A DNA stretch of 64,000 nt from Geodermatophilus sp. DSM 44513. GTDB taxonomy: Bacteria > Actinomycetota > Actinomycetes > Mycobacteriales > Geodermatophilaceae. Positions 1 through 64,000 of the stretch are shown here, one piece after another. Location: contig NZ_CP135963.1 in NCBI RefSeq assembly GCF_032460525.1, positions 1,736,001-1,800,000 on the forward strand, read 5' to 3'. The notes under the pieces were generated by a model that worked only from the letters and a program-made list of their open reading frames with translations, was not told where the DNA came from and did not search any database. A program made the position numbers and the translations under genes. The stretch's first letter is position 1, and the number at the start of each line of letters is the position of its first letter.

Positions 1-1
1 G

Positions 2-865
2 CCCGCCGAGACCGTCACCGCGGTCAGCGCCGCCGTCGCCGCCCTGGACGAGCCCTACGCGGCCGGGGCGACGGGGCCGGCCGCGTGGTCCTGCGGCGGC
101 CTGGTGCAGGCCGTCTACGCCGCGGCCGGCGTCGACCTCCCGCGCGGTCAGGCGGAGCTCTACGCGGTCACCACCCCGGTCGACCGCGCCGACGTGCTGC
201 CGGGTGACCTGGTCTTCCTCGGCGGGCGGGCGGCCGGGCTGGGCAACGTGGGCATCGCCGTCGACGGGAGCACCGTGCTGGCTGCCGACGCCCGCGCCGG
301 GGCCGTGGTCGTCGGCCGTCCCGCGGCCGAGCGGGTGCTGGCGGTGGGGCGGCCCAGCCTGGGGCAGCGCGCGGCCGTCGCGGCACCGGGACCGTCCGCC
401 GGGGTCCTGCCGGTCGAGTGCGGCGCCGTCCGCCACCCGCCGTCGACGTCCGGGGGGAACGCGTGGGGCGGGTTCCCCAACGGCCTGATCCCGCCGGGCT
501 CGATGTGCTCGCTCGGGGTCGCCGGGCACCTGCTGCGCTGCGACGCCGCGGCTGCCTACCGGGAACTGGCCGCCGCCTTCGCCGTGGCCTTCGGGCGCCC
601 GCTGTGCACCACCGACTCCTACCGGACCTACGCCGCCCAGGTGCGCCTGTACGGGGAGAAGCCGGAGCTGGCCGCCGTGCCGGGCACCAGCGAGCACGGC
701 TGGGGGCTGGCGGTCGACCTGTGCGGCGGGATCGAGCGGTTCGGGACGCCGGAGTACGCCTGGATGGTGGCCGAGGCCGGCCGCTTCGGCTTCGTCCACC
801 CGGGTTGGGCCGACCAGGGCGGTGGGCGCGAGGAGCCCTGGCACTGGGAGTACGCCGGCGGGTGA
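2..865 (+). CDS. NlpC/P60-like and VanY-type D-Ala-D-Ala carboxypeptidase fusion (5' partial)
   Basis: The reading frame is open from the window edge, so the true start lies upstream; 287 residues are visible. The N-terminal part resembles an NlpC/P60 cysteine peptidase, with the nucleophile region WSCGGLVQAVY (Cys at visible residue 31) followed by GDLVF. The usual HVGIY histidine position reads NVGIA, so this domain may be inactive. The C-terminal part is a peptidase M15 (VanY) domain with the zinc motifs SEHGWGLAVD and EPWHWEY intact. The protein is probably exported and trims peptidoglycan stem peptides. The place matches mycobacterial Rv2190c, which has only the NlpC/P60 part as far as I recall. 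Confidence 0.8.
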   Translation, partial: PAETVTAVSAAVAALDEPYAAGATGPAAWSCGGLVQAVYAAAGVDLPRGQAELYAVTTPVDRADVLPGDLVFLGGRAAGLGNVGIAVDGSTVLAADARAGAVVVGRPAAERVLAVGRPSLGQRAAVAAPGPSAGVLPVECGAVRHPPSTSGGNAWGGFPNGLIPPGSMCSLGVAGHLLRCDAAAAYRELAAAFAVAFGRPLCTTDSYRTYAAQVRLYGEKPELAAVPGTSEHGWGLAVDLCGGIERFGTPEYAWMVAEAGRFGFVHPGWADQGGGREEPWHWEYAGG

Positions 866-961
866 GCCGGAAGTGTCGGTGCCCGCTCCTAGCGTCGGGT
901 CCGGATCGAGCGGGGGCCACGGGGCCCGCGACGGGGCCCGGCCAGCAGAGGAGTGACCACC

Positions 962-1306
962 GTGTTCATCGACTGCGACACCTGCACCGCCCGCGGCACC
1001 GGCTGTGGGGGTTGTGTCCTCACCGTGCTGCTGGGGGCGCCGCCGGGCTGGCAGGGGTCCGACCCGGTGGTGGTGCCGCTGGCCGGCCGGCGGGACGACG
1101 GGCTGACCGCCGAGGACGTGGTCGTCGTGCCGCGCCCCGGGACGGTCGTGGAGTTCGACGAGGTGGAGCGCCGCGCCGTCCGGGTGCTGGCCGACGCCGG
1201 GCTGGTGCCCCCGCTGCGCCACCAGGCCCCGCCGCGCGCGGTCCCGGCGCGACGCCCGGCGCCCGGACGGCGGGCCGGCGGCAGCGCCCGGCGGCGCACC
1301 GGCTGA
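962..1306 (+). CDS. small Cys-rich conserved actinobacterial protein
   Basis: The 114-residue product starts MFIDCDTC and carries a CxxC-x6-CxxC cluster at residues 5-18, suggesting a small metal-binding knuckle. The tail is Arg/Pro/Ala rich. The GTG at 962 is preferred because AGAGGAG at 947-953 lies 8 nt upstream; the GTG at 953 lies inside that ribosome-binding site. I recognise it only as a conserved actinobacterial family and cannot assign a function. It sits between the cell-wall peptidase and the M48 protease. Confidence 0.7.
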   Translation: MFIDCDTCTARGTGCGGCVLTVLLGAPPGWQGSDPVVVPLAGRRDDGLTAEDVVVVPRPGTVVEFDEVERRAVRVLADAGLVPPLRHQAPPRAVPARRPAPGRRAGGSARRRTG

Positions 1307-1341
1307 CCCCACGGGGGGCGGTGAGGGCGGGCGGGTCCTCC

Positions 1342-1347
1342 TAGGAT
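1342..1347 (+). promoter_or_regulatory. -10 element TAGGAT of a leaderless gene
   Basis: TAGGAT ends 7 nt before the GTG at 1355, so transcription should start at or next to the first base of the start codon of the M48 protease gene. No ribosome-binding site lies between them. Confidence 0.7.
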
Positions 1348-1354
1348 CGGTCGG

Positions 1355-2623
1355 GTGAGTCCTCGCCGGGCCGCGCTGCTGGCCGCGGTCGTGCTCGGCG
1401 GCGTGCTCGTGGTGGTCCTCGCGGTGGTCCCGCCCTGGACGCTGCTGGCCGAGCCGGCCGGCGGGCGCACCCCGGCCGACCCGTCGACGGTCCTCCCGCC
1501 GGAGGCGCTCGCGCGGGCGGAGGCCTTCGCCGCCGCCCTGCGCCCGGCCTCCCTCACCTCGCTGGTGCTCGGCCTGGCCGTCTCCGCCGTCCTCGGCCTG
1601 ACCCCGCTCGGGGCCCGGCTGGTGCGCGCCGTGGCCCGGCCCGCGGGCGGCGGGCCGACCGCCCAGGTGCTGCTCGGCACGGCCGCCGTGGTCGTCGCCG
1701 GCCGGCTCGCCACGCTGCCGGTCTCGGCGTACGCCGAGGTGGTCCGCCACCGCTACGGGCTGTCCACCCGCGGCTGGGGGCTGTGGCTGCGCGACGTCGC
1801 CGTGTCCACCGCCATCGGCGCCGCGGTCACCGCACTGGCGCTGCTGGGCTTCCTGTGGCTGGTCCGCCGGGCGCCGCGCACCTGGTGGGCGTGGGCGGCC
1901 GGCGTGGCGGCCGGCCTGGTCGTCGTCGGCTCCTTCCTCTACCCGGTGGTCGTGGAGCCGGCCTTCAACCGCTTCCAGCCGCTGCCCGCCGGTGAGCTGC
2001 GCACCCGGCTGCTGGACCTCGCGGCGGAGAACGGCACCCCGGTGCAGGACGTGCTGGTCTCCGACGCCTCCCGCCGGACCACCGCGCTGAACGCCTACGT
2101 CTCCGGCTTCGGCTCCACCCGCCGCGTCGTCGTCTACGACACCACCCTCGACCGGCTGCCCGAGGACGGCGTGGCCTCGATCGTGGCGCACGAGCTCGGC
2201 CACGTCGTGCACCGCGACGTGCTCACCGGCACGCTGATCGGGGCGCTGGGCGCGGCCGCGGCCGTGGCGCTGTCCGGGTGGCTGCTGTCCTGGACACCGC
2301 TGCTGCGCCGCGCCGGCGCGACCTCGCCGGGTGACCCGGCGGTCGTCCCGCTGGTGCTGCTCCTGCTGTCGGTGGGCGGGCTGCTCGGCACCCCGGTGCA
2401 GAACCTGGTGTCGCGGCAGGTGGAGGCGCGCGCGGACCTGCGCGCCCTGGAGCTGACCGGCGACGCCCGCGCGTTCGTCGAGATGCAGCGGCAGCTCTCG
2501 ACCAGCAACCTGAGCGACCCGGACCCGCCCACCGCCTGGCACTGGTTCTTCGGGTCGCACCCGACCGCGGCGCAGCGGATCGCCTTCGCGGAGGACTGGC
2601 AGCGGCTGCAGGACGCCGGGTGA
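1355..2623 (+). CDS. M48 family (Ste24/HtpX-like) membrane metallopeptidase
   Basis: This 422-residue integral membrane protein has the zinc motif HELGH at residues 279-283. A glutamate in the EARAD stretch near residue 357 is the likely third ligand. Hydrophobic segments lie near residues 5-30, 65-90, 105-125, 145-165, 175-195 and on both sides of the catalytic loop, as in Ste24/CAAX-type proteases. It probably cleaves membrane or misfolded proteins on the cytoplasmic side. The GTG start fits the leaderless promoter at 1342. Its stop overlaps the next gene by 4 nt (GTGA), so the pair is translationally coupled. Confidence 0.88.
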   Translation: MSPRRAALLAAVVLGGVLVVVLAVVPPWTLLAEPAGGRTPADPSTVLPPEALARAEAFAAALRPASLTSLVLGLAVSAVLGLTPLGARLVRAVARPAGGGPTAQVLLGTAAVVVAGRLATLPVSAYAEVVRHRYGLSTRGWGLWLRDVAVSTAIGAAVTALALLGFLWLVRRAPRTWWAWAAGVAAGLVVVGSFLYPVVVEPAFNRFQPLPAGELRTRLLDLAAENGTPVQDVLVSDASRRTTALNAYVSGFGSTRRVVVYDTTLDRLPEDGVASIVAHELGHVVHRDVLTGTLIGALGAAAAVALSGWLLSWTPLLRRAGATSPGDPAVVPLVLLLLSVGGLLGTPVQNLVSRQVEARADLRALELTGDARAFVEMQRQLSTSNLSDPDPPTAWHWFFGSHPTAAQRIAFAEDWQRLQDAG

Positions 2624-3741
2624 GGACGCTGGTCGTCACCAACGACTTCCCCCCGCGCCAGGGCGGCATCCAGACCTTCGTCGCCGCCCTGCTCGCCCGC
2701 CGCCCGCCGGAGTCCCTGGTCGTGCTCGCCTCGCGCTCCCCGGGCTGGCAGGCCCACGACGCGGAGCTGCCCTACGAGGTGGTGCGGCACCCGACCGGCG
2801 TGCTGCTGCCCACCCCCGGCGTGGCGCGGGCGGCGGCCCGGCTGGCCCGCCGGCACGGCTGCGACACCGCCTTCTTCGGCGCCGCCGCGCCCCTGGGGCT
2901 GCTCGCGCCGGTGCTCCGCGACGCCGGGGTGCGCCGCCTGGTCGGGGCCACGCACGGCCACGAGACCGGCTGGGTGGCGCTGCCGGGGGCCCGGCAGGTG
3001 CTGCGCCGGATCGCCTCCGGGCTGGACGTGCTGACCTACATCAGCGACTACACGCGCGGGCGGCTGGCCCCGGCGCTGGGCGCGCTGACCCGGATGGCGC
3101 AGCTGTCCCCGGGGGTCGACGTCGACCGGTTCACCCCGGCCGCCGACGGCACCGGCGTGCGCGCGCGGTACGGGCTGGGGGAGGCGCCGGTCGTCGTCTG
3201 CGTGTCCCGGCTGGTGCCGCGCAAGGGCCAGGACGTGCTGGTGGCGGCGTGGCCGCGGGTGCTCGCCGGCCACCCCGGCGCCCGGCTGCTGCTGGTGGGC
3301 GGCGGCCCGCTGGAGGAGCGGCTGCGCCGGGCGGTCGCCGAGCGGGGGCTGACGGGCTCGGTCGTCCTCACCGGCCCGGTGGCGCCGGACCGGCTGCCGG
3401 CCTACTACGCGGCCGGTGACGTGTTCGCCATGCCCTGCCGCACCCGGCGGGCCGGCCTGGACGTCGAGGGCCTGGGCATGGTCTACCTGGAGGCGGCCGC
3501 CTGCGGGCGCCCGGTGGTGGCCGGCACCTCCGGCGGGGCACCGGAGACCGTCCGGGAGGGCGTGACCGGGCACGTCGTCGCCGACCCGCGCTCGCCGCAG
3601 GCGCTGGCCGCCGTCCTCACCGGCCTGCTCGACGACCCGCAGCGCGCCCGCCGGATGGGCGCGGCCGGCCGGGCCTGGGTCGAGCAGCGGTGGTCCTGGA
3701 CCTCGATCGCGGCGACCTTCGCGGGGCTGCTCACCCCGTGA
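2620..3741 (+). CDS. pimB: GT4 glycosyltransferase, PimB-type phosphatidylinositol mannoside mannosyltransferase
   Basis: This 373-residue GT-B fold enzyme has the N-terminal signature TNDFPPRQGGIQ, a HGHE motif near residue 110, and the GT4 C-terminal elements SRLVPRKGQD (donor loop) and EGLGMVYLEAAACG. In actinobacteria this family, Rv2188c in M. tuberculosis, adds the second mannose to phosphatidylinositol monomannoside on the cytoplasmic face. The neighbours (peptidase, fadD15, SRPBCC) repeat the mycobacterial order, which supports PimB over other GT4 roles. The GTG start overlaps the upstream stop. Confidence 0.82.
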   Translation: MRTLVVTNDFPPRQGGIQTFVAALLARRPPESLVVLASRSPGWQAHDAELPYEVVRHPTGVLLPTPGVARAAARLARRHGCDTAFFGAAAPLGLLAPVLRDAGVRRLVGATHGHETGWVALPGARQVLRRIASGLDVLTYISDYTRGRLAPALGALTRMAQLSPGVDVDRFTPAADGTGVRARYGLGEAPVVVCVSRLVPRKGQDVLVAAWPRVLAGHPGARLLLVGGGPLEERLRRAVAERGLTGSVVLTGPVAPDRLPAYYAAGDVFAMPCRTRRAGLDVEGLGMVYLEAAACGRPVVAGTSGGAPETVREGVTGHVVADPRSPQALAAVLTGLLDDPQRARRMGAAGRAWVEQRWSWTSIAATFAGLLTP

Positions 3742-3750
3742 CGGTCTCCC

Positions 3751-5562
3751 TCAGTGCGAGGCCGCCGGGTCCCGCTGGTAGAGCGCCTCGACCTCGGCGT
3801 CGAACTCCTTGAGCACCACGGAGCGCTTGAGCTTCAGGCTCGGCGTCAGCATCCCGTTGCCCTCGGTGAAGTCCGCGCCCAGCACCCGGTAGCGCTTGAT
3901 CGCCTCGGCCTGCGACACCGCCCGGTTGGCCTCCGCGACCGCGGCGTCCAGCTCCGCGCGGACGTCGGGGTCGTCGGCCAGCTGGGCGGCGGTGAGGCCG
4001 GCGTCCTTGCCCTTGCTCGTCAGCCACAGCGGCAGGGCCTCCTCGTCGAGGGTGACCAGGGCGGCGATGAAGGGCCGCTGGTCGCCGACCACGATGCACT
4101 GGCTGACCAGGCGGTGGGCGCGCAGCCGGTCCTCGAGGACGGCGGGGGCGACGTTCTTGCCGCCCGCCGTCACCAGGATCTCCTTCTTGCGCCCGGTGAT
4201 CCGCACGAAGCCGTCGGCGTCGATCTCGCCCAGGTCGCCGCTGTGGAACCAGCCGTCGGCGTCGATGGCCTCCGCGGTGGCGTCGGGGTTGCGCCAGTAG
4301 CCGCGCATGACGATGCCGCCGCGGATGAGGATCTCCCCGTCGTCGGCGGTGGCGAAGGAGACGCCGGGCAGCGGCCGGCCCACGGTGCCGACGCGCAGCG
4401 CGCCGTCGTGGTTCACCGACGCGGCGGCGGTGGTCTCGGTCAGGCCGTAGCCCTCGTAGACGGTGACGCCGATGCCGCGGAAGAAGTGGCCGAGCCGCTC
4501 GCCGAGCGGGGCGCCGCCGGCGATCGCGCCCAGGCAGCGGCCGCCGAGGGCGGCGCGCAGCTTGCCGTAGACCAGCCGGTCGAACAGCGCGTGCTGCACG
4601 CGCAGCGCCAGGCCCGCACCGCCGGTGTCCTGGGCGCGGGACCAGTCGATCGCCACCTGGGCTGCCCGGTCGAAGACGCGGCCCTTGCCGTCGGCCTCGG
4701 CCTTGGCCTTGGCGCCGTTGAAGACCTTCTCGAACACCCGCGGCACGGCGAGCACGAACGTCGGGCGGAACTCCCCGAGGTCCTGCACCAGGTTCCGCAC
4801 GTCCGGCGTGTGGCCGATGACGGTGCGCGTCTTGACGGCGCCGACCTGCATGACCCGCGCCAGCACGTGGGCCAGCGGGATGAACAGCAGCAGCGAGCCG
4901 TCCGGGTTCATGAACCGGCCGAGCAGGGCCATGCCGTTGCCGACCTCGAACAGGAAGTTGCGGTGGGTGAGCTCGCAGCCCTTGGGCCGCCCGGTCGTCC
5001 CGCTGGTGTAGATCAGCGTGGCCGCGCTGTCGGCGGTCAGCGTCGCGCGGCGGGCGGCCAGCTCGTCGTCCGGCACGCCCTGCCCGGCGACGGTGAGCGT
5101 GCCGAGGGCGTCGTCGTCGATGACGAAGACGGCGGCGAGGTCCGGTGCCTGGTCGCGGACGGAGGCCACCGCCGCGGCGTGCTCGTCGCGCTCCACGACG
5201 GCGACGGTGGCGCCGGAGTCCGACAGGATCCAGGCCACCTGGTCGGCGCTGGAGGTCTCGTAGACCGGGACGACGACGCCACCGGCGGTCCAGATGGCGA
5301 AGTCGAGGACGGTCCACTCGTAGCGGGTCCTGGCCTGCAGGGCGACGCGGTCGCCGGCGGCGACACCGGAGGCGATGAGGCCCTTGGCCACGCCGCGGAC
5401 CTGCTCGCCGAACTCCCGCCAGGTCACGTCGACCCAGCGGCCGTCCACCCGGCGGCGCAGCCCGGTCTCCTCGCCGTGCCGGGTGACGTTCTCCACCAGC
5501 ATGTCGGTCAGGGCCTCGTCGGGGCCCACCTCGGTGGTCGCGGGGACGCTGAACTCGCGCAC
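3751..5562 (-). CDS. fadD15: long-chain fatty-acid-CoA ligase (FadD15-like)
   Basis: The protein has 603 residues and belongs to the AMP-forming acyl-CoA synthetases. It has the P-loop YTSGTTGRPKG, the GYGLTE motif, and the SGDLGEID and GRKKE motifs at the hinge and C-terminal subdomain. It activates fatty acids to acyl-CoA through an acyl-adenylate. The GTG at 5562 is chosen because GGAGAGGA lies just upstream; the longer open frame to 5655 has no support. It converges on pimB with only 9 nt between stops, and its place matches Rv2187. Confidence 0.9.
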   Translation of the reverse strand: MREFSVPATTEVGPDEALTDMLVENVTRHGEETGLRRRVDGRWVDVTWREFGEQVRGVAKGLIASGVAAGDRVALQARTRYEWTVLDFAIWTAGGVVVPVYETSSADQVAWILSDSGATVAVVERDEHAAAVASVRDQAPDLAAVFVIDDDALGTLTVAGQGVPDDELAARRATLTADSAATLIYTSGTTGRPKGCELTHRNFLFEVGNGMALLGRFMNPDGSLLLFIPLAHVLARVMQVGAVKTRTVIGHTPDVRNLVQDLGEFRPTFVLAVPRVFEKVFNGAKAKAEADGKGRVFDRAAQVAIDWSRAQDTGGAGLALRVQHALFDRLVYGKLRAALGGRCLGAIAGGAPLGERLGHFFRGIGVTVYEGYGLTETTAAASVNHDGALRVGTVGRPLPGVSFATADDGEILIRGGIVMRGYWRNPDATAEAIDADGWFHSGDLGEIDADGFVRITGRKKEILVTAGGKNVAPAVLEDRLRAHRLVSQCIVVGDQRPFIAALVTLDEEALPLWLTSKGKDAGLTAAQLADDPDVRAELDAAVAEANRAVSQAEAIKRYRVLGADFTEGNGMLTPSLKLKRSVVLKEFDAEVEALYQRDPAASH

Positions 5563-5635
5563 GCCTCGTCCTCTCCTGCCCGCGCGGGGCCGGGCGCCGT
5601 CGCCCGGCACCCGGTGCCGGGGCCGTCTCGGGGCG

Positions 5636-5641
5636 AATCTA
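5636..5641 (-). promoter_or_regulatory. probable -10 element TAGATT for fadD15
   Basis: Read on the minus strand, TAGATT lies about 75 nt upstream of the GTG at 5562. It would give a leader of about 65 nt that contains a GC-rich hairpin (GGGCGCCGTCGCCC region at 5590-5607). It is divergent to the leaderless promoter at 5708. Confidence 0.5.
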
Positions 5642-5707
5642 GCCGCTGTCCCCACCCCGGAGGAGGGTGCGCCGCCGTCGCCACCCGCCCGGGTGGGGGC
5701 CAGCGGC

Positions 5708-5713
5708 TAGCCT
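5708..5713 (+). promoter_or_regulatory. -10 element TAGCCT of a leaderless gene
   Basis: TAGCCT ends exactly 7 nt before the ATG at 5721. It fixes the start of the SRPBCC gene, because the longer open frame from 5667 would begin upstream of the promoter. Confidence 0.7.
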
Positions 5714-5720
5714 GCTGCGC

Positions 5721-6155
5721 ATGGCCGACCAGTCCACCCAGTCGATCGCGGTCGCGGCCCCGCCGGCCGACGTCATGGCGGTCATCGCGGACTTCCCCTC
5801 CTATCCGGAGTGGGTCGCCGCGGCCCGGCGGGTCGAGGTGCTGGAGACCGGGCCGGACGGCCGGGCCCGCCGGGTGCACTTCGTGCTGGACGCCGGCGCG
5901 GTGAAGGACGACTACGTCCTGGACTACACGTGGGACGGCGACCGGCGGGTGTCCTGGCAGCTGGTGCGGGGTCAGATGCAAAAGCGGCAGGAGGGCTCCT
6001 ACACCCTCGCCGAGACCGCGCCGGGCAGCACCGAGGTCACCTACGCGATCGCCATCGACCTGACCATCCCGATGCTCGGGATGGTCAAGCGCAAGGCGGA
6101 GAAGGTCATCCTCGACACGGCGCTCAAGGAGCTCAAGAAGCGCGTGGAGAGCTAG
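5721..6155 (+). CDS. SRPBCC / polyketide cyclase-like lipid-binding protein (Rv2185c type)
   Basis: The 144-residue protein has the START-like helix-grip pattern: a first strand (QSIAVAAPPADVMAVIADF), the YPEWV turn, and a long C-terminal helix ending KRKAEKVILDTALKELKKRVE. Such proteins bind a hydrophobic ligand. Rv2185c (TB16.3) is the mycobacterial counterpart at this position and its ligand is not known to me. The ATG is set by the leaderless promoter. The gene precedes the ArsA-like ATPase by 7 nt, so the two are probably co-transcribed. Confidence 0.82.
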   Translation: MADQSTQSIAVAAPPADVMAVIADFPSYPEWVAAARRVEVLETGPDGRARRVHFVLDAGAVKDDYVLDYTWDGDRRVSWQLVRGQMQKRQEGSYTLAETAPGSTEVTYAIAIDLTIPMLGMVKRKAEKVILDTALKELKKRVES

Positions 6156-6162
6156 GCGGCCG

Positions 6163-7317
6163 GTGCGCACGCTCCTGCTCACCGGCCCCGGCGGGGCCGG
6201 CACGTCCACCCTGGCCGCGGCCACCGCCCTCCGCGCCGCCGCGGCCGGCGGCCGCACCCTGCTGCTCCGGCGTCCCGGCTGCGGACCGGCCGGCCTGGAC
6301 GCCGTGCCCGGGCTCGTCGTGGACGCCGTGACGCCGCTGGGCGCGGTCGAGTCGCTGTGGGCGTCGGCCGACGACGTGCTGGCCGCCGTCCCGGGTCTGA
6401 CGCCGCCCCCGCCGAGCTCGGTGGTGCCCGTGCCCGGCGCCGGGCAGCTGGCGCTGCTCGCCCGGGTGGCCCGCGCCGCGGCCGGCGACGAGGCCGACAC
6501 GGTGGTCGTCGACGCCGGCCCGCTGGAGGACGGCGTGGCGCTGGTCGGCCTGCCCGCCGCCCTGCGCTGGTGGCTGGACCAGGCGCTGCCCACCCGGCTG
6601 CGCGTGCTGGCCGCGGTCCGGACCGCGGCGGTGCGCTCCGGCACGGTGGTGCGCGGCCCGCTCGACACCGTCCTGGACGCCCTGCCCGCGGTGGACGCCG
6701 CGTTGGGCCGGCTCGTGCTCGACGACCCAGCCGCCGTCGAGGTCCGGCTGGTGGCCCAGGCGCGCGCCTCCGCCGTCCCGGCGCTGCGGCGCGCGGTGAC
6801 CGCCCTGGCGCTGCACGGCCAGCAGCCGGCCGCCGTCCTCGCCCGGGTGCTGCCCGGCGGCGGGCCGGGGGAGTGGTGGGCGGGCCGCGCCGCCGAGCAG
6901 GAGCGCGCGCTGGCCGGCCTGGCCGAGCTGGCGCCCCTGCACCGGGTCCGGGAGACCGCGGCGGAGCCGGCCGGCATCGAGGCGCTGGCCGGCCTCCTGC
7001 CGCCGGGGGACGGCGCGGCGCCGGTCGCCCTGCTGCCCTCGGTGAACCGCCGCGAGGGGCGGCGCCGGCTGGTGCTGCCGCTGCCCTTCGCCGAGCGGGA
7101 GGGCCTGGACCTGACCCGCTGGCAGGACGACCTGGTCGTCACCGTGGCCGGCGCCCGCCGGTCGCTGCGCCTGGACTCCCTGCTGCGCCGCTGCGTGGTC
7201 ACCGGCGGCACCCTCGCCGACGCCGGCACCCCGCGGGCGCGGCTGGAGGTCACCTTCACACCCGATCCGCAGCAGTGGCCGGCCGACCTGCTGGCCGCCG
7301 AGGGGAGCAGCTCGTGA
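6163..7317 (+). CDS. ArsA-like P-loop ATPase with degenerate Walker A (Rv2184c type)
   Basis: The 384-residue protein keeps the ArsA/GET3 layout: an N-terminal P-loop, a VVVDAGPLEDG-like switch near residue 110, and a C-terminal ArsA/HSP20-like beta domain (LVLPLPF and DLVVTVAGARRSL near residues 305-345). The P-loop reads GPGGAGTST. Both the signature lysine and the Walker A lysine of ArsA are replaced, so ATP hydrolysis is doubtful. Arsenite cysteines are not evident, so this is not an arsenic pump. It is coupled by GTGA overlap to the next small gene. Confidence 0.75.
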   Translation: MRTLLLTGPGGAGTSTLAAATALRAAAAGGRTLLLRRPGCGPAGLDAVPGLVVDAVTPLGAVESLWASADDVLAAVPGLTPPPPSSVVPVPGAGQLALLARVARAAAGDEADTVVVDAGPLEDGVALVGLPAALRWWLDQALPTRLRVLAAVRTAAVRSGTVVRGPLDTVLDALPAVDAALGRLVLDDPAAVEVRLVAQARASAVPALRRAVTALALHGQQPAAVLARVLPGGGPGEWWAGRAAEQERALAGLAELAPLHRVRETAAEPAGIEALAGLLPPGDGAAPVALLPSVNRREGRRRLVLPLPFAEREGLDLTRWQDDLVVTVAGARRSLRLDSLLRRCVVTGGTLADAGTPRARLEVTFTPDPQQWPADLLAAEGSSS

Positions 7318-7619
7318 CCGACGGACCGGACTGGGTGGAGCAGGCCCGCCGGCTGGTGACCGGCCTGGGCCAGACCGTGGGGCAGGCCCTGCGGGAGGGG
7401 GAGACCGGTGCCGCCCACGGCGCGGACTGCCGCTGGTGCCCGGTGTGCCAGGTCGCGGCCGTGGTGCGCGGTGAGCGACCCGAGGTGACCGACGCGCTGG
7501 CCGACGTCCTCACCGCCGCGGCGGCCGCGCTGCGCAGCGTCGCCGAGCCCCCGCCCGCCCCCGAGGAGCACCCGGCGGAGGAGCCGAGGCCGCCCGTCCA
7601 GCACATCGAGATCGCCTGA
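7314..7619 (+). CDS. small conserved protein with CxxCPxC motif (Rv2183c-like position)
   Basis: The GTG at 7314 overlaps the stop of the ATPase gene and gives 101 residues. An amphipathic N-terminus is followed by CRWCPVCQ near residues 38-45, then a helix and an acidic Pro/Glu-rich tail. The cysteine cluster may bind zinc. Its position after the ArsA-like gene is conserved in actinobacteria. The function is unknown. The frame also extends upstream to 6357, but that part is a shadow of the ATPase gene. Confidence 0.75.
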   Translation: MTDGPDWVEQARRLVTGLGQTVGQALREGETGAAHGADCRWCPVCQVAAVVRGERPEVTDALADVLTAAAAALRSVAEPPPAPEEHPAEEPRPPVQHIEIA

Positions 7620-8624
7620 GTGGCGCGCGCCCACCCCGCCGCCGACCTGCCCGCGCTGGGCATCGACATCGGCGGCACGAAGGTGGCCGGCGGCGTCGTC
7701 GCCCCGGACGGGACGGTGCTGGCCACCGCGCGCCGGGCGACCCCCGGCTCCTCGGTGACCGAGACCGAGGACGCCATCGCCGCGGTCGTCGACCTGCTGG
7801 CCCGCGGTCACGACGGGCCGCTGGCCGGCGTCGGGGTGGGCGCCGCCGGCTGGTTCGACCGCACGGGTGACACGGTGCTGTTCAGCCCGCACCTGGCCTG
7901 GCGGCACTCCACCCTGCGCAAGGACCTCGAGGGCCGGCTGCAGCGCCCCATGTGGGTGGGCAACGACGCCGACGCCGCCGCCTGGGCGGAGTACCGCTAC
8001 GGCGCCGCCCGGGGGGCCGACCTCGCGCTGATGGTCACCCTGGGCACCGGCATCGGCGGCGGGATCGTCGTGGACGGCCGGCTGCAGCGCGGCTCGCACG
8101 GGGTCGCGGGGGAGTGGGGCCACATGCGGGTCGTGCCGGACGGGCGGCTGTGCGCGTGCGGCAACCGCGGCTGCTGGGAGCAGTACGCCAGCGGAACCGC
8201 GCTCGGCCAGACCGCGCGCGAGGTGGCCCGCAGCTCACCGGCCGCCGCCGCGCTGCTGCTGGAGCGGGTGGACGGCGACCCCGACCGGCTTACCGGCGAG
8301 CACGTGGCCACCGCCGCCTCCGACGGCGACCCGCTGGCCCTGGAGCTGCTGGCCGAGGTCGGTTCCTGGCTGGGGCAGGGGATCGCCGACCTGGCCGCCG
8401 TCCTGGACCCGGAGGTCGTGGTCATCGGCGGCGGGGTCAGCGTGCTGGGGGAGATGCTGCTCGGCCCGGCCCGCGACCGGCTGGAGCGGGCCCTGCCCGG
8501 CCGCGGCTTCCGCCCCGGCCCGCGGGTGGTGGCCGCCCGGCTGGGTGCCCAGGCCGGGCTGGTCGGTGCCGCCGACCTGGTCCGCCGCGCCGTCGCCGAG
8601 GAGAGAGCTCCCGGTCGATCATGA
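7620..8624 (+). CDS. glkA: ROK family glucokinase
   Basis: The 334-residue protein has the ASKHA phosphate-1 motif DIGGTK near residue 16, WVGNDADAAAWAE, the GTGIGGGIVVDG adenosine-side motif and the ROK zinc site CACGNRGCWEQ. It should phosphorylate glucose with ATP, or possibly polyphosphate. Streptomyces GlkA (SCO2126) lies in the same neighbourhood, which supports the assignment and a role in carbon-source signalling. The GTG directly follows the previous TGA, so the four genes from 5721 form one probable operon. Confidence 0.88.
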   Translation: MARAHPAADLPALGIDIGGTKVAGGVVAPDGTVLATARRATPGSSVTETEDAIAAVVDLLARGHDGPLAGVGVGAAGWFDRTGDTVLFSPHLAWRHSTLRKDLEGRLQRPMWVGNDADAAAWAEYRYGAARGADLALMVTLGTGIGGGIVVDGRLQRGSHGVAGEWGHMRVVPDGRLCACGNRGCWEQYASGTALGQTAREVARSSPAAAALLLERVDGDPDRLTGEHVATAASDGDPLALELLAEVGSWLGQGIADLAAVLDPEVVVIGGGVSVLGEMLLGPARDRLERALPGRGFRPGPRVVAARLGAQAGLVGAADLVRRAVAEERAPGRS

Positions 8625-8667
8625 GGTCCGGGGAGCGACGCGCCGGTTGTCCTCGGGGTGTCGGCTC

Positions 8668-8687
8668 CCGACGTCCGTGATCGTCGG
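8668..8687. terminator. small hairpin between convergent genes
   Basis: CCGACG and CGTCGG flank an 8-nt loop in the 72-nt gap between glkA and the convergent membrane protein gene. It may act as a bidirectional terminator. No T-tract is present. Confidence 0.35.
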
Positions 8688-8696
8688 AGACCCGCG

Positions 8697-9371
8697 TCAG
8701 ACCACCGCGCCGTCGTCGCCGTCGTCGGTGGTGCGCTCGCGCATCCGCGACAGGAGCACGCCGACGCCGCCGGCCACCCCGGCCACGCCGAGCACCAGGC
8801 CGAGGTCGGCCGCCAGGCCCAGGACCTGCGGCGCGGCCACCAGGACCGCGCCCGCGGCGATCAGCAGCACCGCGTACAGGGACGCCGGCGCCGGGGCGGG
8901 CACCGGCGGGGCCGGCGGCGGCTCGTAGTGCTCCTCCGGCCGGTCGAGCACCGACGGCTCGGCCGGCGCCGGCGGCGGGAGGACGGCGGGTTCCCCCTCG
9001 ACGGTGGTGCGCCCGTGCTCGGCCTCGAACGCCGCGACGATGCGCGACCACTCGGCGTCCTCGTCGACGTCGCGGTGCACCGGCCGCCGGGTGCGGGCCC
9101 GCTCCTGCGCGTGGTCGTCGGCGTGCTCGTCGACCAGTGCCCGCGCCTCCCGGGCACGGGCGCGGTCGACGAACAGCCGGTCCGACGGCGGGCTGGGCAG
9201 CGAGACGCTGCGGGTGTAGGGCTCCACGTCGGCCGAGGGCTCCAGGTAGGCGGCCACCCCGGCCTCGCGGAGGACGTCGAGCAGGTGCTCGCCGACCCGC
9301 GGGTCGACGTCGCGCAGCGGCGTCCAGAGGGTGGCGGACAGGCCGTTGTCCCGGCGGCCCCGGCCGCTCAC
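8697..9371 (-). CDS. conserved protein with two C-terminal membrane segments
   Basis: The 224-residue protein has a soluble N-terminal domain of about 80 residues (LRDVDPRVGEHLLDVLREAGVAAYLEPS) that resembles small signal-transducing DUF2007-like folds. A charged Pro/Ala linker follows. The end is a membrane hairpin at about residues 163-205 with a short cytoplasmic tail. The family occurs in actinobacteria near the 1-acylglycerol acyltransferase gene. I cannot name a function. The GTG start at 9371 is the first in frame; no strong ribosome-binding site decides it. Confidence 0.65.
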   Translation of the reverse strand: MSGRGRRDNGLSATLWTPLRDVDPRVGEHLLDVLREAGVAAYLEPSADVEPYTRSVSLPSPPSDRLFVDRARAREARALVDEHADDHAQERARTRRPVHRDVDEDAEWSRIVAAFEAEHGRTTVEGEPAVLPPPAPAEPSVLDRPEEHYEPPPAPPVPAPAPASLYAVLLIAAGAVLVAAPQVLGLAADLGLVLGVAGVAGGVGVLLSRMRERTTDDGDDGAVV

Positions 9372-9537
9372 GCGCGTCCCCGGCGGTGCGGGACGGACGG
9401 CGCGCCGCCGGTCGTCGGGTCGGGCAGGGACACGTGTCCTCCTCGGGGCCCGTGGGAGCCGGCTGCGACGGGGCCCCCGTGGGTCGCATTGTCCTCCGGG
9501 CTCCGGGCTCCCTAGTCTGGCAGCCCCCGGAGGAGGC

Positions 9538-10302
9538 GTGTTGTTCTACTGGTTCCTCAAGTTCGTGGCGATCGGCCCCCTCGTGCGGCTGGTGTTCCGG
9601 CCGCACGTGGAGGGCGTGCACCACGTGCCGCGCACCGGCGCGGCGATCCTCGCGAGCAACCACCTGTCCGCGGCGGACTGGATCTTCATGCCGCTGGCGC
9701 TGCGCCGCCGGGTCACCTTCCTCGCCAAGGCCGAGTACTTCACCGGGACCGGGGTCAAGGGCGTGCTGCAGCGTGCCTTCTTCACCCGGGCGGGGCAGGT
9801 GCCCATCGACCGGTCCAGCGCGTCGGCCGCCGAGGACGCGATCCGCACCGGGCTGCGCCTGCTGCGCACCGGCCGGCTCCTGGGCATCTACCCCGAGGGC
9901 ACCCGGTCCCCGGACGGGCGGCTCTACCGCGGCAAGACCGGCGTGGCCCGCATGACGCTGGAGACCGGCGTGCCGGTCGTGCCGGTGGCGATGACCTACC
10001 GGCCGCGCCGGCTGCCGGTGGTCGGCTGGAACCTGCCGGCGGTGCGCATCCGCATCGGCGAGCCACTGGACTTCTCCCGGTACGAGGGGCTGGCCGGCGA
10101 CCGCTTCGTCGAGCGCTCGGTCACCGACGAGATCATGTACGAGATCATGACCCTGTCCGACCAGGAGTACGTCGACGTGTACGGCGCCCGGGTCAAGACC
10201 TCCATGGACGCCACCGGGGCCAGCGCCTCGGAGGTGGTCAGTCGGCTGCAGCCACCGGCCGACGAGGCCGCCGACCGCGCCCCGGAGACCCTGGCCGGCT
10301 GA
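9538..10302 (+). CDS. 1-acyl-sn-glycerol-3-phosphate acyltransferase (PlsC family)
   Basis: The 254-residue protein has the PlsC blocks NHLSAAD (H-x4-D catalytic pair) and YPEGTRSPDG, plus a short N-terminal membrane segment (WFLKFVAIGPLVRLVF). It acylates lysophosphatidate or a related lipid and matches Rv2182c. The GTG at 9538 follows a strong GGAGGAGG at 9529-9536. A TAGTCT -10 at 9513 would give a leader of about 13 nt that contains this site. The TTG at 9541 is spaced better from the ribosome-binding site and remains possible. Confidence 0.88.
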   Translation: MLFYWFLKFVAIGPLVRLVFRPHVEGVHHVPRTGAAILASNHLSAADWIFMPLALRRRVTFLAKAEYFTGTGVKGVLQRAFFTRAGQVPIDRSSASAAEDAIRTGLRLLRTGRLLGIYPEGTRSPDGRLYRGKTGVARMTLETGVPVVPVAMTYRPRRLPVVGWNLPAVRIRIGEPLDFSRYEGLAGDRFVERSVTDEIMYEIMTLSDQEYVDVYGARVKTSMDATGASASEVVSRLQPPADEAADRAPETLAG

Positions 10303-10303
10303 A

Positions 10304-10412
10304 GGACCCCCTCGCCCCCGGGAAGGACCCCGTCCCCCGCACCCCTCGCGAGCTCGGGGCGAGCCTCCGGACGGGGCCGCCGGCGCTCGCGGCGGGCCCC
10401 TGCGAGGGGGCC
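10304..10412 (+). repeat. dispersed palindromic element, copy A (compound, nested)
   Basis: The outer arms are GGACCCCCTCGC and GCGAGGGGGCC. A second complete element at 10325-10378 (arms GGACCCCGTCC and GGACGGGGCC) sits in the apical loop of the outer one. The element begins 1 nt after the acyltransferase stop and ends just before the promoter of the next gene. Confidence 0.8.
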
Positions 10413-10415
10413 ACT

Positions 10416-10421
10416 TACCGT
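10416..10421 (+). promoter_or_regulatory. -10 element TACCGT of a leaderless gene
   Basis: TACCGT ends 7 nt before the GTG at 10429. The upstream in-frame GTG at 10420 overlaps this element and is therefore unlikely to be the start. Confidence 0.65.
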
Positions 10422-10428
10422 GGTCGCC

Positions 10429-10917
10429 GTGCGGCGCTTCTTCTACGACACCGAGTTCATCGAGGACGGCACCACCATCGACCTCGTGTCCATCGGCGTC
10501 GTGGACGAGACCGGCCGGGAGTTCTACGCCGTCAGCACCGAGTTCGACGGCAGCCGCGCCATCCCCTGGGTGCGGCGCAACGTGCTCGACCAGCTGCCCT
10601 CCCCGGCCGACCGGGCGTGGCGCAGCCGCCAGCGCATCCGCGAGGACCTGCTCGCCTTCCTCACCGGGCCGGGTGAGGAGGTCGAGCTGTGGGCCTGGTT
10701 CGCCGCCTACGACCACGTCGCGCTGTGCCAGCTGTGGGGGGCGATGCCCGCGCTGCCCCGGCCGATCCCGCGGTTCACCCGCGAGCTGCGCCAGCGCTGG
10801 GACGACGTCGGCCGCCCGCCGCTGCCGCCCCGGCCCAGCGGCACCCACGACGCGCTGGTCGACGCCCGCTACAACCTGGCCCGCTGGCAGGCCATGGACG
10901 CCGCCGCCCACGGGTGA
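10429..10917 (+). CDS. Rv2179c-type 3'-5' exoribonuclease (DEDD family)
   Basis: The 162-residue product starts VRRFFYDTEFIEDG, matching the family opening in which Asp and Glu (DTE) bind metal. WFAAYDHVALCQLWG supplies the middle acidic residue and GTHDALVDARYNLAR the HD...D end of the RNase T-like active site. The enzyme removes 3' overhangs of RNA. The start is moved to 10429 by the leaderless promoter. The neighbouring acyltransferase gene gives the same order as Rv2182c-Rv2179c. Confidence 0.85.
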   Translation: MRRFFYDTEFIEDGTTIDLVSIGVVDETGREFYAVSTEFDGSRAIPWVRRNVLDQLPSPADRAWRSRQRIREDLLAFLTGPGEEVELWAWFAAYDHVALCQLWGAMPALPRPIPRFTRELRQRWDDVGRPPLPPRPSGTHDALVDARYNLARWQAMDAAAHG

Positions 10918-10934
10918 CCGACGGGGGTCCGCCG

Positions 10935-13043
10935 TCAGACGGTGAACGCCCCCAGCAGGCGGGTCAGCTCGGCGGACAGCCGGTCCAGCTCGCGGGCCGC
11001 CGTCCGGGCGCTGTCCACGTCCTCGGCGCTGCGCTCGGCGTCCTCGCTGACCGCGGTGAGGGTGCCGGTGAACGCGGTGGCCCCGTCGGCCGCGGCCCCC
11101 ACGCTGCGGGTGAGCTCGGTGGTGACCGCCGTCTGCTCCTCGACCGCGCTGGCGATCGTCGTCTGGTGGTCGTTCACGTCCCGCACCACCTCGGCGATCC
11201 GGCCGATGGAGACCACCGCCGCGGCCGTGTCGCCCTGGATGCCCTGCACCCGCTGGGCGATGTCCTCGCTGGCCCGCGAGGCCTCCTGGGCCAGCTCCTT
11301 GACCTCGTTGGCGACGACGGCGAAGCCCTTGCCCGCCTCCCCGGCCCGCGCGGCCTCGATGGTCGCGTTGAGCGCCAGCAGGTTGGTCTGCTCGGCCACC
11401 GCGGCGATCACCTTCACGACGGCGCCGATCTCGGCGGAGCTGGCGCCCAGGGTGGCCACCGTGGCCTCGGTCTGGCGGGCGAGGTCGGCGGCGCTGCGGC
11501 CCACCCGCGCGGCCTCGCTGGCGCTGCGCGCGATCTCCGCGATCGAGGCGCCCATCTGCTCGGCACCGGCCGCCGCCGAGGTGACGCCCGCGCTGATGTC
11601 GCCGGCGGACACCTGCGCGGCGCGCGCCTGGTCGCGGCTGCGGGCGGCCCGGTCGCCCAGGCCGTCGGCCACCGTGGCCACCGTCCCGGCCGCGCAGGCC
11701 AGCGTGCGCGCGCACTCGCCGACGTCGCGGACGGTCCGGCAGACCTTGTCGACGAAGCGGTTGAACGCCCGCGCCAGGTCGCCGACCTCGTCGCGGCCGG
11801 CCTCGTCCATCCGCTGGGTCAGGTCGCCCTCGCCGTCGGCGATCTCGGCCATCCGGGCCCGCAGCCGCTCCAGCGGGGCGGTGAGCCGGCGGCCGACCAG
11901 CCAGGCCAGACCGCCGCCGGCGGCGGCCACGAGCAGCACGGCCACCACGACGCCGGTGAGCATCTCCGAGCGCCCGGTGTCCAGGTCCTCCACCGGGCCG
12001 GTGAAGTCGCTGTCGCGGGCGATGGTGGCGATCACCCAGTTCCACGGCTGGTAGTAGGAGACCCGCACGGTGTGCCCGCCGGTGTCGGCGTCGACGAAGC
12101 GGACCGTGGCCTGCTCCCCGGGGCCCAGCCCGACGGCGGTGTCGACGACCTGCTCGACCCAGCGGGTGCCCTCGGCGTCGGTCTGCTCGATCAGCGACTC
12201 CCCGTCCCGGGCGCCGTCCCGGCTGACCAGGACCGTGCCGCGCAGGTCGCCGGTGCCCCCGAAGACCTCGACCCGGCCCTGCTCGCCGACCCGCGTCTGC
12301 TCAAGGCTGTCGCGCAGCGCCGGCAGGTTCTGCTGCTTCTGGCCCACGTAGACCATGCCGATGACCTGACCGGCGCCGTCGAACAGCGGCGCGTAGGCCG
12401 ACACGTACCAGGAGTCGACGACGAAGGCGTTGCCGCGGTAGGTCTCCCCGGCCAGGACCGCGGCCAGCACCGGGTTGGCCCGCCCGTCGGGGTTGGTCGC
12501 CGGGATGTAGGTGCCGATCGCCCGCGTGCCCGTCGTCCCCACCACGTTGGTGGCCACCCGCAGCATGTCGCCCGCCGGGCCGGTGCGCTGGAAGACCGTC
12601 GCGGTGCCGCCCACCAGGGCGCGCACCTGGTCGACGACCGGCGTCGGCTGGGCGGGGTCGGTGTTCTGCCCGAGCCAGGTCCCGCCGACCGCGGCGCGCG
12701 GCAGCGCGACCGGCGCCACCTCGCCGCTGAGCTGGTTCTTCGCCTGCCACGACACCGCGCCGCCGTCGAGCCGGAAGCCGCCGGCCTGGGCGAGCACGTG
12801 CTGGGCGACGGCGAGGTCGGAGTCGACCTTGGCCGCCGTCGACGCACCCTGGGTGGCCACCACGTCGTACACGCCGGACGCGGTCTGGCGCATGCCCTCG
12901 GTGACCAGCTCCTCGACGTCGGCGCGCGCCGCGTCGGCGAAGCCGCTGCTCTGCCAGGCGCTGACCACGCCGACGCTCACCCCGGTGGCCGCCACGCACG
13001 CCGTCGCCAGCGCCACCACCTTGGTCCTGATGTCCCAGCGCAC
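10935..13043 (-). CDS. methyl-accepting chemotaxis protein with extracellular Cache domain
   Basis: This 702-residue receptor has one N-terminal membrane segment ([19 protein letters not shown]), a periplasm-like Cache sensor at about residues 35-350, a second membrane segment at about 360-385 ([20 protein letters not shown]), a HAMP domain, and a cytoplasmic signalling helix bundle. The conserved hairpin tip reads like [20 protein letters not shown]. The Cache part ([32 protein letters not shown]) suggests binding of a small organic ligand. GTG 13043 has AGGGGAG upstream. No chemotaxis kinase genes are in the window, so the receptor is an orphan here and implies motility genes elsewhere. Confidence 0.9.
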
Positions 13044-13240
13044 GACCGTCGGTCTCCCCTCGCCGTGACGGCCGGGTGTCGCGCCGTCGGGTCGCACATC
13101 GGCACTTCGGGACCCGGGGTGAACCGGAACGGCGTCAGGACGGTTCGCCGGCACACCCGTCCCGCGCACCCCACCCGTCCCGGTCACCCGCAGGGGGTGC
13201 CCGGGGCCGCGAGGCCCTGTGGGGACGATCACCCGCGGCC

Positions 13241-13246
13241 TAGGAT
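13241..13246 (+). promoter_or_regulatory. probable -10 element TAGGAT for the phosphofructokinase gene
   Basis: TAGGAT would place the transcription start near 13254 and give a leader of about 67 nt. The leader ends in a good ribosome-binding site (CGGAGGAC) before the ATG at 13321. It lies in the divergent gap with the chemoreceptor gene. Confidence 0.5.
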
Positions 13247-13320
13247 CGGGGGTCTGACCTGCGACGTTTCGCCCCCGCCCCGACCGGCGGCGCCCGGCCC
13301 CTCCCGGAGGACGGCACCCC

Positions 13321-14343
13321 ATGCGCATCGGCATCCTGACCGGCGGCGGCGACTGCCCGGGGCTCAACGCGGTCATCCGGGCGGTCGTCCGCGGCAGCGT
13401 GCGCTCCGGTGACGAGGTGGTCGGCTTCCGGGACGGCTGGCGCGGGGTGCTCGACGGCGACGCGGTGCCGCTGGACCTGGCCGCCGTCCGTGGCATCCTG
13501 CCCCGCGGCGGCACGGTGCTGGGGACGTCGCGGACCAACCCCTACGCCGTCGACGGCGGCGCGGACCGGGCGCTGGCCACCCTGGCGCGGCTGGGCATCG
13601 ACGCGCTGGTCCCGGTCGGCGGCGAGGACACCCTCGGCGTCGCCGCGAAGCTCGCCGAGGCCGGTGTGCGGGTCGTCGGCGTGCCCAAGACCATCGACAA
13701 CGACCTCGACGGCACCGACTACACCTTCGGCTTCGACACCGCCCTCGGCGTGGCCACCGAGGCCATCGACCGGCTGCACACCACCGGCGACAGCCACCAC
13801 CGCACGCTGGTCGTCGAGGTCATGGGCCGGCACGCCGGCTGGATCGCGCTGCACGCCGGCATGGCCGGCGGCGCCACCGTCGTCCTGATCCCCGAGCAGC
13901 CCTTCGACGTCGACGCCGTCGTCGCCCACTGCCAGCACCGCTTCGACTCCGGCTACTCCCCGATCGTGGTCGTCTCCGAGGGCGCCCGCCCCCGCGACGG
14001 CGACCTGGTGACCGCGACGGGGGAGCGCGACGCGTTCGGCCACGTCCGGCTCGGCGGCATCGGCACCGCGCTGGCCTCGGTCATCGAGGGGCGCACCGGG
14101 CGGGAGTCCCGCGCGGTCGTCCTCGGGCACGTCCAGCGCGGCGGCACGCCGTCGCCGTTCGACCGGGTGCTGGCCACCCGCTTCGGGCTGGCCGCGCTCG
14201 ACGCCGTGCACGCCGGCGAGAGTGGCGTGATGGTGGCGCTGCGCGGCACCGACATCGTCCGGGTGCCGCTGGCCGAGGCCACCGCACGGCTGAAGCTGGT
14301 GCCCGTGGAGCGCTACGCGGAGGTGGAGGTCTTCTTCGGTTGA
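13321..14343 (+). CDS. pfp: 6-phosphofructokinase, probably pyrophosphate-dependent
   Basis: The 340-residue PfkA-family enzyme has [13 protein letters not shown] (phosphoryl-donor loop), [19 protein letters not shown] (fructose-6-phosphate and catalytic Asp) and [10 protein letters not shown]. The donor-site motif reads GGEDTLG rather than the GGDG/GGEG of ATP enzymes. Together with the lysine in PKTIDND, this is the pattern of PPi-dependent enzymes such as Amycolatopsis methanolica PPi-PFK, which it resembles closely from memory. It would then act reversibly in glycolysis and gluconeogenesis. Confidence 0.85.
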
Positions 14344-15777
<1,434 letters not shown>

Positions 15778-15781
15778 GGAA

Positions 15782-15837
15782 GGACCCCACTGCCGCCCAC
15801 CGTTCGCACGCTCACGGCGGGCCCCTGCAGCGGGGCC
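15782..15837 (+). repeat. dispersed palindromic element, copy C
   Basis: GGACCCCACTGC and CTGCAGCGGGGCC flank a variant core (CGCTCACGGCGGG). It begins 4 nt after the aroG stop. Confidence 0.75.
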
Positions 15838-15852
15838 AGGAAGCTCGATGGC

Positions 15853-16863
15853 ATGAACGACGTGATCGACCTCCGGTCCGACACCGTCACGAAGCCGACG
15901 CCGGGCATGCGCCGCGCGATGGCCGACGCCGAGGTCGGCGACGACGTCTACCGCGAGGACCCGGCCGTCAACGCCCTCGAGGAGCGCGTGGCGGACCTGT
16001 TCGGCCACGAGGCGGGGCTGTTCGTCCCGTCCGGGACGATGGGCAACCAGATCGGCCTGCGGCTGGTCTGCGAGCCCGGCCAGGAGGTGCTCTGCGACTC
16101 CGAGGCGCACATCGTCACCTACGAGATGGGCGCGGCGGCGGTCCTGTTCGGCATCTCCACCCGGACGGTCGTCTCCGACGGCGGCCGGCTGGACACCGCA
16201 CAGCTGGTCGACCAGGTCCGCCCGCACGGCAACTGGCACCTGACCGCGACCGCGGCCGTGGCGGTGGAGAACACGCACAACCGCGGCGGCGGGCTGGTGC
16301 AGCCGCTGGACCAGCTGCAGGAGCTGTGGGACTGGTCGCGGCAGGCCGGGGTGAACGTGCACCTCGACGGCGCGCGGATCTGGAACGCCTCGGCCGCCTC
16401 CGGGGTCGACCTGGCCACCTACGGCCGGCTGGCCGACACCGCCTCGGTCTGCCTGTCCAAGGGGCTGGGGGCCCCGGTCGGCTCGGTGCTGGTCGCCTCC
16501 GCCGAGCGGATCGCCGCCGCCCGGCTGTGGCGCAAGCGGCTCGGCGGCGGCATGCGGCAGGCCGGGGTGCTGGCCGCGGCCTGCCTGTACGCCCTGGACC
16601 ACCACCTGGACCGGCTCGCCGAGGACCACGAGCACGCCCAGCTGCTGGCCAAGCGGCTCGGGTTGGACCCGGCCGACGTGGAGACCAACCTGGTGCGGCT
16701 GGACGACGTCCCCGCGCCGGTGGTGGCCGAGGCGGCCAAGGCGCAGGGCGTGCTGGTCAGCCAGACCAGTGCCCACCGGCTGCGGCTGGTCACCAACCTC
16801 GGCGTCGACCGCGCCGGCATCGACCGCGCCGCCGACGTCCTCGCGGAGCTGCTCGACCGCTGA
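15853..16863 (+). CDS. ltaE: low-specificity L-threonine aldolase (fold type I PLP enzyme)
   Basis: The 336-residue protein has the family start DLRSDTVTKPTPGMR, the EDPAVNALEE segment, ENTHNRGGG, the PLP-contacting DGARIWNA and the Schiff-base lysine in CLSKGLGAPVGS. It cleaves threonine or allo-threonine to glycine and acetaldehyde. The glycine link to glyA, 3 kb away, may be functional but is not operonic. ATG 15853 has GGAAGCTCG upstream, a weak ribosome-binding site. Confidence 0.92.
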   Translation: MNDVIDLRSDTVTKPTPGMRRAMADAEVGDDVYREDPAVNALEERVADLFGHEAGLFVPSGTMGNQIGLRLVCEPGQEVLCDSEAHIVTYEMGAAAVLFGISTRTVVSDGGRLDTAQLVDQVRPHGNWHLTATAAVAVENTHNRGGGLVQPLDQLQELWDWSRQAGVNVHLDGARIWNASAASGVDLATYGRLADTASVCLSKGLGAPVGSVLVASAERIAAARLWRKRLGGGMRQAGVLAAACLYALDHHLDRLAEDHEHAQLLAKRLGLDPADVETNLVRLDDVPAPVVAEAAKAQGVLVSQTSAHRLRLVTNLGVDRAGIDRAADVLAELLDR

Positions 16864-16880
16864 CCGGCGGCCCGCCGGTC
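16862..16880. terminator. hairpin terminator between convergent genes
   Basis: GACCGGC and GCCGGTC pair over a 5-nt loop immediately after the threonine aldolase stop. It can serve both this gene and the convergent pknL. No T-tract follows. Confidence 0.5.
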
Positions 16881-16904
16881 AGCGGGTCAGCGGGTCAGCG
16901 GGTC
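16881..16904. repeat. three tandem 8-bp repeats (AGCGGGTC)
   Basis: Three perfect AGCGGGTC copies fill the gap between the hairpin and the stop codon of pknL. They look like slippage products. No function is evident. Confidence 0.8.
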
Positions 16905-18887
16905 TCAGTCCTGCCCGAAGGACACCAGGATCGTCACCGGGCTGCCGACGTCCACCGTCTCACCCGCCGCTGGGCTCTGCCGGAGCACCCGCTCGCCGAA
17001 GAACTCGCTGACCTGCACCTCCAGGCCGGCCTGGCGGAGCAGGGCGGTCGCCTCGGTCTGGGTGCGCCCGACGACCTCGGGCACCTGCACCTGGGGCGGT
17101 CCGGCCGACACCTGGATGGTCACCGCGCTCCGGTACGCCGCCTGCTGGCCGGCGGCGGGGGCGACCGCCATGACCTGGCCGGGGGCGACGTCGGCACTGC
17201 GGCCCTCGCTGCGCTGCACGACGAACTCCAGGTCGGCCAGGTTGGCCGTCGCCTGCTCCGGGGTGAGCCCGACGACGGCGGGCACCGTCACCGGGGCGTG
17301 CCCGCGGCTGACGAACACGGTGAGCACCTGGTCCCGCTTGAGCTCGGTGCCGGGGGCGGGGTCGAAGCCGGTGACGTGCCCGACCGGGACGTCGTTGTCG
17401 TAGTCCTGCACCTCGCGGGGGACCACCGGCAGGCCCTGCAGGGCCGTGCGGACGGCCTCCACGGGCTGGCCCACCCACGCCGGGTCGGCCTCGAACCGCT
17501 CCGGGCCGCTGGAGACCACCAGGCGGACGTCGGAGCCGCGGACCAGTTCGCCGCCGCTGGGGTCGGCGGAGATGACCACGCCCTCGGCGACGTCCTCGCT
17601 GAACCGCTCCTCGCAGCAGTCCGGGCGCAGCCCGGCCTCCTGCAGCAGGTCGATGGCCGCGGCCTGCTCCCGGCCGGCCAGCTGCGGCACCGTGGTCCAG
17701 CGCCCGGAGCCCAGCCACCAGCCCACCGCCCCGATGGTGACCGCGGTGAGCAGCACGACGGCGACGGCCAGCCGGGCGCGCCGCCGCCGCACGCGCCGGG
17801 GCACCCCCGCCCGCGCGGCCGTGGACCGCCGGGCGGGCTGGGGGGCCGGTGCGGACGTGGCGCCCGACGGCGTCGAGCCCCGCGACCCGCGGCCGGGCCG
17901 GGTCCCGCCCGAGCCGAGCACCTCGGTGCGCGGCCGGGGCGTGTCGCCGGCGTGTCGCGGCTGGCCGGGCCGGTTGGTCGGCCGCAACGTGGCCGCGGGG
18001 GCGCCGCGGCCGGTGGGCACCGGGACCCGCTCGACGTGCAGCTCGTCGCGGACGTCGGCGAGGTCGGCGAGGAAGGCGCCGGCGTCCAGCGGGCGGACGG
18101 CGGGGTCACGACGGGTGGTGCGGGTGACCAGCTCGTCGACCTCCGCGGGCAGGCCCGGGACCTCGCTGGAGGGCTGGGGCACGTCGTGGTGGACGTGCTG
18201 GTAGGCCACCGCCAGCGGCGTGTCGCCCCCGTAGGGCGGGTGCCCGGTGAGCATCTCGAACAGCACGATGCCGGCGGCGTAGACGTCGCTGCGGGCGTCG
18301 GCCTTGCCCCGTTCCAGCTGCTCGGGGGACAGGTAGGCGACCGTGCCGATGAGCACGCCGCCGGTGTGGCTGGTCTGGCCGGTGCCGGTGAGGGCCCGGG
18401 CCAGCCCGAAGTCGGCGACCTTCACCACGCCGTCGGCGCCGATGAGGACGTTCTCCGGCTTGATGTCGCGGTGCACGATCCCGGCCCGGTGCGCGGCGGT
18501 CAGCCCGGACAGCACCGGCTCCAGGACGGCGAAGGCCTCGCCGACGGTGAGCCGGCCGCGGGCCTGCAGCAGGTCGCGCAGCGTGCGGCCGCGGACCAGC
18601 TCCATGACGAGGAAGACCAGGCCCTGGTCGCTGCCCTGGTCGCTGACGGAGACGACGTTGGGGTGGCTGAGCATCGCGGCGGCCCGCGCCTCGCGGGTGA
18701 ACCGGTCGACGAAGGTGGGGTCGTGCATCAGGTGCTCGGCCATGACCTTGACCGCCACCGTGCGGTGCAGCCGCAGGTCGGTGGCGGCGTAGACGGTGGA
18801 CATCCCGCCGCGGGCCAGCCGCTCCTCGAGCAGGTAGCGCCCCTCGAGGACGAGGCCGACCACGGGGTCGGTCACGGCGGTGTCCAC
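16905..18887 (-). CDS. pknL: PknL-type Ser/Thr protein kinase with four PASTA domains
   Basis: The 660-residue protein has a kinase domain at about residues 12-275 with the glycine loop LARGGMST, VAVKVM, HRDIKPENVL and DFGLARALTG. A Pro/Arg-rich linker and a membrane segment near 374-395 follow. The extracellular part has four PASTA repeats (starting near TVPQLAG, ADPAWVG, TVPAVVG, QVPEVVG). PASTA domains sense peptidoglycan fragments. Rv2176 PknL sits at the same place and phosphorylates the Rv2175c protein, whose homologue lies at 20780. The GTG start is fixed by a leaderless promoter. Confidence 0.93.
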   Translation of the reverse strand: MDTAVTDPVVGLVLEGRYLLEERLARGGMSTVYAATDLRLHRTVAVKVMAEHLMHDPTFVDRFTREARAAAMLSHPNVVSVSDQGSDQGLVFLVMELVRGRTLRDLLQARGRLTVGEAFAVLEPVLSGLTAAHRAGIVHRDIKPENVLIGADGVVKVADFGLARALTGTGQTSHTGGVLIGTVAYLSPEQLERGKADARSDVYAAGIVLFEMLTGHPPYGGDTPLAVAYQHVHHDVPQPSSEVPGLPAEVDELVTRTTRRDPAVRPLDAGAFLADLADVRDELHVERVPVPTGRGAPAATLRPTNRPGQPRHAGDTPRPRTEVLGSGGTRPGRGSRGSTPSGATSAPAPQPARRSTAARAGVPRRVRRRRARLAVAVVLLTAVTIGAVGWWLGSGRWTTVPQLAGREQAAAIDLLQEAGLRPDCCEERFSEDVAEGVVISADPSGGELVRGSDVRLVVSSGPERFEADPAWVGQPVEAVRTALQGLPVVPREVQDYDNDVPVGHVTGFDPAPGTELKRDQVLTVFVSRGHAPVTVPAVVGLTPEQATANLADLEFVVQRSEGRSADVAPGQVMAVAPAAGQQAAYRSAVTIQVSAGPPQVQVPEVVGRTQTEATALLRQAGLEVQVSEFFGERVLRQSPAAGETVDVGSPVTILVSFGQD

Positions 18888-18894
18888 GGCGCTG

Positions 18895-18900
18895 AGTGTA
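18895..18900 (-). promoter_or_regulatory. -10 element TACACT of leaderless pknL
   Basis: Read on the minus strand, TACACT ends 7 nt before the GTG at 18887. It excludes the 25-residue extension of the longer frame to 18962. Confidence 0.65.
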
Positions 18901-18948
18901 GGAGCGCCACCCGCGCGCGCCGCCCGTACACGCGGGGCGGCGGCCGGG

Positions 18949-18970
18949 TGTGACGGGCTCACCCGTCACA
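18949..18970. terminator. perfect 9-bp hairpin in the glyA-pknL gap
   Basis: TGTGACGGG and CCCGTCACA flank a CTCA loop, about 165 nt downstream of the glyA stop and 50 nt upstream of the pknL promoter. It may be the glyA terminator or an operator for pknL. The rest of the 249-nt gap shows nothing else. Confidence 0.4.
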
Positions 18971-19136
18971 ACGACACCGCGGTCCTACCGGACCGCACCG
19001 CCACCACGTGCCGCCGAACCCCGCCGCCGCGTGGAGGGAGTGCGCCGGCGCACCGTTGCGCTGCTGCGACCAGGGCCCCGGCGCACACCGTCCGGACGAC
19101 GGCCGGGCCGGTGCCCGCCCGGCGCCCCGGCGTGCC

Positions 19137-20627
19137 CTACAGCTCCAGGCCCGGGTAGAGGGGGTGGCGGTCCAGCAGCTCGGCGGCCGCGGCGAGCGTG
19201 CGGTCGGCCAGGCCCTCGGCGGTGGCGTACCTCGCCTTGGACGGCGACCCGTCGCGGGTCGCGGTCGGCTGCGTGTGGGACAGCACGTCGACGATCAGCT
19301 CCGCGGTGCGGTCGAACTCCGCCGCGCCGAACCCGCGGGTGGTCAGCGCGGGGGTGCCCAGCCGGACGCCGGAGGTGTACCAGGCGCCGTTCGGGTCGGC
19401 CGGGACGGCGTTGCGGTTGGTGACGATCCCGGCGTCCAGCAGCGCGGACTCCGCCTGGCGGCCGGTGAGGCCGAAACCGGAGACGTCGACGAGCACCAGG
19501 TGGTTGTCGGTGCCACCGGTGACCAGCGCCGCGCCGCGCCGGGTGAGCCCCTCGGCGAGGGAGACGGCGTTGTCCACGACGCGCTGGGCGTACCCGGCGA
19601 ACGCAGGCCGGCGGGCCTCGGCGAACGCGACGGCCTTGGCGGCCATCACCTGCGGCAGCGGGCCGCCGAGCACCATCGGGCAGCCGCGGTCGACGGCGTC
19701 GGCGTACTCCGGCTGGGCCAGCACCATGCCGCCGCGCGGGCCGCGCAGCGACTTGTGTGTCGTGGTGGTGACCACGTGGGCGTGCGGCACCGGGTCGAAG
19801 TCGCCGGTGAGCACCTTGCCGGCGACCAGGCCGGCGAAGTGGGCCATGTCGACGACCAGCGTGGCGCCCACCTCGTCGGCGATCTCGCGCATGCGGGCGA
19901 AGTCCACCCGGCGCGGGTAGGCGGAGTAGCCGGCCATGAGGATCAGCGGGCGGAACTCCCGGGCCCGCGCGCGGACGGCGTCGTAGTCCAGCAGTCCGGT
20001 CGCGGGGTCGGTGCCGTAGGAGGACTGCTCGAACATCTTGCCGCTGATGTTCGGCCGGAAGCCGTGGGTGAGGTGCCCGCCGGCATCGAGGGACATGCCG
20101 AGCATCCGCTGGTCGCCGAGCTGGCGGCGCAGCGCCGTCCAGTCGTCGTCGGTGAGCTCGTTGACGTGCCGGACCCCGGCCTTCTCCAGCGCCGGGGACT
20201 CCACCCGGGTGGCCAGCACCGCCCAGAAGGCGACCAGGTTGGCGTCGATCCCCGAGTGCGGCTGGACGTAGGCGTGCGGGGCACCGAACAGCTCGCGGGC
20301 GTGCTCGGCGGCCAGCGCCTCGACCGCGTCCACGTTCTGGCAGCCGGCGTAGAAGCGGTGCCCGACGGTGCCCTCGGCGTACTTGTCCGACAACCAGTTG
20401 CCCATGGTGAGCAGCACCGCGGGGCTGGCGTAGTTCTCGCTGGCGATCAGCTTCAACGAGGCCCGCTGGTCGGCGAGCTCCGCGCCGATCGCCGCGGTCA
20501 CCCGGGGCTCGACGGCCCCGATGACCTGCAGCGCGCTGCGGTAGGCGGCCGACGCGGCGGGGGCGTCGAAGGCGGCGGTGGCGTCGGTGGTGGCGTCGGT
20601 GGTGTCGGTCGGGAGGGTGTCGGTCAT
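19137..20627 (-). CDS. glyA: serine hydroxymethyltransferase
   Basis: The 496-residue PLP enzyme interconverts serine and glycine with tetrahydrofolate. Recognisable parts are [13 protein letters not shown], the YAEG...[10 protein letters not shown] substrate loop, [12 protein letters not shown] and the PLP-lysine motif [14 protein letters not shown]. It carries an insertion after the N-terminal third ([20 protein letters not shown]), as in the longer actinobacterial form. A Thr/Asp-rich N-terminal tail precedes the fold. A ZTP-type riboswitch in its leader ties expression to the one-carbon state of the cell. Confidence 0.94.
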
Positions 20628-20659
20628 CGGTGGGCTCCAGCGCGAGGGGACGACGGGTG

Positions 20660-20745
20660 GGTGCCCAGGCGCCCGGCGGGGTGGTGCGGGCCGCTCCCCG
20701 GTGGTGGTCCACCTGTGCAGCGCCAGTCACGGCCCCGGGTCATCG
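20660..20745 (-). ncRNA. ZTP (pfl) riboswitch upstream of glyA
   Basis: On the minus strand the leader contains the hallmark segments of the ZTP aptamer in order: CGGGGCCGTGACTGGCG, then GTGGACCACC, then CCGGGGAGCG, and finally GCGCCTGGGC. The class senses ZTP/ZMP, which accumulates when 10-formyl-tetrahydrofolate is short. It commonly controls glyA and purine or folate genes. A TACGAT -10 at 20742-20747 places the transcript start at the 5' edge of the aptamer, so the RNA begins almost directly with the riboswitch. About 30 nt separate it from the glyA start. Confidence 0.8.
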
Positions 20746-20765
20746 TATCCGCGCCGCGGGCGTCC

Positions 20766-20771
20766 TAGGCT
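20766..20771 (+). promoter_or_regulatory. -10 element TAGGCT of a leaderless gene
   Basis: TAGGCT ends 8 nt before the ATG at 20780. It is divergent to the glyA promoter, with the two -10 elements only about 20 nt apart. Confidence 0.65.
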
Positions 20772-20779
20772 CGGACGCC

Positions 20780-21103
20780 ATGGAGACGCTCACCCCTGCC
20801 GAGGTCGCCGGCGTCCTGGGGGTCTCGGCGAACAAGGTCCGCCAGCTGCTGCGCGAGCACCGGCTGATGGCCGTCCCCGGCAGCGGCAACAGCCGGATCC
20901 CGGCCGACTTCCTCCTCGACGGCGCCGTCCTCAAGCACCTGCCCGGCCTGATCACCGTCCTCAAGGACGGCGGGTACAGCGACGAGGAGGTGTTCGACTG
21001 GCTGTTCCGCGCGGACGACACCCTGCCCGGCACCCCGGTCGACGCGCTGCGCGGCGACCGGCACACCGAGGTCACCCGCCGGGCGCAGGCGCTGGCCTTC
21101 TGA
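20780..21103 (+). CDS. Rv2175c-type winged-helix DNA-binding protein
   Basis: The 107-residue protein opens METLTPAEVAGVLGVSANKVRQLLREHRL, a MerR/excisionase-like helix-turn-helix, and ends with the DUF1153-like C-terminal part (LITVLKDGGYSDEEVFDWLF). Rv2175c binds DNA and is a substrate of PknL, which inhibits binding. pknL is 2 kb away here, separated by glyA. The leaderless ATG removes 50 residues of spurious upstream frame. Its 3' end overlaps the convergent phytoene synthase gene by 32 bp. Confidence 0.88.
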   Translation: METLTPAEVAGVLGVSANKVRQLLREHRLMAVPGSGNSRIPADFLLDGAVLKHLPGLITVLKDGGYSDEEVFDWLFRADDTLPGTPVDALRGDRHTEVTRRAQALAF

Positions 21104-22019
21104 CCCTCGTCCCCAGCCGTACCGCCTGCGCGCTGGCCAGCCGGCGGGCGAAGACCCCGAGGCGGCGGGGCCGGGACACCGTCACCCGGCGGTCCAGCAC
21201 GCGGAAGTCGGCGCGCTCGATCTCGGTGAGGATGCCGCCGTAGAGCGCGGTGGCCGCCCGCACGCAGTCCCGGGACTCCGGCGCCAGCATCGGCGTCCCG
21301 GGGGCGGCGTCGTCGTAGCGGCGGCGCACGATGGCCACCATCTCCTGCATGAGCGCGCGGAATCGGGCGTCGTACCGCTTGGCCTCGATCTGCTCGCGGG
21401 TCACGCCGTGCGCGGCCATGACGTCGGCGGGCAGGTAGACCCGGCCGCGGTCGGCGTCCTCGGCGACGTCGCGCAGGAAGTTGGTCAGCTGGAACGCCTC
21501 GCCGAGGGCGATCGCGTGCGGCGCGGCCTCCTCGCGGGCCACCCCGCGGGCGGTGCCGAGCACCGGCAGCACCTGCAGCCCGATGACCGACGCCGAGCCC
21601 CACATGTACCGGTCGAGGGCGGCCATGTCGGCGTAGCCGGTGACGCTGAGGTCGCTGGTCATCGCGGCCAGGAAGTCGACCAGGTGCTCCACCGGGATGC
21701 GGTACCGGCGGTAGGTGTGCACGGTGGCCAGGCGCACCGGGTCGTCCGACCAGCCCGCGGAGAGCTCGGCCAGCAGCGCCCGGGACCAGTCCGCGAGGTC
21801 CCCGGCCGGGTCGGCGCCGGGGTGGTCGACCAGGTCGTCGGCGGTGCGCGCGGCGGCGTACAGGGCGTGCACCGCCGGGCGCCGGTCGGGGGTGAGCAGC
21901 CGGGTGGCCAGGTGGTAGCTCTTGCCGTGCTCGGCGTTGACCGCCGCGCAGAACCGGTAGGCGGCGTCGAGTGCGGCCTGCTGCTCCGCCCGTGTGCGCG
22001 GGGGCTCCAGCGTCGTCAC
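21072..22019 (-). CDS. crtB: phytoene/squalene synthase family protein
   Basis: The 315-residue prenyl transferase has two aspartate-rich motifs: AARTADDLVDH near residue 60 and LRDVAEDADRGRVYLP near residue 180. It condenses two GGPP molecules to phytoene. The GTG start overlaps the stop of crtI (GTGA), so it is translated in a coupled fashion as the last gene of the crtE-crtI-crtB operon. Squalene synthase is the alternative, but the adjacent desaturase and GGPP synthase favour phytoene. Confidence 0.88.
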   Translation of the reverse strand: MTTLEPPRTRAEQQAALDAAYRFCAAVNAEHGKSYHLATRLLTPDRRPAVHALYAAARTADDLVDHPGADPAGDLADWSRALLAELSAGWSDDPVRLATVHTYRRYRIPVEHLVDFLAAMTSDLSVTGYADMAALDRYMWGSASVIGLQVLPVLGTARGVAREEAAPHAIALGEAFQLTNFLRDVAEDADRGRVYLPADVMAAHGVTREQIEAKRYDARFRALMQEMVAIVRRRYDDAAPGTPMLAPESRDCVRAATALYGGILTEIERADFRVLDRRVTVSRPRRLGVFARRLASAQAVRLGTRVRRPAPAPGG

Positions 22020-23512
22020 CGGCCGGCCACCCCGGTGATCCGCTCCGCGGCCAGCCGGCCGCTGATGACCACCATCGGCACACCCACCCCCGGCTGCACC
22101 GACGAGCCGGCCAGGACGACGTTCTCCGGGCCGCGGCGGGGCAGCGTGGGGGTGCGGAACGGGCCGGTCTGGCCGAAGGTGTGCGCCAGCGCGAACGGCG
22201 TCCCGGCCGCCATGCCCTGCTGGGCCCAGGTGAGCGGCGTGTCCATGTGCTCGACCTCGATCGCGCCGGTCAGCCCGGTCCAGCCGCGCGCCTCCAGGGT
22301 GGCCAGCACCTCGTCGCGGTAGCGCGGGCCCAGCGTCGGCCAGTCCAGGTCGGGGTTGCCGCCGCTGCGCGGGTCGAGGTTCGGGGTGGGGGCCACGATG
22401 CTGAGCACCTGCCCGCCGTCGGGGGCCAGGCTGCGGTCGGTGAGCGACGGCATGCTGACCAGCAGGCTGGGGTCGGTCATCGGCCGGCCCTCGCGGGTCA
22501 GCTCGTCGAACACCTGCCGCCAGGCGGCGCCGAAGCTGATCGTGTGGTGCGCCTGGCCGGCCATCGGGTCGCGCACGCCGACGTGCACCGACACGCAGGA
22601 CGGCGAGTACACCGGGCGGCGCAGCCGGCGGAAGCCCGGCACCAGCTCCTGCGGCCGGTCGACGGTGACGACCACGGCGTCGGCGGGCAGCCGCTCGCCG
22701 TCCTCCAGCAGCACACCGGTGACCCGCCGCCCGGCGCACTCCAGCTCCCGGACCCCGGTGTCGTAGCGCAGCGTGACGCCGGCGTCGGCCGCCGCGGCGG
22801 CCATGGCCCGGGGGACGGCGCCGATCCCGCCCATCGGGTGCCAGACGCCGGCGCCGATGTCCAGCTGGGCGATGACGGCGTAGGCGGCGATCGCCCGGTA
22901 GGGGGAGACCCCCGCGTAGAGCGCCTGGAAGCTGAACAGCCGGCGCAGCCGGTCGTCGGTGAAGTGCCGCTCCACGTGCCGGGACAGCCGGCCGAACCCG
23001 CCACGGCGGGCCAGCTGGACCAGCTCGGGGCCCAGCAGGTCCAGCGGGGTGTCCAGGTTGCGGTCGATGAAGGTGGACAGCTGCAGCCGGTAGAGCTCGG
23101 CCAGGTCGGCCAGGTAGCGGCGCAGCGCCGCGGCCTCGGCCGGCCCGCACAGGGCGGCCACCTCGGCGGCGAAGGCGTCCGGGTCGGCGTGCACGTCCAG
23201 GTGCGAGCCGTCGGCGAACTGCGCCCGGTAGGTGGTCTCCAACGGGACCATCGTCAGCCGGTCCTCGAGCTTCTCGCCGACCGCGGCGAGGGTGTCGGCG
23301 ACCAGCTCGGGGGCGGTGAACACCGACGGGCCGGTGTCGAGGGCGTAGCCGCGCTCCTCGATCCGCCCGGCGCGCCCGCCGGGTCCGGCGGCCCGCTCGA
23401 CGACGGTGACCTCGCGGCCCGCGCCGCGCAGCCGCAGCGCGGCCGACAGGCCGGCCAGGCCCGCGCCGACGACGACGACCCGGTCGGTGCGGCCGGGGAC
23501 GGTGCGCACCAT
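22016..23512 (-). CDS. crtI: phytoene desaturase (CrtI family)
   Basis: The 498-residue flavoprotein has the N-terminal FAD-binding GAGLAGLSAALRL and the glycine-arginine ERAAGPGGRAGR stretch. The CrtI C-terminal signature GSSVQPGVGVPMVVISG is also present. It desaturates phytoene, usually to neurosporene or lycopene. The start overlaps the upstream stop by one base (TGATG). It lies between GGPP synthase and phytoene synthase, which fixes the pathway. Confidence 0.92.
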   Translation of the reverse strand: MVRTVPGRTDRVVVVGAGLAGLSAALRLRGAGREVTVVERAAGPGGRAGRIEERGYALDTGPSVFTAPELVADTLAAVGEKLEDRLTMVPLETTYRAQFADGSHLDVHADPDAFAAEVAALCGPAEAAALRRYLADLAELYRLQLSTFIDRNLDTPLDLLGPELVQLARRGGFGRLSRHVERHFTDDRLRRLFSFQALYAGVSPYRAIAAYAVIAQLDIGAGVWHPMGGIGAVPRAMAAAAADAGVTLRYDTGVRELECAGRRVTGVLLEDGERLPADAVVVTVDRPQELVPGFRRLRRPVYSPSCVSVHVGVRDPMAGQAHHTISFGAAWRQVFDELTREGRPMTDPSLLVSMPSLTDRSLAPDGGQVLSIVAPTPNLDPRSGGNPDLDWPTLGPRYRDEVLATLEARGWTGLTGAIEVEHMDTPLTWAQQGMAAGTPFALAHTFGQTGPFRTPTLPRRGPENVVLAGSSVQPGVGVPMVVISGRLAAERITGVAGR

Positions 23513-24708
23513 CAGGCGGTCCGGGTGGTGGCAGCGACGGCCAGCGCGTCCAGCGCGACCCGGGCGTCCTCGGCCAGCGGGGCCGCGGCGATGGCGCTGC
23601 GCGCGAGCGCGGTGCGCTCGGCGATCCGCTGCTCGACCCGCGCGCGGGCGCCGGTGGCCTCCATCAGCGCCCGGACCGCGTCGAGCTGCACCGCCCCGGC
23701 GGCCGGGTTGCCCAGGGTGCCGGCGAGCAGCCGCCGGCCCGCGTCGTCGGCGCCCTCCTCGGCCAGGGCGACCAGCAGCGTCTGCTTGCCCTCGCGCAGG
23801 TCGTCGTCGGCGGACTTCCCGGTGACCGACGGGTCGCCGAACACCCCGAGGACGTCGTCGCGCAGCTGGAACGCCTCGCCCAGCGGCAGCCCGATCGCGG
23901 TGTAGACCTCCGCGGCGCGCTGGCCGGCGCCGGCGATGGCCGCGCCCAGCTGCAGCGGCCGCTGCACGGTGTAGCCGGCGCTCTTGTAGCGGGCCACCTT
24001 CAGCGCGCCCGGGGCGCCGGGCAGGCCGCCGGCGGCGCGCAGCAGGTCCAGGTACTGCCCCGCGGTCACCTCGGTGCGCATGGTGTCCCAGACCACCCGG
24101 GCGCGGGACAGCGCGGCGGGGGAGATGCCCGAGCAGCGCAGCAGCTCGTCAGACCACACCAGCGCGAGGTCGCCGACGAGGATGGCCGCGCCGACGCCGA
24201 ACGCGTCGCCGTCCCCGGCCAGCGCGCCGTCGCCGTGCCGGGCGGCGAAGCCGACGTGGGTGGCCGGGCGGCCCCGGCGGGTCAGCGCGCCGTCCATGAC
24301 GTCGTCGTGCACCAGGGCGCTGGCGTGCACGAACTCCAGTGCGGCGACCGCCCGCAGCACGGCGGCGTCCCGCTCGCCGGGGCCGGGGTGGGGGGACTGG
24401 TCACGGACGCCGCGCCAGCCCCAGTAGGCGAACAGCGGGCGCAGCCGCTTGCCGCCGTCGGCGATCGCGCAGACCTCGTCGATGATCGGCAGCAGCGACT
24501 CGTCCATCGCCGCGAGGGTCTCCCGCTGGACCTCCAGGAAGTCCGACAGCGCGGCGGAGACGGCGGCGCGGACGCGGTCGAGCTCCGCGGCGGCCGACGG
24601 GCCGGCCGGGGGGAGGGCGGTGGACTCGCGCTGCTGCGCCCCGGCGATCACCCGACGAGTATCGCGCGCGATCGGACCGGGTGCGGCCGGTACCCGCGTC
24701 GGTGCCAT
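23512..24708 (-). CDS. crtE: geranylgeranyl diphosphate synthase
   Basis: The 398-residue polyprenyl synthase has the first aspartate-rich motif [12 protein letters not shown] and the second [11 protein letters not shown], as well as GGKRLRP. The product feeds carotenoids. At this place M. tuberculosis has idsA2 (Rv2173). ATG 24708 is chosen because AGGAGG lies 8 nt upstream; the frame to 24768 lacks support. A low-complexity N-terminal tail of about 50 residues precedes the fold. Confidence 0.9.
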
Positions 24709-24807
24709 CGGATCAGCCTCCTGGGACGGGCGGGGGAGCCCTACCTCGTCCATTCTGCGGATCGGCACCGTCCGGATGCGTCCCGCCGCCGGTGCGCCCG
24801 CGGTCCG

Positions 24808-24813
24808 TAAGCT
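24808..24813 (+). promoter_or_regulatory. -10 element TAAGCT of a leaderless gene
   Basis: TAAGCT ends 8 nt before the ATG of metF at 24822. The longer open frame from 24681 would start upstream of this element. Confidence 0.6.
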
Positions 24814-24821
24814 CGGCGACC

Positions 24822-25724
24822 ATGACCCCGACCGTGCGCGAGCTGCTCGCCGAGGGCCGGCCGACGTGGTCCTTCGAGTTCTTCCCGCCCAAGAGCCCCG
24901 AGGGCGCCACCCAGCTGTGGACGGCGCTGCGCGAGCTGGAGCGGCTGCAGCCGTCCTTCGTCTCGGTCACCTACGGCGCCGGCGGGTCCACCCGCGAGGG
25001 CACCGTGTCGGTCACCGAGCGGATCGCCACCGAGACCACGATGACCCCGCTGGCCCACCTGACCGCCGTCGACCACAGCGTCGCCGAGCTGCGGCACGTG
25101 GTCAGCCGGCTGGCCGCCGCGGGCGTGCGCAACCTGCTGGCGCTGCGCGGCGACCCGCCCGGCGCCGACCCGCAGGCCGACTGGGTGGCCCACCCCGAGG
25201 GGCTGTCCTACGCCGCCGAGCTGGTCGAGCTCATCCGCTCGATGGGCGACTTCTGCGTCGGCGTGGCCGCCTTCCCCGAGCGGCACCCGCGCTCGCCGGA
25301 CTTCGACAGCGACGTGGAGATGTTCGTGCGCAAGTGCCGGGCCGGCGCGGACTTCGCCATCACCCAGATGTTCTTCCGCGCCGAGGACTACCTGCGGCTG
25401 CGCGACCGGGTGGCCGCCACCGGCTGCGAGGTGCCGATCGTCGCGGGGGTCATGCCGGTCACCAGCGCCGGGCAGATCAGCCGGATCGTGCAGCTGTCCG
25501 GCCAGGCCTTCCCCTCCGAGCTCGCCGACCGGTTCGCCGAGCTGGACGGCGACACCCCGGAGGCGCGGGCGGCCGTGCGCGCCTACGGCGTCGAGGTGGC
25601 CACCGAGCTGTGCCGCACGCTGCTCGCCGAGGGTGTCCCGGGCATCCACTTCATCACCATGAACCGCTCGACGGCCACCCGGGAGGTGCACGCCAACCTG
25701 GCGGCGGTCGGCTCCCCGCACTGA
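24822..25724 (+). CDS. metF: 5,10-methylenetetrahydrofolate reductase
   Basis: The 300-residue TIM-barrel flavoprotein shows [11 protein letters not shown] (with the catalytic Glu), [25 protein letters not shown] and FAITQMFF. It makes 5-methyl-tetrahydrofolate for methionine synthesis. With glyA it forms a one-carbon pair in this region. The stop is 7 nt from the convergent EcsC-like gene. Confidence 0.94.
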
Positions 25725-25731
25725 GCCGGGG

Positions 25732-26358
25732 TCACCGGGCGGGATCGCGGCCGGCCAGCAGGGCCGCCGTCGCGGCCGCCGCCCGGCGCAGCCCCTCCCG
25801 CTCGGCGGCGTAGCCGCCCACCACGCCGACCACCGGCAGGTTGGCCAGCGCCCGGTGGTGCAGCCGCCCCTTGGGGCGGGCGTCGAGGGTGTCGTCGATG
25901 CGGCCGAGCAGCCGGGCCACCCGCCAGAGCGTCCGGACGGCGCCGCGGTCCTCCCGCCCGCCCAGGACGTCGTCGGCGTAGGCGCCCGGGGCCCGCGCCA
26001 GCAGCGGCCGCACCCGCTCGGCGGGCAGCTCGCGGCCGAGCAGCACCCGGGCCAGCAGCGACACCCGCTCGGCCTCGTCGTCCACGCCGTGCTCGTGCGC
26101 CACCCCGCCGACGACCAGCGCCTGCACCGCGGAGCCGACGGTGTTCTGCAGCGGCAGCAGGTCGGCGACCTTCCCGGCGAGGCGGGGCACGGCGCTCGCC
26201 CCGGCGGCGACGCTGCTCACCCGGTGGGCCCACCAGCGGTCCCGCTCGGCCTGCGGCAGCGCCGGCGGCCGGCCGAGCCGGCGGACCAGCGGTGCGGTCA
26301 GCCGGTCGACCCGCCGGAGGACGTCGACGACGACCGCGTCGCTGATCGGAGGGGCCAT
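25732..26358 (-). CDS. EcsC-like protein
   Basis: The 208-residue protein has hydrophobic helices (RVSSVAAGASAVPRLAGKVADLLPLQNTVG) and the late motif LPVVGVVGGYAAERE that recall the EcsC family, whose function is poorly known. The ATG at 26358 has GGGGAA about 6 nt upstream. An ATG at 26391 would add 11 residues without a ribosome-binding site. It converges on metF and is divergent to the DUF808 gene. Identification is tentative. Confidence 0.6.
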   Translation of the reverse strand: MAPPISDAVVVDVLRRVDRLTAPLVRRLGRPPALPQAERDRWWAHRVSSVAAGASAVPRLAGKVADLLPLQNTVGSAVQALVVGGVAHEHGVDDEAERVSLLARVLLGRELPAERVRPLLARAPGAYADDVLGGREDRGAVRTLWRVARLLGRIDDTLDARPKGRLHHRALANLPVVGVVGGYAAEREGLRRAAAATAALLAGRDPAR

Positions 26359-26652
26359 GGCGGGCCGGTTCCCCGACCCGGCGGGGGTCATGCGCACCGG
26401 TCGCGACGGGCACCGTCCCGGGACGCCGACCCCGCGACGATGGGCGCGGACGCGCCGTTCCCCGGCTCGGACCGGAGCGTCGGCGCACACCCTCCGGACG
26501 TCGCGACCGCGGCGGCGCCCGACGGCATGGTGCGGGGGCCGGCCGACGGGGTACTGCCGTCCGGACGAGGGTGCCGGCGCGCGTGCTGACGCGTGACCAG
26601 GGATCATCACCGGAGCCGCGCACCCGTGCGGACCGACTCGGGAGGACGTGCC

Positions 26653-27597
26653 GTGGCCGCTGGACTCGCAGCCCTGCTCGACGACGTGGCGGTGCTGGCG
26701 CGCGCCGCCGCGGCCTCGGTCGACGACATCGGGGCCGCCGCCGGACGGGCAAGCATGAAGGCCACCGGCGTCGTCGTCGACGACGCCGCCGTCACGCCGC
26801 AGTACGTCCGGGGCCTGGCCGCCGAGCGGGAGATCCCGATCGTGCGGCGGATCGCGCTGGGGTCGCTGCGCAACAAGCTGCTGATCATCCTGCCCGCGAT
26901 CCTGCTGCTCAGCCAGTTCCTGCCCTGGTTGCTCACCCCGATCCTCATGATCGGCGGGGCCTACCTCTGCTACGAGGGCGCGGAGAAGATCTGGGAGAAG
27001 GTCGGCGGCGGCCACCACGAGGCCGCGGCCTCCGACGAGGCGCCGCCGGACGAGGACACCATCGTGTCCGGGGCGGTGCGCACCGACTTCATCCTGTCCG
27101 CAGAGATCATGGTCATCTCGCTCAACGAGGTGGTCGACGAGGGCTTCTGGTCCCGGGCGGCGATCCTCGCCGTGGTCGCGATCGCCATCACCGTGCTCGT
27201 CTACGGCTTCGTGGGCCTCATCGTGAAGATGGACGACGTCGGGCTGCGGCTGTCCCAGCGCCCCGGCGCGGGCGTGGCCCGGTTCGGCCGCGGGCTGGTC
27301 AAGGCGATGCCGAAGCTGCTGGCCACCCTCACCGTGGTCGGCATGGCCGCCATGCTGTGGGTCGGCGGGCACATCCTGCTGGTGGGCACCGACGAGCTAG
27401 GCTTCCACCTGCTGTACGACGCCCTCCACTCCGTGGAGGAGGTCGTCCACGACGCCACCGGCGCCCTCGGCGGGGTGCTCGCCTGGGTCGTCGACACGCT
27501 GGCCAGCGCGCTCGTCGGGCTCGCCGTCGGCGCCCTGATCGTCACCGTCGTGACCCTCACCGTCCACCGGCGCAAGGCGCACGCCGGCTCCCACTAG
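26653..27597 (+). CDS. DUF808 (YedI-like) membrane protein
   Basis: The 314-residue protein starts VAAGLAALLDDVAVLARAAAASVDD, the family opening. It has four or five membrane segments (about residues 80-105, 170-200, 225-255, 290-305) and the conserved LPWLLTPILMIGGAYLCYEG. YedI-like proteins are inner-membrane proteins of unknown role. GTG 26653 is preferred because GGAGGA lies 6 nt upstream, which removes 20 residues from the longest frame. Confidence 0.85.
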   Translation: MAAGLAALLDDVAVLARAAAASVDDIGAAAGRASMKATGVVVDDAAVTPQYVRGLAAEREIPIVRRIALGSLRNKLLIILPAILLLSQFLPWLLTPILMIGGAYLCYEGAEKIWEKVGGGHHEAAASDEAPPDEDTIVSGAVRTDFILSAEIMVISLNEVVDEGFWSRAAILAVVAIAITVLVYGFVGLIVKMDDVGLRLSQRPGAGVARFGRGLVKAMPKLLATLTVVGMAAMLWVGGHILLVGTDELGFHLLYDALHSVEEVVHDATGALGGVLAWVVDTLASALVGLAVGALIVTVVTLTVHRRKAHAGSH

Positions 27598-27602
27598 GGC
27601 GA

Positions 27603-27658
27603 GGGCCCTCCTGCCCCCACCGGTCGCGGGCTCGCGGCGGCCCCCTGCGGGAGGGCCG
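27603..27658 (+). repeat. dispersed palindromic element, copy D
   Basis: The arms GGGCCCTCCTGC and GCGGGAGGGCC flank the CGCGGGCTCGCGGCGG core. It starts 5 nt after the DUF808 stop and ends 21 nt before the next -10 element. Confidence 0.75.
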
Positions 27659-27679
27659 TCACGGCTCACCCCGCGCACG

Positions 27680-27685
27680 TACGTT
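27680..27685 (+). promoter_or_regulatory. -10 element TACGTT of a leaderless operon
   Basis: TACGTT ends 7 nt before the ATG at 27693, the first gene of a three-gene ABC transporter operon. Confidence 0.65.
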
Positions 27686-27692
27686 GGGGCGC

Positions 27693-28793
27693 ATGGCCGC
27701 ACGGGGGACGCTCGCCCGCTGGGCGGCCGTCGCCCTGCTCGTGACGGTGCTCGTGGCGCTGCCCTCGGTCGTCGCCGCGCTGCCCGCCGACGACGCCGAC
27801 GTGCCGGCGGCCGACCTGCGCGCCGCCGTCCTGGCCGCCTCCGACGTCGGCTTCTCCGGCTACGCGGTGTCGGCCGGCGGGCTGGCCCTGCCGGTGTCCG
27901 ACCGGCTCACCGCCGCCGCCGACCTGTTCAGCGACCGCACGCTGATGCGGGTGTGGTGGCGCGACCCGGACGAGCACCGGGTCGACGTGGTCGCCGCCGC
28001 CGGGGAGACCGGCGTGCACCGCGACCCCGGCGGCACCTGGACCTGGGACTTCGAGGCCGGCACCGCCACCCGCGGCCGGCCGGCCTCCCTGGCGCTGCCC
28101 GCCCCGCCGGACCTGCTGCCCGCCGCGCTCGGCCGCCGGCTGCTGTCGGAGGCCACCGACGAGGAGGTCACCCGCGTCGGCGCCCGCCGGGTGGCCGGCC
28201 GTGACGCGCTCGGCCTCCGGGTGGTCCCGGCCGAGCCGGCCTCGTCCGTGGCCCGGGTCGACGTGTGGGTGGACCCGGCCAGCGGCCTGCCGCTGCAGGT
28301 GCAGGTCTTCGGCGAGGACGCCGTCCTGCCCGCGCTGGACACCCGCTTCCTGGACCTCGACCTCGCCGTCCCCCCGGCGGACGTCGTCGCCTTCACCCCG
28401 CCGCCGGACGCCACCGTGCTCACCGCGCCAGACACCGAGGGGCTGATCGCCGAGGCCGGCGAGCGGGCGCCGGACGTGCGCCTCCCGCCCGAGCTCGCCG
28501 GCCTGCCGCGGCGGTCGTTCCACGGGGTGCCCGGCGCGGTCGGGGTCTACGGCCGCGGGGTGACCCTGCTGGCCGCCGTCCCGGTGCCGCAGCGGCTGGC
28601 CGCCGGGCTGCGCGAGGCGCTGACCGCCAGCCCGGAGGCCGTCGTCGACCCCCTCGGCACGCGGGTCGCCGCGGGGCCGCTCGGGCTGATGCTGGCCGAG
28701 CGCCCCGGCGGGCCGGCCTACGTGCTCACCGGCACGGTCACCCTGGACGCGCTCGGCGAGGCCGCCCGCCGGCTCCCCGGGGCCCCCGCGTGA
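27693..28793 (+). CDS. exported RseB/LolA-like protein
   Basis: The 366-residue protein has an uncleaved or cleaved N-terminal signal (ARWAAVALLVTVLVALPSVVAAL). A domain with MRVWWRDPDEHRVDVV, WTWDFEAGTATR and VDVWVDPASGLPLQVQVFG follows, the pattern of LolA-fold lipid-binding proteins and MucB/RseB N-terminal domains. It probably binds lipid or lipoprotein outside the membrane. It is coupled by GTGA overlap to an ABC ATPase gene, suggesting it works with that transporter. Confidence 0.72.
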   Translation: MAARGTLARWAAVALLVTVLVALPSVVAALPADDADVPAADLRAAVLAASDVGFSGYAVSAGGLALPVSDRLTAAADLFSDRTLMRVWWRDPDEHRVDVVAAAGETGVHRDPGGTWTWDFEAGTATRGRPASLALPAPPDLLPAALGRRLLSEATDEEVTRVGARRVAGRDALGLRVVPAEPASSVARVDVWVDPASGLPLQVQVFGEDAVLPALDTRFLDLDLAVPPADVVAFTPPPDATVLTAPDTEGLIAEAGERAPDVRLPPELAGLPRRSFHGVPGAVGVYGRGVTLLAAVPVPQRLAAGLREALTASPEAVVDPLGTRVAAGPLGLMLAERPGGPAYVLTGTVTLDALGEAARRLPGAPA

Positions 28794-29710
28794 CCCCGGT
28801 CATCCGGACCCGCGGGCTGGTCAAGCGCTACGGCCGGCTGCGCGCGGTCGACGGCATCGACCTCGACGTCCGCGCCGGTGACGTCTACGGGTTCCTCGGC
28901 GCCAACGGCTCGGGCAAGACCACGACCGTGCGGATGCTGCTCGGCCTGGTGCTGCCCACCGCCGGTGAGGTGGAGCTGCTCGGCCAGCGGATGCCCCGCG
29001 CCGGACGCCGGGTGCTGCCCCGGGTGGGCGCCCTGGTCGAGGGGCCGGCGCACCACGGGCACCTGTCCGGGCGGACCAACCTCTCGCTCATCGACGCCGC
29101 CGGCCCGGGCGGCTCCCGGCGCACCCGCCGCGCACGGATCGACCAGGTGCTCGACCAGGTCGGCCTGGGTGGCATCGACCGCCGTCCCGTGCGCGCCTAC
29201 TCCCTGGGCATGCGCCAGCGGCTCGGGCTGGCCGCGGCGCTGCTGCGCCGTCCGGAGCTGCTGGTCCTCGACGAGCCCACCAACGGCCTGGACCCGCAGG
29301 GCATCACCGAGATCCGCGAGCTGCTGCTGGAGCTCAACCGCGGCGGGACGACGGTGTTCCTCTCCAGCCACCTGCTGGCCGAGGTGGAGCAGCTGTGCAC
29401 CCGGGTCGGCGTGCTCGACCGCGGCCGGCTGGTGCTGCAGGACGAGCTGGCCCGGCTGACCGCACCCACCGGCGCGACCGTGGTGGACACCCCGGAGGTC
29501 CCGCGGGTGCGCGCGGTGCTCGACGGACGGGTGCTGGGCGCCGACGGCGGGCGGGTCGTGGTGCGCGGCGCGGACCCGGCCGAGGTCAACGCCCGGCTGG
29601 TCGCCGCCGGCGTGCCGGTCACCGGGCTGGCGCTGCAGCGGCCGACGCTGGAGGAGGTGGTGCTCGCCGCGGCCGGCACCAGCGCGGACCGGGTCGAGGG
29701 GCCGCGGTGA
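28790..29710 (+). CDS. ABC transporter ATP-binding protein
   Basis: The 306-residue nucleotide-binding subunit has Walker A GANGSGKTT, a variant signature YSLGMRQRLG, Walker B LLVLDEPTNGLDPQG and the switch His in SSHLL. The C-terminal 80 residues form an extra domain as in export-type ATPases (CcmA/BcrA group). It pairs with the permease that overlaps its 3' end by 4 nt. The substrate is unknown. Confidence 0.93.
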   Translation: MTPVIRTRGLVKRYGRLRAVDGIDLDVRAGDVYGFLGANGSGKTTTVRMLLGLVLPTAGEVELLGQRMPRAGRRVLPRVGALVEGPAHHGHLSGRTNLSLIDAAGPGGSRRTRRARIDQVLDQVGLGGIDRRPVRAYSLGMRQRLGLAAALLRRPELLVLDEPTNGLDPQGITEIRELLLELNRGGTTVFLSSHLLAEVEQLCTRVGVLDRGRLVLQDELARLTAPTGATVVDTPEVPRVRAVLDGRVLGADGGRVVVRGADPAEVNARLVAAGVPVTGLALQRPTLEEVVLAAAGTSADRVEGPR

Positions 29711-30519
29711 TCGGCGTCGAGCTGCGCAAGCTGTTCCGCCGGCCGCGCACCTGGGTGACGATCGCCGTCCTGAACGCGCTGCCGGTGCTCGTCGCCGTCC
29801 TGCTGCAGCTGACCGACCTGGCGCCCCGGCCGGGGGAGGGGCCGCCGTTCCTGTCCGCCGTGCTCACCAACGGGGCGCTGTTCCCGCTGGCCGCGCTGGC
29901 CATCGTGCTGCCGCTGTTCCTGCCGATCGCGGTCGCCGTCGTCGCCGGGGACGCCGTCGCCGGGGAGGCGCAGGCCGGCACGCTGCGCTACCTGCTGGCC
30001 CGCCCCGCGGGGCGCACCCGGCTGCTGCTGGCCAAGCTGGTGGCGCTCATGGCGTTCGTGCTGGTCACCGTGCTGGTCGTGGCGGCCGTGGGCTACCTCG
30101 TCGGGACGACGCTGTTCGAGGCCCAGCCGACCGGCGGGACGACGTCGGTGTCGGGCACCTCGCTGACCCAGACCGAGCTGGCCGGTCGCAGCGCCATGGC
30201 CATCGGCTACGTGACGGTGTCCATGCTCGGCGTCGCGGCCTTCGGGTTGTTCTTCTCCACCCTCACCGACTCCCCGCTGGCCGCCGCCCTCGGCGCGCTG
30301 GCGGTGCTGGTGACCTCCTCGCTGCTGTTCACCCTGGACGCCGCCTCGCCGATCGCGCCCTACCTGCCCACCCGATACTGGCTGGCCTTCGTCGACCTGT
30401 TCCGCGACCCGGTGCTGTGGCGCGACGTCGTCCGCGGCCTGGCGCTGCAGGGGGTCTACGTCGGGGTGCTGCTCGCCGCGGCGTGGGCCAACTTCACCAC
30501 CAAGGACGTCACCAGTTGA
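29707..30519 (+). CDS. ABC-2 type transporter permease
   Basis: The 270-residue protein has about six membrane segments and starts MIGVELRKLFRRPRTWVT. The motif GDAVAGEAQAGTLRYLLARP is typical of ABC-2 permeases. It forms the exporter with the preceding ATPase. It ends 1 nt before palindrome copy E. Confidence 0.9.
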   Translation: MIGVELRKLFRRPRTWVTIAVLNALPVLVAVLLQLTDLAPRPGEGPPFLSAVLTNGALFPLAALAIVLPLFLPIAVAVVAGDAVAGEAQAGTLRYLLARPAGRTRLLLAKLVALMAFVLVTVLVVAAVGYLVGTTLFEAQPTGGTTSVSGTSLTQTELAGRSAMAIGYVTVSMLGVAAFGLFFSTLTDSPLAAALGALAVLVTSSLLFTLDAASPIAPYLPTRYWLAFVDLFRDPVLWRDVVRGLALQGVYVGVLLAAAWANFTTKDVTS

Positions 30520-30520
30520 C

Positions 30521-30580
30521 GGCCCCCCTGCAGGGTCCCGCCGCGAGCCGGCGAGTGGTGGGGGGCGGGGGGGGGGTCCT
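30521..30580 (-). repeat. dispersed palindromic element, copy E (reverse orientation)
   Basis: Read on the minus strand it shows AGGACCCCCC, the GGCTCGCGGCGGG core and CTGCAGGGGGGCC. It fills the 64-nt gap between two convergent genes and includes a run of ten G, where length errors would be easy. Confidence 0.75.
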
Positions 30581-30583
30581 CTT

Positions 30584-31393
30584 TCAGCCGGCGCTGAGGC
30601 GGGCACAGTCGTCCGGCCCCAGGGCGGATGGCGGGGCGGCGCCGAGCTGCTCGAGCACCATCGCCTGCACCAGCGGGTCGCGCGGCAGCTCGCCGTGGCC
30701 GACCCGGGCCTGCGCGCACACCGACTGCACCGGCAGCTCCAGCGCCCCGTCCAGCCGCGCGGACTCCGGTGGCGTCACCGTCTGGTCCTGCGCGGTCCAG
30801 ATGGACACCCAGGCCGGGCCCTCCGGCGTCTCGTCCCCGGCGTTGAGCTCGCTCAGCAGCGGGCTGCCGGGAGCCAGCTGACGGCAGGCGTCGCCGCACT
30901 GCTCGGGGGCCAGCTGCCCGGCGAGGTCGGCCAGCGCGGTGCCGTGGTGCGGTGAGCCGAGGGTGACGATCCGCCGGGCGACGTCCGCCCCGCCGTCCGC
31001 GGCCCACAGCCGGGCGACCACCCCGCCGGCGGAGTAGCCGACGACGTCCACGCTGCCGGCGCCGCTGCTCTGCAGCGCCGCCTCGGCCGCCGCCGCCAGC
31101 GCGTCGGCCGCGGCACCCAGGTCGCCGGTGCCGTTGCCGGGGACCTCGACCACCGCGGCGTCGCGGCCCTGCGCGGTCAGCCGGTCGGCCAGCGGACGCA
31201 GCGCCGCGGTCGACCCGCCGTACCCGGGCACCAGCAGCACCGGGCCGGGCCGTTCCTGGGCCACCGGGGCGCCGGTGGTCACCGACGGCCGGTCCAGCAG
31301 CCATGCCGTCCCACCCGCCAGGACGGCGACGACGACGAGGGCCAGCAGGGCGGCGACCAGGCGGCGGCGGGCGGGGGAGAGACCGGCGAGCAC
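30584..31393 (-). CDS. exported alpha/beta-hydrolase, lipase-like
   Basis: The 269-residue protein has an N-terminal membrane anchor or signal (LVAALLALVVVAVLAGGTAWLL), VLLVPGYGG as the oxyanion region, the nucleophile elbow GYSAGG and GSPHHGTALADL, as in triacylglycerol lipases of the EstA/LipA type. It probably acts outside the cytoplasmic membrane on lipid esters. The GTG at 31393 is chosen as the first codon before the signal; the long frame to 32185 is a shadow. It is divergent to the next gene by about 57 nt. Confidence 0.75.
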   Translation of the reverse strand: MLAGLSPARRRLVAALLALVVVAVLAGGTAWLLDRPSVTTGAPVAQERPGPVLLVPGYGGSTAALRPLADRLTAQGRDAAVVEVPGNGTGDLGAAADALAAAAEAALQSSGAGSVDVVGYSAGGVVARLWAADGGADVARRIVTLGSPHHGTALADLAGQLAPEQCGDACRQLAPGSPLLSELNAGDETPEGPAWVSIWTAQDQTVTPPESARLDGALELPVQSVCAQARVGHGELPRDPLVQAMVLEQLGAAPPSALGPDDCARLSAG

Positions 31394-31450
31394 CCCACCA
31401 CTGTCCCCGCCCGGCCGGGACTGGTGGACTGCGCTGGTGGAGTGGGCGCC

Positions 31451-32107
31451 GTGCTGAGCCGCGAGGAGTACCTCGCCGCCTGGTCGACCTGGCACGGCGG
31501 CACCGACCCGGCCGGCAGCCGGCTGGTGCGCGGCTGGCTGTCCATGGTCTACGCCCTCGCCCGCCCCACCCGGAGGCTGCCGCCGGTCGCGGTCACCGCC
31601 GCAGGCCTGCTGGTCGCCGCGGCCGCCGTCGTCCCGGCCGCCGCCGGAGACCTGTGGCTGGTCCCGGCGGGGCTGCTCGTCGGGGTGTCCGCCGTCCTCG
31701 ACGGCCTGGACGGGGCGCTGGCCATCGCCACCGGGCGCGCCTCGCGGCGGGGGTTCGTCCTCGACTCCGCCGTCGACCGGCTCAGCGAGGCCGCGTTCGC
31801 CGCCGCGCTGTGGGTCGCCGGCGCCCCTGGCTGGCTGGCCGCGGCCTTCGGCGCGCTGTGCTGGCTGCCGGACTACCTGCGCGCCCGCGCCGGGCAGGCC
31901 GGCGTGTCCGAGACCGGCCAGATCTCGGTGTGGGAGCGGCCCACCCGGGTGGCGATGACCGGGTTCACCCTGGGCGGGGCGGGGGTGGTGTCCGGTCTGG
32001 ACCTCGCCGGCGCGGTGGCCACCAGCGGGACGGCGGTCGGCTGCCTGCTCGGGGTGGTCGGCGTCGCCCAGCTCGGGACGTCGCTGCGCCGGGCCCTGGC
32101 CGACTGA
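31451..32107 (+). CDS. CDP-alcohol phosphatidyltransferase family protein
   Basis: The 218-residue membrane protein has the active site D-G-x2-A-x-x8-G-x3-D-x3-D, seen as DGLDGALAIATGR then RRGFVLDSAVDR. The arginine of the usual DGxxAR is isoleucine here. Several membrane segments surround it. It should attach an alcohol to a CDP-activated lipid. The GTG at 31451 has GGTGGAG about 8 nt upstream. The specific phospholipid cannot be told from sequence. Confidence 0.8.
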   Translation: MLSREEYLAAWSTWHGGTDPAGSRLVRGWLSMVYALARPTRRLPPVAVTAAGLLVAAAAVVPAAAGDLWLVPAGLLVGVSAVLDGLDGALAIATGRASRRGFVLDSAVDRLSEAAFAAALWVAGAPGWLAAAFGALCWLPDYLRARAGQAGVSETGQISVWERPTRVAMTGFTLGGAGVVSGLDLAGAVATSGTAVGCLLGVVGVAQLGTSLRRALAD

Positions 32108-32199
32108 GCGGTGCCTGGCCCGGTGTCCCACCATAAGGTGGCACCCCGTCGTCCGACGTCCACCGGGCGTCCCCCCGCACGTCATCCAGGGAGCGCCCC

Positions 32200-33174
32200 G
32201 TGCCCGTCGCCGTCACCGGCTCCATCGCCACCGACCACCTGATGACCTTCCCGGGGAAGTTCACCGAGCAGTTCGTCGAGGGCCAGATGGAGAACGTGTC
32301 GCTGTCCTTCCTCGTCGACGACCTGGTCCAGCACCGCGGGGGAGCCGGCGCCAACATGGCCTACGGCCTGGGCCTGCTCGGCCTCGCGCCGGTGCTCGTC
32401 GGCGCCGTGGGGTCGGACTTCGGCGACTACGACTCCTGGCTGACCCGGCACGGCGTGGACACCGCCTCGGTGCACTGGTCGCAGCTCAAGCACACCGCCC
32501 GGTTCGTGTGCACCACCGACGCGGTGAACAACCAGATCGCCTCCTTCTACTCGGGCGCCATGAGCGAGGCGGCGTCCATCGAGCTGACGCCGGTCGCCGA
32601 GCGGGTGGGCGGGCTGGACCTCGTGGTCGTCGGCCCCAACGACCCGACCGCGATGGTGCGGCACACGAGTGAGTGCCGGACGCGCGGCTACGCCTTCGTC
32701 GCCGACCCCAGCCAGCAGCTGGCCTGGGCCGACGGCGAGATGATCCGCGACCTGGTCGACGGCGCCGAGCTGCTGTTCACCAACGAGTACGAGGCCGCGC
32801 TGCTGCTGCAGAAGACCGGCTGGAGCGACACCGAGGTGCTCGACCGGGTCGGCACCTGGGTCACCACCCGCGCGGCCGACGGCGTGCTGGTCCGCCAGGC
32901 CGGTGTCGCGCCGATCGAGGTGATCGCCGTCCCGGAGACCAAGCCGGTCGAGCCCACCGGCGGCGGCGACGCCCTGCGCGCCGGGTTCATCGCCGGGCGG
33001 GTGTGGGGCCTGGGCCTGGAGCGGGCCACCCAGCTCGGCTCGGCGGTGGCCACCGAGGCCGTCGAGGTCATCGGCACCCAGGAGTACGAGCTGCAGCGCG
33101 AGCCGTTCCTCGCCCGCTTCGCCGACGCCTTCGGTGCCGACGCCGCCGACGAGGTCGCCGCCCACCTGCCGTGA
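32200..33174 (+). CDS. adoK: adenosine kinase (PfkB family)
   Basis: The 324-residue protein is very like M. tuberculosis AdoK (Rv2202c). Shared features recalled are VTGSIATDHLM, SLSFLVDDLV, HRGGAGANMA, HTARFVCTTD and IASFYSGAMSEA. The ATP/catalytic loop is PTGGGDALRAGF, with Asp as the base. It phosphorylates adenosine for purine salvage. GTG 32200 has AGGGAG 6 nt upstream. A TAAGGT at about 32133 could be the -10. Confidence 0.92.
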   Translation: MPVAVTGSIATDHLMTFPGKFTEQFVEGQMENVSLSFLVDDLVQHRGGAGANMAYGLGLLGLAPVLVGAVGSDFGDYDSWLTRHGVDTASVHWSQLKHTARFVCTTDAVNNQIASFYSGAMSEAASIELTPVAERVGGLDLVVVGPNDPTAMVRHTSECRTRGYAFVADPSQQLAWADGEMIRDLVDGAELLFTNEYEAALLLQKTGWSDTEVLDRVGTWVTTRAADGVLVRQAGVAPIEVIAVPETKPVEPTGGGDALRAGFIAGRVWGLGLERATQLGSAVATEAVEVIGTQEYELQREPFLARFADAFGADAADEVAAHLP

Positions 33175-33243
33175 CACTGCGGTCCCCCCCGGAACCGTCG
33201 CCGACTGCGGGGAACTCGGGGTCCGGACGGCGGATCAGGGCCC

Positions 33244-33258
33244 GACTGCGCCGCAGTC
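33244..33258. terminator. short hairpin between convergent genes
   Basis: GACTGC and GCAGTC pair over a 3-nt loop just before the stop of the flavin reductase gene. It is probably a weak bidirectional terminator. Confidence 0.35.
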
Positions 33259-33269
33259 AGCGGGGGTGC

Positions 33270-33920
33270 CTAGCTGCCGCGGAGCTGCTCGCCGATGGAG
33301 GGGTCCTCGGCCCACGTCCGGTAGGGGATCCGCTTGATCTCGCGGACCTCGCCCAGCGTCGTCCACTCGTTGCCGCCCAGGCGGGCCAGCGGTCGCAGCT
33401 GCTCGACGCGCGGCCGCCCGCCCTCGACCGCGGACTCGAACACGCTGACCAGCTCGACCCGGCCGAACACCACCGTGCTGTCGCCCAGCCGCACCGTCGA
33501 GTGCAGCGTGCACTCGATCGACACCGGCGACTCCGCGACCCGGGGGACGCCGACCCGCTCGGCCGGCTCCAGGACGACGCCGACCTCCTCGGCCTCGCTG
33601 ACCCCGTGCGGGAAGTCGGTGCCGGTGGCGTTGACCTGCTCGAACAGCGACTCCGGGGTGAGGCTCACGGTGAACTCGCCGGTCGCCTCCACGTTGTCCA
33701 GCGTGTCCTTGCGCCCGACCGAGGTGAACTGCACGACCGGCGGCGACACGCAGGCGACCGTGTAGAAGGAGTGCGGCGCCAGGTTCACCAGCCCCTCGGC
33801 CGACCGGGTGGCCACCCAGGCGATCGGGCGCGGCACCACCACGGAGTTCACCACCCGGTAGAAGGCGCCGCCGTCCATGGCCGCCGGGTCGAAGTGCACG
33901 CGCGCGTTCGGGCTGGTCAC
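33270..33920 (-). CDS. flavin reductase family (FMN-binding split barrel) protein
   Basis: The 216-residue protein has the FMN-binding split-barrel pattern: VVPRPIAWVATRSAEGLVNLAPHS, SPPVVQFTSVGRKDTLDN and GEFTVSL. Such proteins reduce flavin or act as monooxygenases or oxidoreductases. It is the last gene of the six-gene minus-strand operon and overlaps the glycosyltransferase stop by GTGA. A role in carotenoid tailoring is possible but unproven. Confidence 0.82.
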   Translation of the reverse strand: MTSPNARVHFDPAAMDGGAFYRVVNSVVVPRPIAWVATRSAEGLVNLAPHSFYTVACVSPPVVQFTSVGRKDTLDNVEATGEFTVSLTPESLFEQVNATGTDFPHGVSEAEEVGVVLEPAERVGVPRVAESPVSIECTLHSTVRLGDSTVVFGRVELVSVFESAVEGGRPRVEQLRPLARLGGNEWTTLGEVREIKRIPYRTWAEDPSIGEQLRGS

Positions 33921-35056
33921 CCGGTCATCGTCTCCCGGACCGCCCGCACCCCGCCGACCGGGCGGCCGCGCCAGGTCAGCGTGCCGCGTCGCCGCCCGGC
34001 CACCGACCCGGCCAGCAGGACGTCGAACAGCAGCACCGACAGCGGGTGGGCCAGCGAGTCCGGCCAGACCCGGCTGCCGGTCGCCGCGGCCGACACCGCC
34101 CGCCCGGCCACGCCCGCCGCGTAGCCGACCAGCCCGGCCCGCGACCCGCGCAGCGCGGCCACGGCGGGCACCACCCACACGGCGGTCAGCCCGGCGGCTC
34201 CCGCGAGGCTGGCCACCGGCGACCCGCCGACCGAGGCCCACAGCGACTTGGCGTAGCCGGCCCGCAGCGCCGGCCAGCCGTCGTACATCCGGCAGGCGGC
34301 CAGCCGCGACCCGTCCACCGGCACCGCCCGGCCGCCGGCCCGCTTCACCGCCCGGGCCAGCGCGACGTCCTCGATCACCTCGCCGCGCACGCCCTCGTGC
34401 CCGCCGGCCCGCAGGTAGGCCGACCGGCGGACGACGAGGAACTGGCCGTTGGCCGCGGTCAGCGACGGCCGGGCCGACCGCTCGGCCACCCGCACCGGCA
34501 GCGTGGTGACCCACAGCCACGGCCCCAGCGGCTGCACCAGCCGCTCGGCCGGCGTGGCGGTGACCGGCCGCGGCCACGGGGAGACCAGGTCCAGGCCGTG
34601 CGTATCCAGCACGGCGACCGCGCCGGCGACGGCGTCCGGGAACAGCCGGACGTCGGCGTCGAGGAACACCAGCACGCCGTCCTCGCCCGGGTCGCCCGCG
34701 TCCGCGCCGGTGGCGCAGGCGTGCGGCTTGCCCAGCCACCCGGGCGGCGGCTCGGCGGCACGGACCAGCCGCACCCGCGGGTCGGCGACCGCGCGCACCA
34801 CGTCGGCGGTGCCGTCGGTCGAGCCGTCGTCCACCACGACGACCCGCAGGTCTGCCACGCCCTGCTGGGCGAGCACCGCGGCCAGGCAGCCGCCGACCTG
34901 CGCCTCCTCGTCGCGCACCGGCAGCACGACGGTGACCGCGCGGCGCACCGGCGCGGGCCCGGCCGGGGGACGGCGCAGCAGCGCCGCGTTCACCGCCGCG
35001 TGCAGCGCGCCGGCCACGGCCGCCCCGGACAGGCCCCGCAGCAGCCGCCCGGTCAC
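33917..35056 (-). CDS. cruG: family 2 glycosyltransferase, CruG-like
   Basis: The 379-residue membrane-anchored GT2 has VVLPVRDEEAQVGGCLAAVL, the DDGSTDGT nucleotide loop, VFLDADVRL (DxD) and the late EVIEDVALARAVK. Membrane segments occupy the C-terminal 100 residues. CruG enzymes attach sugar to the hydroxyl made by CruF. The gene directly follows a cruF homologue with GTGA overlap, so a carotenoid glycosyltransferase is likely. GTG 35056 has GGAGGT just upstream. Confidence 0.72.
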   Translation of the reverse strand: MTGRLLRGLSGAAVAGALHAAVNAALLRRPPAGPAPVRRAVTVVLPVRDEEAQVGGCLAAVLAQQGVADLRVVVVDDGSTDGTADVVRAVADPRVRLVRAAEPPPGWLGKPHACATGADAGDPGEDGVLVFLDADVRLFPDAVAGAVAVLDTHGLDLVSPWPRPVTATPAERLVQPLGPWLWVTTLPVRVAERSARPSLTAANGQFLVVRRSAYLRAGGHEGVRGEVIEDVALARAVKRAGGRAVPVDGSRLAACRMYDGWPALRAGYAKSLWASVGGSPVASLAGAAGLTAVWVVPAVAALRGSRAGLVGYAAGVAGRAVSAAATGSRVWPDSLAHPLSVLLFDVLLAGSVAGRRRGTLTWRGRPVGGVRAVRETMTG

Positions 35057-35850
35057 GACCTCCGGGCCTGCACCGCCAGGGCGACCAGCACCGGGACGGC
35101 GAGCAGCACCCCCCACGCCGCGGACCCGGGCAGCCCCAGCCAGACGGCGTGGGCGAGCGCACCACCGAGGGTCATCCAGCCCAGCACCAGCAGCGGCGCG
35201 CCGTCCCCGGTGCGCGGGGCCGCGCCGACGGCGAGCAGGTCCAGCAGCGTCATGAGCACGGCACCGGCCAGCAGCCAGCCGGCCAGGTTGGTCAGCGGCA
35301 CCGTGTCGATGCCCGGCAGCGAGGGCTGCGGGTACGCCCACGTCCAGTAGCCGGCCTGCACCATCTGCGGGTCGAGGACGACGTCCCACCCGGCGAACAC
35401 GCCCGCCGCGACCGCGACCCGCGCCGGCCGCTGCCGGGCGGGCCGCACACCGGCGGTGAGCCGGCGGGCCAGCAGCCAGCTGGGCCAGGCCATCATCAGC
35501 CAGGCCAGCGGCACGAGGAACGGGACGCCGAGCAGCGTGGGCCCGAGGTCGTCGCTGTAGGTGTACTGCCCGTAGGGGAAGCCGGTGGCCAGCCCGACGG
35601 ACTCGAAGACGACCGCGGTGGCCGCGGTGACGCCCAGCACGCCGGCCCCGGTGCGCGCACCCCGGCTGACCGTCGCGTGCGCCACGGACACCGCCGAGCC
35701 GAGCAGCACGATGGTCCAGCTGACCGCGTCGCGGGCCGGGCCGGGGTCCAGCAGCGGGTAGGCGATCGCGGTGAGCACGAGCAGCACCGCCGGCACCCAC
35801 GGCGCGCCGGCCGGGCGGCGGACCGCCCGCGCCTCGAGCAGACCGCTCAC
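35053..35850 (-). CDS. cruF: CruF-like carotenoid hydratase
   Basis: The 265-residue protein with about seven membrane segments belongs to the CruF (DUF422) family. It shows FESVGLATGFPYGQYTYSD, GVPFLVPLAWLMMAW and DPQMVQAGYWTW. CruF adds water to the end double bond of acyclic carotenoid ends, known from Deinococcus and cyanobacteria. The neighbouring desaturase-like gene and GT2 gene complete a hydroxylation-glycosylation module. Confidence 0.82.
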   Translation of the reverse strand: MSGLLEARAVRRPAGAPWVPAVLLVLTAIAYPLLDPGPARDAVSWTIVLLGSAVSVAHATVSRGARTGAGVLGVTAATAVVFESVGLATGFPYGQYTYSDDLGPTLLGVPFLVPLAWLMMAWPSWLLARRLTAGVRPARQRPARVAVAAGVFAGWDVVLDPQMVQAGYWTWAYPQPSLPGIDTVPLTNLAGWLLAGAVLMTLLDLLAVGAAPRTGDGAPLLVLGWMTLGGALAHAVWLGLPGSAAWGVLLAVPVLVALAVQARRS

Positions 35851-37496
35851 CGGCGCACCCGGGCCAGCCCGCGGGCCAGCCCGTGGGACAGCGTCTCCCG
35901 GGCGCGGGCGGGCAGCCCCCGGTCGCCGAGCACGGTGCGCGCCGCCGTCCGCCCGGAGTTGCCCGACACCCCGCCGCCGGGGTGGGTGGAGGCGCCGGCC
36001 AGGTACAGCCCGGCCAGGCCCGGCACCCGCATGCCGGACAGCGCCGGCGTCGGCCGGAAGCCGAACATGCTGGCCAGCCCCATCTCCACGTGCATCACGT
36101 TGCCCCGCAGCAGGGCCAGCTCCCGCTCCAGCAGCAGCGGGGTCTGCACGTAGGTGCGCAGCACCGAGGCGGCGAAGCCGGGCGCGAACCGGTCGACGGC
36201 GGCGATGAGCCGCGCCGCCTCGCGCTCGGCGAGCGCGTCCCAGTCCCCGCCGTCGGCCAGCGCGTAGGGGTACCACTGCCCCCAGATGGTCACCACGTGC
36301 TGCCCGGGCGGGGCGAGGGTGTCGTCGGTCGCGGAGAAGCACATCGCCAGCGGCACTGGCTCGCGCGGCAGCCGCCCGCCCAGCCAGTCGCCGTGCGCGG
36401 CGGCCAGCACCGCCCGGTCGGTGCACAGCAGCTGCAGGCCACCCAGGGCCAGCGCGGGGTCCACGCCGGGGTAGGCCGGCGGGGCGTCGGTGTGCGCGCG
36501 GACCACCAGGCCGAAGCCGTTGCCCACCGGGGGCGCGGCGTCGGCCAGCGCCGGCGGCGCGTGCTCCCCGGCCAGGTCGCGGGTGGCCAGCACGTGGCAG
36601 GCGGCGACGACCACGGGGGCCTCGACCCGCCGTCCGGACACCGTCTGCACGCCGGTCACCCGGCCGCCGTCCACCAGCAGCCGCGCCGCGCCGTCGCCGA
36701 GGGTGACCCGGCCGCCGTCGGCCTCCAGCCGGCGGCCCAGCGCCTCGGTGAGCCCGCCGGAGCCGCCCACCGGGTGCCCCGGCGGGGTGTCGTGCAGCAG
36801 CGTCACCCAGGCGACCATCGCCGCGGTGCCGGGCTCGGACATCGGCGGGCCGGACTGCGCACCGAACCAGGCCAGCGCCGCCTTGAGCCGCTCGCTGCTG
36901 AACCAGCGGTCCAGCAGCGCGTCCCCGGAGCCGAGGAAGTCGACGGCGATGTCACCGCCGGAGGTCCGCGGCCGGCCGTCGGAGGGGGCGCCGATGGGCC
37001 AGAAGGAGCGGGCCAGGCCGCCCACCGTGGGACGCCGGCCGAAGGAGTCGACGACCGCCCGGCTGCGCGGGCCCCACACCGCCACGAACTCGCGGTACGC
37101 GGCGGCGTCGGCCTCCCCGCAGGCGGCCGCGACGGAGGCGCAGGTGGCGTCCAGGTCGACGGAGAAGACCAGCGGCCGCCCGTCCGGGCCGGGGTCGCCG
37201 GGGGAGGGGGCGGGCGCGAAGCCCCACGGGTCGCAGTCGACGTAGCGCAGGCCGTGGGCGGCGAGGTCCAGCTCCTCGACGATGCCGCTGGACCGCACGA
37301 TGACGTGCGCGCTGGACCCGCGGTCGACGCGGACGCCGGGCCAGCGCTCCACGGTGGAGACCGCGCCGCCGAGCACCTCGTCGCGCTCGACGACCTCCAC
37401 CCGCAGCCCCGCGCGGGCCAGGTAGCAGGCGGCGACCAGCCCGTTGTGCCCGGCGCCGACGACGACGGCGTCGGCGGTGGCGTCGGCCGCCCTCAC
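35847..37496 (-). CDS. FAD-dependent desaturase/oxidoreductase of the carotenoid type
   Basis: The 549-residue protein has VVGAGHNGLVAACYLARAG for FAD binding, ERDEVLGGAVSTVE, and a C-terminal LYLAGASTHPGGGVSGNSG. It belongs to the phytoene desaturase/CrtD-related NAD(P)/FAD family, though closer to the uncharacterised actinobacterial PDS-like group than to classic CrtI. Given the cruF and GT2 neighbours, a 3',4'-desaturase or similar step is a reasonable inference. It overlaps both neighbours by 4 nt. Confidence 0.75.
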   Translation of the reverse strand: MRAADATADAVVVGAGHNGLVAACYLARAGLRVEVVERDEVLGGAVSTVERWPGVRVDRGSSAHVIVRSSGIVEELDLAAHGLRYVDCDPWGFAPAPSPGDPGPDGRPLVFSVDLDATCASVAAACGEADAAAYREFVAVWGPRSRAVVDSFGRRPTVGGLARSFWPIGAPSDGRPRTSGGDIAVDFLGSGDALLDRWFSSERLKAALAWFGAQSGPPMSEPGTAAMVAWVTLLHDTPPGHPVGGSGGLTEALGRRLEADGGRVTLGDGAARLLVDGGRVTGVQTVSGRRVEAPVVVAACHVLATRDLAGEHAPPALADAAPPVGNGFGLVVRAHTDAPPAYPGVDPALALGGLQLLCTDRAVLAAAHGDWLGGRLPREPVPLAMCFSATDDTLAPPGQHVVTIWGQWYPYALADGGDWDALAEREAARLIAAVDRFAPGFAASVLRTYVQTPLLLERELALLRGNVMHVEMGLASMFGFRPTPALSGMRVPGLAGLYLAGASTHPGGGVSGNSGRTAARTVLGDRGLPARARETLSHGLARGLARVRR

Positions 37497-38074
37497 CGGG
37501 GGGACGGTGCCGGGGTCGGCAGCGGCAGGCGGGCGCCGAGGATGGCGAAGGGGCGCGCGTCGCCCGGGAAGCGGTGGTTGCGGGCCAGGTCGACGAAGCC
37601 GTCGGCGTGGTAGAGCCGGAAGGCCTTGGTGTCGTTGTCCGGGGTGGACAGCAGCGCCGCCGGGTGCGGCAGGTCGGCCACCAGGGCGTGCAGCAGCCGG
37701 CGGCCCAGCCCCCGGCTCTGGTGGTCGGGGTGCACGTGCAGCTCGCAGACCTCGAAGGCGCCGGGCAGCCAGCGCTTGGCCGTCCGCCGGTCCAGCGCGG
37801 CGCGCACCTGGTCGTGCCACCACTGGCCGGGGGCGATCACGTAGCCGTAGCCGAACCCGACGAGGACCTCGCCGTCCCGGGTCTGCGTGAAGGCGCCGAC
37901 CGCGCGGAAGCCGGGGCGCTCGGTGTGCTGGACGGCGTAGCCGTAGCGGCCGGCGACCACCGAGGGGCTGTAGCCCATCGCCTCGCCGTAGATGGCCAGT
38001 GCCTCGTGCATGTGGTCGCGCAGCCACCCGGCGGGCAGCTCGGCGATCCGCGCCGCCGGCGTCGTCCCCGTCAT
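37493..38074 (-). CDS. GNAT family N-acetyltransferase
   Basis: The 193-residue protein shows the acetyl-CoA pyrophosphate loop HPDHQSRGLGRRLLHAL and the late strand TKAFRLYHADGFVDL. The substrate is unknown. ATG 38074 has GGAGG 4 nt upstream and overlaps the preceding stop (ATGA). It is the second gene of the operon. Confidence 0.85.
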   Translation of the reverse strand: MTGTTPAARIAELPAGWLRDHMHEALAIYGEAMGYSPSVVAGRYGYAVQHTERPGFRAVGAFTQTRDGEVLVGFGYGYVIAPGQWWHDQVRAALDRRTAKRWLPGAFEVCELHVHPDHQSRGLGRRLLHALVADLPHPAALLSTPDNDTKAFRLYHADGFVDLARNHRFPGDARPFAILGARLPLPTPAPSPR

Positions 38075-38601
38075 CGGGCCTCCACCGCCTCGTCCAGGAC
38101 CGCGTCCTGGTCCCGCTCGGGGCCGTCCCCGACCTCGGCAGCGGTGCCGGCGGTCAGCCGCAGCAGCTCGTCGTAGGTGGTCGGGAACACCGCGTGCGGG
38201 TGGCCGGCGGCGGCCCACACCCGGTCGTGGCGGGCCAGCTCGACGTCGACCAGCGTGCCGATCGGCGCGGGGTGCCCGACCGGGGCCACCCCGCCGATCG
38301 GCTGGCCGGTGTGCCGGCGCACGAAGTCCGCCGTCGCCCGGCGCACCTCGCGGACACCGAGCAGCGCGGCGACCCGGCCGACGTCGACCCGGTGCGCGCC
38401 GCTGGTCAGCACCAGCAGCGGTGCGCCGTCGACGTCGAACACCAGGCTGTTGGCGATGGCCCCCCTCGGCACGCCGAGCTCCTGCGCGGCCTCGGCGGCG
38501 GTGCGGGCGCTGCCGGAGAGCTCGCGCACCCGCCCCGCGGCGCCGGCCTCGGCCAGGAGCGCGGAGATGGCGGCGACCCGGGGGTGCTGCGGGGCGTCCA
38601 C
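38071..38601 (-). CDS. YbaK/EbsC-type aminoacyl-tRNA deacylase-like protein
   Basis: The 176-residue protein has the YbaK fold pattern ARTAAEAAQELGV, IANSLVFDVDGAPLLVLTSG and VGHPAPIGTLVDVEL. Members hydrolyse mischarged tRNA such as Cys-tRNA(Pro). GTG 38601 is preferred because GGGAGGA lies 7 nt upstream; the 35-residue extension to 38706 looks unlike the family. It heads the operon that continues into the carotenoid module. Confidence 0.82.
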   Translation of the reverse strand: MDAPQHPRVAAISALLAEAGAAGRVRELSGSARTAAEAAQELGVPRGAIANSLVFDVDGAPLLVLTSGAHRVDVGRVAALLGVREVRRATADFVRRHTGQPIGGVAPVGHPAPIGTLVDVELARHDRVWAAAGHPHAVFPTTYDELLRLTAGTAAEVGDGPERDQDAVLDEAVEAR

Positions 38602-38723
38602 GACGGCATCCTCCCACTCCGCGCCGCACTCGGCCGCCCCCGCCCGGGCGGGACCCCCTGGTCCCGCGGCGACCGGGCGGGCACCCTCGGCGGCCGGGCG
38701 GGACACCGGCGGGCGGAGGTGCG

Positions 38724-39623
38724 GTGCAGCTGCGTGAGCTGGAGTACCTGGTCGCGCTCGCCGACGAGGGCTCCTTCACCCGGGCCGCGGCCCGCTGCTG
38801 GGTGTCCCAGCAGGCGCTGTCGCGGGCGGTCGCCGCGCTGGAGCGCCGGCTCGGCGTCCTGCTCGTCGTCCGGCGGGCCCGCGGCTGCTCGCTCACCCCG
38901 GCCGGGAGCCGGCTGGTGGCCGCCGCCCGCCCCCTGCTCCGGGACGCCGACGCGCTCACCGGGCTGGCCCGCGGGCTGGCCGGGGACCCCACGGGTGGGC
39001 GCCTGCTGCGGATCGGGGTGCTGCTCGACGGCCTGGGCGCGCGCACCCCGCCGGTGGTCGCCGCCTTCCGCGCGGCCTGGCCCGGCTGGCGGGTGGCCGT
39101 CCGGCGCGTGCAGCCCAGCGACCTGCCCGGCGTGCTGCTCTCCGGTGAGGTCGACGCCGTCCTGCTGCACGGCCCGTGCACCGACCCGAGGGTGGCCGTC
39201 GTCCCCCTGTTCCGGGAGGGGCGGGCGGTGGCGCTGTCGGCGGCCGACCCGAGGGCCGACGCGGCGGCGCTGTCCGTGCAGGACCTGCTGACCCTCCCCG
39301 CCCGCGCCCGCCGCGCGGGCATCGACCCCGGGTGGGAGGGGGTGTTCACGCTGCGCGCCGAGCGCGGCGGGGAGGAACCGGAGCGGGTGGGGGAACCGGC
39401 GGGTTCCCTGGAGGAGCTGCTGTGGGCCATCTCGGTCGACCGGCTCTTCCTCACCGTGCCGCAGCACGTGGCCACCAGCCACCCCGGCGCGGCCTACGGC
39501 GTCACCTACGTGCCGGTGCCCGACGCCGAGCCGGTGACCTTCGCGGTCGCGCACCGCCGCACCGACCGGCGGCCGCACGTCGGCGCCTTCGTGCAGCTGG
39601 CCCGGTCGGTCGCGGGGAGCTGA
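38724..39623 (+). CDS. LysR family transcriptional regulator
   Basis: The 299-residue protein has the LysR helix-turn-helix LRELEYLVALADEGSFTRAAARCWVSQQALSRAVAALE at its N-terminus, then a co-inducer domain. It is divergent to the YbaK gene by 122 nt, so that operon is a candidate target. GTG 38724 has GGAGG 4 nt upstream. The downstream epoxide hydrolase gene is in the same direction after 144 nt. Confidence 0.88.
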   Translation: MQLRELEYLVALADEGSFTRAAARCWVSQQALSRAVAALERRLGVLLVVRRARGCSLTPAGSRLVAAARPLLRDADALTGLARGLAGDPTGGRLLRIGVLLDGLGARTPPVVAAFRAAWPGWRVAVRRVQPSDLPGVLLSGEVDAVLLHGPCTDPRVAVVPLFREGRAVALSAADPRADAAALSVQDLLTLPARARRAGIDPGWEGVFTLRAERGGEEPERVGEPAGSLEELLWAISVDRLFLTVPQHVATSHPGAAYGVTYVPVPDAEPVTFAVAHRRTDRRPHVGAFVQLARSVAGS

Positions 39624-39767
39624 CCCACAACCAGGAGGTGTTGGACGGCGGTGGGCGCGCGCCCCGACGCTGTGGCCCTGGACGGCCGGACGGCCGGACG
39701 GCACCGGGACGTCGGGACGCCGCGCACCCGCCCGCCCGTCCGTCCCCCCGACGACAGGAGGTCCCCC

Positions 39768-40970
39768 GTGAGCGTCACCCCGTTCACCGTCGACGTGCCC
39801 CGGGCCGTGCTCGACGACCTCGCCGACCGGCTCCGCGGCACCCGCTGGCCCGACGACCTCGAGGGCGCCGAGCCCTGGTCCTACGGCGTGGACCCGCACT
39901 GGCTGCGCGGCGTCGTCCGGTACTGGCTGGAGGAGTACGACTGGCCCGCGCAGCAGGCCCGGCTCAACGAGCACGAGCACGTCCGGGTCGACGGCCTCAC
40001 CGGGGTCCCGGCGGCCGAGGGGCTGGCGGTGCACGCCGTCGTCCGGCGGGCTGCGCGCACCGACGGCGCGCCCGCCCCGCTGCCGCTGGTGCTGCTGCAC
40101 GGCTGGCCCAGCTCCTTCGTGCAGATGCTGCCGGTGCTGCCGCTGCTGGCCGACCCGGCCGCGCACGGCGAGGCGGCCGGGGACGCCTTCGACGTCGTCG
40201 CGCTGTCGCTGCCCGGCTACGGCTTCTCCGACCGGCCGCGCCGCCCGGGGATGGACGTCGCCGCGATCGCCCACGTCGTCGTCCAGGTGATGGAGCAGCT
40301 CGGGTACCCGCGCTTCGCCGTCCGGGGCAGCGACCTGGGGGCGGGGGTGGCCCAACAGCTCGCGCTGACCTCCCCCGACCGGCTCGTCGGGCTGCACCTG
40401 TCGGGCACCAACCCCTACCTGGGCTGGGTGCCCGAGGACCTGTCGGAGGCCGAGCAGGAGTTCGTGCGCCGCGCCCAGGAGTGGAACGCCACCGAGATGG
40501 CCTATGCGATGGAGCACTCCAGCAAGCCGCAGACCCTCGCGCACGCGCTCACCGACTCCCCGGCGGGCATGGCCGCCTGGGTGCTGGAGAAGTTCCACCG
40601 GTGGACCGACGGCGACCTGGAACAGGTGTACGCGCTGGACGACCTGCTGACCAACCTCACCGTCTACTGGGTGACCGGCACGATCGGCTCGTCCATCCGG
40701 CTGTACGCCGAGACCGCGCGCAGCACGAGCGCCGCGTGGGGCCGGGTCGAGGTGCCCACCGGGATGGCGATGTCCGGGGCCGACATGTTCCCCACCCCGC
40801 GGGAGTGGGTCGAGCGCTCGTACGCGGTGACCTCCTGGACCGAGCTGCCCCGCGGCGGGCACTTCCTGGAGTGGGAGGTGCCCGAGCTGGTCGCAGCGGA
40901 CGTGCGCGCCTTCTTCCGCGGCCTGCGGGAGGGGGCGCGGCCGGCGGGGGAGACCCGGGCGGGCCGCTGA
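39768..40970 (+). CDS. epoxide hydrolase (N-terminal EHN domain, alpha/beta fold)
   Basis: The 400-residue protein starts with the EHN domain (TVDVPRAVLDDLADRLRGTRWPDD). The hydrolase domain follows with the oxyanion motif HGWPSS, the nucleophile Asp in GSDLGAGV and the catalytic His in GGHFLEWE. It opens epoxides to diols. AGGAGG lies 7 nt upstream of GTG 39768. The gap before it holds short GGACGGCC repeats at 39679-39700. Confidence 0.9.
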   Translation: MSVTPFTVDVPRAVLDDLADRLRGTRWPDDLEGAEPWSYGVDPHWLRGVVRYWLEEYDWPAQQARLNEHEHVRVDGLTGVPAAEGLAVHAVVRRAARTDGAPAPLPLVLLHGWPSSFVQMLPVLPLLADPAAHGEAAGDAFDVVALSLPGYGFSDRPRRPGMDVAAIAHVVVQVMEQLGYPRFAVRGSDLGAGVAQQLALTSPDRLVGLHLSGTNPYLGWVPEDLSEAEQEFVRRAQEWNATEMAYAMEHSSKPQTLAHALTDSPAGMAAWVLEKFHRWTDGDLEQVYALDDLLTNLTVYWVTGTIGSSIRLYAETARSTSAAWGRVEVPTGMAMSGADMFPTPREWVERSYAVTSWTELPRGGHFLEWEVPELVAADVRAFFRGLREGARPAGETRAGR

Positions 40971-41159
40971 GCTGCGGGAACCGTCGGTTCCCGTCGCCAG
41001 AGTGCTGACCAGGTCATCCGGGCTGCGCTCGGGGCTCTGCGGCGTGACGAGCGGCGCCGGATCGCGGCGGCGGAGGCCCGTGCGGTCAGGGAGGACCCAC
41101 TCGACCTGGCCGAGGTCCGGGCGATCCAGCAGGAGATGGCCGCGCTCCGTGAGGGGTGA
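40971..41159 (+). pseudogene. remnant of a CopG/MazE-like antitoxin gene
   Basis: The frame ADQVIRAALGALRRDERRR followed by an acidic helix ending AIQQEMAALREG looks like the C-terminal half of a ribbon-helix-helix antitoxin. No start codon or N-terminal DNA-binding strand precedes it, because the frame runs directly from the epoxide hydrolase stop. The 5' end seems deleted. Confidence 0.5.
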
Positions 41160-41310
41160 GGTGTACCGGCTGCCGGCTGCCGGCTCGTGGCAGGGGCCAT
41201 GCGCAGCGTGGTCGGCGGTACGCGGTCGTGTCGGCGAGCCTGCCGGACTCCTCACGCTGGCGGAGATGGAACGCGTGGACGAGGCGCTCGTCCTGGTCCT
41301 GGACCTGTAG
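41149..41310 (+). pseudogene. remnant of a MazF/PemK-like toxin gene
   Basis: GTG 41149 opens VRGEVYRLP, the family start, and overlaps the antitoxin stop as in MazEF pairs. The frame ends LLTLAEMERVDEALVLVLDL, like the MazF C-terminus. The product is only 53 residues instead of about 110. The expected GRRYAVVSASL strand lies in another frame at about 41210-41245. An internal deletion and frameshift have destroyed the gene. Confidence 0.55.
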
Positions 41311-41461
41311 CCGACGGATCCTCGTCCTGCGCCGGGAGGTGCAGCCGCGGCTCGGCCGGAGGTGCCCCGGCGGCGTCCGCGGAGTGGTCCGGCCCCGTGT
41401 CCGTGCAGGTGGCAGCGGTCCCCCTGGGCCCTGGCCGCGTGCCGTTCTGTCGTAGGTCCGC

Positions 41462-41490
41462 TTGACGATGTCGGCGGTGTCGGGTCTACT
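41462..41490 (+). promoter_or_regulatory. promoter of the dnaE2 operon
   Basis: TTGACG at 41462-41467 and TCTACT at 41485-41490 are 17 nt apart, a good sigma-70-like spacing. The LexA box begins 10 nt after the -10 element, so LexA would cover the start site. Confidence 0.55.
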
Positions 41491-41499
41491 CGACACCGT

Positions 41500-41515
41500 T
41501 CGAACACGTGTTCGA
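41500..41515. promoter_or_regulatory. LexA (SOS) box
   Basis: TCGAACACGTGTTCGA is a perfect match to the actinobacterial SOS consensus TCGAAC-N4-GTTCGA and a full palindrome. It lies about 94 nt upstream of the DUF6504 gene that heads the dnaE2 operon. Confidence 0.88.
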
Positions 41516-41608
41516 GCAACGCCGGCCTCCTGCCGCACCCGGGTCCTTCCCCACCCGGTGCGGCGGGCCGGGGCCGGTGGGGCGGCGGGGAGCGGTGGGG
41601 AGTCAGTC

Positions 41609-41920
41609 ATGGGCCGGGTGCTGAGCGGGGTCGGCGAGGAGGTCCGGGTCGAGCGCGGCGCGCTGGGCCCGGCGCAGTTCTGGCGCGGACAGTCGCGCTA
41701 CGTCGTGGGTGAGCTGCTCGACTCCTGGGTGGAGACCGCCCCGTGGTGGCGCCACGGCGCCGCGGGCACCGGCGCGTCGGCCGAGCTGGTCGCCACCCGC
41801 GAGGTGTGGCGGGTCGAGGCGGTCCGGGCCGGCCGGTCGCGGATGAGCTTCGCCGGCGTCTACGACCTCAGCTGGGAGTCGACGGACAACCGCTGGTCGC
41901 TCGTGCGGGTGCACGACTGA
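41609..41920 (+). CDS. DUF6504 family protein
   Basis: The 103-residue protein shows the family pattern: FWRGQSRYVVGELLDSWVE, then W and strands ending SWESTDNRWSLVRVHD. Members are usually found beside translesion polymerase genes (imuB, dnaE2). ATG 41609 has GGGGAG 6 nt upstream and follows the SOS box, so DNA-damage induction is likely. The stop overlaps the next start (TGATG). Confidence 0.72.
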   Translation: MGRVLSGVGEEVRVERGALGPAQFWRGQSRYVVGELLDSWVETAPWWRHGAAGTGASAELVATREVWRVEAVRAGRSRMSFAGVYDLSWESTDNRWSLVRVHD

Positions 41921-42402
41921 TGGGAGCCGTCCGCGTCATGGCCGACCAGCTGCCCCTGCCCCCGGCGCTGCCCCAGGCCGCCCGCCAGCTGCTCGACCAG
42001 GCCTCCCGGGCGCTGGCCGAGGCGGCGGCGAGCGCCGACGCCCGGCAGCGCTACGCCACCGCCCACCTCGGCGCGCTGCGGGCCGCCGCGGCGGTGCTGG
42101 CCGCCCGCACCCGGCCGGAGTCCGGCCGGCGCCGCCCGCGCAGCGCCTGGGTGCTGCTCGGCCAGGTCGCCCCCGAGTTGGGGGAGTGGGCCACCTTCTT
42201 CGCCGCCGGGGCGGCCAAGCGGGCCGCGGCCGAGGCGGGGCTGTCCCGGGCGGTCACCGACCGCGAGGCCGACGACCTCGTCCGCGACGTGCGGGCGTTC
42301 CTCACCGTCGTGGATGCCACCCTGGGCAGCACGTCGCCGCCGGAGTCGCCGCGGCGGGCCCGTCCCCGGGTGGTCGGCGGCTCCGCCCGGAACGGGCGGT
42401 GA
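41920..42402 (+). CDS. SAV_6107-like HEPN domain protein
   Basis: The 160-residue helical protein reads ALPQAARQLLDQASRALAEAAASADARQRYATAHLGALRAAAAVLA and resembles the SAV_6107 HEPN group of actinobacteria. A canonical R-x4-H nuclease motif is not obvious. The ATG at 41920 is coupled to the upstream stop; ATG 41938 is an alternative. It overlaps the polymerase gene by GTGA, placing it in the SOS operon. Confidence 0.7.
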   Translation: MGAVRVMADQLPLPPALPQAARQLLDQASRALAEAAASADARQRYATAHLGALRAAAAVLAARTRPESGRRRPRSAWVLLGQVAPELGEWATFFAAGAAKRAAAEAGLSRAVTDREADDLVRDVRAFLTVVDATLGSTSPPESPRRARPRVVGGSARNGR

Positions 42403-45400
42403 CCGACCCCTTCGTCCACCTCCACGTCGCCTCCGGCTACTCCCTGCGGTACGGGGCCAACCACCCCGCGGACCTGGTCCAGCGGGCGGTCGAGCACGGC
42501 ATGCGGGCGCTGGCGCTCACCGACCGCGACGGGCTCTACGGCGCGGTCAAGTTCGCCCTCGCCTGCCGGGCGGCCGACGTGCGACCGCTGTTCGGGGTGG
42601 ACCTGGCGGTGACGTCCTCGGTGGACACGGCCGTCCCGCCGCCGCTGGCCCCGGTCGTCGGCGGCACGCACTCGGCGCAGCGGGCGCAAGCCCGCCGGCC
42701 GGACCCGCCTGCCTCCGGCGGTACCGGACGCCGGTCGCCGGCCCGCGGCGGGGCGGCCGTGGACCCGCGGCGGCCGCGGGTCACCTTCCTCGCCCGGGAC
42801 GGCGCCGGCTGGCGGTCGCTGTGCCGGCTGACCAGCGCGACGCACCTGCGCGGCACCCGCGGGGAGCCGGTGGGCTCGCTGGCGCTGGCCGCCGAGCACG
42901 CTCCCGGGCTGGTGGCCCTGCTGGGCCCGGACTCCCCGGTCGGCCGGGCGCTGGCCGCCGGCCGGGCCGACCTGGCCGCCGCCCGGCTGTCGGCCTGGCG
43001 CGCGGTGTTCGGGCCCGGGTCGCTGGTGCTCGAGGTCGTGCACCACCGCGGCCGGGGGGACCGCTCCCGGGCGCAGGCGCTGCTGCGCTTCGCCGCGGCG
43101 GAGGGCGTGCCAGTCGTGCTGACCAACGCCGTCCGCCACGTCGACGCCCTGGACGCGCCCACCGCCGACGTCCTGGACGCCGCCCGCCGGCTGGTGCCGC
43201 TGGACACCCGGCACGTCGACCGGCGCACCGCCGAGGGGTACCTGAAGTCGGGCAAGGAGATGGCCGAGGTCGCCGCGGACCTCGCCGGCCCCGACCGCGA
43301 TGCGGCGCTGCGGCTGCTGGAGCGCACCGCCCGGCTGGCCGAGCAGTGCGCCGTCGACGTCCGGGGCGACCTGGGCATCGGCACCGTGCGCCATCCGGAG
43401 CTGGACGTGGTGACCACCCCGGCCGAGCGGGGCCTGGGCCCCTCGGCGGTGCTGCGCGCCCGCTGCGAGGCCGGGCTGGGCCGGCGCGGCATGGCCGGCA
43501 CGGCGGAGGTGACCCGCCGGCTGGACGACGAGCTGGCCGTGATCGACTCCCTCGGCTACCCGTCCTACTTCCTCACCGTCGCCGACGTCGTCGACCTCAT
43601 CAAGGGCCTCGGGGTCCGGGCCGCGGCCCGGGGGTCGGGGGCCGGCAGCCTGGTCACCTACCTGCTGGGCATCTCCGACGTCGACCCGATGCGCTACGGC
43701 CTGCTGATGGAGCGCTTCCTCTCCCCGCTGCGCCACCAGCTGCCCGACGTCGACATCGACGTGGAGTCCGCCCGCCGGATGGAGGTCTACGACGCGGTGA
43801 TCGGCCGCTTCGGGGCGCACCGGGTCAGCTGCATCTCGATGATGGACACCTACCGGGTGCGGCACGCCGTCCGCGACGTCGGCGCCGCGCTCGGCCTGCC
43901 GCCGGCCGAGGTGGACGCGGTCGCCAAGGCCTTCCCGCACATCCGGGCCAGCCAGGTGCACGCCGCGCTCCGCGACCTCCCCGAGCTGCGGGCCAGCCGG
44001 CTGGGCTCCAAGCGCGGCGGCGGCACCGGCGACCTGGACCTGCTGTTCGACCTGGTCGCCCGGCTCGACGGGCTGCCCCGGCACATCGCGCTGCACCCGT
44101 GCGGGGTGCTGCTGTCCGACGCCACGCTGCTGGACCGCACCCCGGTGGAGAACAGCTACCTGGGCTACCCGATGAGCCAGTTCGACAAGGACGACGTCGA
44201 GGAGCTCGGGCTGCTCAAGCTGGACCTGCTGGGCATCCGCATGCAGTCGGCCATCGCGCACGCGCTCTCCGAAGTGCAGCGGGTGGACCACGAGCAGGTC
44301 GACATCGACGCCGTCCCGCGCGACGACCCGACGACCTTCGAGCTGATCCGCAGCACCCGGACGCTCGGCATGTTCCAGATCGAGTCGCCTGGCCAGCGCG
44401 AGCTGGTCGGCAAGTTCGGCCCGGAGTCCTTCGAGGACGTCGTCATCGACATCTCGCTGTTCCGGCCCGGGCCGGTGAAGAGCGACATGGTCACCCCGTT
44501 CCTGCTGGCGCGGAACGGCTGGCGGGACCCGGTCTACCCGCACCCCGACCTCGCCCCGTACCTGGAGCAGACCGCCGGGGTCGTCGTCTTCCACGAGCAG
44601 GTGCTGCAGATCGTCGCGCAGATGACCGGCTGCGACCTGGCCCAGGCCGACGAGGCGCGCCGCGCGCTGGGGGACCGGGAGCTGCACGCCGAGGTGCGCG
44701 CCTGGTTCATGCCCCTGGCGGTGGCGCGCTACCCGGTCGAGGTGGTCGAGCAGGTGTGGCAGGTGCTGGTCGCCTTCGGCTCCTTCGGCTTCTGCAAGGC
44801 CCACGCCGCCGCGTTCGCCCTGCCCACCTACCAGTCCGCGTGGCTGAAGACCCACCACCCGGCGGCCTTCCTCGCCGGGGTGCTCACCCACGACCCGGGC
44901 ATGTACCCCAAGCGGCTGATCCTCGACGACGCCCGCAACTTCGGCGTGCGCGTGCTGGGCCTGGACGTCAACGCCTCGACCGGCACCTACCGGGTGGAAC
45001 GGGTCGACCCCGGGGACGACGGCGAGGCGTGGACCCGGCCGGGGTGGATGCCGGCGGCCATGGCCGACCCCTCCCGCCACGGCATCCGGCTGTCCCTGGC
45101 CGACGTGAAGGGCATCTCCGCCGAGGAGGTCGACCGGATCGTGGCCGGGCAGCCCTACCGCTCGCTCGCCGACTTCTGGCAGCGCGCGTCGGTGTCCCGG
45201 CCGGTGGTGGAGCGGTTGGTGCTGGCCGGCGGGTTCGACTCCCTCTACGGCTTCGGCGTCCGCGACCGGGAGGCCGGCCGGCCCACCCGCGGCCGCCACC
45301 AGGTCACCCGCCGCGACCTGCTGCTGCAGATCGGCGAGCTGGACCGCCTGCGTCGCAGCGACGCCCGCGTCGCCACCACCGGCCAGCTGAGCCTGGACCT

Positions 45401-46133
45401 GCTCGGGCTGGAGCTGCCGGAGGAGGAGACCGGACCGGCCTGGGCCCCCGGCAGCGGGCTGCCGGAGTTCACCGACGCCGAGCTGGTGCGCGCCGAGCTG
45501 GAGGTGCTCGGCCTGGACGCCAGCCGGCACGTCGTCGACTTCTACCGGCCGTTCCTCGCCGCGCTCGGCGCGGTGCCGGCGGGGGAGCTGCTCGGCAGCC
45601 GCAGCGGCGCCGAGGTGCTGGTCGCCGGGGTCAAGGTGGCCACCCAGACCCCGCCGATCCGCTCCGGCCGCCGGGTGGTGTTCGTGACCCTGGACGACGG
45701 GACCGGCTGCACCGACTCGACCTTCTTCGAGGACGCGCAGGGCCCCTACGCCGCCACCGTCTTCCACTCGTGGCTGCTGGTCGTCCGCGGGGTGCTGCGG
45801 CGCACCGGCCCGCGCGGGGTCTCCATCCGCGCCACCGGGGCCTGGGAGCTGCCGGCGCTGCACGAGGCGTGGGAGACCGGCGGGCTGGACGCGGTGGCCG
45901 AGCAGATGGCGGCGGCGGGGGAGTACACCGAGGACTCGATCGCCGGGGCGGCGGCCTCACGCGGGCCGCGGCCGGTCGTCGTCCGGCCGGTGCTGGTGCA
46001 CCCCACCGGGTTCCGGATGTCGCCCTACGCCGACGTCAAGCCCGCCGGGGAGGACGCGATGACCGTGGCCAGGCGCGATGCCGGCGCCCCGCGCAAGCTG
46101 TGGCACTCCAGCCCGGGCAGCTCCGGCCACTGA
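42399..46133 (+). CDS. dnaE2: DnaE2-type error-prone DNA polymerase III alpha subunit
   Basis: The 1244-residue C-family polymerase has an N-terminal PHP domain (FVHLHVASGYSLRYGAN, ALALTDRDGLYG) interrupted by a Pro/Arg-rich insertion near residues 85-130. The palm follows with AARGSGAGSLVTYLLGISDVDPMRY and the catalytic aspartates in LPDVDIDVES. Then come SPGQRELVGKF, the fingers, a helix-hairpin-helix region and an OB fold near the end. DnaE2 does SOS mutagenesis, normally with ImuA' and ImuB, which are absent here. The GTG start is coupled to the HEPN gene. Confidence 0.88.
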   Translation: MTDPFVHLHVASGYSLRYGANHPADLVQRAVEHGMRALALTDRDGLYGAVKFALACRAADVRPLFGVDLAVTSSVDTAVPPPLAPVVGGTHSAQRAQARRPDPPASGGTGRRSPARGGAAVDPRRPRVTFLARDGAGWRSLCRLTSATHLRGTRGEPVGSLALAAEHAPGLVALLGPDSPVGRALAAGRADLAAARLSAWRAVFGPGSLVLEVVHHRGRGDRSRAQALLRFAAAEGVPVVLTNAVRHVDALDAPTADVLDAARRLVPLDTRHVDRRTAEGYLKSGKEMAEVAADLAGPDRDAALRLLERTARLAEQCAVDVRGDLGIGTVRHPELDVVTTPAERGLGPSAVLRARCEAGLGRRGMAGTAEVTRRLDDELAVIDSLGYPSYFLTVADVVDLIKGLGVRAAARGSGAGSLVTYLLGISDVDPMRYGLLMERFLSPLRHQLPDVDIDVESARRMEVYDAVIGRFGAHRVSCISMMDTYRVRHAVRDVGAALGLPPAEVDAVAKAFPHIRASQVHAALRDLPELRASRLGSKRGGGTGDLDLLFDLVARLDGLPRHIALHPCGVLLSDATLLDRTPVENSYLGYPMSQFDKDDVEELGLLKLDLLGIRMQSAIAHALSEVQRVDHEQVDIDAVPRDDPTTFELIRSTRTLGMFQIESPGQRELVGKFGPESFEDVVIDISLFRPGPVKSDMVTPFLLARNGWRDPVYPHPDLAPYLEQTAGVVVFHEQVLQIVAQMTGCDLAQADEARRALGDRELHAEVRAWFMPLAVARYPVEVVEQVWQVLVAFGSFGFCKAHAAAFALPTYQSAWLKTHHPAAFLAGVLTHDPGMYPKRLILDDARNFGVRVLGLDVNASTGTYRVERVDPGDDGEAWTRPGWMPAAMADPSRHGIRLSLADVKGISAEEVDRIVAGQPYRSLADFWQRASVSRPVVERLVLAGGFDSLYGFGVRDREAGRPTRGRHQVTRRDLLLQIGELDRLRRSDARVATTGQLSLDLLGLELPEEETGPAWAPGSGLPEFTDAELVRAELEVLGLDASRHVVDFYRPFLAALGAVPAGELLGSRSGAEVLVAGVKVATQTPPIRSGRRVVFVTLDDGTGCTDSTFFEDAQGPYAATVFHSWLLVVRGVLRRTGPRGVSIRATGAWELPALHEAWETGGLDAVAEQMAAAGEYTEDSIAGAAASRGPRPVVVRPVLVHPTGFRMSPYADVKPAGEDAMTVARRDAGAPRKLWHSSPGSSGH

Positions 46134-46137
46134 AGCA

Positions 46138-46191
46138 GGGCCCCCTCTCCCCACTCCTCGCTCCGCTCGGCGTGGGACCCGGGAGGGAGCC
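46138..46191 (+). repeat. dispersed palindromic element, copy F (divergent)
   Basis: GGGCCCCCTCTCC and GGGAGGGAGCC flank CTCGCTCCGCTCGG. It is less similar than other copies but has the same place, 4 nt after a stop codon, and the same architecture. Confidence 0.55.
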
Positions 46192-46193
46192 GT

Positions 46194-46248
46194 CGCTGTA
46201 CCCCGGTGGCCCGTCACCGGCCCGGGTGTGGGCGACCTGGGTACAGCG
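46194..46248. terminator. three-part hairpin after dnaE2
   Basis: CGCTGTACCC and GGGTACAGCG form a perfect 10-bp outer stem over a 35-nt loop. An inner hairpin CCGGTG/CACCGG (46203-46220) shares its first base with the outer stem. It may end dnaE2 transcription or bind a regulator of the next gene. Confidence 0.45.
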
Positions 46249-46355
46249 GTCCGCCCACGGTCCGGGTGCCCGCAGCGGATCGGCGCGCCCGCCCACCGAT
46301 GAGTTCGGTGTGCCGCCGACGTCTACCCGGCACACCACCGAGGAAGGAGCCCCCC

Positions 46356-46826
46356 GTGCCCACGCAGATCCCGTGCCTGTGGTTCGACGGCCAGGCCGAG
46401 CAGGCCGCGCAGCACTACACCTCGATCTTCCCCAACTCCTCCATCGGCGAGGTGACCCGCTACGGGCCGGGCATGCCCGCGCCCGAGGGTGGCGTCATGA
46501 CCGTGGCCTTCACCCTCGACGGCCAGGACTACGTCGCGCTCAACGGCGGCCCGGAGTTCCGGTTCACCGAGGCGGTGTCCTTCCAGATCGCCTGCCGCGA
46601 CCAGGAGGAGGCCGACCACTACTGGACCCGGCTGACCGAGGGCGGTGAGGAGAGCCAGTGCGGCTGGCTCAAGGACCGCTTCGGCGTCTCCTGGCAGGTC
46701 GTCCCCACCGACCTGCCCGCCCTGCTCGGCGACCCCGACCCCGACCGCGCCCGCCGGGCCAGCGAGGCGATGATGCGGATGCGCCGCATCGACCTCGCCG
46801 AGATCCGCCGGGCCGCCGACGGGTGA
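46356..46826 (+). CDS. VOC superfamily protein (PhnB / 3-demethylubiquinone methyltransferase-like)
   Basis: The 156-residue protein has IPCLWFDGQAEQAAQHYTSIFPNSS, VAFTLDGQDYVALNGGPEF and CGWLKDRFGVSWQVVP, the standard pattern of this glyoxalase-fold family. The biochemical role is unknown. GTG 46356 has AGGAAGGAG 6 nt upstream. Confidence 0.88.
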   Translation: MPTQIPCLWFDGQAEQAAQHYTSIFPNSSIGEVTRYGPGMPAPEGGVMTVAFTLDGQDYVALNGGPEFRFTEAVSFQIACRDQEEADHYWTRLTEGGEESQCGWLKDRFGVSWQVVPTDLPALLGDPDPDRARRASEAMMRMRRIDLAEIRRAADG

Positions 46827-46827
46827 A

Positions 46828-46874
46828 GGACCCCCGCCACCCGCGAGCTCGCGGCGGGTCCCTGCACGGGGGCC
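46828..46874 (+). repeat. dispersed palindromic element, copy G (short)
   Basis: GGACCCCCG and GCACGGGGGCC flank CGCGAGCTCGCGGCGGG. It is 47 bp and starts 1 nt after the VOC protein stop. The promoter of the next gene follows 18 nt later. Confidence 0.8.
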
Positions 46875-46892
46875 GTACCCGCCGGGCGGCAC

Positions 46893-46898
46893 TAGGCT
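46893..46898 (+). promoter_or_regulatory. -10 element TAGGCT of a leaderless gene
   Basis: TAGGCT ends 7 nt before the GTG at 46906 with no ribosome-binding site between. Confidence 0.68.
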
Positions 46899-46905
46899 CC
46901 GACGG

Positions 46906-47661
46906 GTGCCGCCCGCCCCCGCCGCGTCCGCCGCGGACCAGCTGCCCGTCCGCGCGGCCGCCGTCTGGGCCGCCCTCGACCCGCTCGTCGGGGGAGACCC
47001 GCTGCGGGTCCTCGACGTCGGCGGCGGCACCGGCAACTCCGCCGTCCGGCTGGCCCGCCTGGGGCACGACGTCACCGTGGTCGACCCCAGCGCCGACGCC
47101 CTCGCCACGCTGACGCGGCGGGCCGACACCGCCGGCGTCGGGGCGCGGGTGCACGGCGTGCAGGGCGACGGCGACCTGCTGCACGAGGTCCTGCCCGGGG
47201 TCGGGGGCGGCGGCTACGACCTGGCCCTGTGCCACGCGGTGCTCGAGGTGGTCGACGACCCCGCCGCCACCCTCGGCGAGCTGGGCCGCGCCCTGCGCCC
47301 CGGCGGCACCGCCAGCGTGGCCACCGCCAACCGGGCCGGCGCGGTGCTGGCCCGCGCCGTCTCCGGGCACCCGGTCGAGGCGCTGTCCCTGCTGGAGGAC
47401 CGCGACCCCGCCCCCCGCCGCGCCAGCCGCCCGGCGCGGCGCCGGTTCACCCCGGCGGACCTGCTCGCCCTCGTCGAGGCCGCCGGGCTGCAGCCGGGCT
47501 CCTGGCGGGGGGTCGCCGTCGTCGCCGACCTGCTCGACACGGCCTCCGGTGACGCGTCGGCCGATCCCGAGGCGGTCCGCCGCCTGGAGCTCGCGCTGGC
47601 CGCCACCTCGCCCTACCGCGACGTCGCCGCCGGGCTGCACCTGCTCGCGACCCGCCCGTGA
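46906..47661 (+). CDS. class I SAM-dependent methyltransferase
   Basis: The 251-residue protein has the SAM motif VLDVGGGTGNSAVRLARLG, VVDPSADAL for the acidic ribose contact, and LCHAVLEVVDDPAATLGELGRALRPGG as post-motif region. The substrate is unknown, and a small-molecule methyltransferase is likely. It overlaps the phosphodiesterase gene by GTGA. Confidence 0.88.
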   Translation: MPPAPAASAADQLPVRAAAVWAALDPLVGGDPLRVLDVGGGTGNSAVRLARLGHDVTVVDPSADALATLTRRADTAGVGARVHGVQGDGDLLHEVLPGVGGGGYDLALCHAVLEVVDDPAATLGELGRALRPGGTASVATANRAGAVLARAVSGHPVEALSLLEDRDPAPRRASRPARRRFTPADLLALVEAAGLQPGSWRGVAVVADLLDTASGDASADPEAVRRLELALAATSPYRDVAAGLHLLATRP

Positions 47662-48845
47662 GGCTCCCCGCCGACCTCGCCCGCCCCGCCTACGGCAGTG
47701 CCAGCCTCGCCGACGTGCTGCCCGGCGCCGCCGCCGCCCTCGGCGTGCCGGTGGTGCGCGACGACCTGCCGGCCGACCCACTGGGCCTCACCGCCGCGCT
47801 CGGCGGCGCCCGTCGGGTCGCGGTCCTGCTCGTCGACGGCCTGGGCGCGAGCCTGGTGCGGGAGCACGCCTCCCTGGCCCCGACCCTCGCCGCGCTGGCC
47901 ACACCGGCCGGCGACCTGTCCGCCCCCTGCCCCAGCACCACCCCGGTCAGCCTCACCACCCTGGGCACCGGCCTGCCGCCGGGCAGCCACGGCGTCCTCG
48001 GCTTCGTCACGATCGTCCCCGGTCAACGGAGCGCCACGGGGGAGGACCGCACGCTGGACCACGTCCGGTGGCGCGACGACCCCGACCCCGACGTCTGGCA
48101 GCCGCGGCGCAGCGTCTTCGCGCAGGCCGCCGACGCCGGCGTGGAGGTCACCGTCGCCGCCCCCTACGCCTTCGCCGGCTCCGGGCTGTCCCGCGCCGCC
48201 TACCGCGGCGCCCGCTACTCCGGCACGGTCGGTGCCGGCGACCTGGCCGCCGTGGTGCTGCAGTCGCTGGCCGCCGCACCCCGCACGCTGGTCTACGGCT
48301 ACACCGCCGAGCTCGACCTCACCGGCCACGTCCGCGGCGTGGACTCGGCCGGCTGGCGCGCCCAGCTGCAGCTGGTCGACCGCCTGGTGGAGCAGGTCGT
48401 CGACGGCCTGCCGGACGACGCCGCGCTGCTGGTCACCGCCGACCACGGGATGCTCGACGTCCCCGCTGGGACCCGGCTGGACCTCGACGCCACCCCCGAG
48501 CTCACCGACGGCGTGCGCGTCCTGGCGGGCGAGCCGCGGGCGCGGTACCTGCACGCGGTGCCCGGCGCGCAGGCCGACCTGCTGGCCCGCTGGCGGGAGG
48601 TCCTCGGCGAGCGGGCCTGGGTGGCCGGCCGGGACGAGGCCATCGCCAGCGGCGTCTTCGGCCCGGTGGACGACGGCGTGGCCGGGCGGATCGGGGACGT
48701 CGTCGCGCTGGCCCGCGGCACCTGGGCGATGACCGCGACCGAGCGCGAGCCGGGCCCGAGCAGGCTGGTCGGCTACCACGGCTCGCTCACCGCGGTGGAG
48801 CTGGCCATCCCGCTGCTGGCCGCCCGCGGGCGGGCCCTCGGCTGA
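47658..48845 (+). CDS. alkaline phosphatase-fold phosphodiesterase (nucleotide pyrophosphatase-like)
   Basis: The 395-residue enzyme has VAVLLVDGLGAS (metal Asp), the Thr nucleophile segment CPSTTPVSLTTLGTG, DLTGHVRGVDS and TADHGMLDVP with the later metal ligands. The substrate is unknown; nucleotide or phospholipid diesters are typical. No signal peptide is visible, so it acts in the cytoplasm. It converges on the minus-strand operon with a 10-nt gap. Confidence 0.82.
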   Translation: MRLPADLARPAYGSASLADVLPGAAAALGVPVVRDDLPADPLGLTAALGGARRVAVLLVDGLGASLVREHASLAPTLAALATPAGDLSAPCPSTTPVSLTTLGTGLPPGSHGVLGFVTIVPGQRSATGEDRTLDHVRWRDDPDPDVWQPRRSVFAQAADAGVEVTVAAPYAFAGSGLSRAAYRGARYSGTVGAGDLAAVVLQSLAAAPRTLVYGYTAELDLTGHVRGVDSAGWRAQLQLVDRLVEQVVDGLPDDAALLVTADHGMLDVPAGTRLDLDATPELTDGVRVLAGEPRARYLHAVPGAQADLLARWREVLGERAWVAGRDEAIASGVFGPVDDGVAGRIGDVVALARGTWAMTATEREPGPSRLVGYHGSLTAVELAIPLLAARGRALG

Positions 48846-48855
48846 CGCCCGGACG

Positions 48856-49854
48856 CTAGAGCCCGGACAGCAGCCGCACGTGCCAGGTGCGGCTGTGCGC
48901 GGGGTGCGTCGCCCGGCAGGTCAGCGGCGCCGCCTGCTCCGACGGGCGGCTCTCCACCTCGGTGACCACGTCGCCGTCCGGGCCGGCCAGGGTCACCACC
49001 CACCGCTCGACGTCCACCCCGGCCGGGGTCAGCCGGCGCACGTCGCGGGGTCGCAGGTCGTCGACGCCGTACAGCGCGAGCTCCGCCCGGGCGGTGTGCT
49101 GGGCGGCCTGCACCGGCGCGGCCAGCCCCGAGCGGCCGCGCAGCCACGGCAGCGCCACCCGGCCGGCGGCGTGCGCGGCGACCAGCTCGGCGCCGTCGCC
49201 GGGCAGCTGGCCGTAGGCGAAGCCGTGCGGCAGCACGAGCACGTTGCCGGCGAAGCGGCACCCGCCCAGGTGGCTGCACTCCCAGACGTCCTCGGCCGGC
49301 AGGGTCCGGGCCAGCGGCCGCCCGCGCAGCGCGCAGCAGGCGTCGTGCGCACCGTGCGCGCAGACCAGGTAGACCGGCCCGTCGGCGCGCTCGCCCACCG
49401 ACCCGTCCCAGGGTGCGTCGACGAGGTCGGCGTCGCTGCCGCGCACCGACCACCACACGCCCTCGACGCCGGACCGGCCGTCGACGTAGGCCCACCGCCG
49501 CTGCGAGTCGGCCAGCCGGTCGCCGGGACGGCGGATCAGCAGCACCCGCACCCCCTCGGCCCGCGCGCGGTGTGCCAGCCGGGGCGCCACCGCCGGGTCG
49601 AAGCGGGACTGGGTGAGGGCGTCGGTGCCCCACGGGCCGGGCTGCTCGACCAGCAGCCACCGCTGGGCCGGCGAGGCGGTCGCGACACCGGCGTCCCCGC
49701 GGACGAGGGCCTGCACCGAGCACCGGTCCTCGGTGAGCCGGCCCTCGGGCAGCCCGGGGGCCGCGGGGACCCGGCAGAAGTCGGCCGGCGCCGTCACGCC
49801 CGGGGGTCCGGCCGGCTCACGATCCGGTTCCGGGCGCGCGTCCACGCCCCCCAT
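48856..49854 (-). CDS. sucrase/ferredoxin-like (Suc_Fer-like) thioredoxin-fold protein
   Basis: The 332-residue protein has two thioredoxin-fold-like halves, with CAHGAHDACCALRGRPLA and CSHLGGCRFAGN, the cysteine/histidine sites that hold a [2Fe-2S] cluster in such ferredoxins. ATG 49854 lies within the 3' end of the JmjC gene. GTG 49845 (better spaced from GAGG) or 49797 are alternatives. It is the last gene of the peptide-hydroxylase operon and could supply electrons or protect the iron enzyme; that role is inference. Confidence 0.75.
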   Translation of the reverse strand: MGGVDARPEPDREPAGPPGVTAPADFCRVPAAPGLPEGRLTEDRCSVQALVRGDAGVATASPAQRWLLVEQPGPWGTDALTQSRFDPAVAPRLAHRARAEGVRVLLIRRPGDRLADSQRRWAYVDGRSGVEGVWWSVRGSDADLVDAPWDGSVGERADGPVYLVCAHGAHDACCALRGRPLARTLPAEDVWECSHLGGCRFAGNVLVLPHGFAYGQLPGDGAELVAAHAAGRVALPWLRGRSGLAAPVQAAQHTARAELALYGVDDLRPRDVRRLTPAGVDVERWVVTLAGPDGDVVTEVESRPSEQAAPLTCRATHPAHSRTWHVRLLSGL

Positions 49855-51145
49855 CGTCCTCTGCGGTCGCCCCGGGCACCGTGACGATCGACTCGGTCAC
49901 CAGCCGCCGGGCCAGGGTGAGCTGGTCGGCGGCGTCCAGGCCGGGCAGGTCGGCGACCTTGAGCTCGCCGGCGGCCAGCAGCGCGGCCACCGCGGGCCGG
50001 GTCTCGGCCGGCAGCTCCAGCGAGCGCCGCCCGGCGAGCAGCGTGACGCGGCCGTCGGCGGGCTCGCGCAGCTGGCAGCGCAGCCGGCGGCGCAGCTGGA
50101 GCACCGTGTCCGGCGACAACGCCGCTGCCGCGCTGGCCTGCGCCAGCGGTGCGACCGGCTCGGGGCGGACCTGCGACCACGTGCGGGCCCGCAGCCGGTC
50201 GGCGACCTCGGTCGGGTCGACCCGGTCCAGCCAGCCCTTCAGCGCGGCCACCACCGTGTCGACGTCGTCGGCGACGGCAGCGGGGTCGGCGAGGTCGACG
50301 CCCAGCGGCAGGGAGCGGCGCAGCTCGGGGTCCTCGGCGGCCAGCACGCGCACCAGGTCCAGCGCGGACTCCGCGGCCGACCAGCGGGTCACCGAGTGGA
50401 TGCCGACGGTCAGGTGGGCGCTGATGGCCCCCAGGGCGGTGGCCGAGTGCAGGTAGCCGCGGGGCAGGTAGAGGGCGTCACCGGGTCGCAGCACCGCGTC
50501 GATGACCGGTTCGCGCTCGGCGGCGGCGGCCACGGCGGCGGCCCGGTCGCTCCACGGCTGGGTGCGCAGCGGGTCGACGAGCACCGGGGAGTGGATGCGC
50601 CAGTGCTTCTCGCCGGCCACCTGCAGCACGAACACGTCGTGGACGTCGTAGTGCGGGGAGAAGCCGCGCGAGGACGGCGGGGTGACGTAGGCGTTGACCT
50701 GCGTGGGGTGGCCCAGGTCCGCGGCCAGCTGGTCGGCGAACTCGATCAGCGGCGGCCACAGCCGGTGCAGGCCCTGCAGGACGACGGTGCTGCCCTCGGC
50801 GAACAGCCGGGCCACCGAGTCCGAGGAGACCTGGTCGGCGACCTCCGCGCCGGCGCCCCCGGAGGTGGTGAAGCGCTTCGGGTCGACGACCACGCCGTCC
50901 TTGGCGATCCGCAGGAAGGGCGTCCGCAGCCCGCGGCGGGACAGCAGCTCGTCGACCGCGGCGAGGTCGAGCAGGTCGGCGAAGGAGGCGCCGGGGGCCC
51001 CGTTCCCGATGTCCTGGGCGCGGGTCAGCAGCGGCCGACGGGCCCAGTACTCCTCGGCGAAGACCCGCGGCTCCAGTGCGGTGCACCGCCGCAGGGCCGG
51101 CCGGGAGTCCCCCGGCCGGCCCTGGGTGGTGTGGTCCTCGGTCAG
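49817..51145 (-). CDS. JmjC/cupin-4 family 2-oxoglutarate-dependent hydroxylase
   Basis: The protein has 442 residues if it starts at the CTG at 51145. The cupin core holds HYDVHDVFVLQVAGEKHW (HxD iron ligands) and YLPRGYLHSA (distal His), as in the ROX/YcfD ribosomal oxygenases. A dimerisation helix and a winged-helix-like C-terminus follow. The conserved N-terminal part (EPRVFAEEYWARRPLLTR) is encoded upstream of the first ATG/GTG (50893), so translation must begin earlier. The only plausible site is the CTG overlapping the peptide stop (CTGA). Confidence 0.82.
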   Translation of the reverse strand: MTEDHTTQGRPGDSRPALRRCTALEPRVFAEEYWARRPLLTRAQDIGNGAPGASFADLLDLAAVDELLSRRGLRTPFLRIAKDGVVVDPKRFTTSGGAGAEVADQVSSDSVARLFAEGSTVVLQGLHRLWPPLIEFADQLAADLGHPTQVNAYVTPPSSRGFSPHYDVHDVFVLQVAGEKHWRIHSPVLVDPLRTQPWSDRAAAVAAAAEREPVIDAVLRPGDALYLPRGYLHSATALGAISAHLTVGIHSVTRWSAAESALDLVRVLAAEDPELRRSLPLGVDLADPAAVADDVDTVVAALKGWLDRVDPTEVADRLRARTWSQVRPEPVAPLAQASAAAALSPDTVLQLRRRLRCQLREPADGRVTLLAGRRSLELPAETRPAVAALLAAGELKVADLPGLDAADQLTLARRLVTESIVTVPGATAEDDGGRGRAPGTGS

Positions 51146-51411
51146 GCGGAACCGTCCGCGCCGCCGTCGGCACCGCCGTCGGACCCGCCACCGGCCGCGC
51201 CGCCGTCGGCCGGGCCGTGACCCGCGCCGCCGTCGGCACCACCGTCGGCACCGCCGTCGGACCCTCCGCCGACCGCGCCGCCGTCGGCCGGGCCGTGACC
51301 CGCGCCGCCGTCGGCACCGCCGTCGGCGCCACCGTCGGCACCGCCGTCAGCGCCGCCGTCGGCCGGGCCGTGGCCCTCGGTGCTGGTCATGTCGTCGTCG
51401 TCGAGCGCCAT
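51142..51411 (-). CDS. Gly/Asp/Ala-rich repeat peptide, possible hydroxylase substrate
   Basis: The 89-residue peptide starts MALDDDDMTSTE and continues with three imperfect repeats of 25-26 residues, each opening GHGPADGGA and continuing with (A/S)DGG units. It ends DGGADGSA. ATG 51411 has GAGGAG about 6 nt upstream, a better ribosome-binding site than most genes here, so translation is likely. It has no signal peptide, Cys or aromatic residues. The stop overlaps the JmjC gene. JmjC enzymes of this group hydroxylate Arg or His of proteins, and the repeated His is an obvious target, but this is inference. Confidence 0.65.
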   Translation of the reverse strand: MALDDDDMTSTEGHGPADGGADGGADGGADGGADGGAGHGPADGGAVGGGSDGGADGGADGGAGHGPADGGAAGGGSDGGADGGADGSA

Positions 51412-51436
51412 GGGTCTCCTCTTCGGTGCGGGGTCC

Positions 51437-51456
51437 GGGCCGCCGGCCGGCGGCCC
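51437..51456. promoter_or_regulatory. 20-bp perfect palindrome in the leader of the repeat-peptide gene
   Basis: GGGCCGCCGGCCGGCGGCCC lies 26 nt upstream of the ATG at 51411. It could fold as a strong hairpin in the leader RNA or act as a protein-binding site. Confidence 0.5.
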
Positions 51457-51580
51457 GCCGGGCGTTGCTGTACCTCATCCATCTTCCACGCACACTCCCA
51501 CCTCGACCAGCGGGGACGGCCGGTGGGCAACGGCTCGGTCACGGCGCCGCGCCGGGGTGCCGGGGTGGTGCCGAGGGCGC

Positions 51581-51586
51581 TAGCGT
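51581..51586 (+). promoter_or_regulatory. -10 element TAGCGT of dinB
   Basis: TAGCGT lies 13 nt before the SOS box and would place the transcription start near 51593, at the edge of the LexA site. Confidence 0.55.
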
Positions 51587-51598
51587 CCTCCCGTCGGG

Positions 51599-51614
51599 TC
51601 GAACACGTGTTCGG
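51599..51614. promoter_or_regulatory. LexA (SOS) box of dinB
   Basis: TCGAACACGTGTTCGG differs from the perfect box at 41500 only in the last base. It lies between the -10 element and the ribosome-binding site (GGGGAGGAGG) of dinB. Confidence 0.85.
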
Positions 51615-51626
51615 GGAGGAGGGCCG

Positions 51627-52871
51627 GTGTCGTCGCTGCGCGCCGTGGGCTGCACCGTGCTGCACGTCGACATGGACGCGTTCTTCGCCAGCGTCGAGGT
51701 GCGCCGCCGCCCGGAGCTGGCCGGGACGCCGGTCGTCGTCGGCGGGGCCGGCAACCGCGGCGTGGTGACCTCGGCCACCTACGAGGCCCGCCGGTACGGC
51801 GTGCACGCGGCGATGCCGACGTCACGGGCGCTGCGGCTGTGCCCGACGGCGACGGTGCTGCCGGGGGACATGGCGCTCTACGCGGAGGTGTCCCGCTCGG
51901 TCATGGCGCTGTTCCGCTCGATCACCCCGCTGGTGGAGCCGCTGTCCCTGGACGAGGCCTTCCTCGACGTCGCCGGCGCCGGGCGGCGGCTGGGCGACGC
52001 CGCGGAGATCGGGGAGTACCTGCGCGCCCGCGTCCACGACGAGCAGGGCATCACCTGCTCGGTCGGGGTGGCCGGCACCAAGTCGCTGGCCAAGCTGGCC
52101 TCCACCGCCGCCAAGCCCGACGGGCTGCGGGTGGTCCGCCCCGCCGAGGTCATGGGGTTCCTGCACCCGCTGCCGGTCGGGGCGCTGTGGGGCGTGGGCG
52201 CGAAGACCGAGGAGGTGCTGCTGCGGCTGGGCCTGCGCACCGTCGGCGACCTGGCGCACGTGCCGGTGCGCACCCTGCAGCGGGCGGTGGGGACGGCGGC
52301 CGGTGCACACCTGCACGAGCTGTCCTGGGGCCGCGACCCGCGCCGGGTGGTGCCCGACGAGCCGGAGCGGTCCACCGGGCACGAGGAGACCTTCGGCACC
52401 GACGTCGACGACCCCGCCGTGATCCACCGGGAGCTGCTGCGGCTGTCCGAGCGGACGGCCGGCCGGCTGCGCTCGGGCGGCTGGCTGGCCCGCACGGTGA
52501 CCGTCAAGGTCCGGTTCGCCGACTTCGCCACGATCACCCGCAGCCGCACCCTCGACGTCCCCACCGACGTCGGGCAGGAGCTGTACGACACCGCCCGCGC
52601 GCTCTTCGACGCCCTGGGCCTGGAACGGGCGCGCATCCGGCTGGTCGGGGTGCGCGCCGAGCGCCTGGTGCCGGCCGGGTCGACGCCGCGGCAGCTGCAG
52701 CTGGGCGCCCGCGAGCGCGGCCGCCGCGAGGCGGAGCTGGCCGCCGACCGGGCCGCCCGCCGCTTCGGTGCCGGCGCGGTCCGCCCGGCGACGCTGCTGC
52801 ACCGCGACGGGCTGCACCGCGACGGGCTGCACCGCGACGGGCTGCACCGCGACGGGAGGGGCGCCCGGTGA
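51627..52871 (+). CDS. dinB: DNA polymerase IV (Y family)
   Basis: The 414-residue translesion polymerase has the metal motif HVDMDAFFASVE near residues 13-24, the second acidic motif LSLDEAFLDV, and GVAGTKSLAKLAS. A helix-hairpin-helix region and the little finger domain follow. RQLQLG near residue 355 resembles a sliding-clamp-binding motif. The C-terminal tail has four perfect LHRDG units. GTG 51627 lies behind a strong ribosome-binding site inside an SOS-controlled promoter. It may be the partner polymerase of DnaE2, as no imuB is present. Confidence 0.92.
   Translation: MSSLRAVGCTVLHVDMDAFFASVEVRRRPELAGTPVVVGGAGNRGVVTSATYEARRYGVHAAMPTSRALRLCPTATVLPGDMALYAEVSRSVMALFRSITPLVEPLSLDEAFLDVAGAGRRLGDAAEIGEYLRARVHDEQGITCSVGVAGTKSLAKLASTAAKPDGLRVVRPAEVMGFLHPLPVGALWGVGAKTEEVLLRLGLRTVGDLAHVPVRTLQRAVGTAAGAHLHELSWGRDPRRVVPDEPERSTGHEETFGTDVDDPAVIHRELLRLSERTAGRLRSGGWLARTVTVKVRFADFATITRSRTLDVPTDVGQELYDTARALFDALGLERARIRLVGVRAERLVPAGSTPRQLQLGARERGRREAELAADRAARRFGAGAVRPATLLHRDGLHRDGLHRDGLHRDGRGAR
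52797..52856 (+). repeat. four perfect 15-bp tandem repeats at the 3' end of dinB
   Basis: The unit CTGCACCGCGACGGG is present four times without mismatch and encodes LHRDG each time. Copy-number change would keep the frame. Confidence 0.95.
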
Positions 52872-53103
52872 CGCCCCGTGTCGCCGGTGGCACGCCGCGC
52901 CACGCCGGTCGGCCCACGCCGGGAGCGGGAACTCCGGCAGCACCCCGTTCGTCTCCTGGCCGAGACACGGGACCACCCGCTGGGGTGATCACGGCGAGCC
53001 GTGCGCGGCTCGCCTTTCGCACCCCGCGGAGGGCTCGTATCCTCGGTATCACCGACGGCGGACACGCCGTCGGGTACTGGTCTTGGCCCACGTGGAGGTC
53101 GAC

Positions 53104-53514
53104 GTGCCGCTCTCCGAGCACGAGCAGCGACTGCTGGAGCAGATCGAGCGCGCCCTCGTCGACGACGATCCCAAGTTCGCCTCGTCTGTCCGCACCGGTG
53201 ACCGCCGCAGCAAGGCGCGCCGCAAGCTGCAGCTCGGCTTCCTGTTGTTCGTCGTCGGGATGGCTGCGCTCATCGGCGGTGCGGTCATCCCGTCCGTGCC
53301 GCTGGGCGTCCTGGGCTTCCTGGTCGCCTTCGGCGGGCTGGCGCTCGCCGTCCTGAACTACCGCTCCGGCACCGGTGTGGTCGAGGCCGGCCCCGGCGTG
53401 CCCGCCGGCGGCTCGGCAGCCGGCCGCGGTGGCCGCGGCGGCAGCAGCAAGGCCCGCCGCCAGCCGCTGAAGAGCCGGCTCGAGGAGCGCTTCCGCCGCC
53501 GCTACGACCAGTAG
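53104..53514 (+). CDS. DUF3040 membrane protein (Rv2169c type)
   Basis: The 136-residue protein starts VPLSEHEQRLLEQIERALVDDDPKFASSV, the family signature. It has two membrane segments near residues 45-85 and a basic Gly/Arg-rich tail ending RRRYDQ. Members lie near mraZ in actinobacteria, and the function is unknown. GTG 53104 has GGAGGT 4 nt upstream; GTG 53092 is less likely. Confidence 0.9.
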   Translation: MPLSEHEQRLLEQIERALVDDDPKFASSVRTGDRRSKARRKLQLGFLLFVVGMAALIGGAVIPSVPLGVLGFLVAFGGLALAVLNYRSGTGVVEAGPGVPAGGSAAGRGGRGGSSKARRQPLKSRLEERFRRRYDQ

Positions 53515-53527
53515 CCCCCGGCACCCC

Positions 53528-53565
53528 ACGACGGCCGCCGTCCCTCCCCGGACGGCGGCCGTCGT
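53528..53565. terminator. strong 16-bp perfect hairpin terminator
   Basis: ACGACGGCCGCCGTCC and GGACGGCGGCCGTCGT pair perfectly over the loop CTCCCC, 13 nt after the DUF3040 stop. There is no T-tract, as is usual in high-GC actinobacteria. Confidence 0.8.
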
Positions 53566-53598
53566 CGTGTCCGCCCACCGACCGACCCGGGAGACGCC

Positions 53599-53937
53599 GT
53601 GACCGACGTGGAGGAGGCCCTCGCCGCCACCGGCGGCCTGTGGGCCTGGGGCGACGAGGACGGCGTGGCCCCGTGGACCGACGGCGAGGGGCGCGACGTC
53701 GTCCCGCTGTGGACCGACGCCGACCAGGCCGAGGCGGAGTCGCGCGACGGCGCCGAGCCCGGCGAGCGGCCGCTGTTCCTCGACGTCGAGGCGCTGCTCG
53801 AGGCGATCCCGGAGTGGGTGGCCGCCGGGGTGGGGGAGGCGGGCCTGGACAGCCGGGGCGGGCGGTTCCCGGCCACCGTGCCGCTGGCCGAGCTCACCGA
53901 GCGGCTGCTGCGCCTCCAGCTCGACCGGCCCGTCTGA
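53599..53937 (+). CDS. DUF2750-like protein
   Basis: The 112-residue acidic protein has GGLWAWGDEDGVAPWTDGEGRDVVPLWTDADQAEAES and LFLDVEALLEAIPEW, the layout of DUF2750/SseB-like small proteins. Its function is unknown. The GTG start has GGGAGA 5 nt upstream. Palindrome copy H lies right after its stop. Confidence 0.65.
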   Translation: MTDVEEALAATGGLWAWGDEDGVAPWTDGEGRDVVPLWTDADQAEAESRDGAEPGERPLFLDVEALLEAIPEWVAAGVGEAGLDSRGGRFPATVPLAELTERLLRLQLDRPV

Positions 53938-53940
53938 GGG

Positions 53941-54000
53941 AGGACCCCTGTGCAGGGGCCCCGCCGCGAGCTCGCGAGCGGTGGGGGCACGGGGGTCCTC
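53941..54000 (-). repeat. dispersed palindromic element, copy H (reverse orientation)
   Basis: On the minus strand GAGGACCCCCGTGC, the CGCTCGCGAGCTCGCGGCGGGG core and GCACAGGGGTCC are seen. It fills the gap between convergent genes, within 3 nt of both stop codons. Confidence 0.8.
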
Positions 54001-54002
54001 CC

Positions 54003-56360
54003 TCAGCTGCGCAGGGGTGTGCGGCGGAGTGGCCGCGGCAGCCCGCCGAGCAGGGAGGGCGGCAGCAGCAGCGCGCGCAGCCGGAGCGCCCGCGGGGCTG
54101 CGGCCAGCAGCCCGCGGCGGGCGGTGGTGAGGTCCGCGCGCAGCTCCGGGCCGACGGCGGGGACGCTGCCGGGCCGGGCGTAGCTGGCCGCCTCCTCGGC
54201 GCGGGCCAGCCGGGCGACCGCCCCGCCCACGTCCCCTCCCGGTGCGCGTCGGCGGTGCGGCCGGTGCACCCCGCCGCCGGCCGCAGCCGCGTCGGCCAGC
54301 TGCCCGGCCACCTGCCGCGGCGTCCGCGCCGGGTCGGCGGTCCGGCCCACGTCGAGCGCGGTGGCGGCCAGTTCGTCCCACAGCGCCGCGGGGCTGCCGG
54401 TGGCCAGCCGGCGGCGCCGCTGCACCACCCGCAACCCGGCCGGGACCGCGGCCAGGGCCACGGCCGCCAGCGCCAGGCCCGCGGTGCGCAGCGCCGGGAC
54501 CCACGAGCCGCTCTGCTGCGGCGCGGCCTGCGCGGTCGGCAGCTCCTGCGGCGCGGGCAGCTCCTGCGGGGCCCGGGGTGCCGGCGCGGGCAGCGGCGCG
54601 GGCAGCGGGTCGGTGCGCGGGTCGACCTCCTGGTCCGGGGCGCGGGGGGCCCAGGGCAGCTCCACCGCGCGGTCGGTGTCGATCGGGGTCGGGTCGTAGG
54701 GGACCCAGCCCAGGTCGTCGAAGTAGACCTCCACCCAGGCGTGCGCGTCGTCGCTGGTGACCAGCCGGCTGCCGTCGGACTGCGGCGTGCCGGGGGTGTA
54801 GCCGAGCACCACCCGCGCCGGGACGCCGGCCGCCCGGACCAGGGCCGCCATCGCACCGGCGTACTGCTCGCAGTAGCCCTGCCGCAGCCGCAGGAAGTCC
54901 GCGAGGTCGTCGCCGCCGGTGCCCGGCGCGGTCGACAGGGAGTACTGGTAGTCGTTGGCCGGGTCGGTGAAGTGCCCGTACACCGCCTGCACCCGCTCGT
55001 ACGGCGTCCCCGCGTCCGCGGTCAGCGTGTCCACCAGTTCCTCGACGGTCGGGTCGAGCGGCGGCAGGGCGGTGTAGCGCTGCACCAGCGGCAGCTCCGG
55101 CGGCAGCTCGCCGGACGCGGCCAGCTGCTCGGGCGTGGGCCGCGGCTCCACCGCCGCCACCGACCAGCTCTGCCCCGCCGTCGACACCTCCCGGCCGAAC
55201 ACCGTGCCCGTGGCCGGGTCGAACCGCCACTGGTCCGGCGCGGCCACGTCCACCGACTGGGGCGCGTACAGCAGCGGCAGGAACCGGTCCTCGTGGCCGA
55301 GCGCGGTGACCAGCGCGTCGACCGGCCGGCCGCCCTGCCGGCCGGGCAGGGCCAGCCCCGGCCCGTCGGCGACCGCCGCCTGCCCGTCGAGGTTGCCGAT
55401 CCGCCAGCCCGCGTCGGCGTCGTAGACCTCCAGCGCCACGACGCGCAGGTGCCCGGGGTCGGGCACCGAGGCGGTGAGCTCCAGCAGCTCGACCGGCTCG
55501 TCCAGGGTCAGCTGCCCCTGCAGGGCCGCCGCCGGGTCCAGGGCGGTGCCGGTGGAGCCGCCACCCCCGCCGCGGCCGAAGCCGAAGGACCGGGTGCCCT
55601 CGCTCAGCGTGGGGACGACGGCGCCGACGACCAGCCCGAGCAGCACGGCGGCCGCCCCGGTCCGGACGGCGGTGAGCGTCCCGGGCCCCAGCAGCGGGCG
55701 CCGTCCCCCCGCCAGCCGGCGGCCCAGCTGCCGGTGCTGGTCGGCGAACAGCAGCAGCGCCAGCCCGGCGGACGGCGCGGCCACCGGCAGCACGCCGACC
55801 GAGCCGGTCACCGTGCTCACCGGGACGCAGAGGAGGACCAGCAGGCCGAGCCCGGCCAACGCCGGCCGGCGGGCACCGACGGCCACCTGGTCCACGGCGA
55901 GGGCGACCAGGCCGGCCATCAGCGTGGTGAGGGTCAGCAGGCCGGTCAGCGGGAGGGCCGGCGTGCTCTGCTCGCGCAGCTCCACGGTCCCGTCGGCCAT
56001 CACCGCGCCGAGGTCGGCCAGGCTGGCGCCCGTCGGCAGCCAGCCACCCCACGCCTGGTCGGGGGCGAACAGCGTCGTCAGCACGCAGACCAGCACGGCC
56101 AGCTGACCGACGGGGACGGCGGCACGCACCAGTGCCGTCCACCAGCCGGGCACCGGGCGGTCCCCGGCGAGGGCTGCGCCGGCCACCCGCAGCAGCAGGC
56201 CGGCGGCGGCCACGGCGGTCACGGCGGCCAGCACCGGGGGCAGCCAGTCGCCGGCGGTGAACACCGGCACCAGCGCGAGGGTGCCCAGGACGGTGGCGAC
56301 CGCGGCGGCCCCGGTCGTGCCGGCGTCGCGCAGCAGCGTGCGCGCGGTGTCCCCGCTCAC
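54003..56360 (-). CDS. TgpA-type transmembrane transglutaminase-like protein
   Basis: The 785-residue protein has about seven N-terminal membrane segments (residues 15-260) and a DUF3488-like external region. The transglutaminase core follows with catalytic Cys in QGYCEQYAGAMAALVRAAGVPAR, His in DDAHAWVEVYF and Asp in YDPTP. A Pro/Ala-rich linker, one more membrane segment near residue 615 and a DUF4129-like tail complete it. The DUF58 and MoxR genes upstream form the usual operon. The substrate is unknown. GTG 56360 overlaps the DUF58 stop. Confidence 0.9.
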   Translation of the reverse strand: MSGDTARTLLRDAGTTGAAAVATVLGTLALVPVFTAGDWLPPVLAAVTAVAAAGLLLRVAGAALAGDRPVPGWWTALVRAAVPVGQLAVLVCVLTTLFAPDQAWGGWLPTGASLADLGAVMADGTVELREQSTPALPLTGLLTLTTLMAGLVALAVDQVAVGARRPALAGLGLLVLLCVPVSTVTGSVGVLPVAAPSAGLALLLFADQHRQLGRRLAGGRRPLLGPGTLTAVRTGAAAVLLGLVVGAVVPTLSEGTRSFGFGRGGGGGSTGTALDPAAALQGQLTLDEPVELLELTASVPDPGHLRVVALEVYDADAGWRIGNLDGQAAVADGPGLALPGRQGGRPVDALVTALGHEDRFLPLLYAPQSVDVAAPDQWRFDPATGTVFGREVSTAGQSWSVAAVEPRPTPEQLAASGELPPELPLVQRYTALPPLDPTVEELVDTLTADAGTPYERVQAVYGHFTDPANDYQYSLSTAPGTGGDDLADFLRLRQGYCEQYAGAMAALVRAAGVPARVVLGYTPGTPQSDGSRLVTSDDAHAWVEVYFDDLGWVPYDPTPIDTDRAVELPWAPRAPDQEVDPRTDPLPAPLPAPAPRAPQELPAPQELPTAQAAPQQSGSWVPALRTAGLALAAVALAAVPAGLRVVQRRRRLATGSPAALWDELAATALDVGRTADPARTPRQVAGQLADAAAAGGGVHRPHRRRAPGGDVGGAVARLARAEEAASYARPGSVPAVGPELRADLTTARRGLLAAAPRALRLRALLLPPSLLGGLPRPLRRTPLRS

Positions 56361-57703
56361 CACCGGCCGCCCGGCACGGCGGCGGGCCGCACGACCCGGG
56401 CCCACGCGTCGGCCACGGACTCCCCGGCGCCGGCGACGGTGACCTGCCAGCCGGCCGCGCGCAGCAGGTCCGCCGCCGCCTCCTGCTGGCGGGTGAGCTC
56501 CGCGCGCGCGGCGGACCCGACCGGCCGCCGCCGGCGGGCGCCGTCGGCCTCGGCCCAGCTGCCCACGTCGACGAGGACGGCGAGGTCGGCGGCCGGGCCG
56601 GAGCGGACCCGCACCAGCTCCGCGGCGTCGTCGGGCCCGACCGCCCCGAGCAGCGCCACGACGGGACCCTCCCCGGCCGCCCGGGTCAGCACCCCCAGCC
56701 CGGGGCCCAGGCCGGTCAGCCGGGACGGCGTCACCGTGGCGAGCAGGTCCAGCAGCTCCTCGGGGCCCCGTCCCGCGCCGGGCCGGTCGCCGGTCAGCTC
56801 GGCGGCCTCGGTGACCACCCGCACCGTGGCGCCGCGCGCGATCAGCTCGGTGCCGATGCTGGCCGCCGCCTCGACCAGCCACTCCAGGCTGTCCGGCGGG
56901 AGCGCGTCGGGGACCCGCCGGTCGGCGGGGGTGGGGCGGGCGAGCAGGTGGGCGCGGGTGCGGGTGTCCAGCAGCAGGGTGGCCTGCGCGCGCCAGGGCC
57001 GCTCCTCCAGCCGCACCATCAGCTCCCCGGAGCGGGCCGTCGCCCGCCAGTGCACCTTGCGCAGGTCGTCGCCCTGCCGGTACGGCCGGGTGCTGACATC
57101 GTCCTCCCCGTGGACGGCGATCGACCGGCGCGCGCCCGACCCACCGCCGCCCTGCCCGCCGCCGGGCCCGCCGGGACCGAGCGGCACCACCCGGGGCACC
57201 ACGACCAGCGGCGCGGTGTCGGCGCCGACGACGCTGCGCAGCACCAGGCCGAAGGGGTCCACCAGCCGCAGCCGCAGCGGCCCCAGACGGTGGCGGCCGC
57301 GGCGCCCGCCGTGCACCCGGTAGTGCAGCGTCGCCGCCCGCCCGCCGGGCAACCGGTCCACGACGAACTGCGGGGCCGGGCCGAGCTCCGGCGGCACCGT
57401 CTCGGCCAGCAGCCACAGCCCGCCGGTGCCGCGGCCGGCGTTGGAGAGCTCCAGCAGCACCTCCGCGTCGCCCCCCCGCGGCACCCGGGCGGGGGTGACG
57501 GTGCGCCGCGCGGCGACCCGGAAGCGGTGCCGGGCCACGGCCAGCGCCGACAGCAGCGGCAGGGCCAGCACGAACACCGCCACCTGCACCAGCGGCGTCT
57601 CGCCCAGCAGCACACCGAGCAGCAGGAGGGTGAGCCCGGCGGCGACCAGGCAGCGGCCGCGCAGCGTGAGGCTGGCCAGCGCGGTGGCGACCGGGCCGGC
57701 CAC
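56357..57703 (-). CDS. DUF58 domain protein
   Basis: The 448-residue protein has two N-terminal membrane segments (LVAAGLTLLLLGVLLGETP and VAVFVLALPLLSAL) and the DUF58 core DVSTRPYRQGDDLRKVHWRATARSGELMVR near residues 215-245. A von Willebrand A-like part follows (ATLLLDTRTRAH). A Gly-rich insertion lies near residues 188-200. DUF58 proteins work with MoxR ATPases as putative chaperone partners. Confidence 0.9.
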   Translation of the reverse strand: MAGPVATALASLTLRGRCLVAAGLTLLLLGVLLGETPLVQVAVFVLALPLLSALAVARHRFRVAARRTVTPARVPRGGDAEVLLELSNAGRGTGGLWLLAETVPPELGPAPQFVVDRLPGGRAATLHYRVHGGRRGRHRLGPLRLRLVDPFGLVLRSVVGADTAPLVVVPRVVPLGPGGPGGGQGGGGSGARRSIAVHGEDDVSTRPYRQGDDLRKVHWRATARSGELMVRLEERPWRAQATLLLDTRTRAHLLARPTPADRRVPDALPPDSLEWLVEAAASIGTELIARGATVRVVTEAAELTGDRPGAGRGPEELLDLLATVTPSRLTGLGPGLGVLTRAAGEGPVVALLGAVGPDDAAELVRVRSGPAADLAVLVDVGSWAEADGARRRRPVGSAARAELTRQQEAAADLLRAAGWQVTVAGAGESVADAWARVVRPAAVPGGRW

Positions 57704-57704
57704 C

Positions 57705-58709
<1,005 letters not shown>

Positions 58710-59086
58710 GCAGCCTCCTCGCCGTCCCCCCGAGCGGGCGGGGCCCACCCGCCGGTGCGCGACGACGGTGCTCGCCCGCCCGGGTGGGCGGCACGGCCCG
58801 CTGCCGGGGCGACCCGGCGGTCCAGGTCAGGTCCCCAACCGTACGTGGCCGGACACCGGCCGGGCGTGTCGTCGCCCCCGGCCACCCGGCGGCCCACCCA
58901 CCGCTGTGGCCGGGACCCCCACCGCCACCCCACCGGGACCCCTCCGCGGCGCCCGGCCGGGGCCCTGCTGGGTGGGTCGCCGTGGGGCCGGACCCCACCG
59001 CTCCCCACCCCCGCCGGAGGCCTCCCGGGTGGCGCGCTGACCTGCGTGAGCGGGGGTGGGGAGGGCCCGTCACGACATGGTGTCGA
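58710..59086. other. gene-free GC-rich stretch upstream of mraZ
   Basis: This part of the 486-nt gap between the divergent moxR and mraZ genes has no credible reading frame. It is rich in CCCACC and GGGGTGG tracts and has short GGACCCCAC/GTGGGG complements near 58980-59003. The moxR promoter is presumably here, but I cannot place it. Confidence 0.5.
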
Positions 59087-59136
59087 GTGGTGTTCGGTGG
59101 GGCGTAGTGGGTTAGTGTGTGGCCCGGTGGGGAGGT
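59087..59136 (+). promoter_or_regulatory. MraZ-box array at the mraZ promoter
   Basis: Five consecutive 10-bp blocks each start with GTG: GTGGTGTTCG, GTGGGGCGTA, GTGGGTTAGT, GTGTGGCCCG and GTGGGGAGGT. MraZ proteins bind TGGG-type repeats spaced one helical turn apart upstream of their own gene. A TAGTGT -10 element (59113-59118) lies inside the array, so MraZ binding would block transcription. Confidence 0.75.
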
Positions 59137-59195
59137 AGGGCGCGTCCGGGGGACGCCCCGGGAGCGCGAGGAGGACCGATGGGGGAGGTGTTCCG

Positions 59196-59630
59196 GTGTT
59201 CGTCGGCAGCTACCCGTTGCGCCTCGACGAGAAGGGCCGGCTCGCACTCCCCGTCCGCTTCCGCGAGCAGGTGGCCGACGGCATGGTGATCAAGAAGGGC
59301 CAGGACCGCTGCGTGTACGGCCTGACCATGGCCCGGGTCGCCGAGCAGAGTGCCGCCGCCGCCGCGATGGCACCCTCGGACACCGCCGCCGCCCGCATGC
59401 GCGCCCGCATGAGCTTCGGGTCGATGGTCGAGGTCGAGCCGGACAAGACCGGCCGCATCACCATCCCCGCCAACCTGCGCGAGTACGCCGGTCTGGACCG
59501 TGACGTGGTCGTCGTCGGGGTCGACACCCGCTTCGAGATCTGGGACGCCGGCACCTGGGACGCCTACGTGGCCGAGCAGGAGGCCGCCTACGCCGACATG
59601 GAGAGCGAGGGGATGCCGACCCTCTCCTGA
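59196..59630 (+). CDS. mraZ: transcriptional regulator MraZ
   Basis: The 144-residue protein has two SpoVT-AbrB-like halves: [15 protein letters not shown] near residue 10 and [19 protein letters not shown] near residue 85. It represses the division and cell-wall cluster by binding repeats upstream of itself. GTG 59196 is preceded by GGGGGAGG with 7-nt spacing. A small hairpin (GCGTCC/GGACGC) lies in the leader near 59142. Confidence 0.95.
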
Positions 59631-59671
59631 CCCCGACGTCCCGTCCACCCGACCCTCCGGGCCGCCTTGAC

Positions 59672-59729
59672 CGAGCCGACTTCCCCGCGGCTCGACCGAC
59701 CGGCCCGAGTCGTCTTCCCCGCGGCTCGG
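59672..59729 (+). ncRNA. mraW RNA motif, two tandem hairpins
   Basis: Two hairpins follow the mraZ stop. The first pairs CGAGCCG with CGGCTCG over ACTTCCCCG. The second pairs CCGAGTCG with CGGCTCGG over TCTTCCCCG. Both 9-nt loops share CTTCCCCG. The actinobacterial mraW motif is a hairpin with a highly conserved loop in the 5' leader of mraW/rsmH, which fits. The duplication within one leader is notable. Confidence 0.68.
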
Positions 59730-60148
59730 ACCCGGCGCACCGGAGACAGAGACGCACCGTCCACCGGGGACGCACCGGCCCCCACCGGCGCGGACCCGCC
59801 CCTCCCCGCGGGGTTCCACCTGACGTACTTCCCCGACGCCAGGCGGGCCCCGCGGGGCCGGGGAGACCCGTTCCCGGCCGCCCACCCCGACCCACCGGCC
59901 CCGACCCCTCCTCGCCGGTCGCCGCGCCGCGCCTCCCCACCGCGCCGCCCCACCGCCCTGCCCTCCCGTCCCCGCCCCGCCCGTACCGCCTGCCCCTGCC
60001 CGCCTCGCTCCGCCCTGCGCGCCCCGGCGGCGTCCCCCACGCGCCGGCGAAACGCCGCCGCCCCTCCGCCCGCCGACCGCAGCGGGGCCCCACCATGGAC
60101 GGGTCCCGCGCCACCGGGCGCCCCGACCCCGTTCAGGAGCCGCCGACG
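59730..60148. other. long leader between mraZ and rsmH
   Basis: About 420 nt downstream of the hairpins are C-rich with no convincing gene. A 161-residue open frame here is Pro/Arg/Ala-rich and lacks family likeness. AGGAGC at 60135 is the ribosome-binding site of rsmH. Confidence 0.5.
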
Positions 60149-61138
60149 ATGAGCACCGAGCCGGCGCAGGCCGGGCCGGCCGCGCACCCGGTGCACGTGC
60201 CGGTCCTGCTCGACCGGGTCACCGGGCTGCTCGGGCCGGCCTGCTCGTCCGCCGGTGCGGTCCTCGTAGACGCCACCCTCGGACTGGCCGGGCACGCGCT
60301 GGCCCTGCTGCGCGCCCACCCCGGACTGCGCCTGGTCGGCCTGGACCGCGACCCCGACGCCCGCGCCGAGGCCACCCGCCGACTGGCCGACGCCGGCGTG
60401 GCCGGCCGGGCGACCGTCGTCCCGGCCGTCTTCGACGAGCTGCCCGAGGTGCTCGACCGGCTCGGCCTGCCCGAGGTGCAGGCGGTGCTGTTCGACCTGG
60501 GGGTGTCCTCGCTGCAGCTGGACCGCCGCGACCGCGGGTTCAGCTACGCCGGCGACGGGCCGCTGGACATGCGCATGGACCCGTCGGCGCCGCGCACCGC
60601 CGCCGACGTGGTGAACACCTACGCCGCCGGCGACCTGGCCCGCGTGCTGCGCGTCTACGGCGAGGAGCGCTTCGCCACCCGCATCGCGGCGGCCATCGTG
60701 CGCGAGCGCGAGCGCGCGCCGTTCACGCACACCGAGCGGCTGGCCCACCTGGTGCGCGAGTCGATCCCCGCCGCCACCCGGCGCACCGGCGGGCACCCGG
60801 CCAAGCGCGCGTTCCAGGCGCTGCGCATCGAGGTGAACGACGAGCTGGGAGTGCTCGAGCGCGCCCTTCCGGCGGCCCTGGACGCCCTCGCGGTCGGCGG
60901 GCGGCTGGCCGTCATCACCTTCCACTCCCTCGAGGACCGCATCGTCAAGCAGACCCTCGCGGCCGGTGCGGTGGACCGCACGCCGCCGGAGCTGCCGGTG
61001 CCCCTGCCCGACCTCGGCCCGACGCTGCGGCTGCTCACCCGCGGGGGCGAGGCGGCGTCGGAGGCCGAGGTCGCGGCCAACCCGCGAGCCGCCTCGGCCC
61101 GGCTGCGGGCCGCCGAGCGGATCCGGCGGGCCGCGTGA
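60149..61138 (+). CDS. rsmH: 16S rRNA (cytosine1402-N4)-methyltransferase
   Basis: The 329-residue protein has [13 protein letters not shown], the SAM loop [38 protein letters not shown] and the late [11 protein letters not shown], all typical of RsmH (MraW). It methylates C1402 in the ribosomal P site. ATG 60149 has AGGAGC 8 nt upstream. The usual GxGGHS of the SAM loop is LGLAGHA, a mild change. It overlaps ftsL by GTGA. Confidence 0.95.
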
Positions 61139-61854
61139 GCGCCGCCGCCCGCGCGGCCGGACCACCCCCCGGGGACCGTCCCGGCCGGGGCACCGCACCC
61201 GTGTCGGCGCCCGTGTCGGGCCCGGTGCGAGCCGCCTCCGCCGGTGGGTGGCCGGCCCCCGCCCGGCGGCCGGCCGCCCCGGCGACGGGCCGGCGGGTGC
61301 GCGCGCACACCGCACCGGTGCGCACCGGCGCGGTGCGGACCGGCCCGGTGGCGGCACCGTCCCCGCCGGCCGTCCCGGCGCCCCGCCCGGCGGCGGGCCC
61401 ACCCCCGGGCCGGGTCCGCAGCGCCGTGGCCGACTCCCGCACCCGGCTGGTCCTGCTGGTCGTGACCCTGCTGCTCGCCACCACGCTGGGCCTGCTGTTC
61501 CTCAACACCGCCATCGCGGTCAACTCCCTCAAGGCCACCCAGCTGGCCGCCGCCAACGCCGACCGCGCCCAGGAGGTGCAGCGCCTCGAGCAGCAGGTGA
61601 TCGCCGGCGGCACACCGGCGGAGCTCGCCGCCGCGGCCCGCGAGGCCGGGATGGTGCCCGCCGGCCCGGCCGCCTACCTGGTCGTCGGGGAGGACGGCAC
61701 CGTCACCCTGCGCGGGGAGGCCGTGCCCGCGGAGGCGCCGGAGCCCGAGGAGACACCGCGGCTGCCCGGCGACGCGGCCGTCCCCGTGGCCCCTGAGGTG
61801 CCCGTGGCCGGGGACCTCGCCGGGGGCCCCGCCGCGGCCGGCGGCGGGGAGTGA
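61135..61854 (+). CDS. ftsL: FtsL-like septum protein
   Basis: The 239-residue protein has a long disordered Pro/Ala/Arg-rich cytoplasmic part (about 100 residues), one membrane segment ([19 protein letters not shown] near residues 105-123) and a short extracellular coiled coil ([20 protein letters not shown]). Position between rsmH and ftsI identifies it better than sequence. FtsL links FtsQ and FtsB to FtsI/FtsW at the septum. It is coupled to both neighbours. Confidence 0.85.
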
Positions 61855-63671
61855 CCGTGCCCGGCTCGCCCCGCCGTCCGCTGGACCGCACCCCGCCGCG
61901 CCGGGGCGCGGCCGGTGCGTTCACCTCCCGCCGCGCGCCGGGCAGCCGCCGGCTACGCGGGGCCCTGCCGGTGAGCAGCCGGCGGTTCAGCGTCGGCCTG
62001 GCGCTCGTCGTCGTGCCGCTGCTGGTCATCACCGGCCGGCTGTGGCTGCTGCAGGGCGTCGACAGCGGCGAGTACGCGCTTGCCGCGACGCAGGACCGCA
62101 TCAGCGTGCGCGACGTCCTCCCGCTGCGCGGCCCGGTGGTCGACCGCGACGGCGACCCGCTGGCCTACACCGTCGAGGCCTCCCGGGTCACCGCCGACCC
62201 CACCCTCGTCGCCGACCCCGCCCGCACCGCCCTGGCGCTGACCACGCTGCTCGACGTCCCGGTCTCCGAGCTCACCGACCTGCTGTCGGCCGACGGCCGC
62301 TACGTCGTGCTGGCCTCCCGCGTGCGGCCGGAGACGGTGGACGCGATCGAGGAGCTGGGCCTGGACGGCGTGTACTCCGAGGACGACCCGGTGCGGCTCT
62401 ACCCCGCCGGCTCCGTCGCCGGGCAGGTCGTCGGCTTCGTCGGCCGGGAGGGTGCGGGGCTGGCCGGCGTGGAGCAGACGATGGACGAGAAGCTCGCCGG
62501 CACGCCGGGGGAGCGGCGGGTCGAGGTGGGCAGCGGCGGGCACCCGATCCCGTCGGGCATCGACGAGTCCACCCCCGCCGTCGACGGGCAGACCGTCGAG
62601 CTGACGCTGGACTCCGACCTGCAGTTCGTCACCGAGCAGCGGCTGCAGGAGGCCTGCCAGGACGGCGCCACCACCCGCGCCTCGGCCGTCGTCCTGGAGG
62701 TCGCCACCGGCCGGGTCGCCGCCATGGGCTCCTGCCCGGGCTACGACCCCGGCGACTACTCCCGGACCGACCCGGACCTGCTGGGCAACCCGATCGTGTC
62801 CAGCGTCTTCGAGCCCGGCTCGGTGCTCAAGGCGGTCACCCTGGCCGCGGCGATCGAGGAGGGGCGGGCCACCCCGGACAGGGTCCTGAGCGTGCCGGGG
62901 TCGATCGCGGCGGGGGACGTGGTCGTCCGCGACGCGCACCCCCACCCGCCGATCGACTGGACGGTCACCGGCGTGCTGGCCAAGTCCAGCAACGTCGGGA
63001 CGATCATGCTGGCCCGCGAGGTGGGCGACCAGCGGCTCGAGGAGTACCTGCGCGCCTTCGGCCTGGGCCGCACCACCGGCATCGAGCTGCCCGGCGAGAG
63101 CGCCGGCATCCTCCAGGACTCCGCCGAGTGGACCGCGAGCCGCGCGGCCAACGTCCCGATCGGGCAGGGCGTGTCGGTAACCACCCTGCAGATGGCGTCG
63201 ATGTACCAGGCGATCGCCAACGGCGGGGTGCGCGTGGAGCCCCGGGTCGTCGCCGCCGTCGGCGGCCAGGCCCCGCCGGCGCCGGCGAGCACCCGGGTGG
63301 TCGGCGAGTCCACCGCCGACGACGTCGCGGCCATGCTGGAGGCCGTCGTCGGCCCCGGCGGCACCGCCCCGCTGGCGCAGGTCGAGGGCTTCCGGGTGGC
63401 GGGGAAGACCGGCACCGCGCAGCGGGCCAACCCGGAGTGCAACTGCTACGCCGGCGGCGGCTACGTGACCACCTTCGTCGGGTTCGCCCCCGCCGACGAC
63501 CCGCAGTACGTCGTGGCGGTGGACCTCGAGCGGCCCGCCAGCGACGCCGAGGGCGGCCAGGTCGCCGCCCCGGTGTTCGCCGACGTGATGCGCCAGGCGC
63601 TGACCGCCGACGGCATCGTGCCGTCCGGCACGCCCCGGCCCGTCCCGGTGCTGACCGGCCCGCAGCCCTGA
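61851..63671 (+). CDS. ftsI: class B penicillin-binding protein (FtsI/PbpB)
   Basis: The 606-residue division transpeptidase has a basic N-terminus and one membrane segment near residues 45-65 (LALVVVPLLVITGRLWLL). A PBP dimer domain and a transpeptidase domain follow, with S324-V-L-K327, S379-S-N381 and K519-T-G. It cross-links septal peptidoglycan and is a beta-lactam target. The GTG overlaps the ftsL stop. Confidence 0.96.
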   Translation: MTVPGSPRRPLDRTPPRRGAAGAFTSRRAPGSRRLRGALPVSSRRFSVGLALVVVPLLVITGRLWLLQGVDSGEYALAATQDRISVRDVLPLRGPVVDRDGDPLAYTVEASRVTADPTLVADPARTALALTTLLDVPVSELTDLLSADGRYVVLASRVRPETVDAIEELGLDGVYSEDDPVRLYPAGSVAGQVVGFVGREGAGLAGVEQTMDEKLAGTPGERRVEVGSGGHPIPSGIDESTPAVDGQTVELTLDSDLQFVTEQRLQEACQDGATTRASAVVLEVATGRVAAMGSCPGYDPGDYSRTDPDLLGNPIVSSVFEPGSVLKAVTLAAAIEEGRATPDRVLSVPGSIAAGDVVVRDAHPHPPIDWTVTGVLAKSSNVGTIMLAREVGDQRLEEYLRAFGLGRTTGIELPGESAGILQDSAEWTASRAANVPIGQGVSVTTLQMASMYQAIANGGVRVEPRVVAAVGGQAPPAPASTRVVGESTADDVAAMLEAVVGPGGTAPLAQVEGFRVAGKTGTAQRANPECNCYAGGGYVTTFVGFAPADDPQYVVAVDLERPASDAEGGQVAAPVFADVMRQALTADGIVPSGTPRPVPVLTGPQP

Positions 63672-63707
63672 GCGCGCCGGCCCCCGGTGATCAGCTCGGC
63701 TCAAGAA

Positions 63708-63763
63708 GGACCCCCGTGCCCCCCGCCACTCGCACGCTCGCGGCGGGACCCTGCACGGGGGCC
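63708..63763 (+). repeat. dispersed palindromic element, copy I
   Basis: GGACCCCCGTGC and GCACGGGGGCC are near-perfect arms around CGCACGCTCGCGGCGGG. This is the clearest copy and lies 36 nt after the ftsI stop. Confidence 0.85.
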
Positions 63764-63883
63764 GACCGGGTCCGGGCTCACCGCCGCCGGCGAGCCCGGA
63801 CCCGCCATGACTGGCTGAGCCGGTCATCGGGACGGGGCGGCGTGCGCGTGCGTGGGGGCGGCGGGTGCGACCGGGCCCGCCGG

Positions 63884-63889
63884 TAGATT
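63884..63889 (+). promoter_or_regulatory. -10 element TAGATT upstream of murE
   Basis: TAGATT ends 8 nt before the GTG at 63898, suggesting a leaderless murE transcript separate from the ftsI operon. Confidence 0.6.
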
Positions 63890-63897
63890 GGAGTCCC

Positions 63898-64000
63898 GTG
63901 AGCGAGAGCGGGGAGGAGGCGGCGGTCCGGTCCCCGCGGCGCACCGCCCTGCCCCTCACCGACCTCGCCGACCTGCTCGGCCCGCCCGTCCAGGGCGACC
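63898..64000 (+). CDS. murE: UDP-N-acetylmuramoyl-tripeptide synthetase, N-terminus (3' partial)
   Basis: Only about 34 codons are visible (VSESGEEAAVRSPRRT, then LPLTDLADLLGPPVQGD). The LxxLADLLG pattern is the usual MurE opening, and the position after ftsI supports the call. The rest lies beyond the window. Confidence 0.7.
   Translation, partial: MSESGEEAAVRSPRRTALPLTDLADLLGPPVQGD

Follow-up and report, generated by a model that had tools for sequence, protein, structure and literature searches.

NO66 and MINA53 are ribosomal oxygenases of the JmjC histidyl hydroxylase type, and, judging by the titles of the published work, ribosomal proteins are the substrates of the human enzymes. RRE folds that are fused to PF08007 were described in PMC12710340, in which bacterial homologues were placed in RiPP-like contexts; in the accessible part of that paper, the examples that are described come from fish and algae, and the bacterial homologues are just mentioned at an identity of approximately 30%. 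JmjC-related, cupin-like enzymes also occur in the biosynthesis of a biphenomycin-type RiPP, in which, according to the accessible text of PMC12257519, PbsQ and BpmG hydroxylate one ornithine after other enzymes have acted, and the cluster includes an MNIO, an arginase, a B12-rSAM enzyme, a protease and a transporter.

In the locus that is described here, the gene of a JmjC oxygenase is coupled with that of a small Asp-repeat peptide, which sets it apart from NO66 and MINA53, as does the iron-site segment, which reads HYDVHDVF in place of HYDDIEAF. It resembles the proteins of PMC12710340, whose bacterial homologues are said to lie in RiPP-like contexts, in the combination of a JmjC and an RRE-like domain, whereas the examples in the accessible text of that paper include no Asp-repeat precursor and no named actinobacterial family. 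A JmjC-related enzyme that hydroxylates a RiPP precursor is the feature shared with PbsQ and BpmG (PMC12257519), the reaction being a predicted one here, but in our loci no enzyme other than the oxygenase is constant. The original prediction knew of no described system of this form. This holds for the letters of the peptide repeat, which were in no paper found by a literature search confined largely to papers that need no subscription, but not for the kind of system, as PF08007, an RRE and a RiPP-like context are already brought together in the accessible part of PMC12710340. The JmjC-peptide pair is a variant within the RiPP and JmjC-hydroxylase kinds, with a predicted chemistry.

Organisation of the locus

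The window, i.e., the whole stretch of 64,000 nucleotides that was analysed, comes from the single-contig, 4.63 Mb genome of Geodermatophilus sp. DSM 44513, and the best JmjC matches also carry the name Geodermatophilus. The three minus-strand genes of the original prediction were found at the positions it gave, with the following features:

51436 to 51457, minus strand: mRNA hairpin ahead of the peptide frame, in its 5' leader; conserved among Geodermatophilaceae
51416 to 51420, minus strand: AGGAG ribosome-binding site of the peptide, read from the sequence
51142 to 51411, minus strand: Asp-repeat peptide gene, 89 aa, candidate precursor or substrate; conserved family with third-position variation
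51376 to 51411, minus strand: conserved acidic leader of the peptide, MALDDDDMTSTE (alignment A3)
51145 to 51375, minus strand: peptide core, three repeats opening with GHGPADGGA and containing DGGA units, with Asp mostly at each fourth residue
51143 to 51145, minus strand: probable JmjC start codon (CTG), in overlap with the TGA that ends the peptide frame
49817 to 51145, minus strand: JmjC oxygenase (PF08007), 442 aa, NO66-like fold
49862 to 50119, minus strand: RRE-like winged-helix domain at the C-terminus of the JmjC protein
48856 to 49854, minus strand: gene of the 332-aa Suc_Fer-like protein (PF06999), often a partner

The peptide frame runs from an ATG at 51411 to the stop TGA at 51144-51142, and the strong ribosome-binding site that had been claimed for it was recovered as AGGAG at 51420-51416. 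The JmjC frame ends at 49817, within the Suc_Fer-like frame (48856-49854). The identities proposed for both enzyme genes were borne out: the middle gene matched PF08007 (JmjC_2) with 97.9 bits against a cut-off of 22 (E 4.1e-28) and has the ROX architecture, and the third matched PF06999 with 55.4 bits against a cut-off of 34.9 (E 1.1e-14); the latter protein is presumably of the [2Fe-2S] type. Residues H165, D167 and H233 of the oxygenase, which we take to be the HxD...H iron triad, were invariant in alignments of 23 and 54 sequences. By the computational evidence, the enzyme is of the NO66 type with an intact iron triad, and its C-terminal winged-helix domain resembles an RRE. A PF08007 scan of one distant family was positive in 10 of 10 genomes, compared with 4 of 14 control genomes.

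Co-occurrence of the peptide and the oxygenase

The suggestion that a small repeat frame always precedes the JmjC homologues proved to be nearly invariably true of the close ones. Among 117 distinct JmjC loci, in which the peptide was defined as an upstream ORF containing three or more D[GSK]GA units, it was present in 20 of the 20 loci with JmjC scores of at least 600 bits, in 30 of 31 at 380-600 bits (the miss, L033, lies at a contig edge) and in 29 of 34 at 250-380 bits, where L047, L123 and L126 have two-repeat versions and L120 and L121 a different acidic peptide. At 200-250 bits, it was found in one of six loci; L038 lies at a contig edge, and the Asp repeats of L049, L050, L132 and L133 are of other kinds. 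Lower down, it was found in neither of the two loci at 150-200 bits (L137 and L138, both with other Asp repeats), in one of 21 at 100-150 bits (L034, a fragmentary close homologue) and in none of three below 100 bits. In a further set of 80 named loci, with the definition set at two units or more, the peptide was present in all 73 that had enough upstream sequence.

The pairing was also analysed across whole genomes using a profile of 25 peptides (alignment A3), themselves found adjoining JmjC, against the same 296 class genomes as in the enzyme search, with up to 18 peptide and up to five JmjC candidates scored per genome. Any JmjC match was found in 99 of these genomes. Among the candidates scored, the peptide profile matched in 44 genomes, all of them within the 49 that have a JmjC match of at least 240 bits, and in none of the remaining 247, which include 50 with only weaker JmjC matches (Fisher p 2.7e-47, with the 240-bit line drawn after the lists were seen). 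All 57 peptide matches lie on the JmjC strand, and their position relative to the JmjC match ranges from a 19 b overlap to a distance of 333 b. Hence, in the 296 class genomes and among the candidates scored, peptide profile matches only adjoin the JmjC enzyme. As for the five genomes in which the enzyme stands without a profile match, one (L128) has a DGGA-rich peptide under the profile cut-off and the others (L120, L121, L132 and L133) have other acidic or Asp-rich ORFs.

A JmjC match was found in 49 of 61 near genomes. In a phylum-wide sample, the system was present in 8 of 246 genomes, all of the same class. By their record titles, the loci of the named set come from Geodermatophilus, Micromonospora, Actinoplanes, Kribbella, Pseudonocardia, Amycolatopsis and Herbiconiux, among others. 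None of 40 candidate stretches of viral contigs encoded a relative.

The Asp-repeat peptide family

The window peptide was found as claimed, with 89 residues, three GHGPADGGA openings and 12 D[GS]GA units, and the DNA of its gene is a repeat array with a 78-bp period. Alignment A3 gave the leader consensus M-x-L-x-D-D-D-[IM]-T-T, followed by a core that usually consists of three copies of EGPADGGA-x-PGxH-DGGADGGA. The family has a conserved leader with a more variable core, and a short encoded precursor that adjoins a modifying enzyme, both of which are expected of RiPPs. The core types are DGGA, DADTTD and DPAG.

The original prediction had named His or Asp as the target, and the composition of the peptides favours Asp. 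Out of 73 peptides, 71 were parsed and six with unclear starts were dropped, leaving 65 of the DGGA type, which have 10 to 30 Asp each and in which four was the commonest Asp-Asp spacing past residue 12 (506 cases). Asp, Gly and Ala, the residues tallied, each occurred in 65 of 65, and Asp was also present in all eight peptides of other types; His was absent from 7 of the 65 and from seven of the eight. Asp is, therefore, the more probable target, although, according to their titles, the nearest solved enzymes are histidine hydroxylases.

The codon pattern pointed to conservation of the protein rather than of the DNA. In 575 repeat units, the first two codon positions of residues 2-4 had entropies of 0.08-0.29 bits, compared with 1.21-1.49 bits at the third positions. 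The crude pN/pS of 0.015 is only indicative, given that the units were selected by Asp at both ends of the four-residue step, so that the first codon was preset, and that the copies within an array depend on one another. The peptides form a real family that is conserved at the protein level. The two observations that the original prediction had named as refuting it, a peptide frame missing next to homologous JmjC genes and a codon pattern free of purifying selection, were both looked for and not made. A chance open frame in GC-rich DNA was ruled out by the co-occurrence counts and the codon-position variation. A search of Pfam and NCBIfam found no family for the peptide; one of the 25 members touched an adhesin model (E 0.71). 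The homologues P0004 and P0037 (Leifsonia, Amycolatopsis) are called 'BatC protein' in the databases. They belong to the same family, the name is only a database label, and a literature search for it found no paper.

Phylogeny of the oxygenase

A tree was built from 114 JmjC proteins (the 117 without L033, L034 and L038), with three DGGA and ten other peptide labels set by eye. One clade of 93 proteins (support 0.90) contains 83 with DGGA-type peptides, seven with other Asp repeats, L120 and L121 with repeat-free acidic peptides and L147 without a peptide. Within it, 82 of the 84 members of the main subclade are of the DGGA type, and a weakly supported sister group of nine (0.56) comprises seven other types, one DGGA type (L125) and L147. 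Of all the tree sequences, 21 were labelled as having no peptide, seven of which (L143, L144, L148-L152) do carry another short peptide. This JmjC_2 branch seems to travel with peptides generally, since loci outside the clade pair with other precursor-like peptides.

Three further types of upstream peptide were observed. Upstream of eight distant JmjC homologues (L142-L144, L148-L152) lies a second conserved short peptide, of the EVEVEDL.EVTSRD..TAGGDSDGTDSSSDFI type, whose start resembles other RiPP leaders. A third, acidic peptide, SVEILDDVRDRY, which contains NDDDLVVSVEILDDVRDRYDAERADPDGSDG, is common to L158 and L159. The close JmjC homologues L120 and L121 share DDPEL.GADL.EDQ in their repeat-free acidic peptide.

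Partner gene and neighbourhood

The Suc_Fer-like gene, which the original prediction had included in the modification system, proved to be a common partner, but not an obligatory one. In distinct loci of at least 6 kb with at least 1.2 kb downstream, it adjoins JmjC in 43 of 43 loci at 500 bits or more, 61 of 86 at 250-500 bits, 7 of 9 at 130-250 bits and none of 21 below 130 bits. An obligatory three-gene system was ruled out by these counts. PADLOC, which was used to search for a defence system, gave no match for JmjC or Suc_Fer.

For a survey of the neighbours, the ORFs of 80 loci from beyond the home family were crudely clustered, and the 14 largest, unannotated clusters were considered. 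The most frequent were JmjC, in 75 loci, Suc_Fer, in 33, and an artefact, a frame antisense to JmjC, in 26; these recoveries of JmjC and Suc_Fer show the clustering to be insensitive. At this sensitivity, no other neighbour family recurred in more than 15 of the 80 loci, and neither a protease nor a transporter was seen to be shared; genes for leader removal or export are frequent in RiPP systems without being universal, and distant genes could serve these functions.

Proposed function and alternatives

The peptide-enzyme pair is well supported, and its modification chemistry is predicted. The consistency with which the two genes are paired makes the peptide the probable substrate of the enzyme. 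The original prediction had left a choice between substrate and scaffold, and a substrate fits better than an inert scaffold given a NO66-type enzyme with an apparently intact triad and an RRE-like domain. We consider it rather likely that the locus is a compact RiPP-like module, in which a leader-bearing acidic peptide would be hydroxylated by a NO66-type oxygenase with an RRE-like domain. The product of the small gene would be an acidic peptide of low complexity, whose short leader (approximately residues 1-12) is conserved and whose core is repetitive, and that of the next gene an oxygenase that is expected to use Fe(II) and 2-oxoglutarate. With the leader held by the RRE-like domain, the JmjC domain would hydroxylate numerous repeat units one after another, C-3 of Asp being the most likely site, and the product may be a multiply hydroxylated, metal-binding acidic peptide. 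Where present, the Suc_Fer-like protein may supply iron or keep the iron centre reduced. More speculatively, and with considerable doubt on our part, these loci might form an actinomycete-wide RiPP-like class, in which one RRE-bearing NO66-type oxygenase hydroxylates at least ten Asp on a D-G-G-A polymer, giving an intracellular iron- or calcium-binding peptide for which no protease or exporter is needed.

The bacterial NO66-like hydroxylase family thereby gains a concrete, testable candidate substrate and a conserved leader for recognition, and the locus suggests that the C-terminal winged helix of such oxygenases may serve in peptide recognition. Should hydroxylation occur many times along the repeats, the locus would amount to a simple two-gene route to a poly-hydroxylated acidic peptide.

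It is also conceivable, though we think it unlikely, that the peptide serves as a dedicated partner of JmjC, guiding it as a scaffold or chaperone or restraining it as an inhibitor, with the enzyme acting on another protein. Partner proteins can show a linkage as tight as that of substrates, and the solved ROX relatives, by their titles, act on ribosomal proteins. However, the repeat number and core type vary widely, as in a substrate, whereas a folded interface should be preserved in a partner, and the enzyme already has an RRE-like domain.

There is less to be said for an ordinary ribosomal oxygenase preceded by a cis-acting leader, i.e., a small ORF whose translation only regulates or couples expression, which we consider very improbable. 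The stop/start overlap and the NO66/YcfD fold of the enzyme would agree with it, as would the hairpin in the 5' leader in Geodermatophilaceae. In the loci L160-L189, which are Geodermatophilaceae by record title (one is titled 'UNVERIFIED_ORG: Bacillus sp.'), this 9-bp hairpin follows a conserved GTGT...GGTA stretch, with 85.9% of cells paired and a covariation of 0.267 compared with 0.141 in shuffles, an excess that related sequences can also reach; the window hairpin was no more stable than its shuffles (z -0.14). Against such a leader, the amino acids are kept class-wide while the codons vary, and the distance from the profile match to the JmjC match ranges from -19 to +333 b. A ribosomal role would, moreover, be odd for an enzyme of which a close form is present in only 49 of 296 class genomes and any match in 99.

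That the peptide is the JmjC N-terminus severed by a frameshift, through error or by programme, is the least credible reading: in Geodermatophilaceae, the JmjC frame often lacks an ordinary start and is open into the repeats, but the peptide frame stops before the conserved JmjC region in 73 of 73 loci, elsewhere JmjC starts at an overlapping ATG, GTG or TTG (13 of 45) or without overlap (24 of 45), and no slippery site was seen by eye at the window junction.

The peptide stop does overlap the oxygenase, as had been claimed, with the correction that JmjC probably starts at a CTG, making the overlap CTGA. The JmjC frame has no ATG, GTG or TTG before 50893, and a start there would remove 84 residues, many of them conserved, which makes the CTG at 51145-51143 the likely start. 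In L160-L189, CTGA was found at the junction in 27 of 28 loci, 17 of which 28 have no ATG, GTG or TTG nearby; among the other 45 loci, 13 have an ATGA, GTGA or TTGA overlap, eight have CTGA and 24 have no overlap. The CTGA overlap alone proves nothing since a GCC-TGA ending yields it for free, and the CTG start is, therefore, argued from the missing alternative start. An apparent CTG start of a conserved gene was, in this way, observed throughout Geodermatophilaceae.
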